The position numbers and the translations under genes were made by a program. Below are positions 1-64,000 of a stretch of 64,000 nucleotides of DNA, in pieces. Source of the DNA: Caldifarciminota bacterium SM23_42 (GTDB lineage: Bacteria; Hydrothermota; Tepidihabitantia; SM23-42); the NCBI GenBank assembly GCA_001303785.1, contig LJUJ01000001.1:248001-312000 (forward strand), in the 5' to 3' direction. How positions within the stretch are numbered: the stretch's first letter is position 1; each line of letters begins with the position of its first letter. Below the pieces are notes generated by a model, which saw nothing but the letters and a program-made list of their open reading frames with translations, did no database searches and was not told the origin of the DNA.

Positions 1-1634
1 ACAACATTCTGCTGTTCAGCACGGTCTACGATTGCTTCTGCAATTGGGTGTAGTGACTTTTTCTCGAGACTCGCTGCGGCCTGTAGTAAATCATCCTCGG
101 TGATGCCAACCGTCACCAGGTCTGTTACCGCAGGGCGTCCCTTGGTCAGGGTTCCTGTTTTATCGAAAACGACCGTTGTCAATTTTTCGGATAGTTCTAG
201 TGCCTCGCCATTCTTGATTAGGATACCCAACTCGGCTCCTCGGCCAATGCCTACTGTTACGGCAGTGGGCGTGGCAAGTCCTAGCGCACAAGGGCAGGCA
301 ATGACGAGTACCGAAATTAGTCTAGTAAGTGCAAAGAGCAGGGTATTGCTTAAGACTAAATACCAGACGAGAAAAGTAACGAATGCTATGGTGAGTACTA
401 CAGGGATGAAATAGCTGACGACACGATCTGCGATTCTCTGAACCGGCGGCTTCGAACCTTGCGCGGTTTCGACTAAACGGATGATTTGGGCGAGCGCAGT
501 ATCTTTACCTATTTTTGTAGCTCGAATCGTTAAAACGCCATTCTTGTTTATTGTTCCGCCGACAACGTTGCTCCTTGTTTTTTTCTCTGCGGGTATGGGT
601 TCACCGGTTATCATCGATTCGTCAACGAAACTCGCGCCCGCAATGACGACTCCATCGACGGGAATCCTTTCTCCTGGTTTTACCAACACGATGTCCTCAA
701 CCCGCACGTCCTCTATGGGCAGTGTTTTCTCTTCGCTGTCATGCATGATTGTCGCAGTTTTTGGCTGAAGCCCCATCAGTTTCTTAATTGCCTCTGACGT
801 TTTTCCTTTTGCACGCGCTTCCAGATATCTGCCAAAGGTTAGGAAAGAAGCGAGCATGAGTGCTGCTTCAAAAAAAAGGAAATCCTTGGTCAATACGATT
901 TCGAACGTCCCGAGAAGGCTGGATATGTATGCTACGCCGATGCCCATCGAGTACATAACGTCCATGTTGAGGTTTTTATTCCTCAAAGCCCAGTATGCTG
1001 CCATGAAGATGGGGTGACTAACATAGACGAATGCCGGCGTGGATGTGATAAGCATGAAGTAGGCATTTGGGAAGGGTAACTTGACGTTCAGATACATCAT
1101 AAGCATCAAAGGGATACTGACCGCGAAACCCACTACAAATCGGGTGCGTTTTTGCCTCAAGTCCATTTCGCGTGCCGCCTTTTCGAGTTCTTCAGTTTCT
1201 TCACCTTCGAGGCCGAGATACTGATACCCAGTTTCTTCGATCGCTCGTTTCATTTCAGGGATACTCAGTATACTGGGATTGTATGTAACATATGCCTTCT
1301 CAGTACCAAGATTCACTTTGACATCGATTGAACCTTCCTTGCTTCGAAGGGCATTCTCGATTGTGGCAACACATGTCGCACATGTCATGCCGCCAACTTT
1401 TAGGACGGCGCGCTCGTTCACTACGCCGTATCCAGCTTCCGTGATGGCTTGCTGAAGGTCTTTGACCTCGATTTTGCGGTCGTCGTATTCGACCGCTGCC
1501 GTTTCATTGGCGGGGTTCACCCTGACACTGACAACCCCATCCATTTTCGCCAACGCCCGCTCAATAGTCTGCACACACATGGCGCATGTCATACCCGAGA
1601 CTCTGAGGCTTGCTTGTTTCATGTGTGCGTTCAC
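1..1634 (-). CDS. copA: Copper-type P1B ATPase (CopA-like), N-terminal part, cut by window edge
   Basis: Membrane pump that exports Cu(I) using ATP. Reading the minus strand gives two N-terminal heavy-metal-associated domains (GMTCAMC and GMTCATC, within roughly residues 5-145), then transmembrane segments, the TGEP actuator motif, the ACPCALGLATP ion-binding helix, the DKTGT phosphorylation site and a SLHP version of the SEHP motif. The frame runs off the left edge in the nucleotide-binding domain. I prefer the GTG at 1634 because AGGA sits 6 nt upstream; the ATG at 1622 is in frame but has no ribosome site. It is the last visible gene of the rubrerythrin-tusA-dsrE-iscS-iscU run. CopA identity is from CPC and HMA motifs; other soft-metal substrates cannot be excluded. 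Confidence 0.93.
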   Translation of the reverse strand, partial: MNAHMKQASLRVSGMTCAMCVQTIERALAKMDGVVSVRVNPANETAAVEYDDRKIEVKDLQQAITEAGYGVVNERAVLKVGGMTCATCVATIENALRSKEGSIDVKVNLGTEKAYVTYNPSILSIPEMKRAIEETGYQYLGLEGEETEELEKAAREMDLRQKRTRFVVGFAVSIPLMLMMYLNVKLPFPNAYFMLITSTPAFVYVSHPIFMAAYWALRNKNLNMDVMYSMGIGVAYISSLLGTFEIVLTKDFLFFEAALMLASFLTFGRYLEARAKGKTSEAIKKLMGLQPKTATIMHDSEEKTLPIEDVRVEDIVLVKPGERIPVDGVVIAGASFVDESMITGEPIPAEKKTRSNVVGGTINKNGVLTIRATKIGKDTALAQIIRLVETAQGSKPPVQRIADRVVSYFIPVVLTIAFVTFLVWYLVLSNTLLFALTRLISVLVIACPCALGLATPTAVTVGIGRGAELGILIKNGEALELSEKLTTVVFDKTGTLTKGRPAVTDLVTVGITEDDLLQAAASLEKKSLHPIAEAIVDRAEQQNV

Positions 1635-1660
1635 TCTAAATCCTAGATTGTATGTACTAT

Positions 1661-2434
1661 TTAGTCCTTCAATATGACTATGTTGTCGATAAATAATTCG
1701 TATTCTTCATCTTCGTTGAGGTCGTGGATAAGCACCTTTTCCACTGTTTTCAATCCCCTTATCTCCAGAAGTTCTGATTCGTATAGTATTTTGACATTCG
1801 ATGCAGATAGCCTTTCCGACAACTCTCCTGCAGCCATTTTCTTTTCCTGGGTGACAAAAACAACCCGCGGCGTCTGTTTGGTCAATTCGAGCGCGACCTC
1901 CATGGAGCGGTCGCCACGGTCGATTACCATTGTCCTTTTGTCCTTGAACACGGAAAAATCAGTTACCTCGGTGTATACGCCTTGGTCCATGAATTCATGT
2001 ATTCCAGCGATTCCTTTCTTCTCAGCGACGTCACGTCCTTTCTTCGGTTCAGGCTTTTGCTTGGTTCGGTAATGCTCGATGGCATTTTTCAGGGCATCGG
2101 CCGCTAAGTTTGAACAGTGCATCTTGATGGGGGGCAGTCCGTCCAATTCATCAGCAACATCCTTGCGTGTTATTCTTAGTGCCTCATCGACCGTTTTACC
2201 TTTTGCCAACTCAGTTATCATGCTTGCAGTGGCAATCGCAGAACCACAGCCAAAGGTCTTGAATTTAATATCTTCAATCTTGCCATCCTTGATTTTAACA
2301 TAGAATTCCATTAGATCACCACAGACTGGATTACCGACTCTACCCACAGCCACGTCGTCGCCTTCGAGGGTACCTACATTACGGGGATTCTTAAAATGAT
2401 CTAAGACCTTGTCGCTATACTGAGTCGATTTCAT
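1661..2434 (-). CDS. iscU: IscU/NifU-type Fe-S scaffold fused to a degenerate thioredoxin-reductase-like NADPH domain
   Basis: Scaffold on which Fe-S clusters are built. Residues 1-125 are a full IscU domain with all three ligand cysteines and the conserved Asp (GNPVCGD, Cys38/Asp40; FGCGSA, Cys63; KMHCSN, Cys107). After a charged linker, residues 150-257 resemble the NADPH-binding half of thioredoxin reductase, ending ELFIDNIVILKD where TrxR has a VDGVFIFIG-like strand. The dinucleotide motif is degenerate: GGGDSA of TrxR reads DRGDRS (172-177), and the HRRD-type phosphate-binding stretch reads TQEKK. No FAD domain or CxxC is present. A strong GGAGG lies 6 nt before the ATG, and the gene follows iscS by 1 nt. 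The N-terminal assignment is firm; the C-terminal homology is by eye. Confidence 0.88.
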   Translation of the reverse strand: MKSTQYSDKVLDHFKNPRNVGTLEGDDVAVGRVGNPVCGDLMEFYVKIKDGKIEDIKFKTFGCGSAIATASMITELAKGKTVDEALRITRKDVADELDGLPPIKMHCSNLAADALKNAIEHYRTKQKPEPKKGRDVAEKKGIAGIHEFMDQGVYTEVTDFSVFKDKRTMVIDRGDRSMEVALELTKQTPRVVFVTQEKKMAAGELSERLSASNVKILYESELLEIRGLKTVEKVLIHDLNEDEEYELFIDNIVILKD

Positions 2435-2435
2435 A

Positions 2436-3599
2436 TCATGCCTCCTCTTTGTATAATGGTGATAATTTTCTCAGACGTTCAACTATGCCAGGTAGTACTT
2501 CCATGACTCCGTCGACATCCTTCTCCTTATTGTATCGACCAAAGGTGATCTCTAAAGAACCGTGGGCTTCTTCATGTAATAATCCGAGTGCAATCAGTGT
2601 ATGCGATGGTTCAAGCGTTTTGGAACTGCATGCTGATCCCGTAGACACTGAGATACCCTTATCCTTGAATGAGAGTAACAGCGATTCACCCTCGATACCA
2701 TCGAATCGGAAATGAGCATTACTAGGTAGCCTCTCGGTCGGATGCCCGTTCAAGTAGCATCTGGGTATTGTTTTCAAGACATTTTCGATTAGTTTGTCAC
2801 GGTATTTCTGGAAGCGCTTCGTTTCTCCGGGCATCTCCTCTTGCATGATCTCGACAGCCCTTTTCATGCCGACGATACTAGGAACGTTCTCCGTGCCTGA
2901 TCGGAGGCCGCGTTCCTGGCCTCCTCCTATCACGAGGGGGTTGATGCGTATGCCTTCCTTGACGTATAGCACACCGGCGCCCTTTGGACCGTATATGTCA
3001 TTGGAGGAGATTGTCAAAAGGTCAATATTATCTCTTTGCACGTCGATCGGTATCAGCCCCTCGGCGGCGACTGCATCGGAATGGAAGACGATACCCTTAT
3101 CTCTGCAGAATTTGCCTATCTCCGAGATGGATTGTGTGGTGCCGATCTCGTTGTTCGCATATCCTACCGACACAAGGATTGTCTTATCGTTCACCCGGTC
3201 GGCAATTCTCTGTATTGCCACGCGACCATACTGATCGACTGGAATCTTGGATACGCTGAAGCCGTTCTTTTCCAGATACTTTGCTATGTTATGGATGGAA
3301 ATGTGTTCCGTTTCAGATATAACGATGCGATTTCCCTTATTCTTATTTCTGAATGCATAGCCGATCAAACCCAGGTTACTGGATTCAGTTGCGCCAGATG
3401 TGAACAATATTTCTTCTTGGTCGGCATTAATGAAGCCAGCGATTGCCGCCCGTGACTCTTCGAGTGTCTTGGTGGCGACATCGCCTACTGCGTGTAGGGA
3501 AGAGGGGTTGCCGAATTTGTCATGAAAATAAGGCAGCATGGCTTCGACGACTCTCGGGTCAACCGGCTTGGAAGACTGGTAGTCTAAGTAGATGTTCAT
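2436..3599 (-). CDS. iscS: IscS/NifS-family protein lacking the PLP-binding lysine
   Basis: Fold-type I cysteine desulfurase homologue of normal length (387 aa). It keeps TEH (His99), ANNEIG (Asn150), the SDA aspartate (Asp175) and the mobile catalytic cysteine in STGSACSSKT (Cys324). The PLP-lysine motif, normally S-x-H-K-x-x-G-P-K-G, reads SSNDIYGPKG, so His-Lys is replaced by Asn200-Asp201. I re-read this codon by codon in the nucleotides (AAT GAC). The Gln that contacts PLP is also gone (DAVAA). A normal desulfurase reaction is therefore unlikely. I recall that an Archaeoglobus fulgidus IscS has the same Lys-to-Asp replacement and still complexes IscU. It is encoded directly before iscU. 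Function here is probably cluster assembly or sulfur transfer rather than cysteine desulfuration. Confidence 0.92.
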   Translation of the reverse strand: MNIYLDYQSSKPVDPRVVEAMLPYFHDKFGNPSSLHAVGDVATKTLEESRAAIAGFINADQEEILFTSGATESSNLGLIGYAFRNKNKGNRIVISETEHISIHNIAKYLEKNGFSVSKIPVDQYGRVAIQRIADRVNDKTILVSVGYANNEIGTTQSISEIGKFCRDKGIVFHSDAVAAEGLIPIDVQRDNIDLLTISSNDIYGPKGAGVLYVKEGIRINPLVIGGGQERGLRSGTENVPSIVGMKRAVEIMQEEMPGETKRFQKYRDKLIENVLKTIPRCYLNGHPTERLPSNAHFRFDGIEGESLLLSFKDKGISVSTGSACSSKTLEPSHTLIALGLLHEEAHGSLEITFGRYNKEKDVDGVMEVLPGIVERLRKLSPLYKEEA

Positions 3600-3614
3600 T
3601 CCAATTAGCCTTGT

Positions 3615-3977
3615 TCAGAACCACATTGTGGCTGAAGCTTCCAACGCGAGGTCATTCAATGTCCCGGCGCCAACGATCTTGAGGCCGGGTATCAGTTCGA
3701 CTTTATTCCATCCGAGCATCTGCTTGGATGCCTCGCAAACGTATATCTCAATACCCATATCAAGCGTTTTCTTGATCATGTCAGCGAAACTGGGGAAATC
3801 ACCGATCTTGATCTTCTCGGCCTGCTCGGGCTTTAAGACCCGCAGTGCTTGTCCCAGGTAATATACCTTTGCCTCAATGTCCATCGCCTTGGCCGTTTGG
3901 GCTAAGACTAGCGGCGAGTATTGTCTTTCTGGACTGTCGCTAGTCTGGACATACAATATTGAGTTATTAGCTTTCAA
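3615..3977 (-). CDS. DsrE-family sulfur-relay protein
   Basis: Small (120 aa) cytoplasmic protein of the DsrE/TusD-like fold, with an N-terminal LYVQTSD strand and a single cysteine in IEIYVCEASKQMLG, near the position of the persulfide-carrying cysteine of DsrE proteins. The start is TTG at 3977, chosen because AGGAGG lies 5 nt upstream. It sits between tusA and iscS, 9 nt after tusA, which suggests it passes sulfane sulfur between TusA and the IscS/IscU pair; that is inference. Family assignment is good; its partner is not proven. Confidence 0.8.
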   Translation of the reverse strand: MKANNSILYVQTSDSPERQYSPLVLAQTAKAMDIEAKVYYLGQALRVLKPEQAEKIKIGDFPSFADMIKKTLDMGIEIYVCEASKQMLGWNKVELIPGLKIVGAGTLNDLALEASATMWF

Positions 3978-3986
3978 AAACTCCTC

Positions 3987-4229
3987 CTATTTGGTCTTTC
4001 TTATTAGAAAGCGTAGCGTATCGCCTTCCTTTTCTATGCATACAATTTCATGCCCTGTGCGTTTTGCAAACCTTTTCAAATCTTCCTCGGCAGCTGGATC
4101 ATCGGCAAGCACCTCGAGGATTTCACCCACTTGTAGTGAATCAATGTTCTCACGGGTCTGGAATAATGGTTGAGGGCAATACAGACCAATACAATCCAGA
4201 GTCTTCTTAGGCCTCACGTCGTTTTCCAT
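3987..4229 (-). CDS. tusA: TusA/SirA-family sulfur carrier
   Basis: 80-residue protein with the CPxP signature (GLYCPQPLFQT) whose cysteine carries a persulfide in TusA. The rest follows the family: LQVGEILEVLADDPAAEEDLKRF, then a HEIVCIEKEG strand. GGAG lies 6 nt upstream of the ATG. It is followed 9 nt later by the DsrE-like gene and then by iscS and iscU, so it probably feeds sulfur into Fe-S cluster assembly or polysulfide handling rather than tRNA thiolation alone. Confidence 0.88.
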   Translation of the reverse strand: MENDVRPKKTLDCIGLYCPQPLFQTRENIDSLQVGEILEVLADDPAAEEDLKRFAKRTGHEIVCIEKEGDTLRFLIRKTK

Positions 4230-4252
4230 ATTCTACTCCACAGATCACAGGG

Positions 4253-4759
4253 TCAGAAGAGGGGGCTAAATCTTTGTTCGGCCCAGTACTCTTCCTTTAT
4301 TAGATTCAGCTGTTTTGTTAGCGCTTCAAGATGGCCCTCTTCCCATTTCTGTAATTGACTATACAGCTTGACCGCTGCGGGATCATCGCTCTCTTCTTTC
4401 ATCCTTCGATAGAAATCGATGGAGTTTGATTCCAGCAGGGTTCCGATACTGAGCGCTGTCATCTCGAAGTGTTTGCCCTTGACTCGTTCCTTTAATTCAA
4501 GCGAGTATATGGGACTCTCGCCTTCCAGGGCCGAGGCTTCACCGACGTCTATGATTTCCCACTCATTCTTCTTGGTCAACGAGGCGTACTGTTTCTGTAG
4601 CGTCTCGAAGTGCTTGTATTCATCTGTAGCAAGCATTTCGAATACTTTCTTACCCTTTGGGTCCGTGGTTTTTTCAGCGGCTAGCCTGTAGAATTCAATG
4701 CCATTCAACTCCGCTTGAAGCGCTGTCTCCAGCCCTTTAATCGCTTCAGATTGTTTCAT
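4253..4759 (-). CDS. Ferritin-like/rubrerythrin-type di-iron protein
   Basis: 168-residue four-helix di-iron protein. Two ExxH-containing helices are visible (LNGIEFYRLAAE, TDEYKHFETLQ, SNSIDFYRRM, WEEGHLEALTK), the pattern of the erythrin domain of rubrerythrin. No rubredoxin-like CxxC domain is attached. I start at the ATG at 4759, which has AAGGAG 7 nt upstream; an in-frame ATG 39 nt earlier has none. It leads the sulfur operon (tusA follows 23 nt downstream). Likely role is peroxide reduction or iron handling in an anaerobe; physiological partner is unknown. Confidence 0.82.
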   Translation of the reverse strand: MKQSEAIKGLETALQAELNGIEFYRLAAEKTTDPKGKKVFEMLATDEYKHFETLQKQYASLTKKNEWEIIDVGEASALEGESPIYSLELKERVKGKHFEMTALSIGTLLESNSIDFYRRMKEESDDPAAVKLYSQLQKWEEGHLEALTKQLNLIKEEYWAEQRFSPLF

Positions 4760-4804
4760 TGTGACTCTCCTTGTTTTATCCCTCATAACTTTAGACACGA
4801 CAAC

Positions 4805-4832
4805 ACAGTAAAGATTTATTATGAAATTCCAA
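4805..4832 (-). promoter_or_regulatory. Candidate promoter of the rubrerythrin-sulfur operon
   Basis: On the minus strand TTGGAA, 16 bp, TACTGT precede the rubrerythrin-like start by about 45 nt. The hexamers are weak but the 16-bp spacing matches the other promoters in this window. Confidence 0.35.
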
Positions 4833-4862
4833 GGGATATCTCTTCACTAATCATTCAAAGGA

Positions 4863-5510
4863 TCAACATTGGAGCAGCTTCGATATTTCCCTCATACGCG
4901 CGGTGGCACGTTTCAAATGGATTCGAGTGGTATCAACACGTGCTAATATTTGCGAGAATGAAGCAAGCTCTTTGGATATAGATAACGCATGTCTTTTCCT
5001 GACATTGCTATTCAGTGGTTTTTCACCTTGAAGTTTTTGGTTTCCTTCCATATATCCTTCGGGATAGTACCAGTCTTTGAACCAGGTAAATCCCAGTTTA
5101 AACATCTTGTGACCTAACCTACTGATCACGACCGGCATGCCTGTTTCCAGCTGGGCTTTTGTTTCGCCGTCATTGTAGTATTCCACGAACATCTTTGCTC
5201 CAGCTGCAAGACTGTCCGCAAAAAGCTTGAGAATACTCTCTTCGAATGGAGAATCGAAGTAACTGGTTGTCCTGCCACCCAATCTTATCCGTTCGTTGAT
5301 TTCATATAACTCGACCCATGGCGAGTATTCTGGAGGTCTTCCGTGAAAGACTTTTGCATAGAGCAAATGAGCCTCGGCGCCATTATTGCGAACGTGGATT
5401 TCGAAATCTTGTTCTTCACGAAATCGCCCTTTGAAGGTCTTGTAGATATATATCGTGTGTCTATCCACATGAATACCTGTTTTGAGGGATTCAACTGCTT
5501 TCTCGAGCAT
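4863..5510 (-). CDS. Conserved hypothetical protein, possibly DUF1122
   Basis: 215-residue soluble protein with no signal peptide or membrane helix. It has a mixed alpha/beta look, with an aromatic-rich C-terminal half (GFTWFKDWYYPEGYMEGNQK). The segment LGGRTTSYFDSPFEESILKLF recalls DUF1122, a family known mainly from archaea, but I cannot confirm this by eye. It lies 18 nt after the AEC transporter and upstream of the rubrerythrin-tusA operon. No ribosome site is obvious before the ATG. Function unknown. Confidence 0.7.
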   Translation of the reverse strand: MLEKAVESLKTGIHVDRHTIYIYKTFKGRFREEQDFEIHVRNNGAEAHLLYAKVFHGRPPEYSPWVELYEINERIRLGGRTTSYFDSPFEESILKLFADSLAAGAKMFVEYYNDGETKAQLETGMPVVISRLGHKMFKLGFTWFKDWYYPEGYMEGNQKLQGEKPLNSNVRKRHALSISKELASFSQILARVDTTRIHLKRATARMREISKLLQC

Positions 5511-5528
5511 GCCGTCACAACTGGGATG

Positions 5529-6461
5529 CTAGCCGTAGCCCAAAATCAGCAGCCACAAATTTAAGTATATCCCTGCCGTCATCGATGTCACCAATATCAA
5601 GGAAGCGAATGTTTCTTTACTGAAGTCATATCGCTCACTCAGTACAATCATTGAGAGGGCCACCGGCATGGCGTGCATGAGGACGATTATCGACCGGTGC
5701 GGTTCTGGCAGCTTGAAAAATCCAACCGTGAAGAATGCGATAGCTGGCAAGAATACCGTTTTCAATGCGCTTAGACGTAATGCATAGAAGACTCGTTTGT
5801 ATTCTCGGCCATAAAGAAAGACCCCGAGCAGGAAAATAGCCACGGTTGCCGTCGTGCTGCCGAGCATGTGTATTGGGGTAAGTATTAATTGGGGAATTTC
5901 GATTCCCAATAAAGCAATAGCCAGTCCCAGAAATATCGAGATGATGAGTGGGTTCTTTGCAAGTTTCTTTAAAACCACCCTCAATCCAGACCAGATTGCT
6001 GTGTTTTTTAGCTTGTAGTATTCGAGGAGCGTGATCGATATGGTCACACTGACGACCGCAATTGATACGAGCGACAGGATGGCCAGTTTCTCTGCTTCAC
6101 GTGTAGGAAAAGCAAATATCACAAATGGTATGCCGAAAAATCCCCAACTACCGAAAATCGTACTAAGTATGAGCAGGTATTTTGTTTTCTTGGAAAGCGA
6201 GAGTATTCGTGCTATTATAATATAGAAAACCAGAGCGATGACTACCGGCGTGACGCCCGCGGCCATAAACCTTAATGTTTCGGCATCAAAGTTGGTCTCG
6301 GCGATATTAGCTAGGAGTAGTGCGGGCAGGGCGAAAAAATACACGTACGCGCTTAATACCCGCTCATCGCCTTTCTTGAGTATACCCAACCTGCGTGAAC
6401 CGAACCCCACCCCGATCAGGAGTAGGATGGGTATGATTGTTCTGAGGGCGGTGATTTGCAT
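5529..6461 (-). CDS. AEC-family (auxin efflux carrier) transporter
   Basis: 310-residue polytopic membrane protein with about ten hydrophobic segments in two five-helix halves, as in AEC permeases. The first helix region ends GVGFGSRRLGILKKGDERVLSAYVYFFALPALLLANIA, with the P-A-L-L stretch typical of the family. Members export organic acids or amino-acid derivatives; the substrate here cannot be read from sequence. It is on the same strand as its neighbours, with a roughly 57-nt gap to the ferritin-like gene upstream. No clear Shine-Dalgarno is seen. Confidence 0.82.
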   Translation of the reverse strand: MQITALRTIIPILLLIGVGFGSRRLGILKKGDERVLSAYVYFFALPALLLANIAETNFDAETLRFMAAGVTPVVIALVFYIIIARILSLSKKTKYLLILSTIFGSWGFFGIPFVIFAFPTREAEKLAILSLVSIAVVSVTISITLLEYYKLKNTAIWSGLRVVLKKLAKNPLIISIFLGLAIALLGIEIPQLILTPIHMLGSTTATVAIFLLGVFLYGREYKRVFYALRLSALKTVFLPAIAFFTVGFFKLPEPHRSIIVLMHAMPVALSMIVLSERYDFSKETFASLILVTSMTAGIYLNLWLLILGYG

Positions 6462-6518
6462 GAATCTTTTCGACGTTTCTTCTTGGCCGAAGTGTCTACC
6501 TAAACTATAAGCGGGTAA

Positions 6519-7046
6519 TTAATATTTCCCGTCCATTCTGAATTCTGCAATATCAAACCAGTAGCCGGAATTAGAGACGTAATCGTACTGCGCTTGCAGC
6601 AAATCGTAATGGGACTTCTCCTCGTTTGTTATTCTATTGAATATTTCGCGCGCCTTGGTGTCAGTAGTGCGCTTAGCTGCATCGTCAAAAAAATCGATCG
6701 CCTTCCGCTCCAATTCCATACCTATACTGATCGCTTCTAGCTCACTCGAACGCCCAGCCTTGGCAGCACTTTCGACTCTCTTTGTCAGCGCTGCAATAAT
6801 GGGTGATTCATCTCTTGATTCACCGGTGTCGACTTGCTTCTTCCAATCTTCTCCGACAGCTTTGGTGAACATATCACTAAAGACCTTGAGGTGTTGAGCT
6901 TCATCATTTGCGAGTTTCCGGAACATCTTTTTGCCGAGTTCATTGCGTGTGGCTTCAGCAACGTGTTCAAAGAAAGCCTTTCCGTTCAACTCCAATTCTA
7001 TTGATTCCTTGATTACCTCGATTATTTCGTTTGTTATTTCTGCCAT
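6519..7046 (-). CDS. Ferritin-like/rubrerythrin-type di-iron protein
   Basis: 175 residues with the erythrin pattern: ELNGKAFFEHVAE, DEAQHLKVFS, ELERKAIDFFDDA, NEEKSHYDLLQ. These supply two ExxH motifs and paired helix glutamates for a di-iron site. It resembles the product at 4253-4759, including the GYWFDIAEF tail, so the two are probably paralogues. AGAGG precedes the ATG by 6 nt. No rubredoxin domain is attached; rubredoxin and a desulforedoxin-like protein are encoded nearby and could donate electrons. Confidence 0.83.
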   Translation of the reverse strand: MAEITNEIIEVIKESIELELNGKAFFEHVAEATRNELGKKMFRKLANDEAQHLKVFSDMFTKAVGEDWKKQVDTGESRDESPIIAALTKRVESAAKAGRSSELEAISIGMELERKAIDFFDDAAKRTTDTKAREIFNRITNEEKSHYDLLQAQYDYVSNSGYWFDIAEFRMDGKY

Positions 7047-7094
7047 TATTACCTCTTTTGAATAAAATGAATGATGGAAGATGTTAGGCCAAGA

Positions 7095-7117
7095 AGAGGG
7101 AAGGTTACCTTCCCTCT
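7095..7117 (-). terminator. 10-bp hairpin between two ferritin-like genes
   Basis: AGAGGGAAGG, loop of 3, CCTTCCCTCT. It lies about 90 nt after the stop of the gene ending at 7204 and about 50 nt before the start at 7046. There is no strong U-run, so termination or attenuation are both possible. Confidence 0.5.
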
Positions 7118-7203
7118 CATGATTCTTCCATGGTGTTGAGAAACCTCAATCCTGGGAGCATTTCTGGTTCATTAATCTTATGGCCTGAATTTATTCTAAT
7201 GTA

Positions 7204-7623
7204 CTAACTTTCTTCCAGCAAACCGGAAAACGTGTCGTGGTGCTCTTCTTCGTCAGCTAGTATCTTCTGGAACATTCTCTTGGTTACTTCATCGCCCTCT
7301 TTCTTTGCCATGTCAATGATTTGCTTGTACATCTTTATGGCGCCTTCCTCGTCACTCTTGTCGTGCTCTATCATTTCCTTCAGACTTCCGCCGACAAATA
7401 TCGGTTCGGGTTTAGTCGTCGGAGTGCCACCGAGGTAGGTTAGACGTTCGGCGATGTCCTCAGCATGCTTCATTTCGGTTATAGCGATGCTCTTCAGTTC
7501 GTCTTTAACCGCAAAAGCCTTTACGCCTTTCCACATGACGTGCTGCCACATATACTGCACAACGACCTGCAGCTCCCTCGCAATTGCTTTGTTCAACATA
7601 TCTAGCATTTCTTTCGATGCCAT
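7204..7623 (-). CDS. Bacterioferritin-like/ferritin-fold protein
   Basis: 139-residue four-helix protein. Di-iron ligands are visible as ARELQVVVQYMWQHVMW, ITEMKHAEDIAER and ADEEEHHDTFSG, the bacterioferritin/Dps-like arrangement, and the LTYLGGTPTTKP loop is typical of bacterioferritin-type proteins. AGGAGG lies 8 nt before the ATG. The small desulforedoxin-like gene lies 18 nt upstream with an almost identical ribosome-binding site, and another ferritin-like gene precedes that, so the three form one operon for iron or peroxide handling. Confidence 0.84.
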   Translation of the reverse strand: MASKEMLDMLNKAIARELQVVVQYMWQHVMWKGVKAFAVKDELKSIAITEMKHAEDIAERLTYLGGTPTTKPEPIFVGGSLKEMIEHDKSDEEGAIKMYKQIIDMAKKEGDEVTKRMFQKILADEEEHHDTFSGLLEES

Positions 7624-7641
7624 TTTTGCCTCCTCTTGTTT

Positions 7642-7803
7642 CTATTTTGTTTTTCTTTTTTTCTTCATTGGTTTTTCACAACAGACTATGTCACACATAT
7701 CGACACAGCCACATACTTCATCGACTTTCACAACTAGGCCACAAACAGCGCATTTGTATTTATCTCCTTTTCTTATCTTCGTTTTCTTTTTGGTTCTTGG
7801 CAT
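7642..7803 (-). CDS. Desulforedoxin/rubredoxin-like small metal protein
   Basis: 53 residues, too short for most automatic calls. It has a basic N-terminus (MPRTKKKTKIRKG) and then KYKCAVCGLVV, a central CGC, and a MCDIVCCEKPM end. The pairing of an N-terminal CxxC with a C-terminal CC followed by x-x-P-M matches desulforedoxin-type iron sites, but three further cysteines (CGC and MC) are extra. AGGAGG lies 8 nt before the ATG. It sits between two ferritin-like genes, so an electron-donor role to them is likely but inferred. Confidence 0.82.
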   Translation of the reverse strand: MPRTKKKTKIRKGDKYKCAVCGLVVKVDEVCGCVDMCDIVCCEKPMKKKRKTK

Positions 7804-7850
7804 TTTTGCCTCCTAATTGCTGTGTTGCGTAAAGATACCCGCTCGAACCC

Positions 7851-8348
7851 TTATTCTTCCTTGCGGATACAGGAATCAGCGACGTCATCGCTGCATTTTG
7901 TCAGTTTTACAAAATGCCTTCTTTCTTCATCAATTATTTTGTCGACCAGATCCCGTTGGTTCTGCGGCACAAGCTTCTTCACTTCTTGATAATAGAGTAT
8001 TGAATCGAGTTCACGATTGATTGCGAATTTGAGTGCGGTAGAGGCATCAGAGATTTTGTTCATTTCTTCATCCATTTTTTTAGGCGTGAAAATGATGTTG
8101 TCAGCATAGGCGCGTAGATAGGCGAAGTACTCTCCGGGGTAGCTTTCGAAAGGCTCGTATTCTTCAATTTTTGACAACATTGCTTCATAGGTCTTTTTGT
8201 GTTTCGTTTCTTCATCGGCAAGGGCAGAAAACAACGTTTTAACTTCGGCATTCTCTAATTTCTCAGCCATTTCACGATAGAATTTCTCCCCGCCTTCTTC
8301 TATTCGAATAGCAAACTGGAATACTTCACTGGGTTCGAAAACGCTCAT
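7851..8348 (-). CDS. Ferritin-like/rubrerythrin-type di-iron protein
   Basis: 165 residues with the erythrin signature: RIEEGGEKFYREMAE, DEETKHKKTYEAM, INRELDSILYYQEV and DEERRHFVKLTK. Of the four ferritin-like products here this one is closest to the YciF/rubrerythrin-domain type. AAAGGAGGT sits 7 nt before the ATG, and a good promoter lies just upstream, so it heads the three-gene unit with the desulforedoxin-like and bacterioferritin-like genes. Confidence 0.84.
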   Translation of the reverse strand: MSVFEPSEVFQFAIRIEEGGEKFYREMAEKLENAEVKTLFSALADEETKHKKTYEAMLSKIEEYEPFESYPGEYFAYLRAYADNIIFTPKKMDEEMNKISDASTALKFAINRELDSILYYQEVKKLVPQNQRDLVDKIIDEERRHFVKLTKCSDDVADSCIRKEE

Positions 8349-8391
8349 CAGTGACCTCCTTTATCTAGTTAAAGCTATTTTCTTCATATTA

Positions 8392-8419
8392 TTATTATTC
8401 ATATTCGGTTACCTGTCAA
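8392..8419 (-). promoter_or_regulatory. Promoter of ferritin-like/desulforedoxin-like operon
   Basis: Minus strand TTGACA, 16 bp, TAATAA, followed by an AT-rich repeat and the AAAGGAGGT ribosome site of the gene starting at 8348. Confidence 0.7.
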
Positions 8420-8426
8420 CACAAGC

Positions 8427-9611
8427 CTAAAGAAGCTGACACTCGTGATGCTTTTGTAGAATCGCATCCGCTAGCTCGTCTAGTGCAACAAGATCGCCAT
8501 CCTTAGGATGGCCCTTGATGATGACAGGTTTGACCAATTCAACTTTCAGATTCCCGAGCATGCTACTGATTTGTTCCGGCATCTTGCCTCCCCAGCCATA
8601 AGAACCGATTATCGAAGCATATTTGGTTTTTGGACGAAGAGCATTGGCAAGATATGTCGCATAGACTGCAACTGGATGAGGGCCGACCAGAACCGTGGGT
8701 GTGGCAATGACGATAGTCGCCGCATCAACAAGCGCGATGGCTAGTTCGCCAATATCCGTTTTCGTGAGGTTGAATGGTTTGACCGTAATGCCCCTCTTAA
8801 TAAGAGCATCGGTGAAGTGCTTGACCATTTTCTCGGTGCTGCCGTGCATAGACACATATGGTAGAATGACTTCGTTCTTAACCGTGTCGGATGTCCAGTC
8901 GCGATACGCGTCGAGGATGAACTTGGGTCTATTGTGAATAGGGCCATGGCTCGGTGCAATCATGCTGATATTATATTCCTCCAATGTCTTCAGGTGTTTC
9001 TGGATGATATGTCTAAATGGCATCATTATTTCGGCGTAGTAGCGCTTTGCCGTTTCGTAAATTCGTGCTTCATCGACAGCATACATGTCGCTGGTCGCAA
9101 GATGTGACCCAAACAGGTCGCAAGGAAATAATATCTTGTCTTCTCTTAAATAGGTCAACATCGTCTCAGGCCAGTGGACCCATGGTGCTATGACGAATTC
9201 CAATGTCCTGTCACCCAAGGATAGTGTATCTTTGTCATTAACTACGATGAATTTCTCATCTGGAATGAGTAGATGATCCATCAACATCGTCTTACATTTT
9301 AAATTTGTGACAACCTTGGCGTCGGGAAAGGTCTCTAGCACTCTGGGTATGCCACCAGAGTGATCCTGTTCGGCATGATTAGAGATCATGTAATCGATTC
9401 TTTCGATCCCTATGCTTTGAAGATTCTCGATCAGTTCATCTTCCTTTTCGGGGTCAACCGAATCAACGAGCGTGGTTCTTTCGCTTCCCTTTATAACGTA
9501 GGCATTGTAAGTGGTGCCGTCGGGAAGGGGGATGAGTTCGTCGAAGAGTCTCCGGTCCCAGTGATTGGCACCTACCCAATATACGCCTGGTTTCATTTCG
9601 CGTGCCGCCAT
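8427..9611 (-). CDS. Flavodiiron protein (A-type flavoprotein, rubredoxin:oxygen/NO oxidoreductase)
   Basis: 394 residues. The N-terminal beta-lactamase-like domain carries the di-iron motif HAEQDH, plus ligands in the HWPETM and SHGPIH segments. The C-terminal flavodoxin domain begins LPYVSMHGSTEKMV, the FMN phosphate loop. It reduces O2 to water, or NO to N2O, with electrons from rubredoxin. The ATG at 9611 shares one base with the stop of the rubredoxin gene (TGATG), so the two are translationally coupled. Both lie downstream of the PerR-like regulator and Nfu, fitting oxygen-stress defence. Confidence 0.93.
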   Translation of the reverse strand: MAAREMKPGVYWVGANHWDRRLFDELIPLPDGTTYNAYVIKGSERTTLVDSVDPEKEDELIENLQSIGIERIDYMISNHAEQDHSGGIPRVLETFPDAKVVTNLKCKTMLMDHLLIPDEKFIVVNDKDTLSLGDRTLEFVIAPWVHWPETMLTYLREDKILFPCDLFGSHLATSDMYAVDEARIYETAKRYYAEIMMPFRHIIQKHLKTLEEYNISMIAPSHGPIHNRPKFILDAYRDWTSDTVKNEVILPYVSMHGSTEKMVKHFTDALIKRGITVKPFNLTKTDIGELAIALVDAATIVIATPTVLVGPHPVAVYATYLANALRPKTKYASIIGSYGWGGKMPEQISSMLGNLKVELVKPVIIKGHPKDGDLVALDELADAILQKHHECQLL

Positions 9612-9772
9612 CAATCCGCCTTTTCAAACTGATCTTTGCCCACACCACAAACAGGGCAGACCCAATCGTCGGGTAATTCTTCAAATGGCGTACCGGGTTT
9701 CGTACCTGAATCCGGATCACCCTTTTCCGGGTCATAGATATACCCGCATGCTGTGCATTCATATTTTGCCAT
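9611..9772 (-). CDS. Rubredoxin
   Basis: 53 residues with both rubredoxin knuckles, [12 protein letters not shown] and [12 protein letters not shown], and the conserved [20 protein letters not shown] core. GAGGAGG precedes the ATG by 8 nt. It donates electrons to the overlapping flavodiiron protein and possibly to the rubrerythrin-like proteins. A second rubredoxin is encoded at 42013-42189. Confidence 0.96.
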
Positions 9773-9920
9773 CTTTGTAACCTCCTCTTGTTGAGCGTTC
9801 TTCTACTGTCGGGTATTCAAATGCTTTTCCACACGGGACACTTGCGCCTTCAATACCAAATGCATCTGTGGTGCACTGTGTCACATAGAGATAAGCGAGA
9901 CCATGGTCTGAAAAAACTGT

Positions 9921-10145
9921 TTAGAATACTTGTTCAACAGACTTGACCTCTGGTATCCTATCCTTTAACGTCTTCTCAATAGCCATCTTCAGGGTCATGG
10001 TGCTCATCGGGCAGGTCCCACAAGCGCCGGTAAGCTTTACCCTAACGATACCTTCGTCGGTGACATCGACCAATTCCACATTGCCGCCATCGGCTTGCAA
10101 ACTGGGTCTTATTTCACCCAGCACCTTCTCGACTTTTTCTTTCAT
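9921..10145 (-). CDS. NifU C-terminal-domain (Nfu-type) Fe-S carrier
   Basis: 74 residues, a stand-alone NifU_C domain: [13 protein letters not shown] and then [16 protein letters not shown] with the CxxC that binds a cluster between two subunits. AAGGAGG precedes the ATG by 8 nt. It follows the PerR-like gene by 40 nt and precedes rubredoxin/flavodiiron protein, so it may repair or deliver clusters under oxygen stress. Confidence 0.92.
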
Positions 10146-10185
10146 GATTTGTCCTCCTTATATTATATTAGACACAAAATTTTGC

Positions 10186-10626
10186 TCAATGTTTACGTTG
10201 TTTCTTCAAACATTCTTTGCAGATCCCCTTGAAGTATCCGTGTATCTCTTCTATTTCGTATCCCTTTATGCTCTTTCTTTTTGCGACCGGGCAATCAACG
10301 TCGATATCGACAATCCGTCCGCATTTCCTACACAGAAAATGATGATGGGGTGTGGTGATGAAATCGTATCTGACTTCGGTCCCCGTAATTGTAATTGCCG
10401 ATACTAATCTAACCTTTAGAAAAGAGTTTAATGTGTTGTAGACCGTGGTCATCGAGAGTACAGGCATCTTCTTGGCAAGCGCCTCGTATATTTTCTCCGC
10501 AGTGAGGTGCTTATCGCTATGTTTATTGAGAAAGTCGAGAATCCTGAGTCGTTGGTACGTTGGTTTGAGCCCCCTTGCCGTTAGAAGATCTCTTAACTGC
10601 TCGCTATTTGAAATTGTTTCAATCAT
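10186..10626 (-). CDS. perR: Fur-family regulator, PerR-like
   Basis: 146 residues. The N-terminal winged helix includes RGLKPTYQRLRILDFL and SMTTVYNTLNSFL; the C-terminal metal domain has HHHFLCRKCGRIVDID and CKECLKK, the two CxxC pairs of a structural zinc site. PerR rather than Fur is suggested by a PerR-box-like site over its own promoter and by the rubredoxin/flavodiiron genes that follow. The ATG starts only 6 nt after a consensus -10 box, so the mRNA should be leaderless; no Shine-Dalgarno is present. Metal and ligand specificity cannot be decided by eye. Confidence 0.85.
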   Translation of the reverse strand: MIETISNSEQLRDLLTARGLKPTYQRLRILDFLNKHSDKHLTAEKIYEALAKKMPVLSMTTVYNTLNSFLKVRLVSAITITGTEVRYDFITTPHHHFLCRKCGRIVDIDVDCPVAKRKSIKGYEIEEIHGYFKGICKECLKKQRKH

Positions 10627-10660
10627 GTAATTATTATAATCAGAAATTGACTTATGTCAA
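10625..10660 (-). promoter_or_regulatory. Promoter and PerR-box-like operator of the perR-like gene
   Basis: Minus strand TTGACA (10660-10655), 16 bp, TATAAT (10638-10633), then 6 nt to the ATG. The 15-mer TTATAATAATTACAT over the -10 box and start codon matches 8 of 9 core positions of the PerR box NTANAANNATTNTAN. Confidence 0.75.
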
Positions 10661-10686
10661 GAACGAATTCTTAGTGCTTGAATTGC

Positions 10687-12411
10687 TTAGAGTATAACGT
10701 TGAGTAAGCCGCCAACGATCAAGGCTGAGCTGATCATGACGAAAGCGGCCTTGAACATGTCGACGATGCCCAGTTCTTTGAGCAGAACTACAAACGTAGC
10801 AATACACGGGAAATACATGGTCAGTACGACACTGGCAATGATCAGTTGTTTCAGCGTCAGTCCCAATGGAGCGAGCATGCCGACGGCAATATCCTTCCTA
10901 AAGAAGCCAATGAGCAGGGCGCCAACCGCCTTCAAGGGCAGACCTAACAACCTGGTTGTGATTGGACCGGTTATGTTGCCCAACCAGGTAATAACGCCCA
11001 GCGCGTATAGTATGTTAACGGCAAATACACCCAGTAGGACGAACGGAACCGCTTCGTGCAGAAACCAGTGAATACGCATCCAGACCTTTTTTATCAATGT
11101 CATGAGGTGGGGGAGACGATAGGGTGGTATTTCGGTAAATATTTCGGGACTTTCTCCCTTGACCAGAAGCCTCAATATGTTTCCGGCAACCAGCCATACC
11201 ACGATGAGTGTCGCGAAAACGGGAAACAATCCACGCGCGCCGTACTTCCCGAGCAAACCGGTGATCATCGCTGTCTGCGCGACACATGGGATGGAAATAG
11301 ACATCAGAGTTGCGGCAATGAACCGTTCCCGTTTGGTCTCCAGGATTCTAGTGGCAAGGACGCCGGGTACGTTACATCCGGCCGCCAGGAACATGGGGAC
11401 GATGGCCATGCCGTGCAAACCTATAATATGAAGTGTGTTGTCGAGCAGTACGGCGAGTCTGGGTAGATATCCAGTATCTTCGAGAATGCTAAGAACCAGG
11501 TAGAATGCAAAGATATAGGGTAAGACTGCACCAATAGGCACATACAATCCCGTGGTCAGGATGCCAAATGATTGCTGAAAATCGATCGCGCCGTCGATCA
11601 GTTCACCGATTATTATCTTATGAAGTAAATTGCCCGGCCCAATAACACGCGACACCTGCATTATCAGAGGAGCCCAGATGTTTCCGAAAAACGGCTCGGT
11701 GATATAGGCGATTAGTCCTTCACCGATGAATCGAATAACAAAGAAGAGCAGAAAGAGAATGACAAATGCTATTGGAATACCAGTCCAGGGATGGATGGTT
11801 AAATCACCGAGGCGCTCACCGACTGTATGGTGTTTATGCTTTATGCTCTGCACCCTGTCGACAATTCTACCCACCTCGTGCCAGCGTTCATCATTATCGT
11901 AAGAGTATTCACCCTTCGCTGCATCGCCGAGTCGGTTGACCAACTCCTTAATTCCCTCACCCGTGATTGCCACGGTCGCCACGATTGGTACGCCCAGGGT
12001 TTTTTCTAAGGTATTCACATCGATTGTGATACCGATGTGCTTCGCCTCATCCCACAGATTCAATGCGACGATGACCGGGATATCTTTCTTTAGCAATTGT
12101 AGTGTAAGGTTTAGATTTCTTTCTAGGTTGGTCGCATCTAAGACATTAACGGCAATACTATCTTTTGCCTCGACCGCGCGATCAAGCATCGCGACGGCTA
12201 CTCTCTCTGCGGGTGAGGTAGGATCCAGACTATAGGTCCCTGGTACGTCAACAACATCGATCTTCTCTGCTCCTGAGCCTATGCAACCTCGGCAGAATTC
12301 AACCGTTGTACCAGGATAATTCGAGGCAATTACCCTCACACCGGTAAGACGCGAAAATATAACACTTTTGCCAACGTTGGGATTGCCGATCAACAGGATC
12401 TTTTTTATCAT
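10687..12411 (-). CDS. feoB: Ferrous iron transporter FeoB, compact form
   Basis: 574 residues, shorter than the usual 650-770. The N-terminal G domain has GNPNVGKS (G1), the switch Thr in GTTVEF, DVPGTYSL (G3) and NLWDEAKH (G4), followed by the helical spacer and a polytopic membrane part with Gate-type repeats (ILEDTGYLPRLA, AGCNVPGVLATR). It imports Fe(II) using GTP. It begins immediately after the feoA stop and is the last gene of the fur-feoA-feoB operon. No C-terminal FeoC-like extension is present. Confidence 0.95.
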   Translation of the reverse strand: MIKKILLIGNPNVGKSVIFSRLTGVRVIASNYPGTTVEFCRGCIGSGAEKIDVVDVPGTYSLDPTSPAERVAVAMLDRAVEAKDSIAVNVLDATNLERNLNLTLQLLKKDIPVIVALNLWDEAKHIGITIDVNTLEKTLGVPIVATVAITGEGIKELVNRLGDAAKGEYSYDNDERWHEVGRIVDRVQSIKHKHHTVGERLGDLTIHPWTGIPIAFVILFLLFFVIRFIGEGLIAYITEPFFGNIWAPLIMQVSRVIGPGNLLHKIIIGELIDGAIDFQQSFGILTTGLYVPIGAVLPYIFAFYLVLSILEDTGYLPRLAVLLDNTLHIIGLHGMAIVPMFLAAGCNVPGVLATRILETKRERFIAATLMSISIPCVAQTAMITGLLGKYGARGLFPVFATLIVVWLVAGNILRLLVKGESPEIFTEIPPYRLPHLMTLIKKVWMRIHWFLHEAVPFVLLGVFAVNILYALGVITWLGNITGPITTRLLGLPLKAVGALLIGFFRKDIAVGMLAPLGLTLKQLIIASVVLTMYFPCIATFVVLLKELGIVDMFKAAFVMISSALIVGGLLNVIL

Positions 12412-12642
12412 CTAGACTTCGACAAACACACGATATGCCATGCCAAAACCAATTGCGATTTGAGTATTCCCAATCTTAACAACGATGGGTCCGCGCATGA
12501 TCTGTCCGCTCACCTTGGTGACCTTCATGCCCGGCCGCATTCCCAGTGCTTCGAGCCGTCTTCTAAAACCATGCCCGCCGTGTACTCTTGTAACTTTTCC
12601 TGTTTGTCCAGCTTGCATGTCTGTAAGCCTCAACTCAGTCAC
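12412..12642 (-). CDS. feoA: FeoA, SH3-like partner of FeoB
   Basis: 76-residue SH3-like protein: LTDMQAGQTGKVTRVHGG, then RRRLEALGMRPGMKVTK and the IGNTQIAIGFGMAYRVFVEV end. I choose the GTG at 12642 because it overlaps the fur stop as GTGA and has AAGGAG 8 nt upstream; the in-frame ATG at 12672 has no ribosome site. It modulates FeoB, whose gene follows without a gap. Confidence 0.9.
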   Translation of the reverse strand: MTELRLTDMQAGQTGKVTRVHGGHGFRRRLEALGMRPGMKVTKVSGQIMRGPIVVKIGNTQIAIGFGMAYRVFVEV

Positions 12643-13097
12643 TGCCTCCGCTCCTTGTTTGCTTCTCGACATTTTTTACATAAACCGTATAGTTCCAATT
12701 TGTGAGTCGAAACACGAAATCCGTACTTTCGTGCCACGTTCTTCTGTAGTCTTTCTATCTTATCGTTCTCAAATTCGATGATTTTGCCACACCGACGGCA
12801 AATAAGATGACCATGATGTTCAGCCTGATGTGCTGGTTCGTAGCGAACGACGGCATCCGCGAAAGTACATTCATAGGCCAGGCCGCAGTGAGTGAGTAGC
12901 CTCAAAGCCCGATACACAGTTGAGTAGCTTATTTTAGGTCTTATTTTCTTTATTTCGTCGTAGAGTTCCTCGACCGTAAAGTGCCGATCGGCTTCGATGA
13001 AATAATTTATTACAAACGAGCGCTTGCCTGACGTTTTGAGCCCATGTTTTGATTTATGCTCGGTAAGCCTTTGCCATGTGCTGTCCGAATTCCTCAC
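12639..13097 (-). CDS. fur: Fur-family ferric uptake regulator
   Basis: 152 residues from the GTG at 13097. It has HGLKTSGKRSFVINYF, SYSTVYRALRLL (recognition helix), HHGHLICRRCGKIIEFE and CKKCREAN. The consensus promoter and TSS (about 13134) lie downstream of any earlier start, which rules out the longer open frame. Its product probably binds the dyad in its own leader and represses fur-feoA-feoB when iron is plentiful. It is distinct from the PerR-like paralogue at 10186-10626. Confidence 0.88.
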   Translation of the reverse strand: MRNSDSTWQRLTEHKSKHGLKTSGKRSFVINYFIEADRHFTVEELYDEIKKIRPKISYSTVYRALRLLTHCGLAYECTFADAVVRYEPAHQAEHHGHLICRRCGKIIEFENDKIERLQKNVARKYGFRVSTHKLELYGLCKKCREANKERRQ

Positions 13098-13110
13098 GAG
13101 GCCCCCCGAT

Positions 13111-13131
13111 AAATGAAATTGCAATTCATTT
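13111..13131 (-). promoter_or_regulatory. Candidate Fur operator
   Basis: Inverted repeat AAATGAA-N7-TTCATTT lies just downstream of the predicted TSS of fur-feoAB, with a further TTCATTATTAATTAT stretch reaching the -10 box. AT-rich and dyadic like Fur boxes; not a perfect match to the E. coli 19-mer. Confidence 0.5.
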
Positions 13132-13140
13132 TCATTATTA

Positions 13141-13168
13141 ATTATACTCGAATTTTCTTCTTTGTCAA
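13141..13168 (-). promoter_or_regulatory. Consensus promoter of fur-feoA-feoB
   Basis: Minus strand perfect TTGACA (13168-13163), 16 bp, perfect TATAAT (13146-13141), giving a leader of about 37 nt. Confidence 0.85.
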
Positions 13169-13173
13169 GGCCT

Positions 13174-13204
13174 AATGCTGACAAATCTCAAATACGTCAG
13201 CATT
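13174..13204. repeat. Inverted repeat upstream of the fur promoter
   Basis: AATGCTGAC, 13 nt, GTCAGCATT: a perfect 9-bp stem between the stop at 13228 and the fur -35 box. It could terminate the nqr transcript (no U-run follows) or be an operator. Confidence 0.45.
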
Positions 13205-13227
13205 TGGGATTACATAGTGAAGAGGTT

Positions 13228-13689
13228 TTATTCGTCAGGAAACAGGATATCTACCAAAATACTGGGTTCTATCCTGAAGGCCGAGCCACGTCCCTCAAAG
13301 AAACCATGCTCTTCTATCAGATGGATATTGAGTTCTGACCAGCGTATTATTGTTTCGGTGGGTATGTGTTGGACCGTGGTTATTCTTTTCAGACTCCGAA
13401 TATGGTGCGGCCAGGGACATGGAATCGTTCCGCGGTTATCATCGACCGATGCCTTTATTGTCTTACTGACATGTACCCAGTCACCCAAGCCTTTCTTGGC
13501 GGTGTCGGTTATTTGTCGCATACGCTGTGCGATTTCTTCCATGGTCTTGCCAGCTCTCATAATCTCTGACGCGTCCTCGTCAATGATTTCCCATAGATTA
13601 CGACGGTCATTTCCCATGAAGCCGCTCGCCGAAAATTTCGATGAGCGTAGTAGTCTTTCCAACTTTCGTTCTTGCGGGGATTTCTTCAT
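13228..13689 (-). CDS. Conserved hypothetical cytosolic protein
   Basis: 153 residues from the ATG at 13689 (GAGG 5 nt upstream), 13 nt after the nqrF stop. No signal or membrane helix. Notable stretches are MGNDRRNLWEIIDEDASEIM, a single-Cys GTIPCPWPHH, and a C-terminal TIIRWSELNIHLIEEHGFFEGRGS. I recall proteins of this layout annotated only as cytosolic or cytoplasmic protein in several phyla. Its position as last gene of the nqr run may mean a link to that complex, but nothing in the sequence shows it. Confidence 0.72.
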   Translation of the reverse strand: MKKSPQERKLERLLRSSKFSASGFMGNDRRNLWEIIDEDASEIMRAGKTMEEIAQRMRQITDTAKKGLGDWVHVSKTIKASVDDNRGTIPCPWPHHIRSLKRITTVQHIPTETIIRWSELNIHLIEEHGFFEGRGSAFRIEPSILVDILFPDE

Positions 13690-13702
13690 TTTAACCTCAC
13701 GT

Positions 13703-14815
13703 TCAGGAGAACTTATCGTAATAGATCTTATCTTCGGTAATACCACATTTGGTCAGAATCTCGACCGAGGCATCAATCATGCCCGGACTGCCGCACAAGT
13801 AACCCTCATAGTTACCAACATCGTCTTGTTGCTTGAGGTAATCCTCGGCGACATTAGTAACCCGGCCGACCGCTCCTTGCCACGGAGCACCTGGTTCTGG
13901 CTGGGAGATTACCGGCACGAATTTGAATTTTGGGAGTTCGGTTTCGAGTTGTTTCATCTCTTGCTCTAGGAACAAGTCCTTGGTCGTTCTAATGCCGAAG
14001 AAGAATATTGATTTCCGAGCGTTGTTATTGTTCTTCATATCGTGTAGCATGCACTTGATAGGTGCGATTCCAGAACCACCGGCTATGAAAATAACTGGGG
14101 CACTTGTGTCGCGTAGGTAGAATCGCCCGTATGGTCCGTTTATCCTTACCTTGTCGCCTTTCTTGAGATAATCAAAAAGATACGTGGTACAAATGCCATC
14201 TGATACACGACGAACAATGAGTTCGATCGCCCTCTTATCAGCGGGGTCGGATGAGATCGAGTAGGCACGATACACCTCCTCGTTACTCTTATCGTACTGC
14301 GGGGCCAAGACTTGAACATACTGCCCTGGCGTGTACTTCATCAGTTGACCGTCGAGTACGGTTAGCCGGAATTGTTTAATGTCGTAGGTATAATCGATGA
14401 TTTCGTCACATGTACACAGGTATTCCTTGATGGTCAGCAGTTCCGCTGGTATCTCAATCTTTAAATCGTTGCGCAGCTTGATTTGACACGAGAGCCGGAT
14501 TCCCTCACCTCGTTCTTGAGCGTCCATGTAAGGTTCTTCAGTAGGCAGCAATGGTCCTGCCCCTTCGGATACCTTGACCTTACAATAGCCACACGTACCG
14601 CGACCGCCACAAGCCGACGGAATGAAGATCTTTTGAGTGGTCAGTGTTTCCAGTAACGAACCACCGCCCCTAACGGTCAGCTTCTTGTCACCTTGGTTAA
14701 TGTCGACTTGCACATCACCGTAGTTGGTGATGACGCGTTCAGCAAAGACCAACACTGCCGCCAATATTGCTCCTATACCGCTGATAACCGTTATGGGGAC
14801 CACGAATGACGCCAT
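13703..14815 (-). CDS. nqrF: Na+-translocating NADH:quinone reductase subunit F
   Basis: 370 residues. An N-terminal membrane helix is followed by a plant-type 2Fe-2S domain (SACGGRGTCGYCKVKV and the fourth Cys in LSCQIK), an FAD domain (RAYSISS) and a NADH-binding domain (FIAGGSGIAPIKCML, GYLCGSPGMI, end YYDKFS). It takes electrons from NADH into the complex. The ATG at 14815 has AAGGA 7 nt upstream. It is the last nqr gene; the domain set separates NQR from the related RNF complex. Confidence 0.94.
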   Translation of the reverse strand: MASFVVPITVISGIGAILAAVLVFAERVITNYGDVQVDINQGDKKLTVRGGGSLLETLTTQKIFIPSACGGRGTCGYCKVKVSEGAGPLLPTEEPYMDAQERGEGIRLSCQIKLRNDLKIEIPAELLTIKEYLCTCDEIIDYTYDIKQFRLTVLDGQLMKYTPGQYVQVLAPQYDKSNEEVYRAYSISSDPADKRAIELIVRRVSDGICTTYLFDYLKKGDKVRINGPYGRFYLRDTSAPVIFIAGGSGIAPIKCMLHDMKNNNNARKSIFFFGIRTTKDLFLEQEMKQLETELPKFKFVPVISQPEPGAPWQGAVGRVTNVAEDYLKQQDDVGNYEGYLCGSPGMIDASVEILTKCGITEDKIYYDKFS

Positions 14816-14840
14816 GATTATGTCCTTAGTAGTTCCCGCT

Positions 14841-15443
14841 TCATCTGCTGGAGAGCACGCCAGTGAATCCGATGAACGCAAGAGCCATGAGTCCGGCGAT
14901 GATCAACGTTATCCCGGGTCCTTGTAGACCCTTTGGAATCCGGGCGTTGTTCAGCCTCTCACGTATCCCGGCCATGGCAACGATTGCGAGCATCCAGCCA
15001 ATACCGCTTCCGAGGCCAAAGGCGATGCCTTCGGCGAGATCGTAGTCGCGTATGACCATGAACAGCGAGGCTCCCAGAATCGCACAATTGACTGTAATCA
15101 GGGGAAGGAAGATACCTAAGTTCTGATAGAGCACGGGTGAATAGCGTTCAATTGCCATCTCGATGAATTGTACGAATGCCGCGATAATAATGATGAAGAG
15201 TATGAAACGAAAATATTCAATGCCGTACGGTTGGAGAACATATCTGTAGGCAAACCAGTCCAGGGAGATGGTGAACGTCATCACAAAGACAACGGCAAAG
15301 CCCAGTCCCACGGCGGTTTTTACCTGACGCGATACCGATAAGAATGAACACATGCCCAGAAAGCGGGCGAGCAGTATGTTATCCGTGAATATAGCGGCAA
15401 AGAGGATCACAACTAAGTGTAGCATATGGCTGCCGAAAGACAT
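14841..15443 (-). CDS. nqrE: Na+-translocating NADH:quinone reductase subunit E
   Basis: 200-residue membrane subunit with about six helices. LARFLGMCSFLSVS and LGIFLPLITVNCAILGASLF carry the two cysteines that hold the intramembrane iron site shared with NqrD. The wording of the second motif fits NqrE better than RnfA. Its ATG overlaps the nqrD stop as TAATG. Confidence 0.93.
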   Translation of the reverse strand: MSFGSHMLHLVVILFAAIFTDNILLARFLGMCSFLSVSRQVKTAVGLGFAVVFVMTFTISLDWFAYRYVLQPYGIEYFRFILFIIIIAAFVQFIEMAIERYSPVLYQNLGIFLPLITVNCAILGASLFMVIRDYDLAEGIAFGLGSGIGWMLAIVAMAGIRERLNNARIPKGLQGPGITLIIAGLMALAFIGFTGVLSSR

Positions 15444-16078
15444 TATTTATTCCCTCCCGACGTTACTTGCTTGCTGCGCTGAACGGTACGCGCAAGCCAA
15501 ACGATCACGGCTAGGGTGAAGAATGCACCAGGTGGCATAACCATGATGATCCAGCGGTCCCAAAGGGCAGATGAGAAGAAGGGGATCGGTATGCCCAACA
15601 GGGTACCCATGCCGAGCAGTTCCCGGATCACGGCAACACAGAGCAGGATTAATGCATAACCTAAGCCCGAAAAGAAACCATCAACAAAGGAGAGCCCAGG
15701 TGGATTTGCGTTAGCGAATGCTTCGGCACGACCCATGATGATGCAGTTGGTGATGATGAGGCCGACATACGGACCTAGATTACGACTCATGTCTGGCCAA
15801 TACGCCTTCAACGCCCGGTCGAACAGGATCACGTAGAAGGCGATTACCAAAACTTCGACCATCATGCGGATGATACGCGGCGTCCATTTGCGGAGTAGCG
15901 AGACCGTCAATCCAGAGAGCGCGGTCGTGAACATAACGGCGGTGCCCATAACGATTGTGTTTAGCACCAGATTTGTCACCGCAAGCGCACTACAAATGCC
16001 CAGTATTTGTCGGAACACGGGATTGTCACCCCAGACAGCCGTCAAGATGACATCTCCGGTTTTTTTCTGAGCGATCAT
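15443..16078 (-). CDS. nqrD: Na+-translocating NADH:quinone reductase subunit D
   Basis: 211-residue membrane subunit. NPVFRQILGICSALAVTNLV and LIITNCIIMGRAEAFA carry the cysteines that pair with NqrE, and FSGLGYALILLCVAVIRELLGMG is typical of the family. It overlaps nqrC by 4 nt (ATGA). Confidence 0.93.
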   Translation of the reverse strand: MIAQKKTGDVILTAVWGDNPVFRQILGICSALAVTNLVLNTIVMGTAVMFTTALSGLTVSLLRKWTPRIIRMMVEVLVIAFYVILFDRALKAYWPDMSRNLGPYVGLIITNCIIMGRAEAFANANPPGLSFVDGFFSGLGYALILLCVAVIRELLGMGTLLGIPIPFFSSALWDRWIIMVMPPGAFFTLAVIVWLARTVQRSKQVTSGGNK

Positions 16079-16695
16079 TGTCTTGCCGTTATTCGCTCGC
16101 GCCAGATGGCAAGCTGTTCGTTCAAGAACCTACTCAATCTATTGCTGGTTTGGGTTGCGCCCGTAATAGCATGTACCGAATTCTCATCCAGCGGGTCGGT
16201 TGCTGCCCTGAATTGGACGGGCATCCCGCTCTGCGAAATTTGCTTGCCCACGAACTGCTCTCTGAATTCCATTTTTGTAATTTCGCCACCCAGACCCGGC
16301 GTTTCGTTCTGTTCGTAGAACGATACGCCGGTTATGGTTTTACCATCTGCGGCAATGCCGATCACTCCCTTGATCGGAGCCCAGAATCCCGGTCCTTGTA
16401 TTGGCAGTGCGTAGCCGACCAGTGTGTCGTGTTTAATATAGCGTAATGCACCGGCGCTAGCTTCAGTAGTGTCATACACATTTGTGATGTATATCTGATG
16501 GATTTGAGAAGTGGATAGTCTTGCCGGTAAGTCGATTGGTAACGACTGAATCACTGCCCGCTCATATGCGATACGTTCGTTGTTCTTTACGCGCTGACGT
16601 GTTGCACTGCCGAAGAGAATTAGCACCGCACTCAAGAGCAGGGTAATTACGAACATGTATATAATAGGAAACCAAGCCCTATCTCTAATGCTCAC
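16075..16695 (-). CDS. nqrC: Na+-translocating NADH:quinone reductase subunit C
   Basis: 206 residues with one N-terminal helix and a periplasmic FMN-binding domain. The covalent FMN site is HAITGATQTS, whose final Thr of the (S/T)GAT motif carries FMN by a phosphoester bond. GFWAPIKGVIGIAADGKTITG and EQNETPGLGGEI are family hallmarks. The start is GTG at 16695, overlapping the nqrB end. FMN attachment would need an ApbE transferase, which is not in this window. Confidence 0.93.
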   Translation of the reverse strand: MSIRDRAWFPIIYMFVITLLLSAVLILFGSATRQRVKNNERIAYERAVIQSLPIDLPARLSTSQIHQIYITNVYDTTEASAGALRYIKHDTLVGYALPIQGPGFWAPIKGVIGIAADGKTITGVSFYEQNETPGLGGEITKMEFREQFVGKQISQSGMPVQFRAATDPLDENSVHAITGATQTSNRLSRFLNEQLAIWRERITARQ

Positions 16696-17671
16696 TTTTT
16701 GTCCTCAGTTTTTCTCCAGCATTACCTTTACGTTTACTACGTAGTTTGAAACCGTAATCGAGAATCGGTGCGAACATATTGGCGAGGAGAAGCGAGAACA
16801 TGAAACCGCCATTGAATACTGAAAAACTCCTGATTATAGTCGTGGAGACAGCAATGATCGCGGCGTAGACTATTTGTGCGGGGCGAGTTCTAGGAGCACT
16901 AATCGGATCAGTCGCCATGAAGAAGGCACCGAACAGAAAACCGCCTCCCATCAACGCAGGTAATAGTCCAGCCGCACCAGGCGCCTTGATGAGAGCCAGA
17001 AAACCATTCGCCAGAGCATAGAAAATGATTATAGTAATTATGATCCGTCGGTTGGCGGTCTTCGTATAGAAGACATAGATGCCTCCCAGTAGGATGGCGA
17101 TGACACTGGTGACACCCATGGTACCCGACAAACGTCCGATGAGGAGATCGAGGAGATGTGGCGCGGTCTGGCCGGCCTTGAGTAGAGCCATGGGCGTCGC
17201 TGACGTGATGGCATCTGGGGCAAGACCCGTACTCCATGTAGTCAAGGCACCCCACGTACCCTGGGCTGCGGGTGCCCACGTTGCGGTCATCGCAACTGGA
17301 AAGCAGATGTATATAAAGGCACGGCCACTCATCGCAGGGTTGAAGATATTATTGCCGAAACCTCCGAAAACCATTTTGCCGAACATGATGGCGAAAACCA
17401 TGCCGATGATCAGAATGTGCCAAGCTATGGTGGGCGGCAAGATAAGCGCATATATTATTGCCGAGACAAACACTGCTTCGGTTACCGGTTCGTTCCTGCG
17501 GTGGGCGAAGATGTATTCTGTGAGGAAGCCAACCGCACAGGACACGAGCACCACAAACAGAGAGCGCCAGCCGAAAAAATATATCGCAGCAATTATCGAG
17601 GGAATCATTGCAAGTATCATGCGACGCATGATCGCCTGTTTCATTAGTATGCGCGGTTTCCCTTTTTTCAT
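16685..17671 (-). CDS. nqrB: Na+-translocating NADH:quinone reductase subunit B
   Basis: 328-residue polytopic subunit. The covalent FMN site is in PDAITSATPMAL, and GNNIFNPAMSGRAF and FFMATDPISAPRT are the family signatures. I start at the ATG at 17671 because the predicted TSS is near 17720; an earlier in-frame ATG lies upstream of it. The next in-frame ATG (17644) is also possible. It is first in nqrBCDEF; the usual nqrA is not encoded anywhere in this window. Confidence 0.92.
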   Translation of the reverse strand: MKKGKPRILMKQAIMRRMILAMIPSIIAAIYFFGWRSLFVVLVSCAVGFLTEYIFAHRRNEPVTEAVFVSAIIYALILPPTIAWHILIIGMVFAIMFGKMVFGGFGNNIFNPAMSGRAFIYICFPVAMTATWAPAAQGTWGALTTWSTGLAPDAITSATPMALLKAGQTAPHLLDLLIGRLSGTMGVTSVIAILLGGIYVFYTKTANRRIIITIIIFYALANGFLALIKAPGAAGLLPALMGGGFLFGAFFMATDPISAPRTRPAQIVYAAIIAVSTTIIRSFSVFNGGFMFSLLLANMFAPILDYGFKLRSKRKGNAGEKLRTKSEH

Positions 17672-17726
17672 GTGTATGAGTAGTGTGGCTCGGGCCGTAT
17701 TGTCGCGAGATAATAAGCCACAGGTA

Positions 17727-17754
17727 AGCATAGCCAGGGTTTCTGAAAAGTCAA
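17727..17754 (-). promoter_or_regulatory. Promoter of nqrBCDEF
   Basis: Minus strand TTGACT (17754-17749), 16 bp, TATGCT (17732-17727). It diverges from the glmS promoter about 65 bp away. Confidence 0.6.
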
Positions 17755-17819
17755 GCCGTTAGCAGAACAAACCCTGACAGTGTCGCTATGCAGTTCCTTA
17801 CTAAGGCTTAAACCTCCTC

Positions 17820-17847
17820 TTGACATTTTCGGTCCTTTCACTATAAT
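17820..17847 (+). promoter_or_regulatory. Promoter of glmS, leaderless
   Basis: Perfect TTGACA (17820-17825), 16 bp, perfect TATAAT (17842-17847), then 6 nt to the ATG, so transcription should start at or next to the start codon. Confidence 0.85.
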
Positions 17848-17853
17848 TTTTTG

Positions 17854-19680
17854 ATGTGCGGAATTGTCGGCTATATCGGGTCACGTGACGTTCCCAGCGT
17901 GTTGCTGGGTAGTCTGTGGCGGCTGGAGTATCGCGGGTATGATTCCAGTGGTATTGCCGTCATCAGCAACAGTGAATTGATCGTGAGAAAGGTCCCCGGT
18001 AAATTGAGCGAACTCGAGGAACTGATAAAGAGGAAACCCGTTTCCGGGGAACTGGGCATAGGTCACACGCGATGGGCGACGCACGGCTTGCCTCAGGAGA
18101 ACAACACACATCCGCTGCTTGACTGCAATGAAGAAATCGCGCTGGTGGTAAATGGTATTATCGAGAACTATCTGAGTCTAAAAGACGAGCTGGAGGCAAA
18201 AGGGCATATCTTTCGTTCCCTTACTGATTCTGAGGTCATCGTTCATCTCATTGAAGAGCATGCAGGCAAGGGATTGACCGAGGCGGTGCGACTCGCCGTC
18301 AAGAAGTTGACCGGAAATTTCGCCTTTGCCGTGATAAAGATCAGTGAGCGAAACAAGATCGTATGTGCACGGCACGATGCACCGCTCATTTGCTGTTATA
18401 GTGAGAAAGAAGCCGCGGTAGCGTCGGATATGTCTGGTGTAGTGAGTATCTTCGACGAAGTCATCGATATACCCAATGATTCCATAGTTGTGCTTGGACG
18501 TGGTAAGTGCAGTATTACAAACTTTCAGGGGCGGGAGGTCAAATTCACACGGCGTAAGGTGACGATTGCGGTTAAGGATATAGATAAGGGTCACTATCCG
18601 CACTTCATGTTGAAAGAGATATACGAACAACCCAAGGTTCTGCACAATATTGTGAGCGAACGGATCATTGATAGTCGCATTCAGCTAGGCGAGGAATTGA
18701 GTATATCGGAGGAAGAACTCAAGAAGATATCGAGAATCGTAATACAGGCCTGCGGTACGTCCTGGCATGCCGGACTTGTCGGTAAGTACATAATCGAAAA
18801 ATTCGCACGAATACATACCGAGGTCGACATCTCAAGTGAGTTTCGCTATCGAGACGCGGTGCTGGACAGTGATACGCTGATCATGGCGATCAGCCAGTCG
18901 GGCGAGACCGCAGATACGATCGCCGGCTTGCGTGAAGCCAAGGTCAAATTCTTGAAAGTGCTTTCCTTGGTTAACGTTCTACAATCGAGCATTCATCGTG
19001 AATCGGACGGGATCATTGGGATCATGGCGGGTCCCGAGATTGGCGTAGCATCGACAAAGGCGTACACAGCAGAAATCGTGAATCTCTATTTCTTGGCGCT
19101 GCACCTGGGTATACTGAGGGGTTTCGTCAGCAGGGCGCAACTGAAGGAACATTTCTCGGCACTCATGAAAGTACCCGAGCAGGTCGAGCAAATTCTCAAG
19201 TTGGATTCTGACATAAAGGCAATCGCCGAAATTTTCTGTAATTCTCGTGATTTCTTGTTTCTCGGCCGAGGGTTGAACTATGCAACGGCCTTGGAAGGCG
19301 CCCTTAAGTTGAAGGAAATAAGCTACATAAATGCTACTGGGTACGCAGCCGGAGAGATGAAGCACGGGCCAATCGCATTGATTGATCACAAGATGCCCGT
19401 CGTGTGCGTTAATCCGCGGTCGAGTGTGTACGAGAAGATGTTAAGTAATATTCAGGAGGTGGTTGCTCGGAAAGGTATCCCAATCAGTGTCGTCACCAAA
19501 GGCGACCGTAGGACTAAAGGAGCTAGTAAACATGTGATACCGATCCCCGAATGTCACGAGTGTGTATCACCTATCTTGGCAGTGATTCCTTTACAACTCC
19601 TGGCATACCACATTGCCACGCTGAAAGAATTAGACGTTGATCGTCCGAGGAATTTGGCAAAGAGTGTAACCGTCGAATAA
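17854..19680 (+). CDS. glmS: Glutamine-fructose-6-phosphate aminotransferase (isomerizing)
   Basis: 608 residues. The ATG at 17854 leaves Cys2 (M-CGIVGYIGSR) as the N-terminal nucleophile of the glutaminase domain. HTRWATHG and an ENYLSLKDEL stretch follow, then two SIS isomerase domains (QACGTSWHAG, ISQSGETADT, GRGLNYATALEGALKLKEISY, HGPIALID) and the LAKSVTVE end. It makes glucosamine-6-phosphate for UDP-GlcNAc. The mRNA appears leaderless. glmU lies 8 kb away; glmM is not present. Confidence 0.97.
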   Translation: MCGIVGYIGSRDVPSVLLGSLWRLEYRGYDSSGIAVISNSELIVRKVPGKLSELEELIKRKPVSGELGIGHTRWATHGLPQENNTHPLLDCNEEIALVVNGIIENYLSLKDELEAKGHIFRSLTDSEVIVHLIEEHAGKGLTEAVRLAVKKLTGNFAFAVIKISERNKIVCARHDAPLICCYSEKEAAVASDMSGVVSIFDEVIDIPNDSIVVLGRGKCSITNFQGREVKFTRRKVTIAVKDIDKGHYPHFMLKEIYEQPKVLHNIVSERIIDSRIQLGEELSISEEELKKISRIVIQACGTSWHAGLVGKYIIEKFARIHTEVDISSEFRYRDAVLDSDTLIMAISQSGETADTIAGLREAKVKFLKVLSLVNVLQSSIHRESDGIIGIMAGPEIGVASTKAYTAEIVNLYFLALHLGILRGFVSRAQLKEHFSALMKVPEQVEQILKLDSDIKAIAEIFCNSRDFLFLGRGLNYATALEGALKLKEISYINATGYAAGEMKHGPIALIDHKMPVVCVNPRSSVYEKMLSNIQEVVARKGIPISVVTKGDRRTKGASKHVIPIPECHECVSPILAVIPLQLLAYHIATLKELDVDRPRNLAKSVTVE

Positions 19681-19686
19681 ATCCTT

Positions 19687-20325
19687 TTGAGATTAGCCCA
19701 GCTTTCGAAAAACCAACGCGAAGTCGCCGAGGCAGTCAGAATCGTGCCTCTCAAGAAACGAGTGTCGATGATTGCGGGCGCTGATGTTGCCAGGAATGGT
19801 AAGTATTTGTTCGGGTCGATGGCGGTTCTTTCTTTTCCTGAACTCTTGTTACTCGATGAGAGTCACGCCGAGCAACGAGAACCGATCCCGTACGTCCCGG
19901 GTTTCTTGTCGTATCGGGAACTTCCGGTTCTCGCAAAGGCATTCAGTCGTCTAAAGAAGAAGCCTGACCTGATTCTGGTCGACGGTCAGGGTATTGCTCA
20001 CCCAAGACGACTGGGTCTCGCCTCACACTTAGGTGTGGTATTGGGCGTGCCGACCATCGGGTGTGCAAAGTCTCATCTCTACGGTGACTATGAGATGCCT
20101 GAAGATGCGCGCGGTTCATATACATTTTTGAAATCCAAAAACAACAGGATTGGTCTGGTCTTGAGAACTCGTAACAACGTTAAGCCTCTATTCATTTCTC
20201 CAGGTCACCTTATTGACCTTGATGGTTGTTTGTGTATTCTTTTATCTGTGACTCCACGCTATAGAATTCCTGAGCCGATAAGACAAGCGCACAGGATGGC
20301 TGGGTCGAGAGCAAGATCCGCCTAG
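19687..20325 (+). CDS. nfi: Endonuclease V (deoxyinosine 3' endonuclease)
   Basis: 212 residues. Catalytic residues are visible in GADVARNG (first Asp), YVPGFLSYRE (Glu) and LVDGQGIAHPRRLGLASHLG (second Asp), followed by IGCAKSHLYG and SPGHLIDLDG. It cuts DNA one base 3' of deaminated bases. The only good start is TTG at 19687, 6 nt after glmS, with no obvious ribosome site, so it is probably translated by coupling. The N-terminus is a few residues shorter than in Thermotoga homologues. Confidence 0.92.
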   Translation: MRLAQLSKNQREVAEAVRIVPLKKRVSMIAGADVARNGKYLFGSMAVLSFPELLLLDESHAEQREPIPYVPGFLSYRELPVLAKAFSRLKKKPDLILVDGQGIAHPRRLGLASHLGVVLGVPTIGCAKSHLYGDYEMPEDARGSYTFLKSKNNRIGLVLRTRNNVKPLFISPGHLIDLDGCLCILLSVTPRYRIPEPIRQAHRMAGSRARSA

Positions 20326-20422
20326 TGGAGGTTTCGTGGATCACAATTCGAATTTATATGGGTATGCCAGGAATTTTGCTCTTGTCAAAGGATTTTGATT
20401 TTTCAGAGGAAGGAGGCGTGCG

Positions 20423-21433
20423 ATGTCGGAGGTAAGAAGAGACATTGTTACTGACACCTGGGTGATTATTGATACTGAGAACGAAAGGATTCCAAAAACG
20501 CAAAAAAGAGATATCGGGTCGTCGAGTGATTGCCCCTTTTGTCAAGGTCATGAAGATCGGACGCCTAACGAGATTTTTGCGGTGCGCGACGGTAGTGAGC
20601 CTAATGGACCAGGATGGACTTTGAGGGTCGTTCCAAACATCAATCCGATACTTAAGGTTGAAGGTGAACTCGAAAAATCTGGTGTCGGAGTATATGATAT
20701 GGTTTCGGGTGTAGGTGCAAATGAAGTAATTGTCGAGACATCGGAACATATCGTCAACTTTTTCGAACTACCAGAGGAGCAAATCGGTCTTGTGCTGCAA
20801 ACGTACCGTCGGCGTATTGAGGATCTCCATAACGACAAACGGTTGCGCTACATACTCGTATTCAAAAACCATAGACCACTAGCCGGAGCGTCGACGATTG
20901 CGCACACACACTCTGATCTAATCGCCCTTCCGGCGACGCCGGTGCGTGTTAAGCAAAAATTGAATGGTGCACAGGAATACTACAGCTACAAGGAACGCTG
21001 TCTATTCTGCGACATAATGCATCAGGAAACGGAAATGGGCGATAGACTCGTGTTCCAAAGTGCAGGGTTCGTGGTCATAGCACCATACGCATCAAGATTT
21101 CCGTTTGAAATTCTCATCCTGCCTAAGCGTCATGCCTTCAGCTATAAGCTCATCACCGAAGCAGAGATCAAAGATCTGGCAATGGTTTTGAAAAAGGTAT
21201 TCCATACTATGTATGATGTGCTCGATGACCCACCGTATAATCTCATTCTGTGTGATAGTCCGAATCTATTACCTAAGGCCAATTACTGGGCGACAATAAA
21301 ATCGGATTATCACTGGCATATTGAGATTACACCGAGGTTGTACCGTACGACGGGTTTCGAACTTGGCACCGGTTTCTATATCAACCGTATTGCACCCGAG
21401 AAGGCGGCCGGAATGCTAAGAGGTAGTCTATGA
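20423..21433 (+). CDS. Galactose-1-phosphate uridylyltransferase-like protein with altered HxHxQ motif
   Basis: 336 residues, GalT fold of the HIT superfamily. Zinc cysteines appear in DCPFCQGHE and RCLFCDIM. The nucleophile motif reads HTHSD instead of HxHxQ; the paralogue at 39531 keeps HSHSQ. The second motif YHWHIEITPRL is intact. AAGGAGG sits 7 nt before the ATG. It overlaps a HAD phosphatase gene by 4 nt. Because the Gln that steadies the uridylylated His is replaced by Asp, activity or nucleotide specificity may differ from GalT. Confidence 0.85.
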   Translation: MSEVRRDIVTDTWVIIDTENERIPKTQKRDIGSSSDCPFCQGHEDRTPNEIFAVRDGSEPNGPGWTLRVVPNINPILKVEGELEKSGVGVYDMVSGVGANEVIVETSEHIVNFFELPEEQIGLVLQTYRRRIEDLHNDKRLRYILVFKNHRPLAGASTIAHTHSDLIALPATPVRVKQKLNGAQEYYSYKERCLFCDIMHQETEMGDRLVFQSAGFVVIAPYASRFPFEILILPKRHAFSYKLITEAEIKDLAMVLKKVFHTMYDVLDDPPYNLILCDSPNLLPKANYWATIKSDYHWHIEITPRLYRTTGFELGTGFYINRIAPEKAAGMLRGSL

Positions 21434-22128
21434 TAAAGGCGATAATATTTGACCTAGATAATACACTCGTCGATTTCATGGCAATGAAGGATGCAGCTAT
21501 CGAAGGTGCCGCGCTAGCAATGATCGATGCCGGTTTGAAGATGCCCAAGAAAACTGTAAAAGAAAAGATCTTCGAAGTCTACGAGGAAGAGGGAATCGAA
21601 GACCAGAAAGTGTTCGATAAGTTCCTGACCAGGGAGTTGGGAGACATTGACTACCGAATTCATGCTGCTGGTATCATAGGATATCGCCGGGCGCGTGAGG
21701 CCGCCTTAGTGCTCTACCCACATGTCCGCCTTGTGCTCATGGAACTTATGAAACGGGGAATAAAGCTAGCTGTCTTGAGCGATGCCCCGCGACTGCAGGC
21801 ATGGTTAAGGTTGTGTCAGCTGAACCTACACCACATTTTTGATCTTGTAATTACCTTTGAAGATACCGATAAAAAGAAGCCCGCACCCGAACCGTTCAAA
21901 CTCGCCCTACAAAGACTGCGCGTGACCCCAGAAGAAGCCATTATGGTTGGCGATTGGGCGGAGCGGGATATCTATGGTGCCAAACTACTCAAGATAAGGA
22001 CGATATTTGCTCGCTACGGTGATCGATTCGGTACTGAAAAGAGCGGAGCCGATCATGAGATTGACGACATCATTCAATTACTCGATATTGTTGACAGACT
22101 GGCTACCGAAGGGAGGGGCCGTCGCTAA
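21430..22128 (+). CDS. HAD-superfamily (subfamily IA) hydrolase
   Basis: 232 residues. Motif I is FDLDNTLVDF, motif II LAVLSDAPR, motif III lysines in DTDKKKPAPEPF, and motif IV VGDWAERDIYGA. The alpha-helical cap lies between motifs I and II. It overlaps the upstream galT-like gene by ATGA, so it may act on a sugar or nucleotide phosphate; the substrate is unknown. Confidence 0.88.
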   Translation: MIKAIIFDLDNTLVDFMAMKDAAIEGAALAMIDAGLKMPKKTVKEKIFEVYEEEGIEDQKVFDKFLTRELGDIDYRIHAAGIIGYRRAREAALVLYPHVRLVLMELMKRGIKLAVLSDAPRLQAWLRLCQLNLHHIFDLVITFEDTDKKKPAPEPFKLALQRLRVTPEEAIMVGDWAERDIYGAKLLKIRTIFARYGDRFGTEKSGADHEIDDIIQLLDIVDRLATEGRGRR

Positions 22129-22212
22129 CTCACATTTCCGTAAGACCACCAGCAGCGTAACAACCGTCGATGGGGTTGCATTTACGCCTCGGATTCAGGT
22201 TGCTCAGAGGAT

Positions 22213-22821
22213 ATGATAGTCTTGCTCTTGTTTCTCCAAATACTGCCCGCAAGCGAGTCGTTTGCCTATGAAACCAATGAAAAAGGAAGGATCGATTCGA
22301 TCTTCGGTACTTCGCGAAGGGACAGCCTTGGGTATCATGTAAGATACGTTTGGGACCGGGAAATAGAGATTATCTTCGATAGCGGGAATCTCAGCACGCT
22401 GTACCTCCGTAAAATTGTAGATGGACAATTAGAACTGGAAATCAAGAAAGAAAAGAAGTTTCTCGTCAATTTCAAGGGGCGTGAGTCTCAGTACAGTGCA
22501 AACGATCCTGTTTATGACCGTCATGCCCTTGAGTTTGCGCTGCGCGGATTTAATTACCACGAAGGCTTCAAGGGCAGATTTCGGCTACATATTCCCGAGT
22601 TCATGGTTGTGAATGCAGACTTGGAGGTACTGGGCGAGGAAGCCGTCGTCACCGAGTTAGGGACATTTGAGTGTTGGAAGATTAAAATGAAACCGCGTGT
22701 TCTCTTCTTTAATTGGAGATTTTTCTTCCATATCGAAAAGGAATACCCGCATCGTTTTGTGAAATACTCCGATTCCTCGGGTGAGAACGTCATTACCCTC
22801 ATCAGCTATACCTCAGATTAA
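22213..22821 (+). CDS. Exported protein, DUF3108-like
   Basis: 202 residues with a short hydrophobic N-terminus and a likely signal cleavage after ASESFA. The rest is strand-rich: a GNLSTLYLRKIVDGQLELEI stretch, FALRGFNYHEGFKGRF, and GTFECWKIKMKP. The layout recalls DUF3108 periplasmic proteins, but this is by eye only. AGAGG precedes the ATG closely. It is convergent with the glycosyltransferase gene. Confidence 0.7.
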   Translation: MIVLLLFLQILPASESFAYETNEKGRIDSIFGTSRRDSLGYHVRYVWDREIEIIFDSGNLSTLYLRKIVDGQLELEIKKEKKFLVNFKGRESQYSANDPVYDRHALEFALRGFNYHEGFKGRFRLHIPEFMVVNADLEVLGEEAVVTELGTFECWKIKMKPRVLFFNWRFFFHIEKEYPHRFVKYSDSSGENVITLISYTSD

Positions 22822-22881
22822 TTAACACTGCTGCCACAGCCATCCGTTTCTTAAATATGGGCACGCCATTTACTCGGGACC

Positions 22882-24387
22882 CTATGGTGCCACATATATT
22901 ACCTTAACTTCTCGCTCGAATCCCAAATTCCAGAGTTGATCTAGGCACTGCAAGATGTCTTTTTCGCTCAACAGGTAGAACTCGTAAGACTGTTGGGTAT
23001 TACGTAACGGGTTAAAGATATCTTTGTAATATACGGGTGCATCTTCATAGTCAATGTTATCGACAAGCGTCGCTTTGTCATACACATTAGGGTATTCATC
23101 TTTGAACGTGTCGAATACTGTAGCGTGAACCAATAAGATACGTTTCTCATTTGATAACACGTTTGTCTCTTTTTCGAGTATTAGCCTGTTCCTGAGTAAC
23201 CATGGAAATCGTTTACCCATGCGGTACCAGGGGTGTGTCGAAGGCACAGCGATTTCGCCATTTATGTAGAAGTAGATATTTGGTGGGGTTAGTGAATAAA
23301 TGTACGCAGTATCTTTCGTTATCGTATACCGATCGACAATACTGGCCACATCTCGGGGCGTTTTCGTGGTGTACCTGAGGGTACCAAGGCTCAGCATCAA
23401 AGACGCGAATATGGATATCGCAACTATGTAGTACTTGGATTTACCCAAGGATGCAACGAGACTTCCAGCAAAAATGGAAAGTAATGGTACGAGAGGATAG
23501 GCAAGCCTGAAGTACGGGTGGTAAAACCCAAGTACTACAAAAAAAACTATTACTGCGATGAGTAGGTATACTGCAAACTTGTCGTGACGCCATCGTCCAA
23601 AGCATGTATGGATAAGGGCATGGACAAACGGGACCGGCGCAAAGATTAGTAGGTAATACGCGTATTTCAAATGATTCAAACCCAGCAGTGGGATATGTCT
23701 CACCCCTATTTCAATAGGGGAGACGGTAAAAAGAAACGATGATATGTAGGGCACAAATATGATGAGCGGCAACACGATCGTCGTCACGAACCAATGTCTA
23801 TTAATGGCATATCGGTTTAGGATGCCAATTATTAAGAAAGTAACAATTATTGGCGCAGCCGAGTATTTCGTATAGAGACAAAATGCCGTGAGCAAACCAG
23901 CAATCCAGAAGTCTCGTGTCCTGTTGCTTCGTAAGGCCCGCAGAAAGAGAAATAGCGAGCTGGTCGAGAAGAACGTGAAGGTTGCATCACTGAGGCCTGA
24001 TTGAGAGAAAAAGAGGAAATATTCGCTTGTGACAAAGAATGTTATCGCGTACAAGCCTACTTCTTCACTGTACAGCATTTTGCCTAAGTGATAAAGGATG
24101 AATATTGTGAGGCACGAAAATGTGATCGAAATGAGCGCCATGAGAAAATCGTTCCTGCCGAAAAGTTTAAAGAAAAGAGCGACTATAACCTGAAATAGGG
24201 GAGGTGTTTGGAAATTAAAGGGAGCTCCGGCGGCGCCCAATGAGGCTATCCACTTGGCCTGTAGCGCGAAGACTCCCTCGTCCCAATCCGTGAGGTTTGA
24301 ATGGCCTCGAATGAGGAGGTTTGTGATACAGACGAGACCAATTACGAGGTAAACTAAGTACTTCTTTTTTACGATTTCTCGCGCCAG
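22882..24387 (-). CDS. Polytopic GT39/ArnT-like membrane glycosyltransferase
   Basis: About 501 residues with roughly ten or more membrane helices and a C-terminal soluble part. Such enzymes move a sugar from a polyprenyl-phosphate donor to lipid or protein. The first helix and the catalytic acidic motif (TDWDEGVFALQAKW) lie upstream of the first conventional start (TTG at 24240), so that start would delete the active site. In the same frame the sequence is open back to 24387, where CTG follows GGAAG by 8 nt; no ATG, GTG or TTG occurs there. This region overlaps the zinc-ribbon gene by 19 nt. Start is therefore uncertain; the protein family is not. Confidence 0.8.
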   Translation of the reverse strand: MAREIVKKKYLVYLVIGLVCITNLLIRGHSNLTDWDEGVFALQAKWIASLGAAGAPFNFQTPPLFQVIVALFFKLFGRNDFLMALISITFSCLTIFILYHLGKMLYSEEVGLYAITFFVTSEYFLFFSQSGLSDATFTFFSTSSLFLFLRALRSNRTRDFWIAGLLTAFCLYTKYSAAPIIVTFLIIGILNRYAINRHWFVTTIVLPLIIFVPYISSFLFTVSPIEIGVRHIPLLGLNHLKYAYYLLIFAPVPFVHALIHTCFGRWRHDKFAVYLLIAVIVFFVVLGFYHPYFRLAYPLVPLLSIFAGSLVASLGKSKYYIVAISIFASLMLSLGTLRYTTKTPRDVASIVDRYTITKDTAYIYSLTPPNIYFYINGEIAVPSTHPWYRMGKRFPWLLRNRLILEKETNVLSNEKRILLVHATVFDTFKDEYPNVYDKATLVDNIDYEDAPVYYKDIFNPLRNTQQSYEFYLLSEKDILQCLDQLWNLGFEREVKVIYVAP

Positions 24388-24713
24388 TATAGGATTCTTC
24401 CGCAGTTAGGACAGGTTATTATGTCTTTACTCCTGGTCAGTAGTTCGGTAGGAAGCTTCTGAAAACAACCGAGGCAAAATTCGCTTTCCACCGGGGCAAT
24501 TGCTTGCCGATAACGTTTCTTTAGTATTTCATATCTCTGAGCAAGCTCTTGAGGTAATTTCTTCAGTAGTTGATTTCTCTTCCTGATAAGTTCCAGGCTC
24601 GCCTCGTCTTCGATCTTAAAACCTATTTTTTTGTAAGAAGGTTCTTCCATGTCAGCGATTAGATTATCGAGGTCGAACAGCAGTTTCAAATGCATCTCTA
24701 TGACATCCTGCAT
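24369..24713 (-). CDS. Coiled-coil protein with C-terminal C4 zinc ribbon
   Basis: 114 residues: a helical, charged N-terminal half (RKRNQLLKKLPQELAQRYE) and a zinc ribbon formed by EFCLGCFQKLP and ITCPNCGRILYW. It resembles the C-terminal half of the CT398/DUF164 family, but is much shorter. AAAGGA precedes the ATG. Position right after a PTS IIA gene. Function unknown. Confidence 0.75.
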   Translation of the reverse strand: MQDVIEMHLKLLFDLDNLIADMEEPSYKKIGFKIEDEASLELIRKRNQLLKKLPQELAQRYEILKKRYRQAIAPVESEFCLGCFQKLPTELLTRSKDIITCPNCGRILYWREKS

Positions 24714-24715
24714 GA

Positions 24716-25183
24716 CTATTTCCTTTTTGTGAGGCCTTTTTCTATGTCGTTGATAAGCGCAATAAACTCCTCTGGGGTCTTTGCTTGCTGGATTAGATTC
24801 TTCTTGGTTATTTCCTTAGCGATTTGTACGATCTTACCCAGGGTTATCAAGTATTGATTTCCTGGGTCCTGAGGCGGTGCGATTATTAAGAAGATTAGCG
24901 ATACCGGCTTCTTATCGATTGAATTGAAACTAATTGGCTTGCTGGTTCTGCCGACGGCTATCTCGAGTTTCTCGACCACCAACGAACGGCAGTGGGGTAT
25001 AGCAATTCCCTTACCAATCCCGGTTGAGCCTAACTCTTCTCTCTTCAATAAAGTCGAGACAATCACCTCGGCATCGGTTCCTTTTTTTATTGAATACACT
25101 AAGTCTTTTATCACATCGTCTTTCTTTCCTGGCTTCAAAGATAGGTTGACCCTATCCTTTGATAGCAAACTAGCAAGATTCAT
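24716..25183 (-). CDS. PTS EIIA domain protein, fructose/nitrogen-regulatory (PtsN) type
   Basis: 155 residues with the phosphorylated histidine in GKGIAIPHCRS (His64). No EIIB or EIIC is fused or adjacent, so a regulatory PtsN-like role is more likely than sugar uptake. AGGAGG lies 5 nt before the ATG. A PtsN-type role would fit a cell using sigma-54, for which there is a promoter at 32953, but this link is inference. Confidence 0.85.
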   Translation of the reverse strand: MNLASLLSKDRVNLSLKPGKKDDVIKDLVYSIKKGTDAEVIVSTLLKREELGSTGIGKGIAIPHCRSLVVEKLEIAVGRTSKPISFNSIDKKPVSLIFLIIAPPQDPGNQYLITLGKIVQIAKEITKKNLIQQAKTPEEFIALINDIEKGLTKRK

Positions 25184-25304
25184 GTAACCTCCTTCATGTT
25201 GCTAGAAGGCTTAAGAGGGCTGATGAATGTCGCGAGATGGCAATAAAGGGCGGCCTTCTTCGCCGTTCTTGTGCCTTCCCTGATTCCTCTTAGCCCTTTT
25301 GCTT

Positions 25305-26876
25305 TTACATTTTCTCTGGACATGATACTCCTAGAAGTTCGAGACCATTCTTTATGGTCGTTGCTGTTTTGTCGATAAGATAGAGTCTTGCTTGAGTGAG
25401 TGCTCTGTTTTCTCCAACGACGCGGTGCTTTTGATAAAAGTAGTGAAAATCCTTCGCGAGATCGATCATGTAGTATGTGATCATATATGGATCGAGGTTA
25501 TGCACCGCGTCTTCGAGTATCTCGGGGAACTTCAGGACATCCTTAATCAACGTCAGTTCCTCTTTTTCTCTTATTAAAGCAAGGTCTATTCGATCTGACA
25601 GTTCGATACCACTTTCTTCAGCGTATCTTATGATGCTCTTGATTCTCGCGTGAGCGTATTGAACGTAGTAGACCGGGTTCTCTTCAGACTGTTTCACCGC
25701 TAGGTCAAGGTCAAAATCTAAATGTTGAGAAGAGGACCTCATGAGAAAGAAGAACCTCACAACATCCGAGGAAACCTTTTCGAGTAGAGAACTGAGCGTC
25801 GTGAAGGTACCCGCTCTCTTCGACATGCTAATCAACTCGCCACTTTGTTTCAATTTTACTTCTTGTACAATTAAGATCTTGATGACACTCGCCGGATATC
25901 CAAGCGCCTGAATGCCGCCCACTATTCCCTTAATGCGTCCGTGGTGGTCAGGACCCCAGATGTTTACCAGTTTATCGTATTTTCTTTCTATCTTGTCGAG
26001 ATGATAGGCAATATCCGGAAGCAAGTACGTGTTGCGCTGGTCAGAGGTCACAATGACGCGATCCTTATCATCCCCGAAATCAGTAGTCTTGAAGAATATT
26101 GCTCCGTCTTGCGTGTATGTGAGTCCCTTACTCTTGAGAATTCCCAGCACCCTGTCGACGTAATTTTTCTTGTATATATTTGATTCGAACGACCACTGGT
26201 CGAAAACAACCCCGAAATCCTCCATCACCTTCCGGTGTTGATTTGCGAAGTATTGGATGCAGTATTGCTTAATGTCTTCGTGTTTCTCCAGACCCTTGGC
26301 TACGACTTCTTTTGCCAGCTCTTTGACGTAATCACCGTGATAGCCGTGTTCTGGGATATGTCCAGTGCCGCCACGTATTTCTATCATGCGCTGGTATACA
26401 CTTTCGGCTAACAGGTCGGTCTGCCTCCCAGCATCATTAACGTAGTATTCAGCACAGGTTTGGAAACCGGTTTTCCTGAGCAGCCTGATCAGCGAGTCAC
26501 CGACCACGGCGGCACGCGCGCTAACGACATTGATGGGACCAGTCGGATTCGCACTCACGTACTCAATTAGTATGCTCTTGCCCTTGCCGATGTCGATTTC
26601 GAAATCCTTTGAAAGCTGTTCGTACATATACCCTTCACTGAGAGTGAAATTGATGAATGCAGGCTCGTGCACGGATATGTGTTTCACTATTCTGCTCTTT
26701 ATCTGTGATGCGATACTGCTGGCGACTTCTCTTGGGTTCTTCCCTTCGCGGGCTGCTATCTTGAATGCAAGGTTGGTGTAGTAGTCGCCCTCCTTGTCTT
26801 TTGGCACGTAGTCAATCACAATATCCTCGTGTGGGAACTGGTTTCGTAGGATGTTCCGCAGATCTTCTCTAACCAT
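25305..26876 (-). CDS. argS: Arginyl-tRNA synthetase with altered HIGH motif
   Basis: 523 residues from the ATG at 26876 (GGAG just upstream, 8-nt overlap with rsfS). The order is an N-terminal Add-1-like domain, the catalytic core with EYVSANPTGPINVVSARAA, the KMSKS-equivalent SMSKRAG, and the C-terminal anticodon-binding domain (YYVQYAHARIKSII onward). The HIGH motif, normally HxGH after PTGP-L, reads NVVS (residues 116-119). I checked the codons. I believe related ArgRS variants exist in other phyla, but cannot verify here. Confidence 0.94.
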   Translation of the reverse strand: MVREDLRNILRNQFPHEDIVIDYVPKDKEGDYYTNLAFKIAAREGKNPREVASSIASQIKSRIVKHISVHEPAFINFTLSEGYMYEQLSKDFEIDIGKGKSILIEYVSANPTGPINVVSARAAVVGDSLIRLLRKTGFQTCAEYYVNDAGRQTDLLAESVYQRMIEIRGGTGHIPEHGYHGDYVKELAKEVVAKGLEKHEDIKQYCIQYFANQHRKVMEDFGVVFDQWSFESNIYKKNYVDRVLGILKSKGLTYTQDGAIFFKTTDFGDDKDRVIVTSDQRNTYLLPDIAYHLDKIERKYDKLVNIWGPDHHGRIKGIVGGIQALGYPASVIKILIVQEVKLKQSGELISMSKRAGTFTTLSSLLEKVSSDVVRFFFLMRSSSQHLDFDLDLAVKQSEENPVYYVQYAHARIKSIIRYAEESGIELSDRIDLALIREKEELTLIKDVLKFPEILEDAVHNLDPYMITYYMIDLAKDFHYFYQKHRVVGENRALTQARLYLIDKTATTIKNGLELLGVSCPEKM

Positions 26877-27201
26877 ACTCCACCCTGGGAGCATCGCCCC
26901 ACAGTCGTTCTAAGCCGTAAAACTCGCGTGCATCTCTTGAGAATATATGCACCACAACATCGATGAAGTCAAGGAGAACCCATGTCGCGGCCGTTAGTCC
27001 CTCGATATGTTGTGGTGACTCTCGTTCACTGATATGATTGGCTATCGTCTTCACATGAACATCGGATAACGCGGTGGCAATAACGAAGAAATCAGCAATC
27101 GGTGACAGTCCACGCAAGTCAAACACTAACACATCCCCGCCTTTCTTCTCTTCGATCAACGCCGCCAACTTCTTCGCGAGTATCTCGCTGTTTGTTACCA
27201 A
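26869..27201 (-). CDS. rsfS: Ribosomal silencing factor RsfS
   Basis: 110 residues of the Iojap/RsfS family: DLRGLSPIADFFVIATALSDVHVKTIA and VVVHIFSRDAREFYGLERLWGDAP. It binds ribosomal protein L14 and blocks subunit joining. The gene lies 9 nt after the LytR_C gene and overlaps argS. Confidence 0.94.
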   Translation of the reverse strand: MVTNSEILAKKLAALIEEKKGGDVLVFDLRGLSPIADFFVIATALSDVHVKTIANHISERESPQHIEGLTAATWVLLDFIDVVVHIFSRDAREFYGLERLWGDAPRVEYG

Positions 27202-27209
27202 GTTATTGT

Positions 27210-27632
27210 CTAAAATACCTCCTCAATATTTCTGAAGTATTCATGGTAATCTTGGCCAAGAATCAGGCTGACTTCCAAGTGTAGTACAGGATCGATATCT
27301 TTCCCGATATTCCTGCAGCCGATTTGCCTCCCGAGATATTTGGCATTTTCGAGGCCTTCATGACTGCGCTCTACGACCGTTGTTTTTTCGAAATCACTTC
27401 TTGTGGCGTTCCCAATCTTCACGACATTGAAACCCATTCTTCTAAGTTTGTCTGCAACTTTGATCGCGAGTCTGTTTTCACCGCAGCCATTAAGGACTTC
27501 CACACGAATATTACTATTCCGTTTTCTGATTTCTTCGGGGTCTTCGCGTGTGTACATGAAAATAATCGATACCAGAAACGCGGTGAGAATAAATAACAAT
27601 ATGTAGAGTAGTGCCTTGCCAGACGAGTTCAT
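27210..27632 (-). CDS. Membrane-anchored LytR_C-domain protein
   Basis: 140 residues: one N-terminal membrane helix (LLYILLFILTAFLVSIIF) and an extracytoplasmic LytR C-terminal domain (IRVEVLNGCG...AIKVADKLRRMGFNVV). In many genomes such a protein lies beside rsfS, as here. It carries no LytR/CpsA/Psr catalytic domain. Probably an envelope protein; function unknown. Confidence 0.85.
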   Translation of the reverse strand: MNSSGKALLYILLFILTAFLVSIIFMYTREDPEEIRKRNSNIRVEVLNGCGENRLAIKVADKLRRMGFNVVKIGNATRSDFEKTTVVERSHEGLENAKYLGRQIGCRNIGKDIDPVLHLEVSLILGQDYHEYFRNIEEVF

Positions 27633-27647
27633 CGCAACATGTTTACG

Positions 27648-28601
27648 TTATGCATCTGACAGGGCGTTTTTTTTCCCATCTTTAATCCAGACAAATGGCC
27701 CAATCGTCTGACCATCAGCAATTGTTGTGTTACCTTCAATTAGCGTGTAAGGTCTTATATGTACGAAATTCCCGATCACCACTGAAAGATCGATGTTGGT
27801 TGTTGTGGGATCTTCGATACTTACACCTTGGGCCATGAGTTCTGCAAACCATTCGTGCTTGACAATCTCGCGCACCTGGTCGAGCTGCTCTTTGGAATTC
27901 ACACCGATGATCTCGTTTTCATTGCGGATCATATAACCGCAAACCTTTTTTTGGGCGGCCGCGATGTTACGAATGGCGTCGGTGAGGTAATACTCGCCTT
28001 GCTCATTGTCCTTGGTGATTTGTTTGAGTGCGCCAACGAGTAATTCTTTTTTACCGAAATAGACCCCAGCGTTTATCTCTCTAATCTTCTGTTGCTGAGA
28101 TGTGGCATCGGATTGTTCAATTATCTCCTTCACGCAATCACCGGTGCCCCGGATTATTCGACCGTAGCCGAAGGGATCTTCCACCAGGCAGGTAAGAATT
28201 GTCAGGTCAGCATCCTTCTTTACGTGATGATCAATAAGCCGAGCCACGGTTTCCTTTCGCAGCAGAGGAACGTCACCGCACAATATCAATACGTTGTCAA
28301 ACACTGCTTTTTCCAAACCCTTTCTTGCTGCGTCCCCACTGCCCAAGGGTTTGGCCTGGATCGCGTAGGTCATTTTAATGCCTAGTGCATCATAAGCATC
28401 GTGTTCGGTGTTACTAACAACCAAGACCGTTTGCGCGCTACCGATATCTCGGGCGAGGTTTAGGACAAATGCTATTATTGGTTTCCCTAATATGCGGTGC
28501 AGAACTTTCGGGGTTTTTGATTTCATGCGCTTGCCGATACCCGCGGCCAGAATAATGGTGCTGAGTTTCTCATGTAATATGGGCATTTTTGACGGCGCCA
28601 C
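27648..28601 (-). CDS. glmU: UDP-GlcNAc pyrophosphorylase, GlmU lacking the acetyltransferase domain
   Basis: 317 residues against about 450 for GlmU. The uridyltransferase domain is complete (IILAAGIGKRMKSKTPKVLH, QAKPLGSGDAA, CGDVPLL, GYGRIIR, EINAGVYF). The left-handed beta-helix stops after about three hexapeptide turns, so the acetyltransferase site is absent and glucosamine-1-phosphate acetylation must be encoded elsewhere. I choose the GTG at 28601, 5 nt after the -10 box (leaderless); the ATG at 28586 is an alternative. No remnant of the missing domain follows before the LytR_C gene. Confidence 0.9.
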   Translation of the reverse strand: MAPSKMPILHEKLSTIILAAGIGKRMKSKTPKVLHRILGKPIIAFVLNLARDIGSAQTVLVVSNTEHDAYDALGIKMTYAIQAKPLGSGDAARKGLEKAVFDNVLILCGDVPLLRKETVARLIDHHVKKDADLTILTCLVEDPFGYGRIIRGTGDCVKEIIEQSDATSQQQKIREINAGVYFGKKELLVGALKQITKDNEQGEYYLTDAIRNIAAAQKKVCGYMIRNENEIIGVNSKEQLDQVREIVKHEWFAELMAQGVSIEDPTTTNIDLSVVIGNFVHIRPYTLIEGNTTIADGQTIGPFVWIKDGKKNALSDA

Positions 28602-28606
28602 GATTA

Positions 28607-28634
28607 AATATAGTCAAATATAACAATCTGTCAA
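28607..28634 (-). promoter_or_regulatory. Promoter of glmU-LytR_C-rsfS-argS, leaderless
   Basis: Minus strand TTGACA (28634-28629), 16 bp, TATATT (28612-28607), 5 nt, GTG. Confidence 0.75.
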
Positions 28635-28728
28635 GTGCAAGCGGTTTAGTGGTAAGCCGTTCAGTGGCAGCAATGACCGCATCCGTCGTCTTCGCGCAAG
28701 GGCAATCGAATTCCCGTTCCTGTGTTTG

Positions 28729-28756
28729 TTGACAGTTCGCGGTGGTTGGCTAGTAT
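28729..28756 (+). promoter_or_regulatory. Promoter of HAD gene, leaderless
   Basis: TTGACA (28729-28734), 16 bp, TAGTAT (28751-28756), 5 nt, ATG at 28762. Confidence 0.7.
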
Positions 28757-28761
28757 TAGCG

Positions 28762-29403
28762 ATGGTGGTGACATACTCTCACAGTCATATCCGAGCTGTG
28801 CTTTTCGACCTCGATGGTGTGCTGATCGACAGTTTTGATGCTTGGTACCATCAGTTCCAGGATGCGTTACGGTATTTCAAATTCGAGCCGATCAGCGAAA
28901 AAGTGTTTCGTCAACACTGGGGACGAAGCACTGCTGACGATGTACACACCTTCATGCCTGGGGTCAGAGTCAGTGAAGTGCGTCAATACTTCCAAGACCA
29001 TTATGAAGAATACATGCCGTTTCTGAAAACTGCACCGCACGCGCGTGATGTCCTGCGTGAACTCAGGACACTCGGGCTACGCCTTGGTTGTGTTACAAAT
29101 TCGCACCGTGTAATAGTGCAGAGTATCATGACCCATCTAAAATTGGGCGAATTCTTTGATGCGGTAGTGACTGCGGATGATGTGGCAAGACCCAAACCGG
29201 CACCCGACATGCTAGTGAAGATATGCCGAAGACTGGACGTCATGCCACGAGAGGCGGTATTTGTCGGCGATACGGAAACGGATTTGATAGCCGGTGAGGC
29301 AGCGGGATGTACCGTGATCGGTTATCGTAATGGTGCGTCCGAGTGTGTTACTGACCTGCGCGAATTATCAATGTGGATCGGAAAGAAGGGTGTTGGTGTT
29401 TAA
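28762..29403 (+). CDS. HAD-superfamily (subfamily IA) phosphatase, phosphoglycolate-phosphatase-like
   Basis: 213 residues. Motifs are VLFDLDGVLIDS (I), LGCVTNSHR (II), the Lys in VARPKPAPDML (III) and FVGDTETDLIAGEAAG (IV). The start at 28762 is set by the promoter, whose -10 box lies inside the longer open frame. Substrate unknown; the sequence fits the phosphoglycolate phosphatase/pyrophosphatase group. Confidence 0.87.
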   Translation: MVVTYSHSHIRAVLFDLDGVLIDSFDAWYHQFQDALRYFKFEPISEKVFRQHWGRSTADDVHTFMPGVRVSEVRQYFQDHYEEYMPFLKTAPHARDVLRELRTLGLRLGCVTNSHRVIVQSIMTHLKLGEFFDAVVTADDVARPKPAPDMLVKICRRLDVMPREAVFVGDTETDLIAGEAAGCTVIGYRNGASECVTDLRELSMWIGKKGVGV

Positions 29404-29439
29404 ATTTCATACGGCGTATCACGACCGGCACATACGAAC

Positions 29440-29467
29440 TTGACTTCTCTCGGAATATGGCTATGAT
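29440..29467 (+). promoter_or_regulatory. Promoter of lipoprotein gene, leaderless
   Basis: TTGACT (29440-29445), 16 bp, TATGAT (29462-29467), 7 nt, ATG at 29475. Confidence 0.65.
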
Positions 29468-29474
29468 TTAGCTT

Positions 29475-30533
29475 ATGCATAAGTATGTACCACTCCTCCT
29501 GATTATTTTTCTTGGCTGCAACGAGCGGCCGATTGGAGATATACGCGGCGAACTAACTCCCCGAGTTCTTGAGCTTTCAACCTTTACTACATTCACGGAG
29601 GATAAAAATGTGCCTCTCGGCAGCTCCGCCAATCTGATCTTCGGCATGGGGGATGGGTATGAATCACGTGCGCTCATCAAATTTCAATATGGCGACACAT
29701 CGTACACAGGTTTGGACGAGATCAAACTCATGATGAGACTGAACGACGAGTTTGAAAACGACACATTAGCCTTCAGTATTCATATACTCAATGATGGTTT
29801 CGTCGAATCCGAAGCGAACTGGAGTCGACGTAACTTCAACGATACGTGGCAAACTCCTGGTGGTGATTTCGAGACCGATTCACTACGTGCCGGCATTGTC
29901 GAGGGTGATTCAATTGTTTTGTACTTCAACTACGTGGAACTGGAAGAGATACTCCTATCGGAAGGTATCATCATAATTACTCATGATACTGGTTTTGTTC
30001 ACTTCGAGTCCAAAGAGGGCGGTGATGGACCCAAACTTCTTCTCGTTAAGAATGACGCAACGGTTTCTGTCTTTGCTGAGGCGGACTGTCATATTGTCTT
30101 AGGACCGGAACCGGCATTGTTTGATCAGTGGGTAGGCTCAGGATGGGCTTACCGGAATTTTGTCAAGTTCAACTACGACTCTTTGCTGGATAATACCCAG
30201 GCAATATATGGTGAACTCACCTTTGAGTGTTCGGAGTATTTTAGCGTACGGGATTCAATTCATATTGGCGTACGTGAACTTACCGAACCGTTTTCGACCT
30301 TTGATACGCCTACCGGCCCGCTTATTGCCCTTACCAAAATCGGCGTAGGAGATACAGTTGCCACGATTGACATCGTGAAGCATGTACAACGTATAATTGA
30401 GCATCCTGACTCAAACTTCGGCATCTATATCGGTTTATCACCCGAGACATATGATATATCACGCGTCGAACTCATCCCCGGCTCACATCGTTTAATCGTA
30501 GGCTATGTTGAGCCACCAGATCCTCGTTGGTAG
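29475..30533 (+). CDS. Surface lipoprotein, DNRLRE-like domain
   Basis: 352 residues. The signal peptide ends in a lipobox (LLLIIFLGC), so the Cys is lipidated. Two repeats of a strand-rich unit resemble the DNRLRE domain (SRALIKFQYGDTS and YRNFVKFNYDSLL each open a unit with VESEANW-like Trp motifs in the first). The gene appears leaderless and is followed by a barrel protein and an NtrC-type regulator. Function unknown, probably outer-membrane or surface attached. Confidence 0.78.
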   Translation: MHKYVPLLLIIFLGCNERPIGDIRGELTPRVLELSTFTTFTEDKNVPLGSSANLIFGMGDGYESRALIKFQYGDTSYTGLDEIKLMMRLNDEFENDTLAFSIHILNDGFVESEANWSRRNFNDTWQTPGGDFETDSLRAGIVEGDSIVLYFNYVELEEILLSEGIIIITHDTGFVHFESKEGGDGPKLLLVKNDATVSVFAEADCHIVLGPEPALFDQWVGSGWAYRNFVKFNYDSLLDNTQAIYGELTFECSEYFSVRDSIHIGVRELTEPFSTFDTPTGPLIALTKIGVGDTVATIDIVKHVQRIIEHPDSNFGIYIGLSPETYDISRVELIPGSHRLIVGYVEPPDPRW

Positions 30534-30548
30534 GCATATTATAGAAGC

Positions 30549-31484
30549 ATGAATATACTGTTGTTACTGCTCATTGGCGCCTCGATGTTCTCGGTCAACG
30601 GAATCGGTGAGGACTTGAGTGTTTTTCGCACTCCGTTTGTAGCCAGCGATGAGCTAACAAGGATCAAGTTCTCGTTCTATCCAGAATTCAATGTCCTTTA
30701 CTCAGACGGAGATTATCGCGGTATGTTCTGGTCAAATCCTCTCAACTTTTCAATATCGGTCCCCGTTACCAGAGGTTTCACATTGATGGTCGGCAACTGT
30801 GAGCGTTTCAATCAAGCCTTTGACATTTATTCTGAGGATAGTCTACTCCAAGTGCATTTCTTCGGCGAGGGCGGTATCGAGGACATCTATCTGCTGCTAA
30901 GTAAGAATTTCGGCATTGGTGAACTCGCTGTGAGCGGTTCGTATCTTTTTGGGAATTCTTGGGAGATATGGACCTACAATATGGCAAACCATTCCTTAGT
31001 CGATACATTCACGTATAAATATGAGGGTCGTGTCTTCAGTGCAGGTTTCCGACACAAATTGTTTTCGGTCGCGTACGAGGGCTTCGGGACGGTGGAAGCG
31101 ACACAGGCAGATGTTGACAACGACACGACGTTTGACCTGCCCGAGCGGTTATCTCTGGGCATAACACCGCAGATCGGACCGTGGCACGCAGAATTCATGT
31201 ACGAACATTCTTTTGGAAGTGAGGATGCAGTTTCGCCAAACCGGTTCATGGTAGGTGTGCGAAGAGGAGTCTACGGTTTTGCATATCGATTCAACCCATG
31301 GTATATAGATGGTGTCCATGAACATGGATTGAATATTGATGCTTCACTACGCTTGAGGGGTGTTGGTTCTGCTTCTCTGGGTTTATACCTGAGATACCGA
31401 AATAGGGAAGACCTACGTGAATTCCAGATTGTCCCGTCAGTGCATCTTGTGTTGTATGAGATATTTACGCGCCGGCGTAAGTGA
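30549..31484 (+). CDS. Predicted outer-membrane beta-barrel protein
   Basis: 311 residues with a signal peptide (MNILLLLLIGASMFSVNG) and alternating amphipathic strands rich in aromatic girdle residues (MFWSNPLNFSISVPV, FAYRFNPWYIDGV, LGLYLRYRNRE). It lies 15 nt after the lipoprotein gene, and the two may form a surface pair. No family name recognised. Confidence 0.72.
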   Translation: MNILLLLLIGASMFSVNGIGEDLSVFRTPFVASDELTRIKFSFYPEFNVLYSDGDYRGMFWSNPLNFSISVPVTRGFTLMVGNCERFNQAFDIYSEDSLLQVHFFGEGGIEDIYLLLSKNFGIGELAVSGSYLFGNSWEIWTYNMANHSLVDTFTYKYEGRVFSAGFRHKLFSVAYEGFGTVEATQADVDNDTTFDLPERLSLGITPQIGPWHAEFMYEHSFGSEDAVSPNRFMVGVRRGVYGFAYRFNPWYIDGVHEHGLNIDASLRLRGVGSASLGLYLRYRNREDLREFQIVPSVHLVLYEIFTRRRK

Positions 31485-31526
31485 CACGCTTGTCACATCG
31501 CGGCACTGAAGGATTTGCAGCAAAGC

Positions 31527-32801
31527 ATGAAACAAAAAATCCTGTTGCTCGATGATGAAGCCAGTCTCATCAAATGGTTGAGCTATGCGCTGGAACAGAA
31601 AGGTTATAGCGTATTCGCAACGACCGACACCAAGGATGCAATCGCTGAAATAAAGAAAGAGAGATTTGACCTGATCATCAGTGATGTGAGGATGCCGGGA
31701 ATCGATGGGTTTGAATTTTTAAAAACGGTGAGGGCGATACAGCCACGAATTCCATTCATATTCATTACCGCTTATGGTTCGATGGATTCCGCGATCAACG
31801 CACTACGTGACCGTGCCAGTGATTATATATTGAAGCCGTTCTCAATCGATGAACTGGATGTTCGTGTTCGAGCAAATATCAGCCGGCCAGAACAAGGACC
31901 GGTAAAGATTATCGGAACCAGTAGGTGCATGAAGGTGGTGCTCAACATGCTCGACAAGATCGCCGTCACTGATAGCACGGTTCTGCTGCTGGGTGAATCG
32001 GGGACGGGCAAGGAGCTGTTCGCGCGCGAAATCCACCATCGCTCAAAGCGCGCTAAATGTAATTTCGTGACACTTTCGTGTGCGGCGCTTCCCGAGACAT
32101 TACTTGAAAGTGAACTCTTTGGCTATAAGAAGGGTGCTTTCACGGGTGCCAGCGGTGACAAAGATGGTCTGTTTAAGGTTGCGGACCGAGGTACTTTCTT
32201 TTTGGATGAAATAGGCGATGCACCTTTGGCGATCCAGGTCAAAATACTTAGGCTCTTAGAAGAACGGGAGATCGTCCCCTTGGGTTCCACAAAACCGTCA
32301 AGGGTAGACGTTCGGTTGATCGCGGCGACGAATAAGGACCTTGCCGAGGAATTGAAACGGGGACGTTTCAGAGAGGACCTGTATTACCGCCTGAACGTGA
32401 TACCCGTTGTTTTGCCTCCGCTGAGACAGCGACGCGACGATGTCCCGGCTCTAGCCGAATTCTTCCTGCGACAGATATGTGAGAGAGAGGATCTCGGTGA
32501 GCGCAAATTGCTGAAAGACTCGATGGATATGTTACAACGATATGACTGGCCCGGTAACGTCCGTGAGTTGCGCCATGTCATCGAGCGGGCAGCCATCCTT
32601 AGTGATTCCTATCACATAAAAACAGAACATCTGGGATTGCCTAAGATTAAGGCGAAAAGCTTGACCGAGTTACAGGAAGACGAAATAAGACGAGTGGTCA
32701 AGGAGTGCGACGGCAACATAACCAGGGCGGCAAAAATACTCGGCGTAGCGCGCGCCACCCTGTATAGAAGACTCAAGCAGACCAACAAGAGGAAGAAGTA
32801 G
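31527..32801 (+). CDS. pilR: NtrC-family sigma-54-dependent response regulator, PilR-like
   Basis: 424 residues. The receiver domain has LLLDDEAS, the phospho-Asp in LIISDVRMPG and DYILKPF. The AAA+ domain has GESGTGKELFARE (Walker A), GAFTGA (sigma-54 contact) and GTFFLDEIGD (Walker B). A Fis-type helix-turn-helix ends the protein (NITRAAKILGVARATLYRRLK). A sigma-54 promoter and type IV pilin genes follow directly, hence the PilR suggestion; no sensor kinase is adjacent. The ATG at 31527 is preferred; AAGGA is 13 nt away, so TTG at 31515 is possible. Confidence 0.92.
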   Translation: MKQKILLLDDEASLIKWLSYALEQKGYSVFATTDTKDAIAEIKKERFDLIISDVRMPGIDGFEFLKTVRAIQPRIPFIFITAYGSMDSAINALRDRASDYILKPFSIDELDVRVRANISRPEQGPVKIIGTSRCMKVVLNMLDKIAVTDSTVLLLGESGTGKELFAREIHHRSKRAKCNFVTLSCAALPETLLESELFGYKKGAFTGASGDKDGLFKVADRGTFFLDEIGDAPLAIQVKILRLLEEREIVPLGSTKPSRVDVRLIAATNKDLAEELKRGRFREDLYYRLNVIPVVLPPLRQRRDDVPALAEFFLRQICEREDLGERKLLKDSMDMLQRYDWPGNVRELRHVIERAAILSDSYHIKTEHLGLPKIKAKSLTELQEDEIRRVVKECDGNITRAAKILGVARATLYRRLKQTNKRKK

Positions 32802-32876
32802 CCAAACAGAGAGATAGGTAGAGATAGGTAATGCATAAAAAGACTATTATTTCGTTAGACTTAAGTGTATAAAATT

Positions 32877-32903
32877 GAGACAGTGGTCAATATGCGAGAC
32901 AGT
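32877..32903 (+). promoter_or_regulatory. Candidate upstream activator site
   Basis: GAGACAGT at 32877-32884 and again at 32896-32903, 19 bp apart, about 50-75 bp upstream of the -24 element. The reverse complement contains CTGTC, similar to reported PilR half-sites. Confidence 0.4.
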
Positions 32904-32952
32904 ATCAATTTCTGAAATCAACGAAATATCACGGCTTTTCTGTATTGAGAAG

Positions 32953-32969
32953 CTGGCACACTTATTGCT
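32953..32969 (+). promoter_or_regulatory. Sigma-54 (RpoN) promoter of the pilin genes
   Basis: CTGGCAC, 5 nt, TTGCT: a full -24/-12 element with the GG and GC dinucleotides 12 bp apart. Start of transcription is expected near 32980. Confidence 0.85.
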
Positions 32970-33045
32970 ATTTATATAAACAAATTGCTCTTTCGCAAGT
33001 TATCAGGTTTCGTCTAAGATGGGTGTGGCTTTCTTGTGTCGGGAT

Positions 33046-33137
33046 GGGGCGAGAGCCTCAACATTCGCACGGATTGTGTCCTAAAGCCTCGAGGTTAAGC
33101 CGGGTTATTGTGTAACCATTCAATGTTAGGGGACACA
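33046..33137 (+). ncRNA. Candidate structured leader RNA of the pilin mRNA
   Basis: Visible pairings are GGGGC-GAGA-GCCTC (33046-33059, GNRA-type loop), TGTGTCC/GGACACA (33075-33081 with 33131-33137) closing AGCC-TCGA-GGTT and GGTTA-TTGTG-TAACC (33103-33117) hairpins, and AACATT/AATGTT (33060-33065 with 33122-33127), which crosses the closing stem. No named riboswitch could be matched with certainty. Confidence 0.4.
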
Positions 33138-33181
33138 TTTTTCTCTATAGTTGTGCCATTCTTCGTTAAGGAGGAAAAAGC

Positions 33182-33706
33182 ATGAAGAATAAAGGATTTA
33201 CCCTAATCGAACTCATGGTGGTTGTGGTTATCATTGGTATCTTGGCGGCTATTGCTATACCCAACTTCATCAGTATGCAGAAAAGAGCCAAAGAAGCATC
33301 GGTGAAGAACAACATGCATACATTACAACTGGCCGCAGAGGACTTCTCAACACTGACCGAAGGCATTTATGCCTGCGACTGTGCTGAGCAGGTTGGTACG
33401 ATCACGGGTGACCCGGCAGATCTTCGCAGCATTGCTAATGCTGTAACATGGAACTGGCCTCCAGCGCCGCTTCCGGCTCTGATTTTGCTGCCGACAAGCT
33501 TCAAGAATCCTGTTGCCGCGGCAAATCGTGAGGGTGATGTAGGCCCGGCAGTCTATGGCGGTGCTGTAGATGCGGGGGTCGTTTTTTATGAGTCCTTTGA
33601 TGCAGCCAATGTTACACCGGCAGCTCCAGGTACTGCGGTTCGCTACATTATAAGCGGCAATGGTGTTGATGCTCCCATGGCGCTTACGCTTACTTCTGGA
33701 CAATAA
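33182..33706 (+). CDS. pilA: Type IV major pilin-like protein
   Basis: 174 residues. A five-residue leader MKNKG precedes the prepilin-peptidase site G/FTLIE with Glu5, followed by the hydrophobic N-terminal helix (MVVVVIIGILAAIAIPNF) and a globular domain with a CDC pair. AAGGAGG lies 7 nt before the ATG. Expressed from the sigma-54 promoter about 220 bp upstream. No assembly genes (pilB, pilC, pilD, pilQ) are in the window. Confidence 0.93.
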   Translation: MKNKGFTLIELMVVVVIIGILAAIAIPNFISMQKRAKEASVKNNMHTLQLAAEDFSTLTEGIYACDCAEQVGTITGDPADLRSIANAVTWNWPPAPLPALILLPTSFKNPVAAANREGDVGPAVYGGAVDAGVVFYESFDAANVTPAAPGTAVRYIISGNGVDAPMALTLTSGQ

Positions 33707-33719
33707 GGTCAGATCTACA

Positions 33720-33743
33720 GGGGCAACCATATACGGTTGCCCC
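33720..33743 (+). terminator. Hairpin between the two pilin genes
   Basis: GGGGCAACC, loop of 6, GGTTGCCCC, then TGCTCTTTC. A 9-bp stem with a weak U-rich tail that would end most transcripts after the first pilin, leaving the second at lower level. Confidence 0.65.
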
Positions 33744-33755
33744 TGCTCTTTCACC

Positions 33756-34313
33756 ATGCAAAGCACCAAGTACTCATTCCGTAAGGGGTTCACGATAATT
33801 GAATTGATATCAGTTGTGGTCATAATAGCGATATTGACCGCGATTGCGATCCCCAATTACATTGCCTTGAGAAACCGTGCTTATGAGGCCAGTGTCAAAT
33901 CAAACATGCATTCGATGCAAGCGGCAGCTGAGGAATTTAACGTATTGACTGATGGTATCTACGCGGGAGACATAGACACTCGGGTCAATCAGGTCAATCC
34001 GGCAGTAGTCGGTGCAGTGGGCAATATGTCCATGGCCGCGGGCGTGCGGGTGCCGCCTTTTCCCAATACTGCTCTATTGAGACCGCATCCCGGCTTTAAG
34101 AATCCTTTCAACAGACTAGACAACGTGGTCGGCAATCTCTTGGTTCCGCGGCCCATAGTGCCGCCTGGTCCGCCAGCCGCCCCTAGAGGGTGCATATACT
34201 ATTCATCATTTCAAGCAGACCTTATCACACCCAGTGCACACGGACAACCTGCTTCTGCATTCGCCATTACCGGTTTCGGTGCCACGAGACCGATTCCCAT
34301 AACAATTCCGTAG
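33756..34313 (+). CDS. Second type IV pilin-like protein
   Basis: 185 residues. The leader MQSTKYSFRKG precedes FTIIE, then the helix LISVVVIIAILTAIAIPNY. The region after it (YEASVKSNMHSMQAAAEEFNVLTDGIYAGD) parallels the first pilin (KEASVKNNMHTLQLAAEDF...LTEGIYACD), so the pair arose by duplication; the C-terminal halves have diverged and this one is proline-rich and cysteine-free. No ribosome site precedes the ATG, which lies 12 nt after the hairpin. Confidence 0.9.
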   Translation: MQSTKYSFRKGFTIIELISVVVIIAILTAIAIPNYIALRNRAYEASVKSNMHSMQAAAEEFNVLTDGIYAGDIDTRVNQVNPAVVGAVGNMSMAAGVRVPPFPNTALLRPHPGFKNPFNRLDNVVGNLLVPRPIVPPGPPAAPRGCIYYSSFQADLITPSAHGQPASAFAITGFGATRPIPITIP

Positions 34314-34323
34314 AGAGGATTTC

Positions 34324-34764
34324 ATGAAATTACAGAGAAGACGTTATGTTACGCACAAGAAATTTCAATTCAGGATGCTTGCCATACTGCTATTGCTTGT
34401 GCTCCTGGCGACTCTCATATCAACACTAGTCAACCATTACTTCATGTTATCATCGATCGTCAGTTTCACTATGGAATACGGAAGGCCGCCTACTGGGAAC
34501 GAACTGCTTATAGTCTCAGTCAGACCCCTGGTCATCATATTGCCAGTTGTTTTTGTTATTCTATCAGCACTCGTGATTTTCCTATCGCATCAAATAGCTG
34601 GGCCATTGTATCGACTGAAGCAGTACATGGAGAAGGTCGAAAATGGTGATTTCTCAGCTACGCTGAAGTTTCGAAAACACGACACAATTCACGACATCGC
34701 TGATAGTTTCAATCGAATGGTCCAAGGGATCAAGAAGCGATTACAGAATACAGAGGAAAAATAA
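34324..34764 (+). CDS. Membrane protein with HAMP domain and no output domain
   Basis: 146 residues: a basic N-terminus, two membrane helices separated by a short loop of about 30 residues, and a HAMP domain (HQIAGPLYRLKQYMEKVENGDFSATLKF...DSFNRMVQGIKKRL). It ends without kinase, methyl-accepting or cyclase domain. AGAGG precedes the ATG and the gene lies 10 nt after the second pilin, so it may relay a pilus or surface signal. Confidence 0.82.
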   Translation: MKLQRRRYVTHKKFQFRMLAILLLLVLLATLISTLVNHYFMLSSIVSFTMEYGRPPTGNELLIVSVRPLVIILPVVFVILSALVIFLSHQIAGPLYRLKQYMEKVENGDFSATLKFRKHDTIHDIADSFNRMVQGIKKRLQNTEEK

Positions 34765-34791
34765 GGCTGTTGGCTTCAGACTAGCTACACT

Positions 34792-35640
34792 TCAGTCTCC
34801 ATCTTTATGCTGTTTCACGTCATTTTCCCACGTCGAACGCACGCTGTCATTATCAAGGTAGTATCTACCTCCATGGGGTTCGCTCGGAATGGAATCAATA
34901 ATCGCATTTATCACCAGTTCAGACAACGCGTGTGGTTGCCGGCCGTGCTTTTTCTCAAATTCTTCCACCTTTTTTGTCAAATACTCGATGTCCAATCGCA
35001 TCTTTATTTTCTCGATATAATAACGCGCGATTGATTTTTCCTCCGGATTCTTTGTGTCGTTATAAAAATCTATCCACAACGCAAGGCCTGTCTTCAAATC
35101 GCCGAGTTTGCTGTAGGTCACGAAAGCATGCCATCTTCTCACCATATCTGGTGCGTCTGGCTTCTGAGCAGCGATGCTTAAGTAGGTCCTAGCAACGCGA
35201 TACTCCTGCAAGAATACATAGTTCACAAATGCATACATGAACGGAATCCGCCACTCTTCAGGATTTTCATACATTCCTTTTTTCAGGAGCGCGTGTGCCT
35301 GGTCTGGTCTTTGTGCATCGTGGGTCAGCATTAGTCCCCCCAGAGTGTATGCATAAATGAATCCTGAATCGAGCGTGGTCAGTATCGCGAGGATATGGTA
35401 CATCAACTCAAACTGGGTATCAGTCAGACGGTGTTCACCATAGTATTGGATGAAGCGCAGCCAGACTAGGTCTGCCAATGGGGCATAATAGCCCATCGAA
35501 CCTGCACGTAATGCGATTCCGGACGGGAAATACATTAACTCACCGATGAGTTCGTGCGGCGATTTTGTTGTGTCAACAAGGTAGGAGAAACCGGCGATAA
35601 GCAGCAAAAACAGCAATATTACCAGGAATTTTTTCATCAT
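34792..35640 (-). CDS. Membrane-anchored TPR-like protein of an ABC operon
   Basis: 282 residues: one N-terminal helix (FLVILLFLLLIAGFSYLV) and a helical-repeat body (ADLVWLRFIQYYGEHR, HALLKKGMYENPEEWRIPFMYAFV, VARTYLSIAAQKPDAPDMV) of irregular TPR type. The Trp/Tyr-rich pattern after the helix recalls proteins found beside ABC-2 exporters. It follows the ABC permease by about 165 nt, an interval holding a palindromic element. Function unknown. Confidence 0.7.
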   Translation of the reverse strand: MMKKFLVILLFLLLIAGFSYLVDTTKSPHELIGELMYFPSGIALRAGSMGYYAPLADLVWLRFIQYYGEHRLTDTQFELMYHILAILTTLDSGFIYAYTLGGLMLTHDAQRPDQAHALLKKGMYENPEEWRIPFMYAFVNYVFLQEYRVARTYLSIAAQKPDAPDMVRRWHAFVTYSKLGDLKTGLALWIDFYNDTKNPEEKSIARYYIEKIKMRLDIEYLTKKVEEFEKKHGRQPHALSELVINAIIDSIPSEPHGGRYYLDNDSVRSTWENDVKQHKDGD

Positions 35641-35658
35641 TGTATCAAAACACAGTCT

Positions 35659-35707
35659 GGAGTAGAGCCTTCAGGTTCGTACGGGGCGGGCGTGAACGCC
35701 CTACTCC
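35659..35707. repeat. REP-like palindromic element
   Basis: GGAGTAG at 35659-35665 pairs with CTACTCC at 35701-35707, enclosing GGGCG-TGAA-CGCCC. It is GC-richer than its surroundings and resembles short palindromes dispersed in many environmental genomes. Only one copy is in this window. Confidence 0.45.
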
Positions 35708-35805
35708 AATGTGGCGCAAAGTGCAAAGAGCATGGCGCTATTATGAGAGCCGGAGAAACGGAGAACCGGAGCACGGTACCCTTATTCTGTTTCCCTATCA
35801 CTTCA

Positions 35806-36573
35806 CTATTTAAATTCACGGCGGTCAAATATGATTTTGGTGAGGTAAAGCAGGAAAACGATGTAGATGACGCCATAGCATAGGGCAAAGACAATCTGGT
35901 CGGCATGAAGCCCGATTCCGTAGGCTAGATCAATTCGCAGATTGAAGTTCTCCAGGTTAGGCAATATGTAGTAGAAACCGTGTGCAATAACTTTGAGCGT
36001 TGCGAATCTTGTTTGATCTGCGAATAGCTTTAAATCAGGCATTGCATGTCCGACTACAAAAAATATCACTCCCATTATCGACGTAAGAGTTGTCGAGGAG
36101 AAAGATGAAAACAGCAATAACACGCCGAGCAGGACCATTACCTCAATGATTGTAAAGGGGAGGGCAATGAAAAGAGAAGGCGCAAATGCACCTTCATACG
36201 CGAAAATGACGAGTTGGTGAATCAAAAACATACCTAGTTCAAGTAGTGCGATGAGAGCACTCAGGCCAAGGAACTTGCCAAGCAGTACTTCACTCCTCTT
36301 CACAGGTTTTGACAAAACAGTATATATTGTTCGTTTCTCGACATCTCTATGGATGAGTGCGGAACCAAGAATTATCACCGTGAGAACACCGAAGAGTGAT
36401 GCCGCAGCAAGTCCAAAATCGCGCATGATCTTTGGAGCTTCACCTAAGGCAAATGGCTCGAGAAAAAGTGATATGACAATCAAGAGCACACTGAAGACGA
36501 TTAATAGCAGGAGAATCCGTTGTCGCAAACTCTCCTTAAACGTATTCTCAACTATTGCTATAATCCTGTGCAT
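35806..36573 (-). CDS. ABC-2 type transporter permease
   Basis: 255 residues with six hydrophobic segments of the ABC-2 type. Characteristic stretches are ALIHRDVEKRTIYTVLSKPVKRSEVLLGKFLGL and LLLFSSFSSTTLTSIMGVIFFVVGH. The ATPase gene lies 57 nt upstream on the same strand; together they form an exporter of unknown substrate (the DVEKRTIY-LSKPV wording resembles Cu-processing NosY and gliding-type permeases). Confidence 0.85.
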   Translation of the reverse strand: MHRIIAIVENTFKESLRQRILLLLIVFSVLLIVISLFLEPFALGEAPKIMRDFGLAAASLFGVLTVIILGSALIHRDVEKRTIYTVLSKPVKRSEVLLGKFLGLSALIALLELGMFLIHQLVIFAYEGAFAPSLFIALPFTIIEVMVLLGVLLLFSSFSSTTLTSIMGVIFFVVGHAMPDLKLFADQTRFATLKVIAHGFYYILPNLENFNLRIDLAYGIGLHADQIVFALCYGVIYIVFLLYLTKIIFDRREFK

Positions 36574-36630
36574 TTATTCCTTCAATTTCAAGTTAAAGAT
36601 GGCATTGTTAAAACACGTTGATAGCATTGT

Positions 36631-37386
36631 TTATGACCCTTGTCTCGGTTTTTCAACCTGTTTGACAAACCATTGCTCAAGCGATATTTCGTCAGTCTTG
36701 GTGCCCTTCTTGAGCAGTGCAGAGAGGTCTCCGACTTCTCTTATTTCACCCTCGATGATGATAGCGATACGGTCACATACAGCTTCGGCGTCTGGCAGGA
36801 TATGAGAGGAGAAAAATATAGTTGTTCCTTTTTGCTTCTCCTCGAGAATCAGATCCTTGATTTCCTTGCGTCCCATTGGATCCAATCCAGTTAGTGGTTC
36901 GTCGAGAATCAGGAGGTCAGGAGAGCCGATCAGGGCTTGAGCGATACCGATCCGCTGCAGCATGCCCCGTGAATATTGCCTCAATTGAAACCCTGCCGCT
37001 TCAACCAGACCGACGCGGTCTAGGAGGTAGTCAACGCGCTTTCGGTAATGCTTCAGGTCATGAAGCAGGGCGTGTAGTTTCAGAAATTCACGGCCGGTTA
37101 AATGTTCATAAAAGTAGGGAGATTCCGGCAGGAAACCGATTTTCCTTTTCGCGTCGAGGGAATTAGGGGGGTGAGCGAAAATAGACACATCGCCTGAATC
37201 GGGTCTGATCAAACCAGTGAGGATCTTGATCGTTGTTGTCTTACCAGCGCCATTAGGACCCAGGAAGCCAAACACCTCGTCTTCATAAATTTCCAAAGAG
37301 ATGTTTCTGAGAACTTGCTTTTTTCTCTGCCAAAAATGATTCTTAAAGCTTCGGTCTACGTCGCGGAGCTCTATGGCGAGTTGCAT
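36631..37386 (-). CDS. ABC transporter ATP-binding protein
   Basis: 251 residues. Walker A is GPNGAGKTTTIKIL, the signature YSRGMLQRIGIAQAL, Walker B LLILDEPLTGLDP, and the switch His is in FFSSHILPDAEA. The C-terminal tail after the core is typical of ABC-2 exporters. The start at 37386 is set by the promoter whose -10 lies 7 nt upstream; no ribosome site is present, so the mRNA should be leaderless. Confidence 0.93.
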   Translation of the reverse strand: MQLAIELRDVDRSFKNHFWQRKKQVLRNISLEIYEDEVFGFLGPNGAGKTTTIKILTGLIRPDSGDVSIFAHPPNSLDAKRKIGFLPESPYFYEHLTGREFLKLHALLHDLKHYRKRVDYLLDRVGLVEAAGFQLRQYSRGMLQRIGIAQALIGSPDLLILDEPLTGLDPMGRKEIKDLILEEKQKGTTIFFSSHILPDAEAVCDRIAIIIEGEIREVGDLSALLKKGTKTDEISLEQWFVKQVEKPRQGS

Positions 37387-37393
37387 TGCACTA

Positions 37394-37421
37394 AATATAT
37401 ACGGAATCAGAGATTTGTAAA
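37394..37421 (-). promoter_or_regulatory. Promoter of the ABC exporter, leaderless
   Basis: Minus strand TTTACA (37421-37416), 16 bp, TATATT (37399-37394), 7 nt, ATG. Confidence 0.65.
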
Positions 37422-37496
37422 GCATTAGTTACGCCGCCAACACCGGCACTATTAGCCAGCGTTTGCATCTTGCAGTTGGAGAGCTTAAACCGTGCC

Positions 37497-37524
37497 TTGA
37501 CAGCGCTCCTTATTTGTATAAAAT
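37497..37524 (+). promoter_or_regulatory. Promoter of the parvulin gene
   Basis: TTGACA (37497-37502), 16 bp, TAAAAT (37519-37524), then a short leader with AAAGGAGGT before the ATG at 37547. Confidence 0.75.
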
Positions 37525-37546
37525 AGATGTTCTCAAAGGAGGTCAG

Positions 37547-39526
37547 ATGTTATTGATATTGGCGATTTGTCTCGCTCTACCACAACAGTATGTTAACCTC
37601 ATTATGGAGGAACGATTTGAGGAGGCACTAGAGTATTGCGAAGGCATGATACAAAAAAACAAAGACCCTTTTCTGTGGAAGCTAGAGAAGGGAGATATTC
37701 ACTATAACAAGTTACTGGAGTTTGATAAAGCCGCCGAGGTGTACCAAGATGTCGTTGAAAATTACAAGAAAGACCAAGGCTGGGCATACTACCGTCTTGC
37801 TCAAGTCCTTGAGGTGAAAGAAGATTTCTTGAATTCCGCCAAGATGTACGAGGTGGTGGCTACGCGTTTTCGGAAATTCCCACTTGATTCTTTTGCATTG
37901 ACTGGCGTTGAGCGTTGCTTCAAGAAGAACTATCAGGACTACGTTGCCACGATTGATGGGTATAACTTTACTCGTCTCGAATTAGATGAAAGAACCAGTC
38001 AAACTAGTCCCTTCGCACCCCAAGGCGACAGTGCCGTACTCGAACAGATGATCACGGAGCGACTAATCCACGCGAGTGCGGTTGCTCACGGCATCAAGGA
38101 AACCGATTTCTTTAAGGATAACTACAGAATAGCTAGTCGTCGGCTATTGCTGGATGAAATACGCGCATACGAAGTAATGCTCAAGGCAACACCGACCGAA
38201 AAACAGATGAAAAGGTATTACAAGGAGCATAAGGAAGATTATAAATTGCAGGAGCAAGTTACCGGTAAGGAAATTGTTGTTGAATCTGACAGTTTAGCGC
38301 GTGTCCTTCTCGACTCCCTGAAAAAAGACGTTGCGAGTTTCGATACACTGGCGAAATCATATTCCGTAGAAGGGACGGCACGAAACGGTGGAAACATGGG
38401 TGTCGTCTATAGGGGTCGCAAACCTGAATCCGTAGAAAAAGTCATCTTTGAAAGCGAACCCAACAGCTTGACCGATGTCATCACATGGGATGACAAATAC
38501 GGCATCTACTACGTGACATCGTATAAGCCCGAGCGGTATCGAGAATTTGACGAAGTCAGCAGCGGAATCGAAGCACAGGTGAAGACAGAAAACATAAGAA
38601 AGAGAGAGGAAGAACTTGCTAAAAAACTCAGGAAAGAGGCAAAGATAAAGATTCATGATGACTCTATTATTGCCGTTTTGAACGACACTACAGAGCAAAG
38701 TAACGGTATAGTTCTTGCCGAGGTGAACGGCAGGCCGATAACGTGGGGCGACGTGATGCAAAGAGAGCAAGCCACGGCACCGCAGGCACCACAAGCGCCG
38801 CAAAAGAGTGAACTCGATCTGACGAATCCAAGTAGGGTTGAGGAACTGGTGAACACAATGATCGAAGAAGAGCTGCGGCTGGAGCTCGGGTGGCGTAAGA
38901 AACATTTCCTGCATGACGGCTATTTCGTGCAAGTGCACGGTGCGTTTATGAGAATCATGGACCAGGGGCTGTACAAAAAGGTAGTATTGGACATGGCGAC
39001 AGTTGATTCGCTTGAGATCGAGAAATTCTATGAAGAACACACTGAGGATTTCAAGATACCCGAATCGGCACGCCTCAAGGAGATCGTAGTCGATTCGAGA
39101 GAACTTGCCGAAAGCATCCACAGGGAGATAATCGCTGACCGCGACGCCTTTGACTCGCTCGCTATTGAGTATTCGACCGCGGCAACCGGTAAGCGGGGTG
39201 GCAATTTGGGTATCATAAGAAAGGGAATGATGCAGCCTGAGTACGATGAGGTCGTGTTCAGTCTGAACACGGGCGAAATCAGTAGGGTCTTTAGTGTCGA
39301 TGGCGAAAAATGGCAGATCGTTGAAATGATTGAACATAACCAGGAACGTTATAGAGGCTTGGAGGAAATCCGGTACAGCATAGAGTCACGTCTTGGCAAT
39401 GAGCTGCGGAGTAAGCTGGCCAGTGAATTTATCACCAAGATAAAAGAAGAGGCAAACATCCAGATATTCTTGCCAGAGGTCGAAGAGATACCTGAGCAGG
39501 AAACCGAAGGCGGAGACAAGCAATAG
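37547..39526 (+). CDS. Periplasmic parvulin-type peptidyl-prolyl isomerase with TPR-like N-terminus
   Basis: 659 residues with a short signal peptide, a helical TPR-like region (about residues 15-110), then SurA/PpiD-like chaperone segments around two parvulin domains. The first is KEIVVESDSLARVLLDSL...GTARNGGNMGVVYRG, the second LKEIVVDSRELAESIHREI...GKRGGNLGIIRKG; each keeps the GG-N-(M/L)-G core. It probably helps outer-membrane protein folding. The start is fixed by AAAGGAGGT 5 nt upstream. The next gene follows by 4 nt. Confidence 0.9.
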   Translation: MLLILAICLALPQQYVNLIMEERFEEALEYCEGMIQKNKDPFLWKLEKGDIHYNKLLEFDKAAEVYQDVVENYKKDQGWAYYRLAQVLEVKEDFLNSAKMYEVVATRFRKFPLDSFALTGVERCFKKNYQDYVATIDGYNFTRLELDERTSQTSPFAPQGDSAVLEQMITERLIHASAVAHGIKETDFFKDNYRIASRRLLLDEIRAYEVMLKATPTEKQMKRYYKEHKEDYKLQEQVTGKEIVVESDSLARVLLDSLKKDVASFDTLAKSYSVEGTARNGGNMGVVYRGRKPESVEKVIFESEPNSLTDVITWDDKYGIYYVTSYKPERYREFDEVSSGIEAQVKTENIRKREEELAKKLRKEAKIKIHDDSIIAVLNDTTEQSNGIVLAEVNGRPITWGDVMQREQATAPQAPQAPQKSELDLTNPSRVEELVNTMIEEELRLELGWRKKHFLHDGYFVQVHGAFMRIMDQGLYKKVVLDMATVDSLEIEKFYEEHTEDFKIPESARLKEIVVDSRELAESIHREIIADRDAFDSLAIEYSTAATGKRGGNLGIIRKGMMQPEYDEVVFSLNTGEISRVFSVDGEKWQIVEMIEHNQERYRGLEEIRYSIESRLGNELRSKLASEFITKIKEEANIQIFLPEVEEIPEQETEGGDKQ

Positions 39527-39530
39527 GCGA

Positions 39531-40532
39531 ATGCCTGAATTAAGGAAAGACCCTGTATTAGGCCGTTGGGTCATAATCTCGACCGAGCGGGCAAAGCGGC
39601 CCAAGGACTTCAAATCAACACCAGAAAAAAAGAAAATAACTCCCAAGGAATGCCCGTTCTGCACGGGCAATGAAGTCGCTACGCCGCCCGAGATTTTTTC
39701 GATCCGACCAGACAGCTCAAAGCCGAATACGCCTGGCTGGACCTTACGGGTCATTCCGAACAAATTTCCCGCCCTGCGTATCGAAGGCGAAATCGACCGA
39801 CGCGGCGAAGGCATATATGACCGCATGAACGGCATCGGCGCCCATGAGGTTATCATCGAGACTCCAGAGCACGCACAAGACCTAGCCGATATGGAGCCGA
39901 ACAGCTTCACAAACGTGGTGCGCGCTTACCAGCAGCGCATACTGGATTTAAGGAAAGACGAGCGTTTACGCTACGTGATGATATTCAAGAACTTCGGCGC
40001 CGCGGCCGGCGCCTCACTGGAACACAGCCATTCCCAGTTGATCGCGACTCCGGTCGTTCCCAAGCGGGTAATGGAAGAAATGGACGGTGCCAAGCGGTAC
40101 TTCGAATATCGGGAGAGGTGCATTTTCTGCGATATCGTTGTGCAAGAGACGAAAACCAGGAAGCGTCTTATAAGTGAGAACAACTCATTTCTGCTAATCT
40201 GTCCGTTCGCACCGAGGTTTCCATTCGAGTGCTGGATCTTGCCACGCAATCACTCATCAAACTTTGAGGATGCGAGTGCTGAAGAACTGAAAGATCTCGC
40301 CTCGATTCTCAAGGACTGCCTGATGCGGCTAGAGAAGGCACTCAACACGCCACCCTACAACTATATCATCCATACCGCGCCGATCACGGTCCGAGGCATC
40401 GAGTTCTACCACTATCATCTGGAAATAATCCCGGTACTTACGCACATTGCCGGATTCGAGTGGGGGACAGGTTTCTACATTAATCCGACGGGGCCTGAAG
40501 ATTCGGCTGCATTTCTTAAAAACATATTATGA
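39531..40532 (+). CDS. galT: Galactose-1-phosphate uridylyltransferase
   Basis: 333 residues. Zinc ligands are in ECPFCTGNE and RCIFCDIV; the nucleophile motif is HSHSQ (GASLEHSHSQLIATP), and the second His motif is FYHYHLEIIPVL. About the same length and layout as the product of 20423-21433, but with the canonical Gln. It lies between the parvulin gene and glycogen synthase, fitting sugar-nucleotide/glycogen metabolism. An ADP-glucose-type phosphorylase activity cannot be ruled out. Confidence 0.92.
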   Translation: MPELRKDPVLGRWVIISTERAKRPKDFKSTPEKKKITPKECPFCTGNEVATPPEIFSIRPDSSKPNTPGWTLRVIPNKFPALRIEGEIDRRGEGIYDRMNGIGAHEVIIETPEHAQDLADMEPNSFTNVVRAYQQRILDLRKDERLRYVMIFKNFGAAAGASLEHSHSQLIATPVVPKRVMEEMDGAKRYFEYRERCIFCDIVVQETKTRKRLISENNSFLLICPFAPRFPFECWILPRNHSSNFEDASAEELKDLASILKDCLMRLEKALNTPPYNYIIHTAPITVRGIEFYHYHLEIIPVLTHIAGFEWGTGFYINPTGPEDSAAFLKNIL

Positions 40533-40587
40533 CCCCTGGCTATGCTCGATTCAACAAACAGCCTAAGCAGTTTTTCCCACGGATGAG

Positions 40588-41964
40588 ATGAGAGTCGCTT
40601 TTGTTGCCTCGGAAGCCGTGCCCCATGCCAAAAGTGGTGGCCTTGCCGATGTGGTCGGTACGCTACCCCAATACCTGACTGATATGGCAGTGAAAACAGT
40701 TATCATAATGCCAAGGTACAAGGGTATCAAGAGTACCCCTGGAAAGAGGATCCGAGTCGAAATGCAAGGTCTCCATCAGGTAAATGTCTTCAAGCGAGAC
40801 AATTTTCTCTTTGTCGACTATCCTGATTTTTTTGTGCGCGATGGTCTTTACGGTAATACGAAGGGCGATTACGAAGACAACTGCGAGCGGTTTACCCTTT
40901 TCTGTAAGGTTGCGACCAAATTGCTCTTAGAGGGTCACTATGATATTGTACACTGTCATGACTGGCAGTCTGGCTTGGTGCCCCTTTATATGAAACTCGC
41001 CTCTCATAGAGCCAAGAGCGTTTTTACTATTCACAATCTTGGGTATCAAGGCAAATTCCCGCGTGACAAGTTCAAACTTCTGGGTATCAGCGAAAAGTAT
41101 TTCACCGCTGAAGGATTAGAATTCCACGGCGACGTGAATTTTCTGAAGGCAGGCATTGTGTACAGTGATATGATTACCACCGTATCCGAGAACTATGCGC
41201 AGGAGATTCAATCGCCCGAGTTGGGTTTTGGGCTCGATGGGATATTGCGAACACGTGCGGATAGATTGCGCGGTATCATTAATGGCATTGACTACAATCA
41301 ATGGAATCCTGAGATTGATGAGTTCATTTACGTAAAATACGCAGATTTTGACGGTAAACAGAAGAACAAGGTACTCCTCTGCAGGGATCACTGCCTCGAT
41401 ACACAGAGACCGCTCATCGGCATGGTTACTCGCATTGCCGGCCAGAAGGGTTTTGACATTCTTGTTTGCGCAATTGATGAGATAATGAAAACCGGGTTCA
41501 ACATGCTCATCCTCGGTCTCGGTGAAGAAGCATTTCATGAGAAGCTGCGAAAGCTTGAGAATATCTACCACGGACGATTATCGGTGAACATCAAGTTTGA
41601 CAACAAACTGGCACACCGTATATATGCAGGCGCGGACTTTTTCCTGATGCCTTCGCTGTATGAGCCCTGCGGTTTGGGTCAGTTAATTAGCCTCCGTTAT
41701 GGCACCGTGCCAATAGTGCGCAAAACAGGCGGGCTCGCCGATACGGTCATCGAATTTGCTCCCGGTTCTCTGACCGGTAACGGATTCTTGTTTAGCGAAT
41801 ATACCGGCAAGGCGCTCACCGCTGCGACGGAGCGCGCTTATGAAACATTTGGCAAGGCTGAAGTATTTAGGCGGCTTTCCGAGAATTGCATGCGCTACAA
41901 CTATTCTTGGACAGAGTCGGCGAAAAAGTATCAACAGCTTTACAACAGTATCGTGAGCCCTTGA
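40588..41964 (+). CDS. glgA: Glycogen synthase (ADP/UDP-glucose starch synthase, GT5)
   Basis: 458 residues. The N-terminal KSGGLADVVGTLP loop binds the nucleotide sugar, HDWQSGLVPLY and FTIHNLGYQG are typical GT5 motifs, and the C-terminal Rossmann domain has TRIAGQKGFDIL and PSLYEPCGLGQLISLRYGTVPIVRKTGGLADTV with the catalytic Glu. No clear ribosome site before the ATG. Confidence 0.95.
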   Translation: MRVAFVASEAVPHAKSGGLADVVGTLPQYLTDMAVKTVIIMPRYKGIKSTPGKRIRVEMQGLHQVNVFKRDNFLFVDYPDFFVRDGLYGNTKGDYEDNCERFTLFCKVATKLLLEGHYDIVHCHDWQSGLVPLYMKLASHRAKSVFTIHNLGYQGKFPRDKFKLLGISEKYFTAEGLEFHGDVNFLKAGIVYSDMITTVSENYAQEIQSPELGFGLDGILRTRADRLRGIINGIDYNQWNPEIDEFIYVKYADFDGKQKNKVLLCRDHCLDTQRPLIGMVTRIAGQKGFDILVCAIDEIMKTGFNMLILGLGEEAFHEKLRKLENIYHGRLSVNIKFDNKLAHRIYAGADFFLMPSLYEPCGLGQLISLRYGTVPIVRKTGGLADTVIEFAPGSLTGNGFLFSEYTGKALTAATERAYETFGKAEVFRRLSENCMRYNYSWTESAKKYQQLYNSIVSP

Positions 41965-41988
41965 CAGTTATCTTTTATTTTGTAGAAT
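41961..41988 (+). promoter_or_regulatory. Promoter of rubredoxin and possibly the ECF sigma operon
   Basis: TTGACA (41961-41966) at the glgA stop, 16 bp, TAGAAT (41983-41988), followed by GGGGAGG before the ATG at 42013. Confidence 0.75.
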
Positions 41989-42012
41989 TGCAAGCTGAAA
42001 AAGGGGAGGCAT

Positions 42013-42189
42013 ATGATCGTTAAGTGGCAATGTACAGTATGTGGCTACATATATGACCCAGAATTCGGCGATCCTGATAATGATATTCAAGCGGGAACAT
42101 CATTTGAAGATTTGCCTGACGATTGGGTTTGCCCGGAGTGCGGTGCGGAAAAAGACCAGTTTGAACCATATACCGAGGAAGAAGAGTAG
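42013..42189 (+). CDS. Rubredoxin
   Basis: 58 residues with knuckles [12 protein letters not shown] and [12 protein letters not shown] and an acidic EEEE tail. Paralogue of the rubredoxin at 9611-9772, but encoded with an ECF sigma factor downstream rather than with a flavodiiron protein. GGGGAGG precedes the ATG by 4 nt. Confidence 0.95.
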
Positions 42190-42287
42190 TACTGCCGATT
42201 TATCCTGGTTTGCAACGCATATCCCACAGCCGAATTTGGTCAAAAATTGGCGTTTAAACCACCCATCCGCCATAAGCGTCAAATAAA

Positions 42288-42809
42288 GTGAATGGTCAAG
42301 AAGATGCAGACCTGGTTAGAGCTTTCAAGAATGGAGACGAAGAAGCATTCGACCGAATCTTTGAGAAGTATCACGTGCCGATCTATAGCATATGCTACAG
42401 ATTCACAAGGAACGATGCTGATGCACGAGAGCTCACACAGGACGTCTTCATCAAGGTCCACCGAAATCTGCGAAAGTTCAACGAACGGTCGAAGTTTTTC
42501 ACCTGGGTTTACAGGATTACTGTCAACACCTGTATCTCATTCAAACGACGTAACCGTGCGTTGCCACCCTTCCTCGAAGCGGAACCGAGACGTGATCCCG
42601 TCGGGCAGAGGGTGAGATTGAAAGTGGCGATTGATGATGCATTGAGGAGGTTACCCGATAGGCAAAGGATGGCTTTTATCCTGCGGCACTATCAGGGTTA
42701 TACGTTTGACGAAATCGGTGATATTATGGGTATTACGACTGGGGCGGCAAAAGCAAATCATTACCAAGCGGTAAGGAAGTTACGTAACTATCTTAAGGGC
42801 TGGCTATGA
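42288..42809 (+). CDS. ECF-type RNA polymerase sigma factor
   Basis: 173 residues. Region 2 runs from EEAFDRIFEKYHVPIYSICYRF to DVFIKVHRNLRKFNERSKFFTWVYRITVN; region 4 from LRRLPDRQRMAFILRHYQGYTFDEIGDIMGITTGAAKANHYQAVRKL. The start is GTG at 42288. It overlaps the anti-sigma gene by ATGA, the usual arrangement for a co-regulated pair. Confidence 0.94.
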   Translation: MNGQEDADLVRAFKNGDEEAFDRIFEKYHVPIYSICYRFTRNDADARELTQDVFIKVHRNLRKFNERSKFFTWVYRITVNTCISFKRRNRALPPFLEAEPRRDPVGQRVRLKVAIDDALRRLPDRQRMAFILRHYQGYTFDEIGDIMGITTGAAKANHYQAVRKLRNYLKGWL

Positions 42810-43351
42810 AGATATGCGAAGAGTTTACCAGATATATGGTTGATTGCCTGGAGAAACAACTAAGCGCTGAAGATCGGGCCCGATTAATGACCCACATAGA
42901 AAAATGCGCTGACTGCAGGAAAGAATACCGAAGACTTGAAAACCTGTACGGAATTATGGATAAGGACGATGTGACGTTGCCGCCACAAGAGTATTTTGAA
43001 ACAATAAAGGCGGTCGTTAGCAAGCAGGGGCTGCGTCCGAAACGCTTACCACTCAAAGTAATTCTGAAGGTCCTGATACCGACATTCACTGCTGCCGCCA
43101 TTCTCATGGTCGTTCTCAGACCACCAAGCAAGACCATAGAATATAGTATACCAGTGGCCAATCTTATTCAGGATGAAGAGATTGCCGAGATTGCCATAGA
43201 AGGTATAATCGATGAGGAAATTGCTAGAGAGATTCTTGCCATCGAGGATTACTTATTAGTTGATAATGATGATGTGATCGAAGAGCTCACGGCTGACGAA
43301 AAGAAGGAATTCGTCAACTCGCTTCATGATAAGTATCGAATTGGTACTTAA
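42806..43351 (+). CDS. Zinc-finger (zf-HC2) anti-sigma factor, membrane anchored
   Basis: 181 residues. The N-terminal zinc motif is THIEKCADCRKEY (HxxxCxxC); a single membrane helix (VLIPTFTAAAILMVVL) follows, with an acidic periplasmic tail rich in Ile, Glu and Asp. It should hold the overlapping-gene sigma factor at the membrane until an envelope signal releases it. Confidence 0.9.
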   Translation: MKICEEFTRYMVDCLEKQLSAEDRARLMTHIEKCADCRKEYRRLENLYGIMDKDDVTLPPQEYFETIKAVVSKQGLRPKRLPLKVILKVLIPTFTAAAILMVVLRPPSKTIEYSIPVANLIQDEEIAEIAIEGIIDEEIAREILAIEDYLLVDNDDVIEELTADEKKEFVNSLHDKYRIGT

Positions 43352-43384
43352 AAGCAGTTCCGGGTGCTGCAATCAGGAGGTAAG

Positions 43385-43837
43385 ATGAAAAGACTCCTCG
43401 TTTTTATTTGTTTGATGTTCGTGATATCCTTCGCTCAAGAGAATGAAACCAATGATCCCAGAGCGATTATCGAAAAGATAAGAATTTATCGCCTTACCAA
43501 AGAGTTAGATCTGACAACTGAACAGGCATATGAGTTCTTTCCCAAATTGAACGAACTACAGAAGATCGACCAGGAATTTCGCGCGGAGCAGCAAGAGATA
43601 TTAAAGGAATTAGAAGTCTTGATAGAAAGTGATTCCCGGGAAAAAGAGATATTGGAATCACTCAGTAGGTATGAAAGCATTTTTCGAGATCGCGTAGAAC
43701 GTCAGATAAACAAACTCCGCGAGATCCGCGAGATGCTTACACCTAACCAGCAAGCGAAATATCTGTTGTTTCAGGATGAATTTGAGCGTGAAATCAGACA
43801 GATGATAAAACAGGTAAGAAAGCGACAGCCTAAATAG
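43385..43837 (+). CDS. Periplasmic LTXXQ (Spy/CpxP)-like protein
   Basis: 150 residues with a signal peptide (MKRLLVFICLMFVISFAQ) and an all-helical body with two LTxxQ-type motifs (DLTTEQAYEFF and MLTPNQQAKYLLFQDEF). Spy-like proteins bind unfolded periplasmic proteins or metals. AGGAGG lies 5 nt before the ATG. It completes the sigma/anti-sigma operon, so it may be its target or sensor. Confidence 0.82.
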   Translation: MKRLLVFICLMFVISFAQENETNDPRAIIEKIRIYRLTKELDLTTEQAYEFFPKLNELQKIDQEFRAEQQEILKELEVLIESDSREKEILESLSRYESIFRDRVERQINKLREIREMLTPNQQAKYLLFQDEFEREIRQMIKQVRKRQPK

Positions 43838-43863
43838 CCACGCTCGGTTTTTTCTCTGATTTT

Positions 43864-44808
43864 CTACTGTTCGATCTTGTCGATTAACGCTCTCAAATCA
43901 TTGTTGAGCGTTTCTGAGAGTTTAACGACTTCGGTCACACTACTCGTCCTTCTTGCAATCTCCCTTCTTTCCTTCACATGTTTTAGTACGACCGTATATT
44001 CAACCTTCGTGGTGATTTTCGATGTGCGTCCTGTAATAATGTAATCACAGAGTAAAGCCGTGCCGATTTCATATGCTTGATTCTCGTCGATTACGTTGAC
44101 GCCCAGTCCTCTCCTAACAATTTCCATGTTGATGGTTGTCTTGCTAGTTATCGTGAATCTAGTACTGAAACCTCTAATAACGCTATACAACTCATCTTGA
44201 ATAGTCTGCCCCAATCCGGCACTCACCGCTTCAGGGTTCTCTTCACGGAAGGGGAAAATTACGATCGCTTTCTTTATCTCACCAGTGACAATCGTGGTGG
44301 GTCCGTATTCGAGGTTCAATTCGTTGATCACCAGATCGGTGACGTCTAAATCGCTTGACGCGTAGTAGACGCCTTCAGATAACTCCAACACGACTTGAAA
44401 ACCCTCTTGCTCTGCGATTTTAGCAATGGCGTTGTCGATTTTCTGAAGCAGCGGTGCCATCAATTCGTCATTCTTCTGCTCAATCTTTCCGCCGGCACCA
44501 AAAACATCCTGCAGAAACTTGTTGTACGAAGCGGTCAGAGCATTGATTTCCGCTTGTTTCCTTAATCTTGCCTCTTCGGAAAGGAGAAGTTCTTGTGTTT
44601 CGCTCTCTGATTGCAGTTGCTCTATCTGCCTCTTGAGTGTCGCAGCCGAATCACGGTAAGTGCTGACAAATTCATTGAATTCTGCGCTGGCCGCGGCAGT
44701 AGCCTGGTAGTCCTTCATGACGCGATTGGCGTCTACAAAACCAATGTTCGCCTCCTTGGCAGAGCCGAGACTGAAAATCAAGATTATCGGCAACAGACAC
44801 TTTTTCAT
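43864..44808 (-). CDS. Skp/OmpH-like chaperone fused to a TolB_N/CsgG-like domain
   Basis: 314 residues with a signal peptide. Residues 20-165 are a Skp/OmpH module: IGFVDANRVMKDY, a long coiled coil, and a beta core FQVVLEL...YASSDLDVTDLVI. Residues 175-314 form a second alpha/beta domain beginning KKAIVIFPFRE and including GQTIQDELYSVI and IGTALLCDYIITGR, the pattern of TolB N-terminal or CsgG/FlgO-like domains. GGAGG precedes the ATG. It follows bamA by 34 nt, as skp does in many bacteria; the fusion is unusual to my knowledge. Confidence 0.82.
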   Translation of the reverse strand: MKKCLLPIILIFSLGSAKEANIGFVDANRVMKDYQATAAASAEFNEFVSTYRDSAATLKRQIEQLQSESETQELLLSEEARLRKQAEINALTASYNKFLQDVFGAGGKIEQKNDELMAPLLQKIDNAIAKIAEQEGFQVVLELSEGVYYASSDLDVTDLVINELNLEYGPTTIVTGEIKKAIVIFPFREENPEAVSAGLGQTIQDELYSVIRGFSTRFTITSKTTINMEIVRRGLGVNVIDENQAYEIGTALLCDYIITGRTSKITTKVEYTVVLKHVKERREIARRTSSVTEVVKLSETLNNDLRALIDKIEQ

Positions 44809-44842
44809 CTATCCTCCATACAAAATGGACTCCGTGTTACAT

Positions 44843-47053
44843 CTAGAACATACCAAACGGGTTTATCTGAAAGTGGGGTGTAAACCCTGGATTCTCACGG
44901 TCAAATCCATAACCCAAGTCAAGACCGAGCACCCCCATCAGCGGTACTTCCACACGAATACCAGCGCCTAGGCCGCGAGATAGGCTGTGCAAGTTCATTT
45001 CCCGATATGAAGGAAACGTATTGCCCATATCATAGAAAACAAGAAAAGCGAGACTCTGCGAAAACTTCACTTTCAGCTCCAGGTTGTTTATGAGAATCGC
45101 GTTACCTCCAATGGCTCGTCCGCTTTCATCTCGGGGTGAGAGTGAACGGTCAGAATATCCTCTCACACCATCGGGGCCAACGCCACCTGCATAGAAACGT
45201 TTGTACAGTGGAACCTGGTCGTCACCATCGCGACTCGTGACCATTCCCGCTTTGGCGCGGGCCATCAGCACAACTTTCCAGAAGAGGGGGAAGTAGGCTC
45301 TCGCCTCGGCCGTGTAACGGCTATAGTCGACATTGGCGAACAAAATCTTATTTGCAAATTCGGCGTTAAGCGACATGTATGAACCGCTCGACGCATTGAA
45401 TATGTAGTCGCGCGCGTCTCGTGTGAGGGTGAAAGCATTGGCGAGCGTCCATTTTGGAATCGTATCATCATACAGACTATATCCTGTTGCAGGGGGTGTG
45501 TATGTTCTGGAGATATCGAGCACTTGTGTTCGCTCGACCCTGAAGCTGTAAGCTAATCGAGTATAGTCGAGATAGAATGGAAAAGAGAATCGGGTCGAAA
45601 GACCGAGGTCACGTTTGTTATAGTAATCCCAATTACGATTAACATAGTAAATGTCAGCCCCGGCTGACGTTCTCGTGTCAAGGAACCATGGTTCAGTGAA
45701 ACCGATCTGGAAATTGGTTAATCTTCCACCTAACTCAAACTTCGTGTAAAGACGCTGCCCCCGTCCGAACAGATTTGGGTGGGAAAATTCCACGTATCCC
45801 GTGAATCGATCCTGTGCTGAATATGAAATGCCTGCACCGACCGTACCGATACCTTCTTTTTCCTGTACGTTGTATATAATATCAATATTTCCACTATCAT
45901 CAGGCGCGCCGGGTAGTATCTGGATGTCATCAAAGAACCCTAGATTGAATATTTCTCGTTGGCTCCGTATGACATCCCGCCGCCGATATCGTTGTCCAGG
46001 AATGGTGACGATCTCTCTTCTTATGACTTTCTCTCTTGTGTTGGTGTTACCAGTAATCAAAACACGTGCTACGTTTGCCGGGTCGGATTCCGTAATGTTG
46101 TATTGAATATCAATCATGCTATCCCGTACATTCTCGAGCGGTACTATGGAGTTGTAGATATATCCTTCGTCGGCGTAGATGCCATACATGTTCTGTATGC
46201 TCTCCTCGGCTTTTGCCAGGTTGTACACGTCACCACTTTGCAGTGTCATCACGCCGGTTATCTCGGCATCCCCCAAAACGGTGTTACCTTCTAATGTGAT
46301 ATCACCTACATAATATCTCTGATTTTCTTCTACGTCTATGGTGATTATAAATCGGTCACCACTCACCTCGATATCTGGGGCTTGCACAACAACATCAAGA
46401 AATCCGTTTTCCTTATAGAAAGCGGTGATCTTGTCGATATCCTCTTCTAGGTCTTCCTCAGTCAGTTTCCCTGAACGCAGGAATCCTTTTTGCTTAGTTG
46501 CCATTTTGCGCTTGATTTTGCTGTCCGAGAGCGAATTATTACCGTTGATGATAATTTTACCAATGCGTGGTTGAATACCTTCATTAATGATAAAAAATAT
46601 CTTGGCTTTGTTTAGGCTATCAACGACCACACTGTCGTAGACTTCAGTCTGGTAGAAGTGCTTTTTGGTATAGAGTCCTGAGATCTTAGTACGCGCGTCG
46701 AATATTGCCTTATCGCTGAGTACTTGTCCTGCTCGGAACCCGATTTCTTTATTGATATCGCGATCCTTTATTTTCTCATTGCCTATGAATTGCGGTAGAC
46801 CCTTTAAGAACGGTGCCTCTTCGACAATAATCTTAACGAACATGCCATCGCCAACGATAGAGGTGTCGATGGCGATGAAGTTAAAGAGCTTCAACTTCGC
46901 AAGATTCTCGATCGCATCTATTATCAGTGAATTATTGAATGTTTTCCCAGACTCGATGCCACTTGATTGAATGACCAGCTGAGGGTCAGTCCATTTAGCG
47001 TCGACTTCGACGTCAACTATCGTGTAACTCAGGAGAAAAAACAATAACATCAT
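44843..47053 (-). CDS. bamA: Outer-membrane assembly factor BamA
   Basis: 736 residues: signal peptide, five POTRA domains (each ending in an IxGN or similar turn, for example [18 protein letters not shown] and [18 protein letters not shown]), then a 16-strand barrel with [38 protein letters not shown], the [13 protein letters not shown] loop-6 motif and a C-terminal Phe ([10 protein letters not shown]). It inserts outer-membrane proteins. The ATG overlaps the clpC stop. Confidence 0.96.
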
Positions 47054-49449
47054 TTCTGTGTGAACTCGATTTTTTCTCCTGCCCTAACGAGTTTAATGCG
47101 TTTACCTTCTTTGATATTACCTTTCAGGATTTCCTCTGAAAGTGGGTCTTCGATTAGTTTTCTTATCGTTCTCTTAAGGGGCCTGGCGCCGAATTCGGCA
47201 TCAAAACCAGTTTCCACCAGCAATTCTTTGCTCGACTCGTCAATCTCGATCTTCATGTTCTTCTCGTGCAACCTTTCCTCAACTTCTTCTATGAGAATGT
47301 CGATTATCTTTTTCATATCATCGCGCTTTAGCTTCTTGAAAACGATGATCTCGTCTATCCGGTTCAAGAATTCCGGCGAGAAGAGCTTCTTGACTTCCTC
47401 CATCAGTCGCGTCTTCATCTTGTCGTAAGAAACCGCGTCGTCCAACTTCATGAAGCCAATACCATCGCTTCTGCGTATTTCCGCGGTACCGATATTTGAC
47501 GTCATGATTATAACGGTATTCTTGAAATCCACACGGCGACCGTATGAGTCCGTGAGTTGGCCATCCTCGAGGATCTGAAGCAGAATGTTAAAAACATCGG
47601 GATGTGCTTTCTCGATCTCGTCGAAAAGAACAACCGAGTAAGGCTTGCGCCTTACTTTTTCGGTAAGTTGCCCGCCTTCCTCGTAACCAACATAACCAGG
47701 CGGGGCACCGATAAGCCGGGAGACGTTGAACTTCTCCATGTACTCGGACATATCAAGGCTTATCAGCGAGTTGATATCGCCGAACAGAAATTCAGCAAGG
47801 CGCCGAGCAAGCTCTGTCTTGCCCACACCCGTGGGTCCCAGGAATACAAAGCTGCCGATGGGTCTTCTAGGATCTTTCACACCGGCGCGGCTACGCCTTA
47901 CCGCTTTTGCGATTGCCGTAATGGCCTCATCCTGGCTAACAATCTTTTTCTTCAATTCTTCTTCCATCTTCAGCAGTCTTTTCGACTCACCTTCCTCAAT
48001 ACGCGAAACCGGTATGCCAGTCCAACGCGAGACTACAAAAGCAATGTCCTCTTCGTTGACCGTAGGTCTCGTTACCGTGCTTACCTTACTCTTTTGCTGT
48101 AGCTGGTCGGCTAGCTTTCTCTGCTCGTCACGCAGTTGTGCGGCTTCCTCGAATTTCTGTTCGGCTACGAGTTTTTCCTTTTTCACCTTAATATCGCCGA
48201 TTTTTAGCTCCAGTTCCGTAGTAGCATCATCCTTGACGATCTTTGACAGCTTCACCTTAGCACCTGATTCATCGATTACGTCGATTGCCTTATCAGGCAG
48301 AAACCGGTCGGTGATATAACGGTTTGAGAGCCGAGCAGCGGCCTCGAGTGCTTCGTCAGTATATGCTATCAGATGGTGATCTTCGTACCTCTTACGCAAC
48401 CCCTGTAGTATATTAATTGTTTCTTGTACGGTTGGAGGATTCACCATGATCGGCTGGAACCGGCGTTCGAGTGCGCCGTTCTTCTCGATGTAGCGCCGAT
48501 AGTCTTCAAGCGTAGTCGCACCGACACATTGAATCTCACCTCGCGCCAAGGCCGGTTTAAGTATGCTTGAGGCATCGATTGCGCCTTCAGCAGCACCCGC
48601 ACCGACAATCGTGTGTAGTTCATCGATGAACAGCACCACATCCTTATTACGAGTCACTTCGTTTATGACCGCCTTGAGTCTTTCCTCAAATTGTCCCCGG
48701 TACTTGGTGCCGGCGACAATCGAGGCCATATCGAGTGCGACCACCCTCTTGTTCTTCAGAGAATCCGGTATATTGCCGGCTATGATATCTTGCGCAAGCC
48801 CTTCGACAATCGCTGTTTTCCCAACGCCGGCCTCACCGACGAGTACCGGGTTATTCTTCTTGCGGCGCGACAGCACTTGAATTACCCTTTCTATTTCATT
48901 CTCCCGTCCGATGATTGGATCCAGTTTCTCTTCCCTTGCCAATTGAGTCAAATCCCTTGAGAACAAATCGAGCGCCGATCCTCGCTGTTTACCGCGTGTT
49001 TTGCTCGTAACCACGCCCTCGGGCCTGAGTAGCTGTATGATCTCATTCTTCACAGTCTCGTAGTCGACCCCGATCGATTCGAGGACTTGTGCGCCTAGGC
49101 TTTCTGGTGTCCGAATGACACCCAATAGGAGGTGTTCAGTACCGACGTAGGAATGACCGAAATTCTTGGCCTCTTCCATGGCGTAATTAAGGCAGACGCG
49201 AGCTTCATTGCTAAATGGAACGTCGATTTTGCCGCCCGGGCCACTCTGTATAGAATTCTCGATGTTCTTACGCAGTTCGTTGAGTTCTATACCCAAATTG
49301 ATAAGAACCATTGCACCGACGCCTTCTCCTTCCTTGATCATCGCCAGGAGTAGGTGTTCAGTACCAATGAAATTATTTTTGAATCTTAGAGCTTCATCAT
49401 GGGCAAGATGCAGTATCTTTCTAACCCTTTCGGTGAATCTTTCCTGCAA
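47050..49449 (-). CDS. clpC: ClpC-type AAA+ unfoldase
   Basis: 799 residues: two N-domain repeats ([38 protein letters not shown]), D1 with [15 protein letters not shown], a UVR-like middle region ([22 protein letters not shown]), D2 with [20 protein letters not shown] and the YGGY-like [14 protein letters not shown], and C-terminal helices. The start is TTG at 49449 with AAGGAGG 5 nt upstream. ClpC works with ClpP. Its place in front of bamA is uncommon. No ctsR or mcsAB is nearby. Confidence 0.95.
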
Positions 49450-49470
49450 AGCATCCTCCTTCTTAACCTC

Positions 49471-49498
49471 ATTCTAATCAAAATTGCGTATTTGTCAA
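49471..49498 (-). promoter_or_regulatory. Promoter of clpC-bamA-skp
   Basis: Minus strand TTGACA (49498-49493), 16 bp, TAGAAT (49476-49471), about 22 nt before the TTG start. Confidence 0.75.
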
Positions 49499-49596
49499 CT
49501 ATTTAGACAATACAGGCAGGGAATGAGTTTAACGAAAAATCATAGGATTGGATGATATGGGCAGCAATTACGTTGGGGGTGCCCCGATAAGGCAAC

Positions 49597-50847
49597 TCAG
49601 ACTGTGGTAAAACGTGCAAAGAAATTAAAGAACTCACGGGGGCGGTTGATCAAGCGTAACCTCGGTAAGTCGCTCGAGTATGCCTTGCTCACCGACTCAC
49701 CGACATGCCTGAGTTGTTCTCTCGTGTACACTCTTCGTGGAACGGCCAATCTATAATATTCTTCAAACACTCCACCGCGAATCCCGGTCTCGAGGAAGAC
49801 CTGACTGGCGAGCGCGAAGGAAAAATATCGGTGTCCGCTTTTGGGGATCACCGCAACCGCGTGACCTCCCACTGGCTCAAAGACCTCAACACGATTTTCC
49901 TTTAGTATAGCGGCTAGATACCTGATGCCACCGATATGTGTCCGCAGGAAGTTTTCATTCATAGCATCTTCCATTCCCAGGGTCATTGCTGCCACGTCAC
50001 GCGCCGCCAGGCCACCCGAGGTTGGGTATGCTTCTTGCCTGAGTACCTCATAAGTCAATCGGTCATATAGTTGTCTGCTACGTACGCCGATACACCCGCC
50101 GATATTCACCAGTCCGTCCTTCTTATTACTGAAATATAAGATATCTGCAGATCTGAACATACGTTTACAGATTGCTGCAACACTCATACGTGATTTTTCA
50201 ATTTCTTTGATCAAATACGCATTATCGGCGAAGCGACTGGCATCGAGGACCAAGTTAATATTGTATTTTCGTGCGATGCTTCGTGTTTGCGCGATGTTTT
50301 TCAGGGATACGGGTTGACCACCCTTGATGTTGTTGGTGAGTGTTAGTATTACTAGCTTGACACGTTTGAGCTCACGCATTTTTTCGTTAAGTTTATCAAT
50401 ATCTATGTTCCCCAAGAAGGGAGGATGCTCAGAGGGTAGATCGACCGCGCGGCAGTGCAATGCCTCGATATTCCCACGCGTCGTCTCGAAATGAGCATTT
50501 GCAAGAACAATATCTCCGGGCTTGAGTAACAGCTTGAAGAGTATGTTCTCAGCACTTCTTCCTTGATGCACTGGTTGAATGAAGGGAAAGCCGGTGAGCC
50601 TTTGTGTTCTTTCGACGAATGCTTCAAAGGATTTCTGCCCGGCAAAATCCTCCCTAGCTTCTATCATCGCCGCCCATTGGCGTGCTGTCATGGCGCCGGT
50701 TCCCGAGTCAGAGACAAGATCGATTGTGACATACTTGGCGGGAATATGAAACGGGTTGTAGGCGACCGCGCGCAGAACATCCTTCCTCTTTCGCCGCGCG
50801 ACTCGGGGGAGAGGTTCAACTACCTTTATGCGATATGGTTCGTGCAT
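49597..50847 (-). CDS. Tryptophanase/tyrosine phenol-lyase family PLP enzyme
   Basis: 416 residues of the beta-eliminating lyase family: DSGTGAMTARQWAAM, PVHQGRSAENIL, TNNIKGGQPVS, LDASRFADNAYL and the PLP lysine in SNKKDGLVNIGG. It splits tryptophan or tyrosine to pyruvate, ammonia and indole or phenol; I cannot choose the substrate by eye. It is about 45 residues shorter than typical TnaA. It starts directly after the TPR gene stop and ends the lolA operon. Confidence 0.9.
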   Translation of the reverse strand: MHEPYRIKVVEPLPRVARRKRKDVLRAVAYNPFHIPAKYVTIDLVSDSGTGAMTARQWAAMIEAREDFAGQKSFEAFVERTQRLTGFPFIQPVHQGRSAENILFKLLLKPGDIVLANAHFETTRGNIEALHCRAVDLPSEHPPFLGNIDIDKLNEKMRELKRVKLVILTLTNNIKGGQPVSLKNIAQTRSIARKYNINLVLDASRFADNAYLIKEIEKSRMSVAAICKRMFRSADILYFSNKKDGLVNIGGCIGVRSRQLYDRLTYEVLRQEAYPTSGGLAARDVAAMTLGMEDAMNENFLRTHIGGIRYLAAILKENRVEVFEPVGGHAVAVIPKSGHRYFSFALASQVFLETGIRGGVFEEYYRLAVPRRVYTREQLRHVGESVSKAYSSDLPRLRLINRPREFFNFFARFTTV

Positions 50848-52470
50848 TTATTTCAATTGCTGCACTTTCCTTCTTAACTCTCTGTTATCCGGTTCAAATT
50901 CAAGCGCTCTGTCGTATGCATCCCTTGCTCGACCCAGGTCATCTAGTTTAATGTAAACATCTCCTAAATGCTCCAAGATTACCGCATCTTCCACAATTTC
51001 AGATGCCCTTTTGAGTTCCTGTAATGCGTCTTCATACCTACCCATCATATAGAATATCCAACCCCGGGAATCGATGTAATAACCGTTATCCACATCGATA
51101 TCTAATGCTTTATTGACCAGCTCTAGGGCGTACTCGAGACTATCGTTCCGCTCGGCATAGGTATAGCCGACGTAATTAAGCGCGACCGCATTCGCGGTAT
51201 CGACGTCAAGAATCTGCTGGAAGATTTTGAATGCTTCTCTGTCTCGACCCAACCGTGATGTGAGGTTGGCTAATGCCTGGAGTGCTGAAAGATTGCTTCG
51301 GTTTTCCACCAGCGCCTTTTTGTAATAGGAGTAGGCTTCGACATCATTCTCTTGCGTTTCCGCAATCGCGCCCAATAAGTAGTATATCTGCGCAAGATCA
51401 CCGCCGCGATACGCCGCCTCAGTGAAGGCATGTTGCGCCACATCGAATTGTTCTTTTTCGAGTGCCACGAAGCCTGAGTAGATCCATAGTTCGATAAAAT
51501 CAGGGTTGATATTGAGCGCGTTGTTGAGTTCGATCATCGCCTTGTCATACTCAGCCTGCTCAAAATATATTCTTGACAGATAAAAGGCTGAGTAAGTGTC
51601 TCCAGGATCATACCTCAGGGCAACATAAAATTCGTTTGCGGCCGATTCGAACATTTCTTGTTTGTAATATGCAAAGCCGAGGCTTCGTCTCACGTGGTTA
51701 TTGTCCGGTTCATACTCTAATATTGCACCGGCGATTTTTGGAACTCTATCATACGTGTCAGTATCAATATAAATGTCAACAAGCCTCTGCGCGACATGCG
51801 GAATGAATGTGTCAGCATTGACTTGCTCGTAATAGTAAATTGCTGAGTCTTTCATTCCTATCATGTCAAAACCCGTACCGATGCCGATAATCGTAGCGAC
51901 GTTTGAGGTATCGAGCGCGTGTCCCTGCCGGTAATAGTCGATTGCCGCAACATGGTCATTGATTTTTCCTGATAGAGCAGCAAGTCTGAGGTAGACATCC
52001 ACGGTTCTCACTTCGCTTGGCATGCGTTCAAGCACGTTTATGGCGTTGGCTATCTCTCCACTCGCTTCCAACAAGGTTGATATTGCCATATTTATCTCCG
52101 GTACATTGGGTTCTATTTCCAGCGTTCTTTCGTAGTATTCAATTGCATTCTTGAAATCGCGCTTACCGACATATCCAAGAGCAATAATCTGGCACAAGCG
52201 AGCGTCATCGGGTTCGATAGTCAAAGCTTCCTGAGCATAGACTATACCTTCGTCGAATCGTTGCAGCATGTACAGTGCACTTGCGAGTGATACGTAAATC
52301 TCAATTGCTTCGGGTGCCTTTTCTCGTGCTCTTTTGTAATAATCTATGGCTTCAGAGATTTTACCTTCGAATTCCAATTGACTGCCGATGCTGAACAATT
52401 CTAACGCACTCTCACTGCTAAATAGAATTAGTGATAGGGCTAAAACTCTAAATATATATATAACAGCCAT
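50848..52470 (-). CDS. Secreted or membrane-anchored TPR-repeat protein
   Basis: 540 residues with an N-terminal signal/anchor (FRVLALSLILFSSESA) and about fourteen TPR units (for example AIDYYKRAREKAPEAIEIYVSLASALY, ALELVNKALDIDVDNGYYIDSRGW). The C-terminal half resembles the long TPR proteins of Gram-negative envelopes. The start overlaps the preceding barrel gene by 31 nt. It probably scaffolds an envelope complex; partner unknown. Confidence 0.86.
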   Translation of the reverse strand: MAVIYIFRVLALSLILFSSESALELFSIGSQLEFEGKISEAIDYYKRAREKAPEAIEIYVSLASALYMLQRFDEGIVYAQEALTIEPDDARLCQIIALGYVGKRDFKNAIEYYERTLEIEPNVPEINMAISTLLEASGEIANAINVLERMPSEVRTVDVYLRLAALSGKINDHVAAIDYYRQGHALDTSNVATIIGIGTGFDMIGMKDSAIYYYEQVNADTFIPHVAQRLVDIYIDTDTYDRVPKIAGAILEYEPDNNHVRRSLGFAYYKQEMFESAANEFYVALRYDPGDTYSAFYLSRIYFEQAEYDKAMIELNNALNINPDFIELWIYSGFVALEKEQFDVAQHAFTEAAYRGGDLAQIYYLLGAIAETQENDVEAYSYYKKALVENRSNLSALQALANLTSRLGRDREAFKIFQQILDVDTANAVALNYVGYTYAERNDSLEYALELVNKALDIDVDNGYYIDSRGWIFYMMGRYEDALQELKRASEIVEDAVILEHLGDVYIKLDDLGRARDAYDRALEFEPDNRELRRKVQQLK

Positions 52471-53246
52471 AATTTGTCAGGATCTTTTATTGGATCGGTA
52501 TTATAGAGATTGTAATCAAAGCCCAGCCCGATCCGTCGTGATGCCTTCTTGTAATAACCCATAAAACGCAGTAAGTGTCGGTGATAATACGTCGAATCTC
52601 CCTTGCTTATTGTGAAACTCGGTTTGGCGTCCACACCGAAGTCATTGTTTCTGAAAACATTCAGCATGAGTTCCAGTATCGCATCGTATTGGTAGTCTGC
52701 ACCAGAGTTGATATCCCAACCAGAATAGTCCACGTGAGGATAATAACCCAAGTCTATCGACCATAGAAATCGCTTCGGAGTTTTCAGGCGCGTCGAATAG
52801 TGAAAGTCACTTGGCGCAAACTTCAGCCTAAAGCGATTGAATACTGGTGTGTCTTCTGAGTAGTGATCGATGTCGTGAAAGCAGTCATGTACGTAGTAAC
52901 CAGTCACAACATAGTCCTTGACGAAATAGTCAAGACCCCCAACAATATAGTAATGTGCATAGCGCGGATCTAACCTGACCCCGTGCTTCTGTTCTGCCAT
53001 GTCGAGGTCATCGCGGTAGAGAACGAACATCCTGAGATTATTACCTTTGATCACGGTGCAGTACAATTCGACAGAAGCATCTACGCTGTATCTGCTTGTA
53101 TCACTATTGAGATATTTGCCGAACAATCCACCCCCATGAAATTCGAGGGGGATCTCCAGTGAGATGAGTAGTGAAGAGGGGAGAATCAGCAAGATGAGAA
53201 GGTTGAGAGCTGCACTTCTCGTGAAATCGTGAGATTTACAAAACAT
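52440..53246 (-). CDS. Predicted outer-membrane beta-barrel protein
   Basis: 268 residues with a signal peptide (ALNLLILLILPSSLLISLE) and Tyr/Trp-rich alternating strands (HYYIVGGLDYFVKDYVVTGYYV, RRIGLGFDYNLYN), ending LYIYLEF with a C-terminal Phe, the usual BamA-recognised end. AAGGAG precedes the ATG. Encoded 1 nt after rimO. Unrecognised family. Confidence 0.7.
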   Translation of the reverse strand: MFCKSHDFTRSAALNLLILLILPSSLLISLEIPLEFHGGGLFGKYLNSDTSRYSVDASVELYCTVIKGNNLRMFVLYRDDLDMAEQKHGVRLDPRYAHYYIVGGLDYFVKDYVVTGYYVHDCFHDIDHYSEDTPVFNRFRLKFAPSDFHYSTRLKTPKRFLWSIDLGYYPHVDYSGWDINSGADYQYDAILELMLNVFRNNDFGVDAKPSFTISKGDSTYYHRHLLRFMGYYKKASRRIGLGFDYNLYNTDPIKDPDKLWLLYIYLEF

Positions 53247-53247
53247 A

Positions 53248-54525
53248 TTACTGCTCCTTTGCTTTGTTCAAGACTTGCTCACCCAGCATATCATAGTCTT
53301 TGGTACCGGTTATTTGCACCTCGTAGATGCCTCCCAGTTTTAGCCCCTCACCGGTTATTAAAATCTGGCTATCGATCTCAGGTGCCGTGCATTTCGCATG
53401 ACCTATGAAGACTTGTTCACGGCTGCTGACTAAAACCTCGAGGCGGCTACCGATTCGACTCTGGTTCTTTTTGTTGATTATTCGTTGCTGCAAGCTAACT
53501 GCCTCGGCGTAGCGCCGCTCTATTACTTCCTTGGGTATTTGCCTTAATTCTGCAGCAGGCGTGCCTTGTTCACGATAATAAGGAAAAATGCCCACCCAGT
53601 CGAAATGACCTTCACCTAAGAAATCCATGAGCTCATTGAATTCGTCGTCTGTCTCGGTCGGAAAGCCAACAATGATTGTTGTTCTTATTGACATGTCGTC
53701 TATCGTTTTGAGTCTTGCTAAAATGTTTTCAATATCATCGCGGCTGGTCTTACGGTTCATTACACTCAGAAGGCGGTCGTTTATGTGTTGAATTGGCAAG
53801 TCGATATACTTACATATCTTCTTATTCAGTGCGATTTCTTCGATGATGCCCTGATCGATGGTCTTAGGATGTGCATACATAATCCTTAACCATTCTACTT
53901 TTGGTATCTGTGATAGTTCACGGAGCAACTCTCGCAGTCTCGGTCTTCCGTATAGATCAGAACCATACCTCGTCGTGTCCTGGCCGATGACTATTAACTC
54001 TCTTATGCCTAGTTCGACCAGTTCAAATGCTTCCTTAATGATTTCATTGAAATCAGTACTGTGGTGGGGGCCTTTTATTGATGGTATCGTACAATACGAG
54101 CAATCATTAGAGCAGCCGTCCGAGATCTTGAGGTAAGCGTAGCCATGTGTTGTTGGCAGCCGTGAATCCATACCCGCGGCCTTGGTTTCAATAGACGCGA
54201 TTAGCTTTGCTTCGTCTTCCAATGTGAACCAGCCTGATACTGCAGGAAACTTGGTCTTCAATGTGTCTGCGTATCTATTGACCGCACAACCGACCACATA
54301 TACCTTTGTGCCATTATTCGCATCCTTTAGTACTTGTGCAATGGTCTCTTCAGTCTCTTCGAGCGCTGGAGTGACAAACCCGCACGTATTTATGATAATG
54401 ATATCGCTGTCCTGTGGTCTTGCACACACAATGTTACCTGCCGCGCCGAGCGTACCCAGCATTTTTTCTGAATCAACCAGATTCTTCGGACAGCCGAGGG
54501 ATATGAGATTGACTCTTTTGGGCAT
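53248..54525 (-). CDS. rimO: Ribosomal protein S12 methylthiotransferase RimO
   Basis: 425 residues: an N-terminal UPF0004 domain (ISLGCPKNLVDSEKMLG), a radical-SAM core with GCSNDCSYCTIP (CxxxCxxC) and GQDTTRYGSDLYG, and a C-terminal TRAM domain. The SxGCPKNxVDxE wording separates RimO from MiaB. It adds a methylthio group to an aspartate of ribosomal protein S12 and needs two 4Fe-4S clusters. Confidence 0.95.
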   Translation of the reverse strand: MPKRVNLISLGCPKNLVDSEKMLGTLGAAGNIVCARPQDSDIIIINTCGFVTPALEETEETIAQVLKDANNGTKVYVVGCAVNRYADTLKTKFPAVSGWFTLEDEAKLIASIETKAAGMDSRLPTTHGYAYLKISDGCSNDCSYCTIPSIKGPHHSTDFNEIIKEAFELVELGIRELIVIGQDTTRYGSDLYGRPRLRELLRELSQIPKVEWLRIMYAHPKTIDQGIIEEIALNKKICKYIDLPIQHINDRLLSVMNRKTSRDDIENILARLKTIDDMSIRTTIIVGFPTETDDEFNELMDFLGEGHFDWVGIFPYYREQGTPAAELRQIPKEVIERRYAEAVSLQQRIINKKNQSRIGSRLEVLVSSREQVFIGHAKCTAPEIDSQILITGEGLKLGGIYEVQITGTKDYDMLGEQVLNKAKEQ

Positions 54526-54533
54526 CTCGATGT

Positions 54534-54932
54534 CTACACAACCTTAAGTAATCTGACAACGGCCGAGGCGATCAACTCTCCATTCTCATCGACAATCTCG
54601 GATTCTGCTTCAATCAGCCGATGCTTTGTCTTCACGACCCTGGCGCTTGCAGTATAAGTGCTATCGACCCTCATAGCTTTTCTAATACGCATTGATAATT
54701 CAGCAGTTACTGATTTATGCCCCTTCTTGAATGCGGCCCAAACCGCCAACTCGTCGAGTATTGTTGCGATTATGCCACCATGCACAACTCTGTTGTAACC
54801 CTGCGTCCATTCAGGAGGGTTGATTTTTGCCCTGACGCCATCCTTTTGTTCGGCTATGTCAAGCTTCAAGCCATTATCATTTCTCGTACCACAAGCGAAG
54901 CAGGATTCATCCATCAGGAATTCAGAACTCAT
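54534..54932 (-). CDS. Hot-dog fold (PaaI-like) thioesterase
   Basis: 132 residues of the 4HBT family: CFACGTRNDNGLKLDI, the WTQGYNRVVHGGIIATILDELAVWAA catalytic helix region, and a VRLLKV end. It probably hydrolyses acyl-CoA thioesters. The ATG overlaps the lolA stop by 11 nt. Confidence 0.85.
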   Translation of the reverse strand: MSSEFLMDESCFACGTRNDNGLKLDIAEQKDGVRAKINPPEWTQGYNRVVHGGIIATILDELAVWAAFKKGHKSVTAELSMRIRKAMRVDSTYTASARVVKTKHRLIEAESEIVDENGELIASAVVRLLKVV

Positions 54933-55536
54933 CTATTTGAACCCCTTTGGGTGGGCTAAACTCAAACATCTTCCTCGAGATCTTCTTGTTGATTTCCACC
55001 TTCGTGAATTGGAACTTGCTTTCGGTGCCTGCTTCGTTAATCACTGTGATACCAATTATCTCAAAAGTCTTGTCTTTGATCTCAACGATTAACTTCCGAT
55101 AAATGTCGGTCTCATCCTTTGGTTCCAGTTTGATTTCGTAAGACTCATCGGTTTCTGAAATCAGCTCTGCGTTATATTCTTCCTTATAATTGGCGAAAAG
55201 GGCATCAGGATTGATCTGAAACGGCATCTGTTCAAGCCTTTGCCTGATCGCGCGATTCTCATCCGGGATATAAATCCAGAGTGACGCACTATCGCCAACG
55301 TATATCTGCTCAGGGTCATCGATTTCCATCCTGAAGAAATTGGGTCTCATGTAGTAGGTTCTGCCTTCGTAACGCTGACAGATACCGGCTTCTTCGTCAC
55401 AATATACTTGCTCGAACTCTGTGTAAAAGCTATTCATGCTCTTGTATTTCTCGATGGTTCGGTCCAATACTTCGTTAGCCTCAAGCGCGAGCACTTGTGA
55501 GCAGATCAGTAAAGCTGCCAGAATTGGTATTCTCAT
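54922..55536 (-). CDS. lolA: Outer-membrane lipoprotein carrier LolA
   Basis: 204 residues with a signal peptide (MRIPILAALLICSQVLA) and the open-barrel LolA fold: FYTEFEQVYCDEEAG, YEGRTYYMRPNFFRMEI, LWIYIPDENRAIRQRL, ending FEFSPPKGVQI. It ferries lipoproteins across the periplasm. The ATG at 55536 has AAAGGAG 7 nt upstream. First gene of a six-gene operon. Confidence 0.9.
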   Translation of the reverse strand: MRIPILAALLICSQVLALEANEVLDRTIEKYKSMNSFYTEFEQVYCDEEAGICQRYEGRTYYMRPNFFRMEIDDPEQIYVGDSASLWIYIPDENRAIRQRLEQMPFQINPDALFANYKEEYNAELISETDESYEIKLEPKDETDIYRKLIVEIKDKTFEIIGITVINEAGTESKFQFTKVEINKKISRKMFEFSPPKGVQIDEF

Positions 55537-55555
55537 TAATAGCTCCTTTTTACCT

Positions 55556-55583
55556 ATCTTATATATAATCATGATTATGTCAA
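55556..55583 (-). promoter_or_regulatory. Promoter of the lolA operon with overlapping palindrome
   Basis: Minus strand TTGACA (55583-55578), 16 bp, TAAGAT (55561-55556). The spacer contains the perfect 14-bp palindrome ATAATCATGATTAT (55565-55578), a plausible repressor site. Confidence 0.7.
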
Positions 55584-55632
55584 CACTACGGCAAATAAAA
55601 TTGCTTACGGCTTGAGCTTAGCCGTGTGCCTC

Positions 55633-55660
55633 TTGACAACCAACATTATTTGAGGACAAT
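55633..55660 (+). promoter_or_regulatory. Promoter of the secreted-protein gene
   Basis: TTGACA (55633-55638), 16 bp, GACAAT (55655-55660), about 60 nt before the ATG at 55721. Confidence 0.55.
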
Positions 55661-55720
55661 GACATCTGACCTACCTTTTGTACCAATCCATTGAGTAATA
55701 TGAAAAGCCGAGGAGGCTTA

Positions 55721-57268
55721 ATGAAAAAACATATTATCGTATTGATTGTCATACCGTGTGTTTTTTGCTTAGCCCAGAACCTTCTACAGAATCCAGGCTT
55801 TGAATCGTGGACCGGTGGTTTGCCTGATTATTGGCAGAAGGACGATACCATTCTCGTATTCCAAGAGGACGTCGTTGTACATTCGGGCGACTTTAGTGTC
55901 AAGGATAGCCTAATCGACACATGCCAATCCTATGCTGATTTCTTCCAGGGAAGATTTCCTGTAACAGCAAATACACAATACACTTATTCGATTTGGGTAT
56001 GGGATGATGACCAAGCCGGCAGGGTTAGACAAGGTGTTTATTGGTGGCCCACAGGTTATTTATGGTCGACCGAATACTCAGCTGACATGTCAGGCTGGCA
56101 AGAACTATCATATACTCTAACATCTCCTGCTGATGCAGAATCCGCCTTAGTATTAGTGAGAGCTTATGATATTTTGGCAAACTGGGACGGTGGTGCAGTA
56201 TTTTATCTTGACGACGCATATTTTCAAGCTCCATCGATTCAACCTCCAGTAATTGTTAGGTCCTGGCATACGCCAACCAATCCTGGCGCCGGGGTCACGG
56301 GCAGTGTGTATGCCAAGGCTACCGATGATGGATACATTGAGCATGATACCTTATACTACGGAGTGAACGGCCTCTCGAGTCCAATTGCCACATCGCACAC
56401 AGCTGTAAACACTGACACTTTCATCTATCAGATACCAGGTCAAGCTGCGGGTGATACAGTGTTCTATTACTTGAGGTTTATTGACAATGATTCGTTGGAA
56501 ACATTCTCCGACACGCATGCCTATTACGTTGGGGCTCTGGATATCTACGTTAACGAGGTATGCTATGATACATATAGCGCCGATTCTGGATGTTTCATCG
56601 AGCTATATGGCCCAAGTGGAACAAGTCTCGATGGATTCAGCCTTGTTGGCGTTAATGGCACTGGGGGTGTGGAGTACGAGACCATTGATCTCAGCGGCGG
56701 TTCGATACCAGGAGACGGGTTCTTTGTTGTTGGCGATTACGCCACAGTACCGAACGTTGACCTTGTCGATCCCGGGGCAAACCTGCAAAATGGACCTGAC
56801 AACTTGGAATTGAGATTCAACGACATCACCATTGATGCTTTGGGTTATGGTGAGCTAGACAGTTGGGTGTTCACTGGTGAATGGCTGCCGGCAGTCGACG
56901 TTGATTTCGGACACAGTCTAGGACGGTATCCTGACGGGGATGATACTGACAACAATGAGGTCGATTTCAATGACTACGAAACTTTGACCCCAGGCGAGCC
57001 CAACCCCCCAGTTGGCATCTATGAACACGCAACCGTTGCAAAGAAAATGCCCATGCCAATACTCACAAATCCTCTACGTGCTGGGTCGGCATATGGCGCT
57101 TTAATCAATGACGTCGGGTATTACCCGCTGATAGTCTACAACACGATGGGCCAAGCCATTACTGAAATCTCCCAGCCGGAGAACAGGCTGGCCCTGCCGA
57201 CCGGTGTCTACTTTGTCAAATTCAATAACGTGGCGCGGGGTTGCGCCAAGATCGTCGTCATTAAGTAG
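55721..57268 (+). CDS. Secreted multidomain protein with lamin-tail-like domain and C-terminal sorting-like domain
   Basis: 515 residues with a signal peptide (MKKHIIVLIVIPCVFCLA). A carbohydrate-binding-like beta domain follows (LLQNPGFESWTGGLPDYW onward), then an Ig-like segment, a lamin-tail-like domain (DIYVNEVCYDTYSADSGCFIELYG...LDGFSLVGVNG), and a C-terminal module (LIVYNTMGQAITEIS...LPTGVYFVKFNN) shaped like T9SS-type sorting domains. GAGGAGG precedes the ATG. Secretion route not proven. Confidence 0.82.
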   Translation: MKKHIIVLIVIPCVFCLAQNLLQNPGFESWTGGLPDYWQKDDTILVFQEDVVVHSGDFSVKDSLIDTCQSYADFFQGRFPVTANTQYTYSIWVWDDDQAGRVRQGVYWWPTGYLWSTEYSADMSGWQELSYTLTSPADAESALVLVRAYDILANWDGGAVFYLDDAYFQAPSIQPPVIVRSWHTPTNPGAGVTGSVYAKATDDGYIEHDTLYYGVNGLSSPIATSHTAVNTDTFIYQIPGQAAGDTVFYYLRFIDNDSLETFSDTHAYYVGALDIYVNEVCYDTYSADSGCFIELYGPSGTSLDGFSLVGVNGTGGVEYETIDLSGGSIPGDGFFVVGDYATVPNVDLVDPGANLQNGPDNLELRFNDITIDALGYGELDSWVFTGEWLPAVDVDFGHSLGRYPDGDDTDNNEVDFNDYETLTPGEPNPPVGIYEHATVAKKMPMPILTNPLRAGSAYGALINDVGYYPLIVYNTMGQAITEISQPENRLALPTGVYFVKFNNVARGCAKIVVIK

Positions 57269-57323
57269 TCTCGGAACTCGGTCAAAAATAACGCAGAAAG
57301 GCGTGTTGAGAACACAGGTTAGC

Positions 57324-57344
57324 AATAGCGTAAATTCCGCTATT
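57324..57344. terminator. Hairpin between convergent genes
   Basis: AATAGCG, loop of 7, CGCTATT. It lies between the stops of the secreted protein and the minus-strand barrel gene. No U-run on either side. Confidence 0.4.
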
Positions 57345-57391
57345 TAAGGGAGGATAACAGGTATTACTAACGTTGTTTATTAATGTAAATA

Positions 57392-58108
57392 TCAGCGCGG
57401 AATACTGTTAAGCAACCTACGCTGATGAAAGAATGTTTGATACTTCTGGGCGGAGATGACCAAGCCCCCACTAAACTTCTCATCTTTTGAGGAATAGAGA
57501 CCAGCGATTTTTACATAACCCAAGGATACATCGACACCGACATTCCAATCGAATTCCTCATCCGCGAGAAAAGAGATGCCAATTCCCTTATACGGCTGCA
57601 CGCGTGCGCCATAGTAGTATGTGAATATGCTGTCAATGCCCTCATACTCCACCTCAAAGTTCAGGACCAGATAATCCTCGTAAGGCTTAACAGCCACACC
57701 ACCGTACATATATTTCTTGTCACCCAAGGTGACTGTGTATCCCAGAGCCCACTTCTGAGTCGGACGGCACTGAATTCCCAGAACGTGACTCGATGTGTCA
57801 CCAAATTGATAAGCATAACCCACGGAAAAAGCCCCGGGCAGCCTGTAGCCTAGACCTATTTCGTAAATTTCAACAGTCTCCACGGTATCGGTATCCATCC
57901 TTATCATACCAAAACCGAAATTGCCCGCCGATGCGCCTGAGGTTATAGTCTTGGACTCTGGATGGTAAGTCAAAAATGCCTCGGCACCAGTTTCTATACC
58001 CAAACCAGCAGGATTCGAGAATACGCTCGTTGAACGGATCGGTAAAGGAGTGAAATTAATATCATATAAGGGGTTGGCAACAAATCCGAGTATCACCAAA
58101 ATAATCAT
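57392..58108 (-). CDS. Predicted outer-membrane beta-barrel protein, PorV/UPF0164-like
   Basis: 238 residues with a signal peptide. The opening SVFSNPAGLGIETGAEAFLTYHPE resembles the NPAG/NPAA start of FadL- and PorV-like barrels, and regular strands follow (YEIGLGYRLPGAFSVGYAYQFG, LGYTVTLGDKKYMYGGVAVKP). GGAGG lies 5 nt before the ATG. Substrate or partner unknown. Confidence 0.72.
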   Translation of the reverse strand: MIILVILGFVANPLYDINFTPLPIRSTSVFSNPAGLGIETGAEAFLTYHPESKTITSGASAGNFGFGMIRMDTDTVETVEIYEIGLGYRLPGAFSVGYAYQFGDTSSHVLGIQCRPTQKWALGYTVTLGDKKYMYGGVAVKPYEDYLVLNFEVEYEGIDSIFTYYYGARVQPYKGIGISFLADEEFDWNVGVDVSLGYVKIAGLYSSKDEKFSGGLVISAQKYQTFFHQRRLLNSIPR

Positions 58109-58214
58109 TCTACCTCCAGGTTATTATATGGCTGTACGAGCACTGCCGTAAATAGGACGAAACGAGCGTTTATCATAAATCAATTAGGTGCAGCACTCCC
58201 TCGAAGATTGCATT

Positions 58215-59537
58215 TCATCCCATCAAGAAAATGTATCTCAAGACGAACAATATCGAAAAAACGATGAGAATCGGGTGGACATCTCTAATGTTCCCAGTCA
58301 CGAGTTTGAGTAATGTATAAAATATGAAACCTACGGCTATGCCTTCGGTGATAGAATAAGCGTAAGGCATAATGACAATCGTCAGAAAAGCCGGGATCGC
58401 TTCAGTGAAATCGCGCCAATCTATCTTTGCGACACCAGACATCATCAATGTGCCAACAATGATCAATGCAGGGGCAGTCACCGGATAAAGAACCCCGGTC
58501 TCGATGGCGAATCCACCGCCAATCATTTTTACCAAAGGATAGAAAAGCAGAGCAACGAGAAAGAGGATACCGGTGGTAATGTTGGACAATCCTGTCCGTG
58601 AACCACTGGCGACACCGGTTGAGCTCTCAATATAGCTAGTTACTGTTGAAGTACCCATTAATGTTCCGGTGACAGTACCAATAGCATCGGATAAGAGCGC
58701 TTGCCTGGCTTTTGGCAGCTTGCCGTCTTTAACAAACCCAGCTTGTTCGCTGACCCCGATGAGCGTGCCTACAGTGTCAAAAAGGTCTAGGAAGAATAGG
58801 ATAAAAATGGTAGGCAGCAGAGAAAGTGTTAGGGCAGCACCGACATCGAGTTTAAAGAATGTTGGCGCAACTGAAGGTGGGATACTCACGACTCCGTAGT
58901 ATTTCACTATGCCCAAAGGAATACCTATGAGTGCAGTGATTATAATTCCCAAGACGATGGCGCCCCTCACCTTTAGTGTGTAGAGGATTGTGATAAGCAC
59001 AAGGCCAATAATCGCAAGCAAAACCGGCGTACTGTGTAAGTTGCCCAGACCCACAATCGTGCCTGGTGTGTAAGTGACAATCCCCGCCCACTGAAAACCA
59101 ATCAAAGCGATGAACAGACCAATTCCGACCGCGATCGCTTGCTTAAGCGAATTTGGTATCGAATTGACCAATGCTTCACGGAAGCCAAAGAACGATAGAA
59201 TAATAAAGATCGCGCCAGAAATGAAATTGGCACCGAGGGCGGTCTGCCACGGTATGCCCATCGCCAGGCATACCGTATAAACGAAAAAGAAGTTATGACC
59301 CATGGCTGGGGCAAGTGCTATTGGATAGTTGGCAAGAAATGCCATCAGGAAAATCGCCACTGCACTGGAGACGCATGTTGCAACCATCACGGCACCGAAA
59401 TCCATGCCTGCCGCCTCTAACACGGCGGGTTGTACAAAAATAATATATGCCATGGTCATGAAAGTCGTCAAGCCGCCAATCATTTCTTGGGATATCGTCG
59501 TACCGTGTTCCTTTAGTTTAAACAATCGTTCTAGCAT
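58215..59537 (-). CDS. NCS2-family purine permease, AzgA-like
   Basis: 440 residues with about 12-14 helices. Family motifs are TFMTMAYIIFVQPAVL, ALAPAMGHNFFFVYTV (NAFF-like stretch), FFLDLFDTVGTLIGV and GTSTVTSYIESSTGVASGSRTGLS. The last two mark the adenine/guanine/hypoxanthine (AzgA/PbuG) branch. GGGAGG precedes the ATG at 59537 by 4 nt. Expressed from a promoter about 150 nt upstream. Confidence 0.92.
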   Translation of the reverse strand: MLERLFKLKEHGTTISQEMIGGLTTFMTMAYIIFVQPAVLEAAGMDFGAVMVATCVSSAVAIFLMAFLANYPIALAPAMGHNFFFVYTVCLAMGIPWQTALGANFISGAIFIILSFFGFREALVNSIPNSLKQAIAVGIGLFIALIGFQWAGIVTYTPGTIVGLGNLHSTPVLLAIIGLVLITILYTLKVRGAIVLGIIITALIGIPLGIVKYYGVVSIPPSVAPTFFKLDVGAALTLSLLPTIFILFFLDLFDTVGTLIGVSEQAGFVKDGKLPKARQALLSDAIGTVTGTLMGTSTVTSYIESSTGVASGSRTGLSNITTGILFLVALLFYPLVKMIGGGFAIETGVLYPVTAPALIIVGTLMMSGVAKIDWRDFTEAIPAFLTIVIMPYAYSITEGIAVGFIFYTLLKLVTGNIRDVHPILIVFSILFVLRYIFLMG

Positions 59538-59673
59538 CGCTCCTCCCATACACATCTTTTAAATTATTCCAAAACACATCGTAAGCACACAACACGATTT
59601 CGGCTTTGAAAGGTGTAGCATCTAGATTAGCATCCGCGTGTAAGAATCCTGGTGAGATAGGGTTCAGTAACAT
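59518..59673 (-). other. Possible upstream ORF in the purine-permease leader
   Basis: A 51-codon frame starts at ATG 59673 near the 5' end of the leader and stops 20 nt inside the permease gene in another frame. The encoded peptide (MLLNPISPGFLHADANL at its start) is not recognised. A 7-bp GATAGGG/CCCTATC hairpin lies around its start. It may be chance. Confidence 0.25.
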
Positions 59674-59691
59674 TTTTGTTTCCCTATCCCT

Positions 59692-59719
59692 ATTCTATTG
59701 AATTCGCTTTTGTTGTCAA
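59692..59719 (-). promoter_or_regulatory. Promoter of the purine permease gene
   Basis: Minus strand TTGACA (59719-59714), 16 bp, TAGAAT (59697-59692), giving a leader of about 150 nt. It diverges from the tRNA-Gly promoter. Confidence 0.7.
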
Positions 59720-59745
59720 CTACAATACACCTAGTCACTCTAATG

Positions 59746-59773
59746 TTGACTTTCGGTAAGAGCATGATATAAT
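59746..59773 (+). promoter_or_regulatory. Promoter of tRNA-Gly
   Basis: TTGACT (59746-59751), 16 bp, TATAAT (59768-59773), 7 nt before the tRNA 5' end. Confidence 0.8.
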
Positions 59774-59780
59774 TGCCCGT

Positions 59781-59852
59781 GCGGGGGTAGCTCAATGGTA
59801 GAGTCACGGCCTTCCAAGCCGTTGGTTGCGGGTTCAAATCCCGTCCCCCGCT
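59781..59852 (+). tRNA. tRNA-Gly (anticodon TCC)
   Basis: Full cloverleaf: 7-bp acceptor GCGGGGG/CCCCCGC, D arm GCTC-GAGT, anticodon loop CTTCCAA between ACGGC and GCCGT, T arm GCGGG-TTCAAAT-CCCGT, discriminator T. CCA is not encoded. Confidence 0.96.
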
Positions 59853-59884
59853 CTGTTGCGCGCTGGCAGGTAGAATGCGGAATA

Positions 59885-59913
59885 GCAGGTCGCGTATGGT
59901 GAGTCGCGCCTGC
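59885..59913 (+). terminator. Bulged hairpin between tRNA-Gly and the DJ-1-like gene
   Basis: GCAGG-t-CGCG, loop of 10, CGCG-CCTGC: a 9-bp stem with one bulge, 28 nt before the downstream start. Could be a weak terminator or a processing signal. Confidence 0.4.
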
Positions 59914-59941
59914 CTTGCACTTTCAATGTGAGGAGGTTTTG

Positions 59942-60553
59942 GTGAAGAAAATGCTTGTTGCAGGAATTCTCCTAGCAATTTTTTGTGGTGGCGGGGGAGA
60001 GAAGCCCACAGAAGTCTCGTCGCAATCACAGGAGGCTACCATCGCAAAATCGATTTTGATGGTGATAGCGCCAAAAGACTTTCGTGATGAAGAGTTTAAG
60101 GAACCTTACGATCTGTTCACCAGATCGGGCATCGAGGTTGTAATCGCTTCGACCGACACCACGCCTGCAAAAGGAATGCTGGGTATGATCGTGATACCGG
60201 ACATTGTGTTTGAACAAGTAAACACAGATGAGTTTGATGCATTGGTTGTCGTTGGCGGTACTGGCTGTGCACAGCTGTGGGATAACGAAATACTACATAA
60301 AATCGTTCAGAACTTTAATGCTCAAGGCAAGACAGTCGCCGCGATATGTATTGCACCGATGGTACTTGCCCGCGCCGGTGTACTCGCAGATAGAATCGTG
60401 ACCGCACATGCATCCGTGAGAGATGCTATCGGGAAATCATGTGCACGTTGCACAGATTCAAATATCGAGGTCAGCGGCAATGTAATTACCTGTTCGGGAC
60501 CTAATGCGGCCCCCGATTTTGCCGAGACAATAATGGACGTGCTTGGCAAATAG
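59942..60553 (+). CDS. Exported DJ-1/PfpI-family protein
   Basis: 203 residues from the GTG at 59942 (GAGGAGG 6 nt upstream). An N-terminal signal (KMLVAGILLAIFC) with a Cys followed by GGGGEK suggests a lipoprotein, though the lipobox is imperfect. The DJ-1 domain has DALVVVGGTG and the nucleophile elbow AAICIAPMVLA, then VTAHASVRDAI. Family members act as glyoxalases, deglycases or chaperones; export is unusual. Confidence 0.87.
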   Translation: MKKMLVAGILLAIFCGGGGEKPTEVSSQSQEATIAKSILMVIAPKDFRDEEFKEPYDLFTRSGIEVVIASTDTTPAKGMLGMIVIPDIVFEQVNTDEFDALVVVGGTGCAQLWDNEILHKIVQNFNAQGKTVAAICIAPMVLARAGVLADRIVTAHASVRDAIGKSCARCTDSNIEVSGNVITCSGPNAAPDFAETIMDVLGK

Positions 60554-60577
60554 GGTGCTGCTGTGTGGAATTGAACG

Positions 60578-61015
60578 ATGATCACTGTGATACAGAGGGT
60601 GACTAAAGCTAAGGTCAGCGTGAACACGCGAACCATATCAGAAATCGGTGAAGGCATGTTGGTACTAGTTGGTATCAAAAAAGGAGATGACAAAGACAAG
60701 GCGACACGGCTTGCCGAACGCTGTGCTCATATGCGAATATTCGAAGATGTAAGCGGCAAATTTAATCTTTCACTTAAAGACGTTGGCGGCGAGGCTCTTG
60801 TCGTATCACAATTCACCCTTCTCGCGGACACGTCGCGCGGACGTCGGCCATCGTTTTCCGATGCCGAAGAGCCTGACAAATCAGAGGAACTATATAATTT
60901 CTTCGTACAGAAGCTCACTGCATGTGGTATTCGAACAAAAACCGGGGTGTTCGGCGAGCGCATGCTCGTGTCCCTTGATAATAATGGTCCAGTGACGATC
61001 ATTGTGGAGGAGTAG
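60578..61015 (+). CDS. dtd: D-aminoacyl-tRNA deacylase
   Basis: 145 residues with both DTD motifs: SQFTLLAD and NNGPVTIIVEE (Gly-cisPro). It removes D-amino acids from tRNA. The next gene starts on the base after its stop. Confidence 0.97.
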   Translation: MITVIQRVTKAKVSVNTRTISEIGEGMLVLVGIKKGDDKDKATRLAERCAHMRIFEDVSGKFNLSLKDVGGEALVVSQFTLLADTSRGRRPSFSDAEEPDKSEELYNFFVQKLTACGIRTKTGVFGERMLVSLDNNGPVTIIVEE

Positions 61016-61891
61016 ATGGCGTACAGCATGACCGGCATAGGTCGGGCAAGCGGTGATGTCAAGGATCCGCTGATAAAGTTTGATGTAGAAATAAGGTCAT
61101 ACAATCACCGGTTTCTTGACATATCGACGAAATGCCCCAGTTGTCTGCAACCTTTCGAGAACGAAATAAGGCGCGAGGTTCAATCTAAGGTAACACGCGG
61201 GCATATCGTTGTCGTGATACAACAGGATCGTGAAATCATGCCCACTAAGATAGAGGTCGATAAACCCTTACTTGCATCATATCTGAAGCTAGCCGAAGAA
61301 CTCCGCGATAATTACCACATTAGTGGTAATATTGACATTAATACGCTGCTGGCGATTCCAGGACTCATCAGGTTCAGCCAACCCCAGGTCGAATCAGAAG
61401 ACATCTATAAGGCATTCCTGCCGATCCTCAGGAAATCGATAAAGAGCATGCTACAGATGAAAAAAAAGGAAGGCATAAACATAGTGCGCGATATCAAGAA
61501 ATCCGTCAAGAAGATCGGTGAATACCTACAGGACATCGAACGGGTCATTCCCGAGCGCAATGCCTACTACAAAAAACATCTTTTTTCACTCGTGAAGGGT
61601 GTGCAAAAAGAATTGAGCGAGGACCGTTTGTACCAGGAACTACTCTATAATGCAGAACGCACAGATGTGACAGAAGAATGTAAGCGGCTACACAGTCATT
61701 TATCATTGTTCAAGGATTCATTAGTGAATGATGATCATCCTGGGCGGAGGTTGAATTTCCTACTTCAAGAACTACAGCGAGAAGCAAATACATTGAGTGT
61801 GAAGTCGAATTATCTTCATATCAGCAAAACGGTCGTTCAGATCAAAGAGGAGATAGAAAAAATACGCGAACAGGTGCAGAACCTTGAGTAG
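61016..61891 (+). CDS. yicC: YicC-family stress protein/endoribonuclease
   Basis: 291 residues: MAYSMTGIGRASG start, IRSYNHRFLDISTKCP, and the C-terminal HPGRRLNFLLQELQREANTLSVKS region of DUF1732. GGAGG precedes the ATG. Its place before gmk is common across bacteria. Confidence 0.95.
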   Translation: MAYSMTGIGRASGDVKDPLIKFDVEIRSYNHRFLDISTKCPSCLQPFENEIRREVQSKVTRGHIVVVIQQDREIMPTKIEVDKPLLASYLKLAEELRDNYHISGNIDINTLLAIPGLIRFSQPQVESEDIYKAFLPILRKSIKSMLQMKKKEGINIVRDIKKSVKKIGEYLQDIERVIPERNAYYKKHLFSLVKGVQKELSEDRLYQELLYNAERTDVTEECKRLHSHLSLFKDSLVNDDHPGRRLNFLLQELQREANTLSVKSNYLHISKTVVQIKEEIEKIREQVQNLE

Positions 61892-62450
61892 GGGCAGAAT
61901 TATTGTCTTATCAGGGCCATCGGGTGTGGGTAAGACAACGATCTGTGAACGACTGCTAAACAGCCGTTCCGACCTACGTTATTCTGTGTCCGCGACATCA
62001 CGGCCCAAAAGGAAGGTCGAAAAGAGTGGCCGTGAGTACATTTTTCTTTCTCGAGAGGAATTCAGGCGTTGGATTGACAACGACTTTTTTGTTGAACACG
62101 CTGAGGTATATGGCAACTTCTACGGCACCCCCAAGAAATCTTTGGAAGAGACACTAGACAGGGGTCTGAACGTCTTGATGGACGTTGATGTACAAGGCGC
62201 GAGGTCTTTGATGAAAATCTACCCGGACGGGATTTACTTTTTCATCATACCTCCTGACCTTGCAGAACTCGAGCAGAGACTCAAAAAACGGGATACTGAC
62301 CATGACGAAGTCATAAAAAGCCGTCTGTCAAAGGCTCTCGAAGAATTAGCATACAAGAGTGATTACAAGTATGTCATTGAGAACAAAAACCTTGGTGTGA
62401 CAGTAAAAGAAATACTACAAGTCATTGAAAATGAGCTAGGAGCAAATTGA
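61884..62450 (+). CDS. gmk: Guanylate kinase
   Basis: 188 residues: P-loop SGPSGVGKTTICERLL, GMP-binding SATSRPKRKVEKSGREYIFLS, LMDVDVQGAR and the lid HDEVIKSRLSKA. The start is TTG at 61884, overlapping yicC by 8 nt. The usual rpoZ does not follow; a tRNA does. Confidence 0.95.
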   Translation: MSRGRIIVLSGPSGVGKTTICERLLNSRSDLRYSVSATSRPKRKVEKSGREYIFLSREEFRRWIDNDFFVEHAEVYGNFYGTPKKSLEETLDRGLNVLMDVDVQGARSLMKIYPDGIYFFIIPPDLAELEQRLKKRDTDHDEVIKSRLSKALEELAYKSDYKYVIENKNLGVTVKEILQVIENELGAN

Positions 62451-62465
62451 TTACACACTTTGTTG

Positions 62466-62493
62466 TTGACACAAATGGGTATTTTGATATAAT
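62466..62493 (+). promoter_or_regulatory. Promoter of tRNA-Ala and possibly pdaD
   Basis: Perfect TTGACA (62466-62471), 16 bp, perfect TATAAT (62488-62493), about 15 nt before the tRNA. Confidence 0.85.
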
Positions 62494-62508
62494 CAAACGC
62501 TTGAATGA

Positions 62509-62581
62509 GGGGCAGTAGCTCAGTTGGGAGAGCGTCTCGTTCGCAGCGAGAAGGTCGCCAGTTCGACTCTGGTCTGCTCCA
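62509..62581 (+). tRNA. tRNA-Ala (anticodon CGC)
   Basis: Cloverleaf with acceptor GGGGCAG/CTGCTCC, including the G3-U70 wobble that identifies tRNA-Ala, D arm GCTC-GAGC, anticodon loop TTCGCAG between TCTCG and CGAGA, T arm GCCAG-TTCGACT-CTGGT, discriminator A. CCA is not encoded. Confidence 0.96.
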
Positions 62582-62593
62582 TGAATCAATGAG

Positions 62594-63136
62594 ATGATAC
62601 CACAAAGACTGTTTCTAACCAAAGGTGTAGGAAAACACAAGGAAAAGTTGACCAGTTTTGAGGCTGCGCTCAGGAATGCTGGGATTGCTCCGTTCAATAT
62701 CGTTCGCGTCTCGAGTATCTTGCCACCCGGCGCGAGAATACTCTCCAAGACCAAAGGCATAGCGCGGCTGTCACCCGGAGAAGTCGTTCATGCGGTGATG
62801 GCCGAATCAAGCACCAATGAACCGCATAGGCTCATTGCTGCAGCGATTGGCGTTGCGGTACCCAGTGATCGCAGTCAGTATGGTTACTTGTCGGAATATC
62901 ATTCCTATGGGGAAACCGAGGTCAGGGCAGGCGACAAGGCCGAGGACCTTGCCGCTCAGATGCTGGCCACGACTTTAGGCGTGCCCTTTGATCCGGATAT
63001 CAGCTATGATGAGAGAAAGGAGATTTGGAAAATCTCCACCAAGATTGTGAAAACGATGAACACAACCCAGACCGCGATAGGGGATAAGTATGGCCTTTGG
63101 ACAACCGTGATCGCCGCTGCGGTTCTCATGCCCTAG
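62594..63136 (+). CDS. pdaD: Pyruvoyl-dependent arginine decarboxylase
   Basis: 180 residues. The proenzyme self-cleaves at the Ser-Ser of VRVSSILPPGARI to form the pyruvoyl group; SPGEVVHAVMAE and the GYLSEYHSYGET loop are typical of the PdaD family. It makes agmatine from arginine. The family is mainly archaeal with scattered bacterial members. The ATG lies 12 nt after tRNA-Ala with no ribosome site, so its mRNA 5' end may come from tRNA processing. Confidence 0.94.
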   Translation: MIPQRLFLTKGVGKHKEKLTSFEAALRNAGIAPFNIVRVSSILPPGARILSKTKGIARLSPGEVVHAVMAESSTNEPHRLIAAAIGVAVPSDRSQYGYLSEYHSYGETEVRAGDKAEDLAAQMLATTLGVPFDPDISYDERKEIWKISTKIVKTMNTTQTAIGDKYGLWTTVIAAAVLMP

Positions 63137-63143
63137 AGATTAA

Positions 63144-64000
63144 GTGTTACTGCTGTTCTTGGCAAGCCTGACGCTACCAGGTATCTCCAGTCAAGGCGAC
63201 CGTATTTTCTATCATGATGCACGGTCGCTATCATTGGGTGGGGTATCGATCGTCCTGGGGATGCCAGATAATCCGGCATCGATGGGGCTGATGAATGAGA
63301 AAAGGGTATTTGTGTCGGGTTGGTTTGTAGTACAGAACGAGCGGCGCGGGCTCCGCGTTTATGATTCGTACGGCAACAATATTGGCATATCGACGGTGAC
63401 CAATAATACAGCTACTTATCCAAGTGTCGGCCCCAGTGGCATTGTATTCCCCTTCAGGGCGTTGCGCTTTGGTCTACGTTATGCTCCAGTCTGGGATTAT
63501 GATTATTATTATCGCTATGAACAGCGCGATGATTTTTACCAGATCGTACGCATCGATGAACATTCTTATCGGGGCTATACCCATTCGATTTCACCCATGT
63601 TCAGTTTCAAATACAATTTCATCAATATCGGTGTAGAGTATGGCTTCCTTTTAGGAAATTGGAGTAAAGAAGAAAAAATCATAGTCCCGCAAACTGCCGA
63701 CTCGATTGAGGCACAAGAAACAGATTTCAGCGGGAATAAGGTCAGAGTTGGATTCGTTCTCGCACCCGACCTGAGCTTTCGATTTGCTTACACCTATCAA
63801 CACGAGTACGAACTGGTGGATCTTGGTTTTTCCTTTCCGACAACTCACTCCCTGGGGATAATGTATCAACCGCCGGGAAGGATTCCAACCAAATTTGTCG
63901 GCCAGATTGACCTGGAGACGTGGGGTCCGGTGATATTGGGTTTCGCCGTCGATGATAGACCTATCTTTGTATATAAAATCGGTGTCGAGCATATGATTCT
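63144..64000 (+). CDS. Predicted outer-membrane beta-barrel protein, N-terminal part, cut by window edge
   Basis: Open from a GTG at 63144, 7 nt after pdaD, to the window end (285 codons). A hydrophobic start (LLLFLASLTLPGISS) precedes FYHDARSLSLGGVSIVLGMPDNPASMGLMN, the ARSLSLGG...NPA opening of PorV/FadL-like barrel families, then regular strands (LRFGLRYAPVWDYDYYYRY, FNIGVEYGFLLG-like pattern). Similar opening to the barrel at 57392-58108. Function unknown. Confidence 0.78.
   Translation, partial: MLLLFLASLTLPGISSQGDRIFYHDARSLSLGGVSIVLGMPDNPASMGLMNEKRVFVSGWFVVQNERRGLRVYDSYGNNIGISTVTNNTATYPSVGPSGIVFPFRALRFGLRYAPVWDYDYYYRYEQRDDFYQIVRIDEHSYRGYTHSISPMFSFKYNFINIGVEYGFLLGNWSKEEKIIVPQTADSIEAQETDFSGNKVRVGFVLAPDLSFRFAYTYQHEYELVDLGFSFPTTHSLGIMYQPPGRIPTKFVGQIDLETWGPVILGFAVDDRPIFVYKIGVEHMI

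Follow-up and report, generated by a model that had tools for sequence, protein, structure and literature searches.

What role is left to an IscS homologue in which the PLP lysine has been replaced by aspartate? The supply of sulfur to iron–sulfur clusters in anaerobes without cysteine desulfurases is, to our knowledge, an open question, and the only structurally studied example of such an IscS that we know of, from Archaeoglobus fulgidus, has been left as an inactive oddity. The gene considered here lies in a 64,000-nucleotide stretch of DNA from Caldifarciminota bacterium SM23_42 (the whole stretch is called the window below), on contig C5 of a 2.53 Mb assembly that is 97% complete. The host is a bacterium of the candidate phylum WOR-3/Stahlbacteria; an archaeal host, which the kinship to A. 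fulgidus might suggest, was considered and rejected, and an archaeal SSU model gave no match in the assembly, which was of no help either way. The gene sits among the following features.

1661–2434, minus strand: IscU scaffold (residues 1–127) with a C-terminal domain; begins 1 bp past the end of iscS
1676–2020, minus strand: C-terminal domain of IscU (approximately residues 139–253), with a predicted fold like the NADPH domain of thioredoxin-reductase/FNR-type proteins and a degenerate GxGxxG
2436–3599, minus strand: IscS homologue of Asn-Asp (ND) type, 387 aa, with Asp201 in the position of the PLP lysine; Aminotran_5 E 5e-74; closest solved structure A. fulgidus IscS 4eb5
2550–2552, minus strand: codon of Glu350, in place of the cysteine-carboxylate arginine (E. 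coli IscS R354; DndA Arg353; CsdB/SufS Arg379; role in PMC3343029, PMC11408855)
2628–2630, minus strand: codon of Cys324, the loop cysteine that is kept (E. coli C328) and does not vary among ND proteins
2997–3002, minus strand: codons of Asn200 (AAT, 3002–3000) and Asp201 (GAC, 2999–2997), in place of His-Lys (E. coli H205-K206)
3066–3068, minus strand: codon of Ala178, in place of Gln183, a PLP/substrate contact (role of Gln in PMC3343029)
3615–3977, minus strand: DsrE-family protein with a TTG start and a Cys in IYVCEASK, 15 bp upstream of iscS; PF02635 E 2e-15
3987–4229, minus strand: TusA with a CPxP motif (LYCPQP), the only TusA gene found in the host genome; PF01206 E 2e-26
4253–4798, minus strand: rubrerythrin/ferritin-like protein upstream of tusA, which in relatives often heads the operon

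The iscS frame is complete, with an ATG start, and its product belongs to the IscS/NifS sequence family, with class-V aminotransferase homology over its full length (PF00266, E 5e-74); its TIGR03402 score, 477.7 bits, lies under the equivalog cut-off of 530.75. Residues 198–208 read S-S-N200-D201-I-Y-G-P-K-G-A. Alignment with E. coli K-12 IscS placed N200 and D201 on H205 and K206, A178 on Q183, E350 on R354 and C324 on C328, and T71, H99, D175 and S198 on T76, H104, D180 and S203. Lysine, cysteine and the arginine that orients the substrate carboxylate are universally conserved in cysteine desulfurases (PMC11408855), and in DndA the carboxylate is held between Asn150, Gln178 and Arg353 (PMC3343029). 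The window protein has the nucleophilic loop cysteine (Cys324, in GSACSS), with Asp201 where the internal-aldimine lysine would stand and Glu350 where the arginine would, the equivalence of Glu350 to the DndA and SufS numbering being judged from a shared sequence motif. An earlier note, made from the letters of the window, had picked out the changes of lysine to aspartate and of glutamine to alanine and the intact cysteine, all of which the codons and the alignment bear out; it had missed the loss of the arginine.

The lost catalytic residues are all that would speak for a pseudogene or an assembly error. The same ND pair was present in 19 other genomes of the host's family and, in all, in at least 118 genomes; divergence from the closest relative amounted to a dN of 0.094 and a dS of 1.6; and 46 positions were near-invariant in the ND set, including Cys324, His99, Asp175, Thr71 and Ser198. 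On the strength of this conservation, together with the complete frame, a pseudogene or error can be regarded as refuted, and the earlier note was right to treat the gene as intact. In-frame stops that a protein search had reported in some relatives were, in the re-aligned loci, the ordinary stop codon at the C-terminal end.

The ND type was followed through GTDB genomes with a motif scan (SS-N-D-[I/M]-Y-G-P-[K/R/Q]-G), which yielded at least 118 loci. All of the 118 matches listed are IscS homologues, 48–72% identical to the window protein, leaving no chance matches among them. Archaeal loci among the matches listed came from Methanobacteriota, Asgard lineages, Bathyarchaeota, Thermoplasmatota and Nitrososphaerota, and bacterial ones included WOR-3, Actinomycetota, delta-proteobacteria, Aminicenantes, Cloacimonadota and a Syntrophomonas MAG. 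The scan fixed N200 and D201 by construction, so that the absence of the Lys206 equivalent from all ND proteins is given by the motif, and left Arg350, Gln178, Cys324 and their neighbours free. At these free positions the Arg354 equivalent was arginine in 1/127 ND proteins, the others having Glu, Leu, Gln, Val, Met or Ile, against 119/119 proteins of the His-Lys (HK) type; the Gln183 equivalent was alanine in 93% of ND proteins; and Cys324 was kept in 100% (ND set and archaeal-phylum sample, described below). With lysine, glutamine and arginine lost, both Schiff-base formation and cysteine binding would be gone, and it is near certain from these sequences that ND-IscS cannot make persulfide from cysteine. 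What it retains is the fold, Cys324 on the mobile loop and the partnership with IscU.

Kinship to A. fulgidus IscS, to which the earlier note had pointed, is close. Its structure 4eb5 is the nearest solved one (E 3e-135) and has an identical SSNDIYGPKG; PDB entry 4r5f holds the same protein with lysine at the aspartate position. Beyond clade and motif, A. fulgidus IscS (4eb5, 4eb7, 4hvk) shares with the window protein the Gln-to-Ala change, the retained cysteine, the IscU partner, the loss of the carboxylate arginine (Leu in A. fulgidus) and dsrE/tusA-linked operons, whereas the window's host differs in being a bacterium with a second, normal IscS and an IscU with an extra, NADPH-domain-like region. 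The A. fulgidus protein is without desulfurase activity owing to the lysine substitution (PMC7585200), and its cysteine ligates the cluster on IscU (PMC7585200, PMC9769115). That it lacks PLP, as the earlier note had also stated, is doubtful, given that 4EB5 is described with PLP shown as cofactor (PMC9769115) and that the PLP-contacting Thr71, His99, Asp175 and Ser198 are kept in 99–100% of ND proteins. These same two observations would fit an ND-IscS in which PLP is bound with no Schiff base, or some other ligand occupies the pocket, and which catalyses another reaction with another substrate. We regard such an activity as very improbable: lysine, His205, Gln183 and the carboxylate arginine have all been lost together, no substrate is known, and the A. 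fulgidus protein is reported inactive.

When the trait columns were left out of tree building, ND-IscS proteins formed one clade (support 98/95) that contains both A. fulgidus IscS and the window protein. Far from the rare class that the earlier note supposed, this is a large clade that extends across archaea and many bacterial phyla. Its bacterial members are interspersed with archaeal ones, and those of WOR-3 occur in two separate places; the mixed branches and the two WOR-3 positions point to lateral transfer of ND-iscS.

Lysine-less IscS proteins were also seen outside this clade. A second group in WOR-3 (21 sequences, support 100; L316-L321, L324, L326, L333, L335, L338, L341-L344, L346, L348, L350 and L366-L368) has Gln-Ser, Ser-Gln, His-Thr, Ser-Thr, Ala-Thr, His-Ala or Met-Ser in place of His-Lys, and has lost the carboxylate arginine and kept the cysteine; among its gene neighbours are rubrerythrin-like and glutaredoxin genes and one for a ferredoxin:thioredoxin-reductase-like protein. 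A common origin of the ND clade and this WOR-3 clade (QS/SQ/HT) was not rejected by an AU test (p 0.445), and for that reason separate origins of the two large lysine-less clades are not claimed. In a third group, from archaea and WOR-3 (L468, L472-L475, L357 and L358), lysine is replaced by threonine, one member having Tyr-Thr, and the arginine is kept; TusA/DsrE lie upstream in 4/7 of these loci. A Lys-to-Leu IscS (L362 in G015, codon CTG) sits among lysine-containing relatives with TusA downstream, and its loss of lysine may be very recent.

Methanosarcina acetivorans IscS1 (MA0808) likewise lacks the lysine, and its iscSU cluster holds additional genes of unknown function (PMC7585200), among which, from the pattern at ND loci, we would expect TusA and DsrE. 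It differs from the ND type in its STGSACFS loop, which resembles the Lys-to-Thr group (TGSACFS in L357 and L358), a separate branch that keeps the arginine; the protein is placed there by this loop motif only.

The feature that sets ND loci apart is what precedes iscS. In the window the predicted operon order is (rubrerythrin)-tusA-dsrE-iscS(ND)-iscU, and the earlier note's description of a bacterial example inside a tusA-dsrE operon agrees with the profile matches, those of TusA and DsrE given above and that of IscU to NifU_N (E 4e-50); the TusA assignment rests on 91.8 bits against PF01206, over the cut-off. How general the arrangement is, A. fulgidus included, had escaped that note. Across 287 non-redundant IscS genes, counting loci whose upstream sequence extended for 1 kb or more and scoring TusA and/or DsrE on the same strand up to 1.5 kb upstream, TusA/DsrE stood directly upstream in 106/114 ND loci and in 0/101 HK loci; they were absent upstream in approximately 7% of ND loci. 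TusA lay downstream of five HK genes, all from one WOR-3 branch. A second sample, independent of the motif, was drawn by protein search of 148 genomes in the archaeal phylum of G185, and its 88 IscS genes gave 24/25 for ND and 0/58 for HK (Fisher p 5e-20, uncorrected for shared ancestry) and 3/5 for the Lys-to-Thr type, with the carboxylate arginine in 0/25 ND against 58/58 HK proteins. The genes are tightly packed (median gaps in ND loci of 13 bp before IscS and 6 bp between IscS and IscU), and the partners at ND loci carry the expected motifs (CPxP in 108/109 TusA, NPxCGD in 107/110 IscU). By Pfam alone, TusA was found in 29/30 ND genomes of the host phylum against 36/117 others (a hand tally of the WOR-3 set). 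Bias of the home-made TusA profile was considered and set aside: it detects E. coli TusA at E 1e-25, and PF01206 gives the same picture. A formal test of joint change in TusA linkage and lysine loss was not significant, with only four independent changes on the tree. Because the ND proteins form one clade, the linkage is probably for the most part one inherited arrangement, long kept and retained across transfers, rather than many independent events.

IscU, the last gene of the operon, has the credentials of a scaffold. The cluster ligands Cys38, Asp40, Cys63 and Cys107 are kept in the window protein and invariant in alignment A1. Past the scaffold there is a further domain of approximately 115 residues. 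Foldseek matched the N-terminal part of an AlphaFold2 model (mean pLDDT 87) to IscU of the A. fulgidus IscS-IscU complex, and the remainder to thioredoxin-reductase-like proteins over their NADPH domain, in agreement with sequence profiles. With its GxGxxG lost, this domain may be unable to bind NADPH. Loci of Methanoperedens type (L087, L146, L156) have IscU fused to a complete FAD/NAD(P) oxidoreductase (425–450 aa), and overall a reductase module accompanied 54/114 ND loci and 0/114 HK loci.

We think it probable that ND-IscS, without desulfurase function, is part of a distinct and conserved variant of the ISC system, independent of cysteine, in which TusA/DsrE deliver sulfur to IscS-IscU. 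In the scheme that we infer, sulfane sulfur would travel on TusA and/or DsrE in the form of a cysteine persulfide, from which it would go to Cys324 of ND-IscS or else straight across ND-IscS to IscU; Cys324 would pass the sulfur to the cluster and also act as the fourth ligand while the [2Fe-2S] cluster forms, a role seen in the crystal structure of A. fulgidus IscS-IscU; and electrons for reduction of the sulfane sulfur would come from the NAD(P)H-flavoprotein modules attached to, or encoded next to, IscU. Such transfers are plausible because TusA and IscU bind E. coli IscS at different, though competing, sites (PMC2854127, PMC11302665), and because TusA and DsrE exchange sulfur in archaea (PMC4175335). 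In Metallosphaera the dsrE3A-dsrE2B-tusA genes likewise co-encode TusA and DsrE that pass sulfur between cysteines (PMC4175335), although that module is tied to an Hdr-like sulfur-oxidation complex and the one in the window to IscS-IscU. Several points weigh against the relay. Sulfur in E. coli runs from IscS to TusA (PMC2854127), so that proximity leaves the direction of transfer unfixed; TusA/DsrE are missing upstream at the minority of ND loci noted above; the linkage is largely a single inherited event; the C-terminal domain of the window IscU, without GxGxxG, may not bind NADPH; some PLP-pocket residues are strongly kept that a pure relay does not need; and in E. coli that lacks functional iscS, free sulfide by itself is able to supply IscU (PMC13015791).

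This last result bears equally on the chief rival, according to which ND-IscS is only a structural partner that holds IscU, with Cys324 as a ligand, the sulfur being free sulfide of the anoxic habitat and the TusA and DsrE of the operon serving otherwise, for example in tRNA thiolation or polysulfide disposal. The title of Pagnier et al. (2015) agrees with a structural-partner view of A. fulgidus IscS. So does the published account of that protein (PMC7585200); H2S can supply cluster sulfur on IscU without IscS (PMC13015791), and the loss of lysine, glutamine and arginine fits. We nevertheless find it unlikely, as it leaves unexplained both why TusA/DsrE stand upstream of more than 90% of ND loci and of no HK locus, and why reductase modules are joined to IscU when sulfide needs no reduction.

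Delivery by TusA/DsrE could also depend on cysteine indirectly. The search for a second, lysine-containing desulfurase that the earlier note had proposed was successful: the host has another IscS (L001, at G000:C12), with a normal His-Lys pair, 48% identical and with its own adjacent iscU, while SufB/D were not found in the host genome. This paralogue might make persulfide that TusA, whose sole gene is the one in the ND-iscS operon, relays to ND-IscS/IscU. ND-bearing WOR-3 genomes mostly have another IscS too, usually of HK type, and E. coli TusA accepts sulfur from IscS (PMC2854127). We consider this sub-case unlikely in view of the A. fulgidus-type genome G310, which has ND-IscS and, among its PF00266 hits, no Lys-type cysteine desulfurase (HK IscS or SufS), the three other matches being an aminotransferase, SepCysS and an MfnA-like decarboxylase. 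In G310 the gene for the crystallised IscS, which shows a single mismatch to the PDB sequence over the part that was compared, is arranged as dsrE-iscS-iscU, and a paralogue as tusA-dsrE-iscS-iscU. An A. fulgidus-type genome thus seems, from those hits, to be without a Lys-type cysteine desulfurase, so that the ND module would be able to exist without one.

The two types differ in their neighbours. E. coli IscS, as a canonical IscS/NifS, shares with the window protein its fold family, mobile cysteine and adjacent iscU, and differs in having the PLP lysine, His205, Gln183 and the carboxylate arginine. The neighbours of HK iscS are an Rrf2 regulator, MnmA and NadA, in whose stead the ND locus has TusA/DsrE upstream; ND operons are often near rubrerythrin, desulfoferrodoxin, ferritin and flavodiiron-type genes. 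This difference suggests a division of labour, with HK-IscS serving housekeeping and tRNA thiolation and the ND module taking on assembly or repair when iron or oxygen causes stress. In the window, positions 4253–12411 of the same strand hold a dense iron/oxygen-stress cluster with several rubrerythrin/ferritin-like genes, a flavodiiron-like gene (8427–9614), a Fur-like regulator (10186–10626) and a FeoB-like gene (10687–12411), the last three called by eye, as well as an Nfu-like protein (9921–10145). A DUF1122 protein (4863–5510, E 1e-54) is encoded upstream of the operon.

The lysine-less type itself was previously known from A. fulgidus and M. acetivorans. New here are the loss of the arginine in ND proteins, the TusA/DsrE linkage, the same gene order in A. 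fulgidus and the reductase-like module with IscU. A literature search with little coverage of subscription journals and preprints returned no paper joining TusA, DsrE, IscS, IscU and archaea, and the linkage may already have been noted elsewhere.

Taken jointly, the observations can be read as a further mode of ISC assembly, widespread among anaerobes of both archaea and bacteria. Here IscS would have given up desulfurase chemistry and would act as sulfur relay and ligand, sulfur, whether inorganic or sulfane, would enter via TusA/DsrE, and an IscU-attached flavoprotein reductase would give the electrons; the lysine would have been lost repeatedly, also in other WOR-3 and archaeal branches (QS, SQ, HT and others). 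We hold this combined reading only tentatively, at a little short of an even chance. The near-constant operon of TusA/DsrE with IscU suggests a widespread route of sulfur into iron–sulfur clusters that does without a cysteine desulfurase. Many genes annotated ‘cysteine desulfurase’ are not such. The linkage to TusA/DsrE, its absence upstream of HK IscS and the loss of the arginine make of the A. fulgidus oddity a testable pathway, for which a methanogen with a lysine-less iscS1 is an available genetic model.
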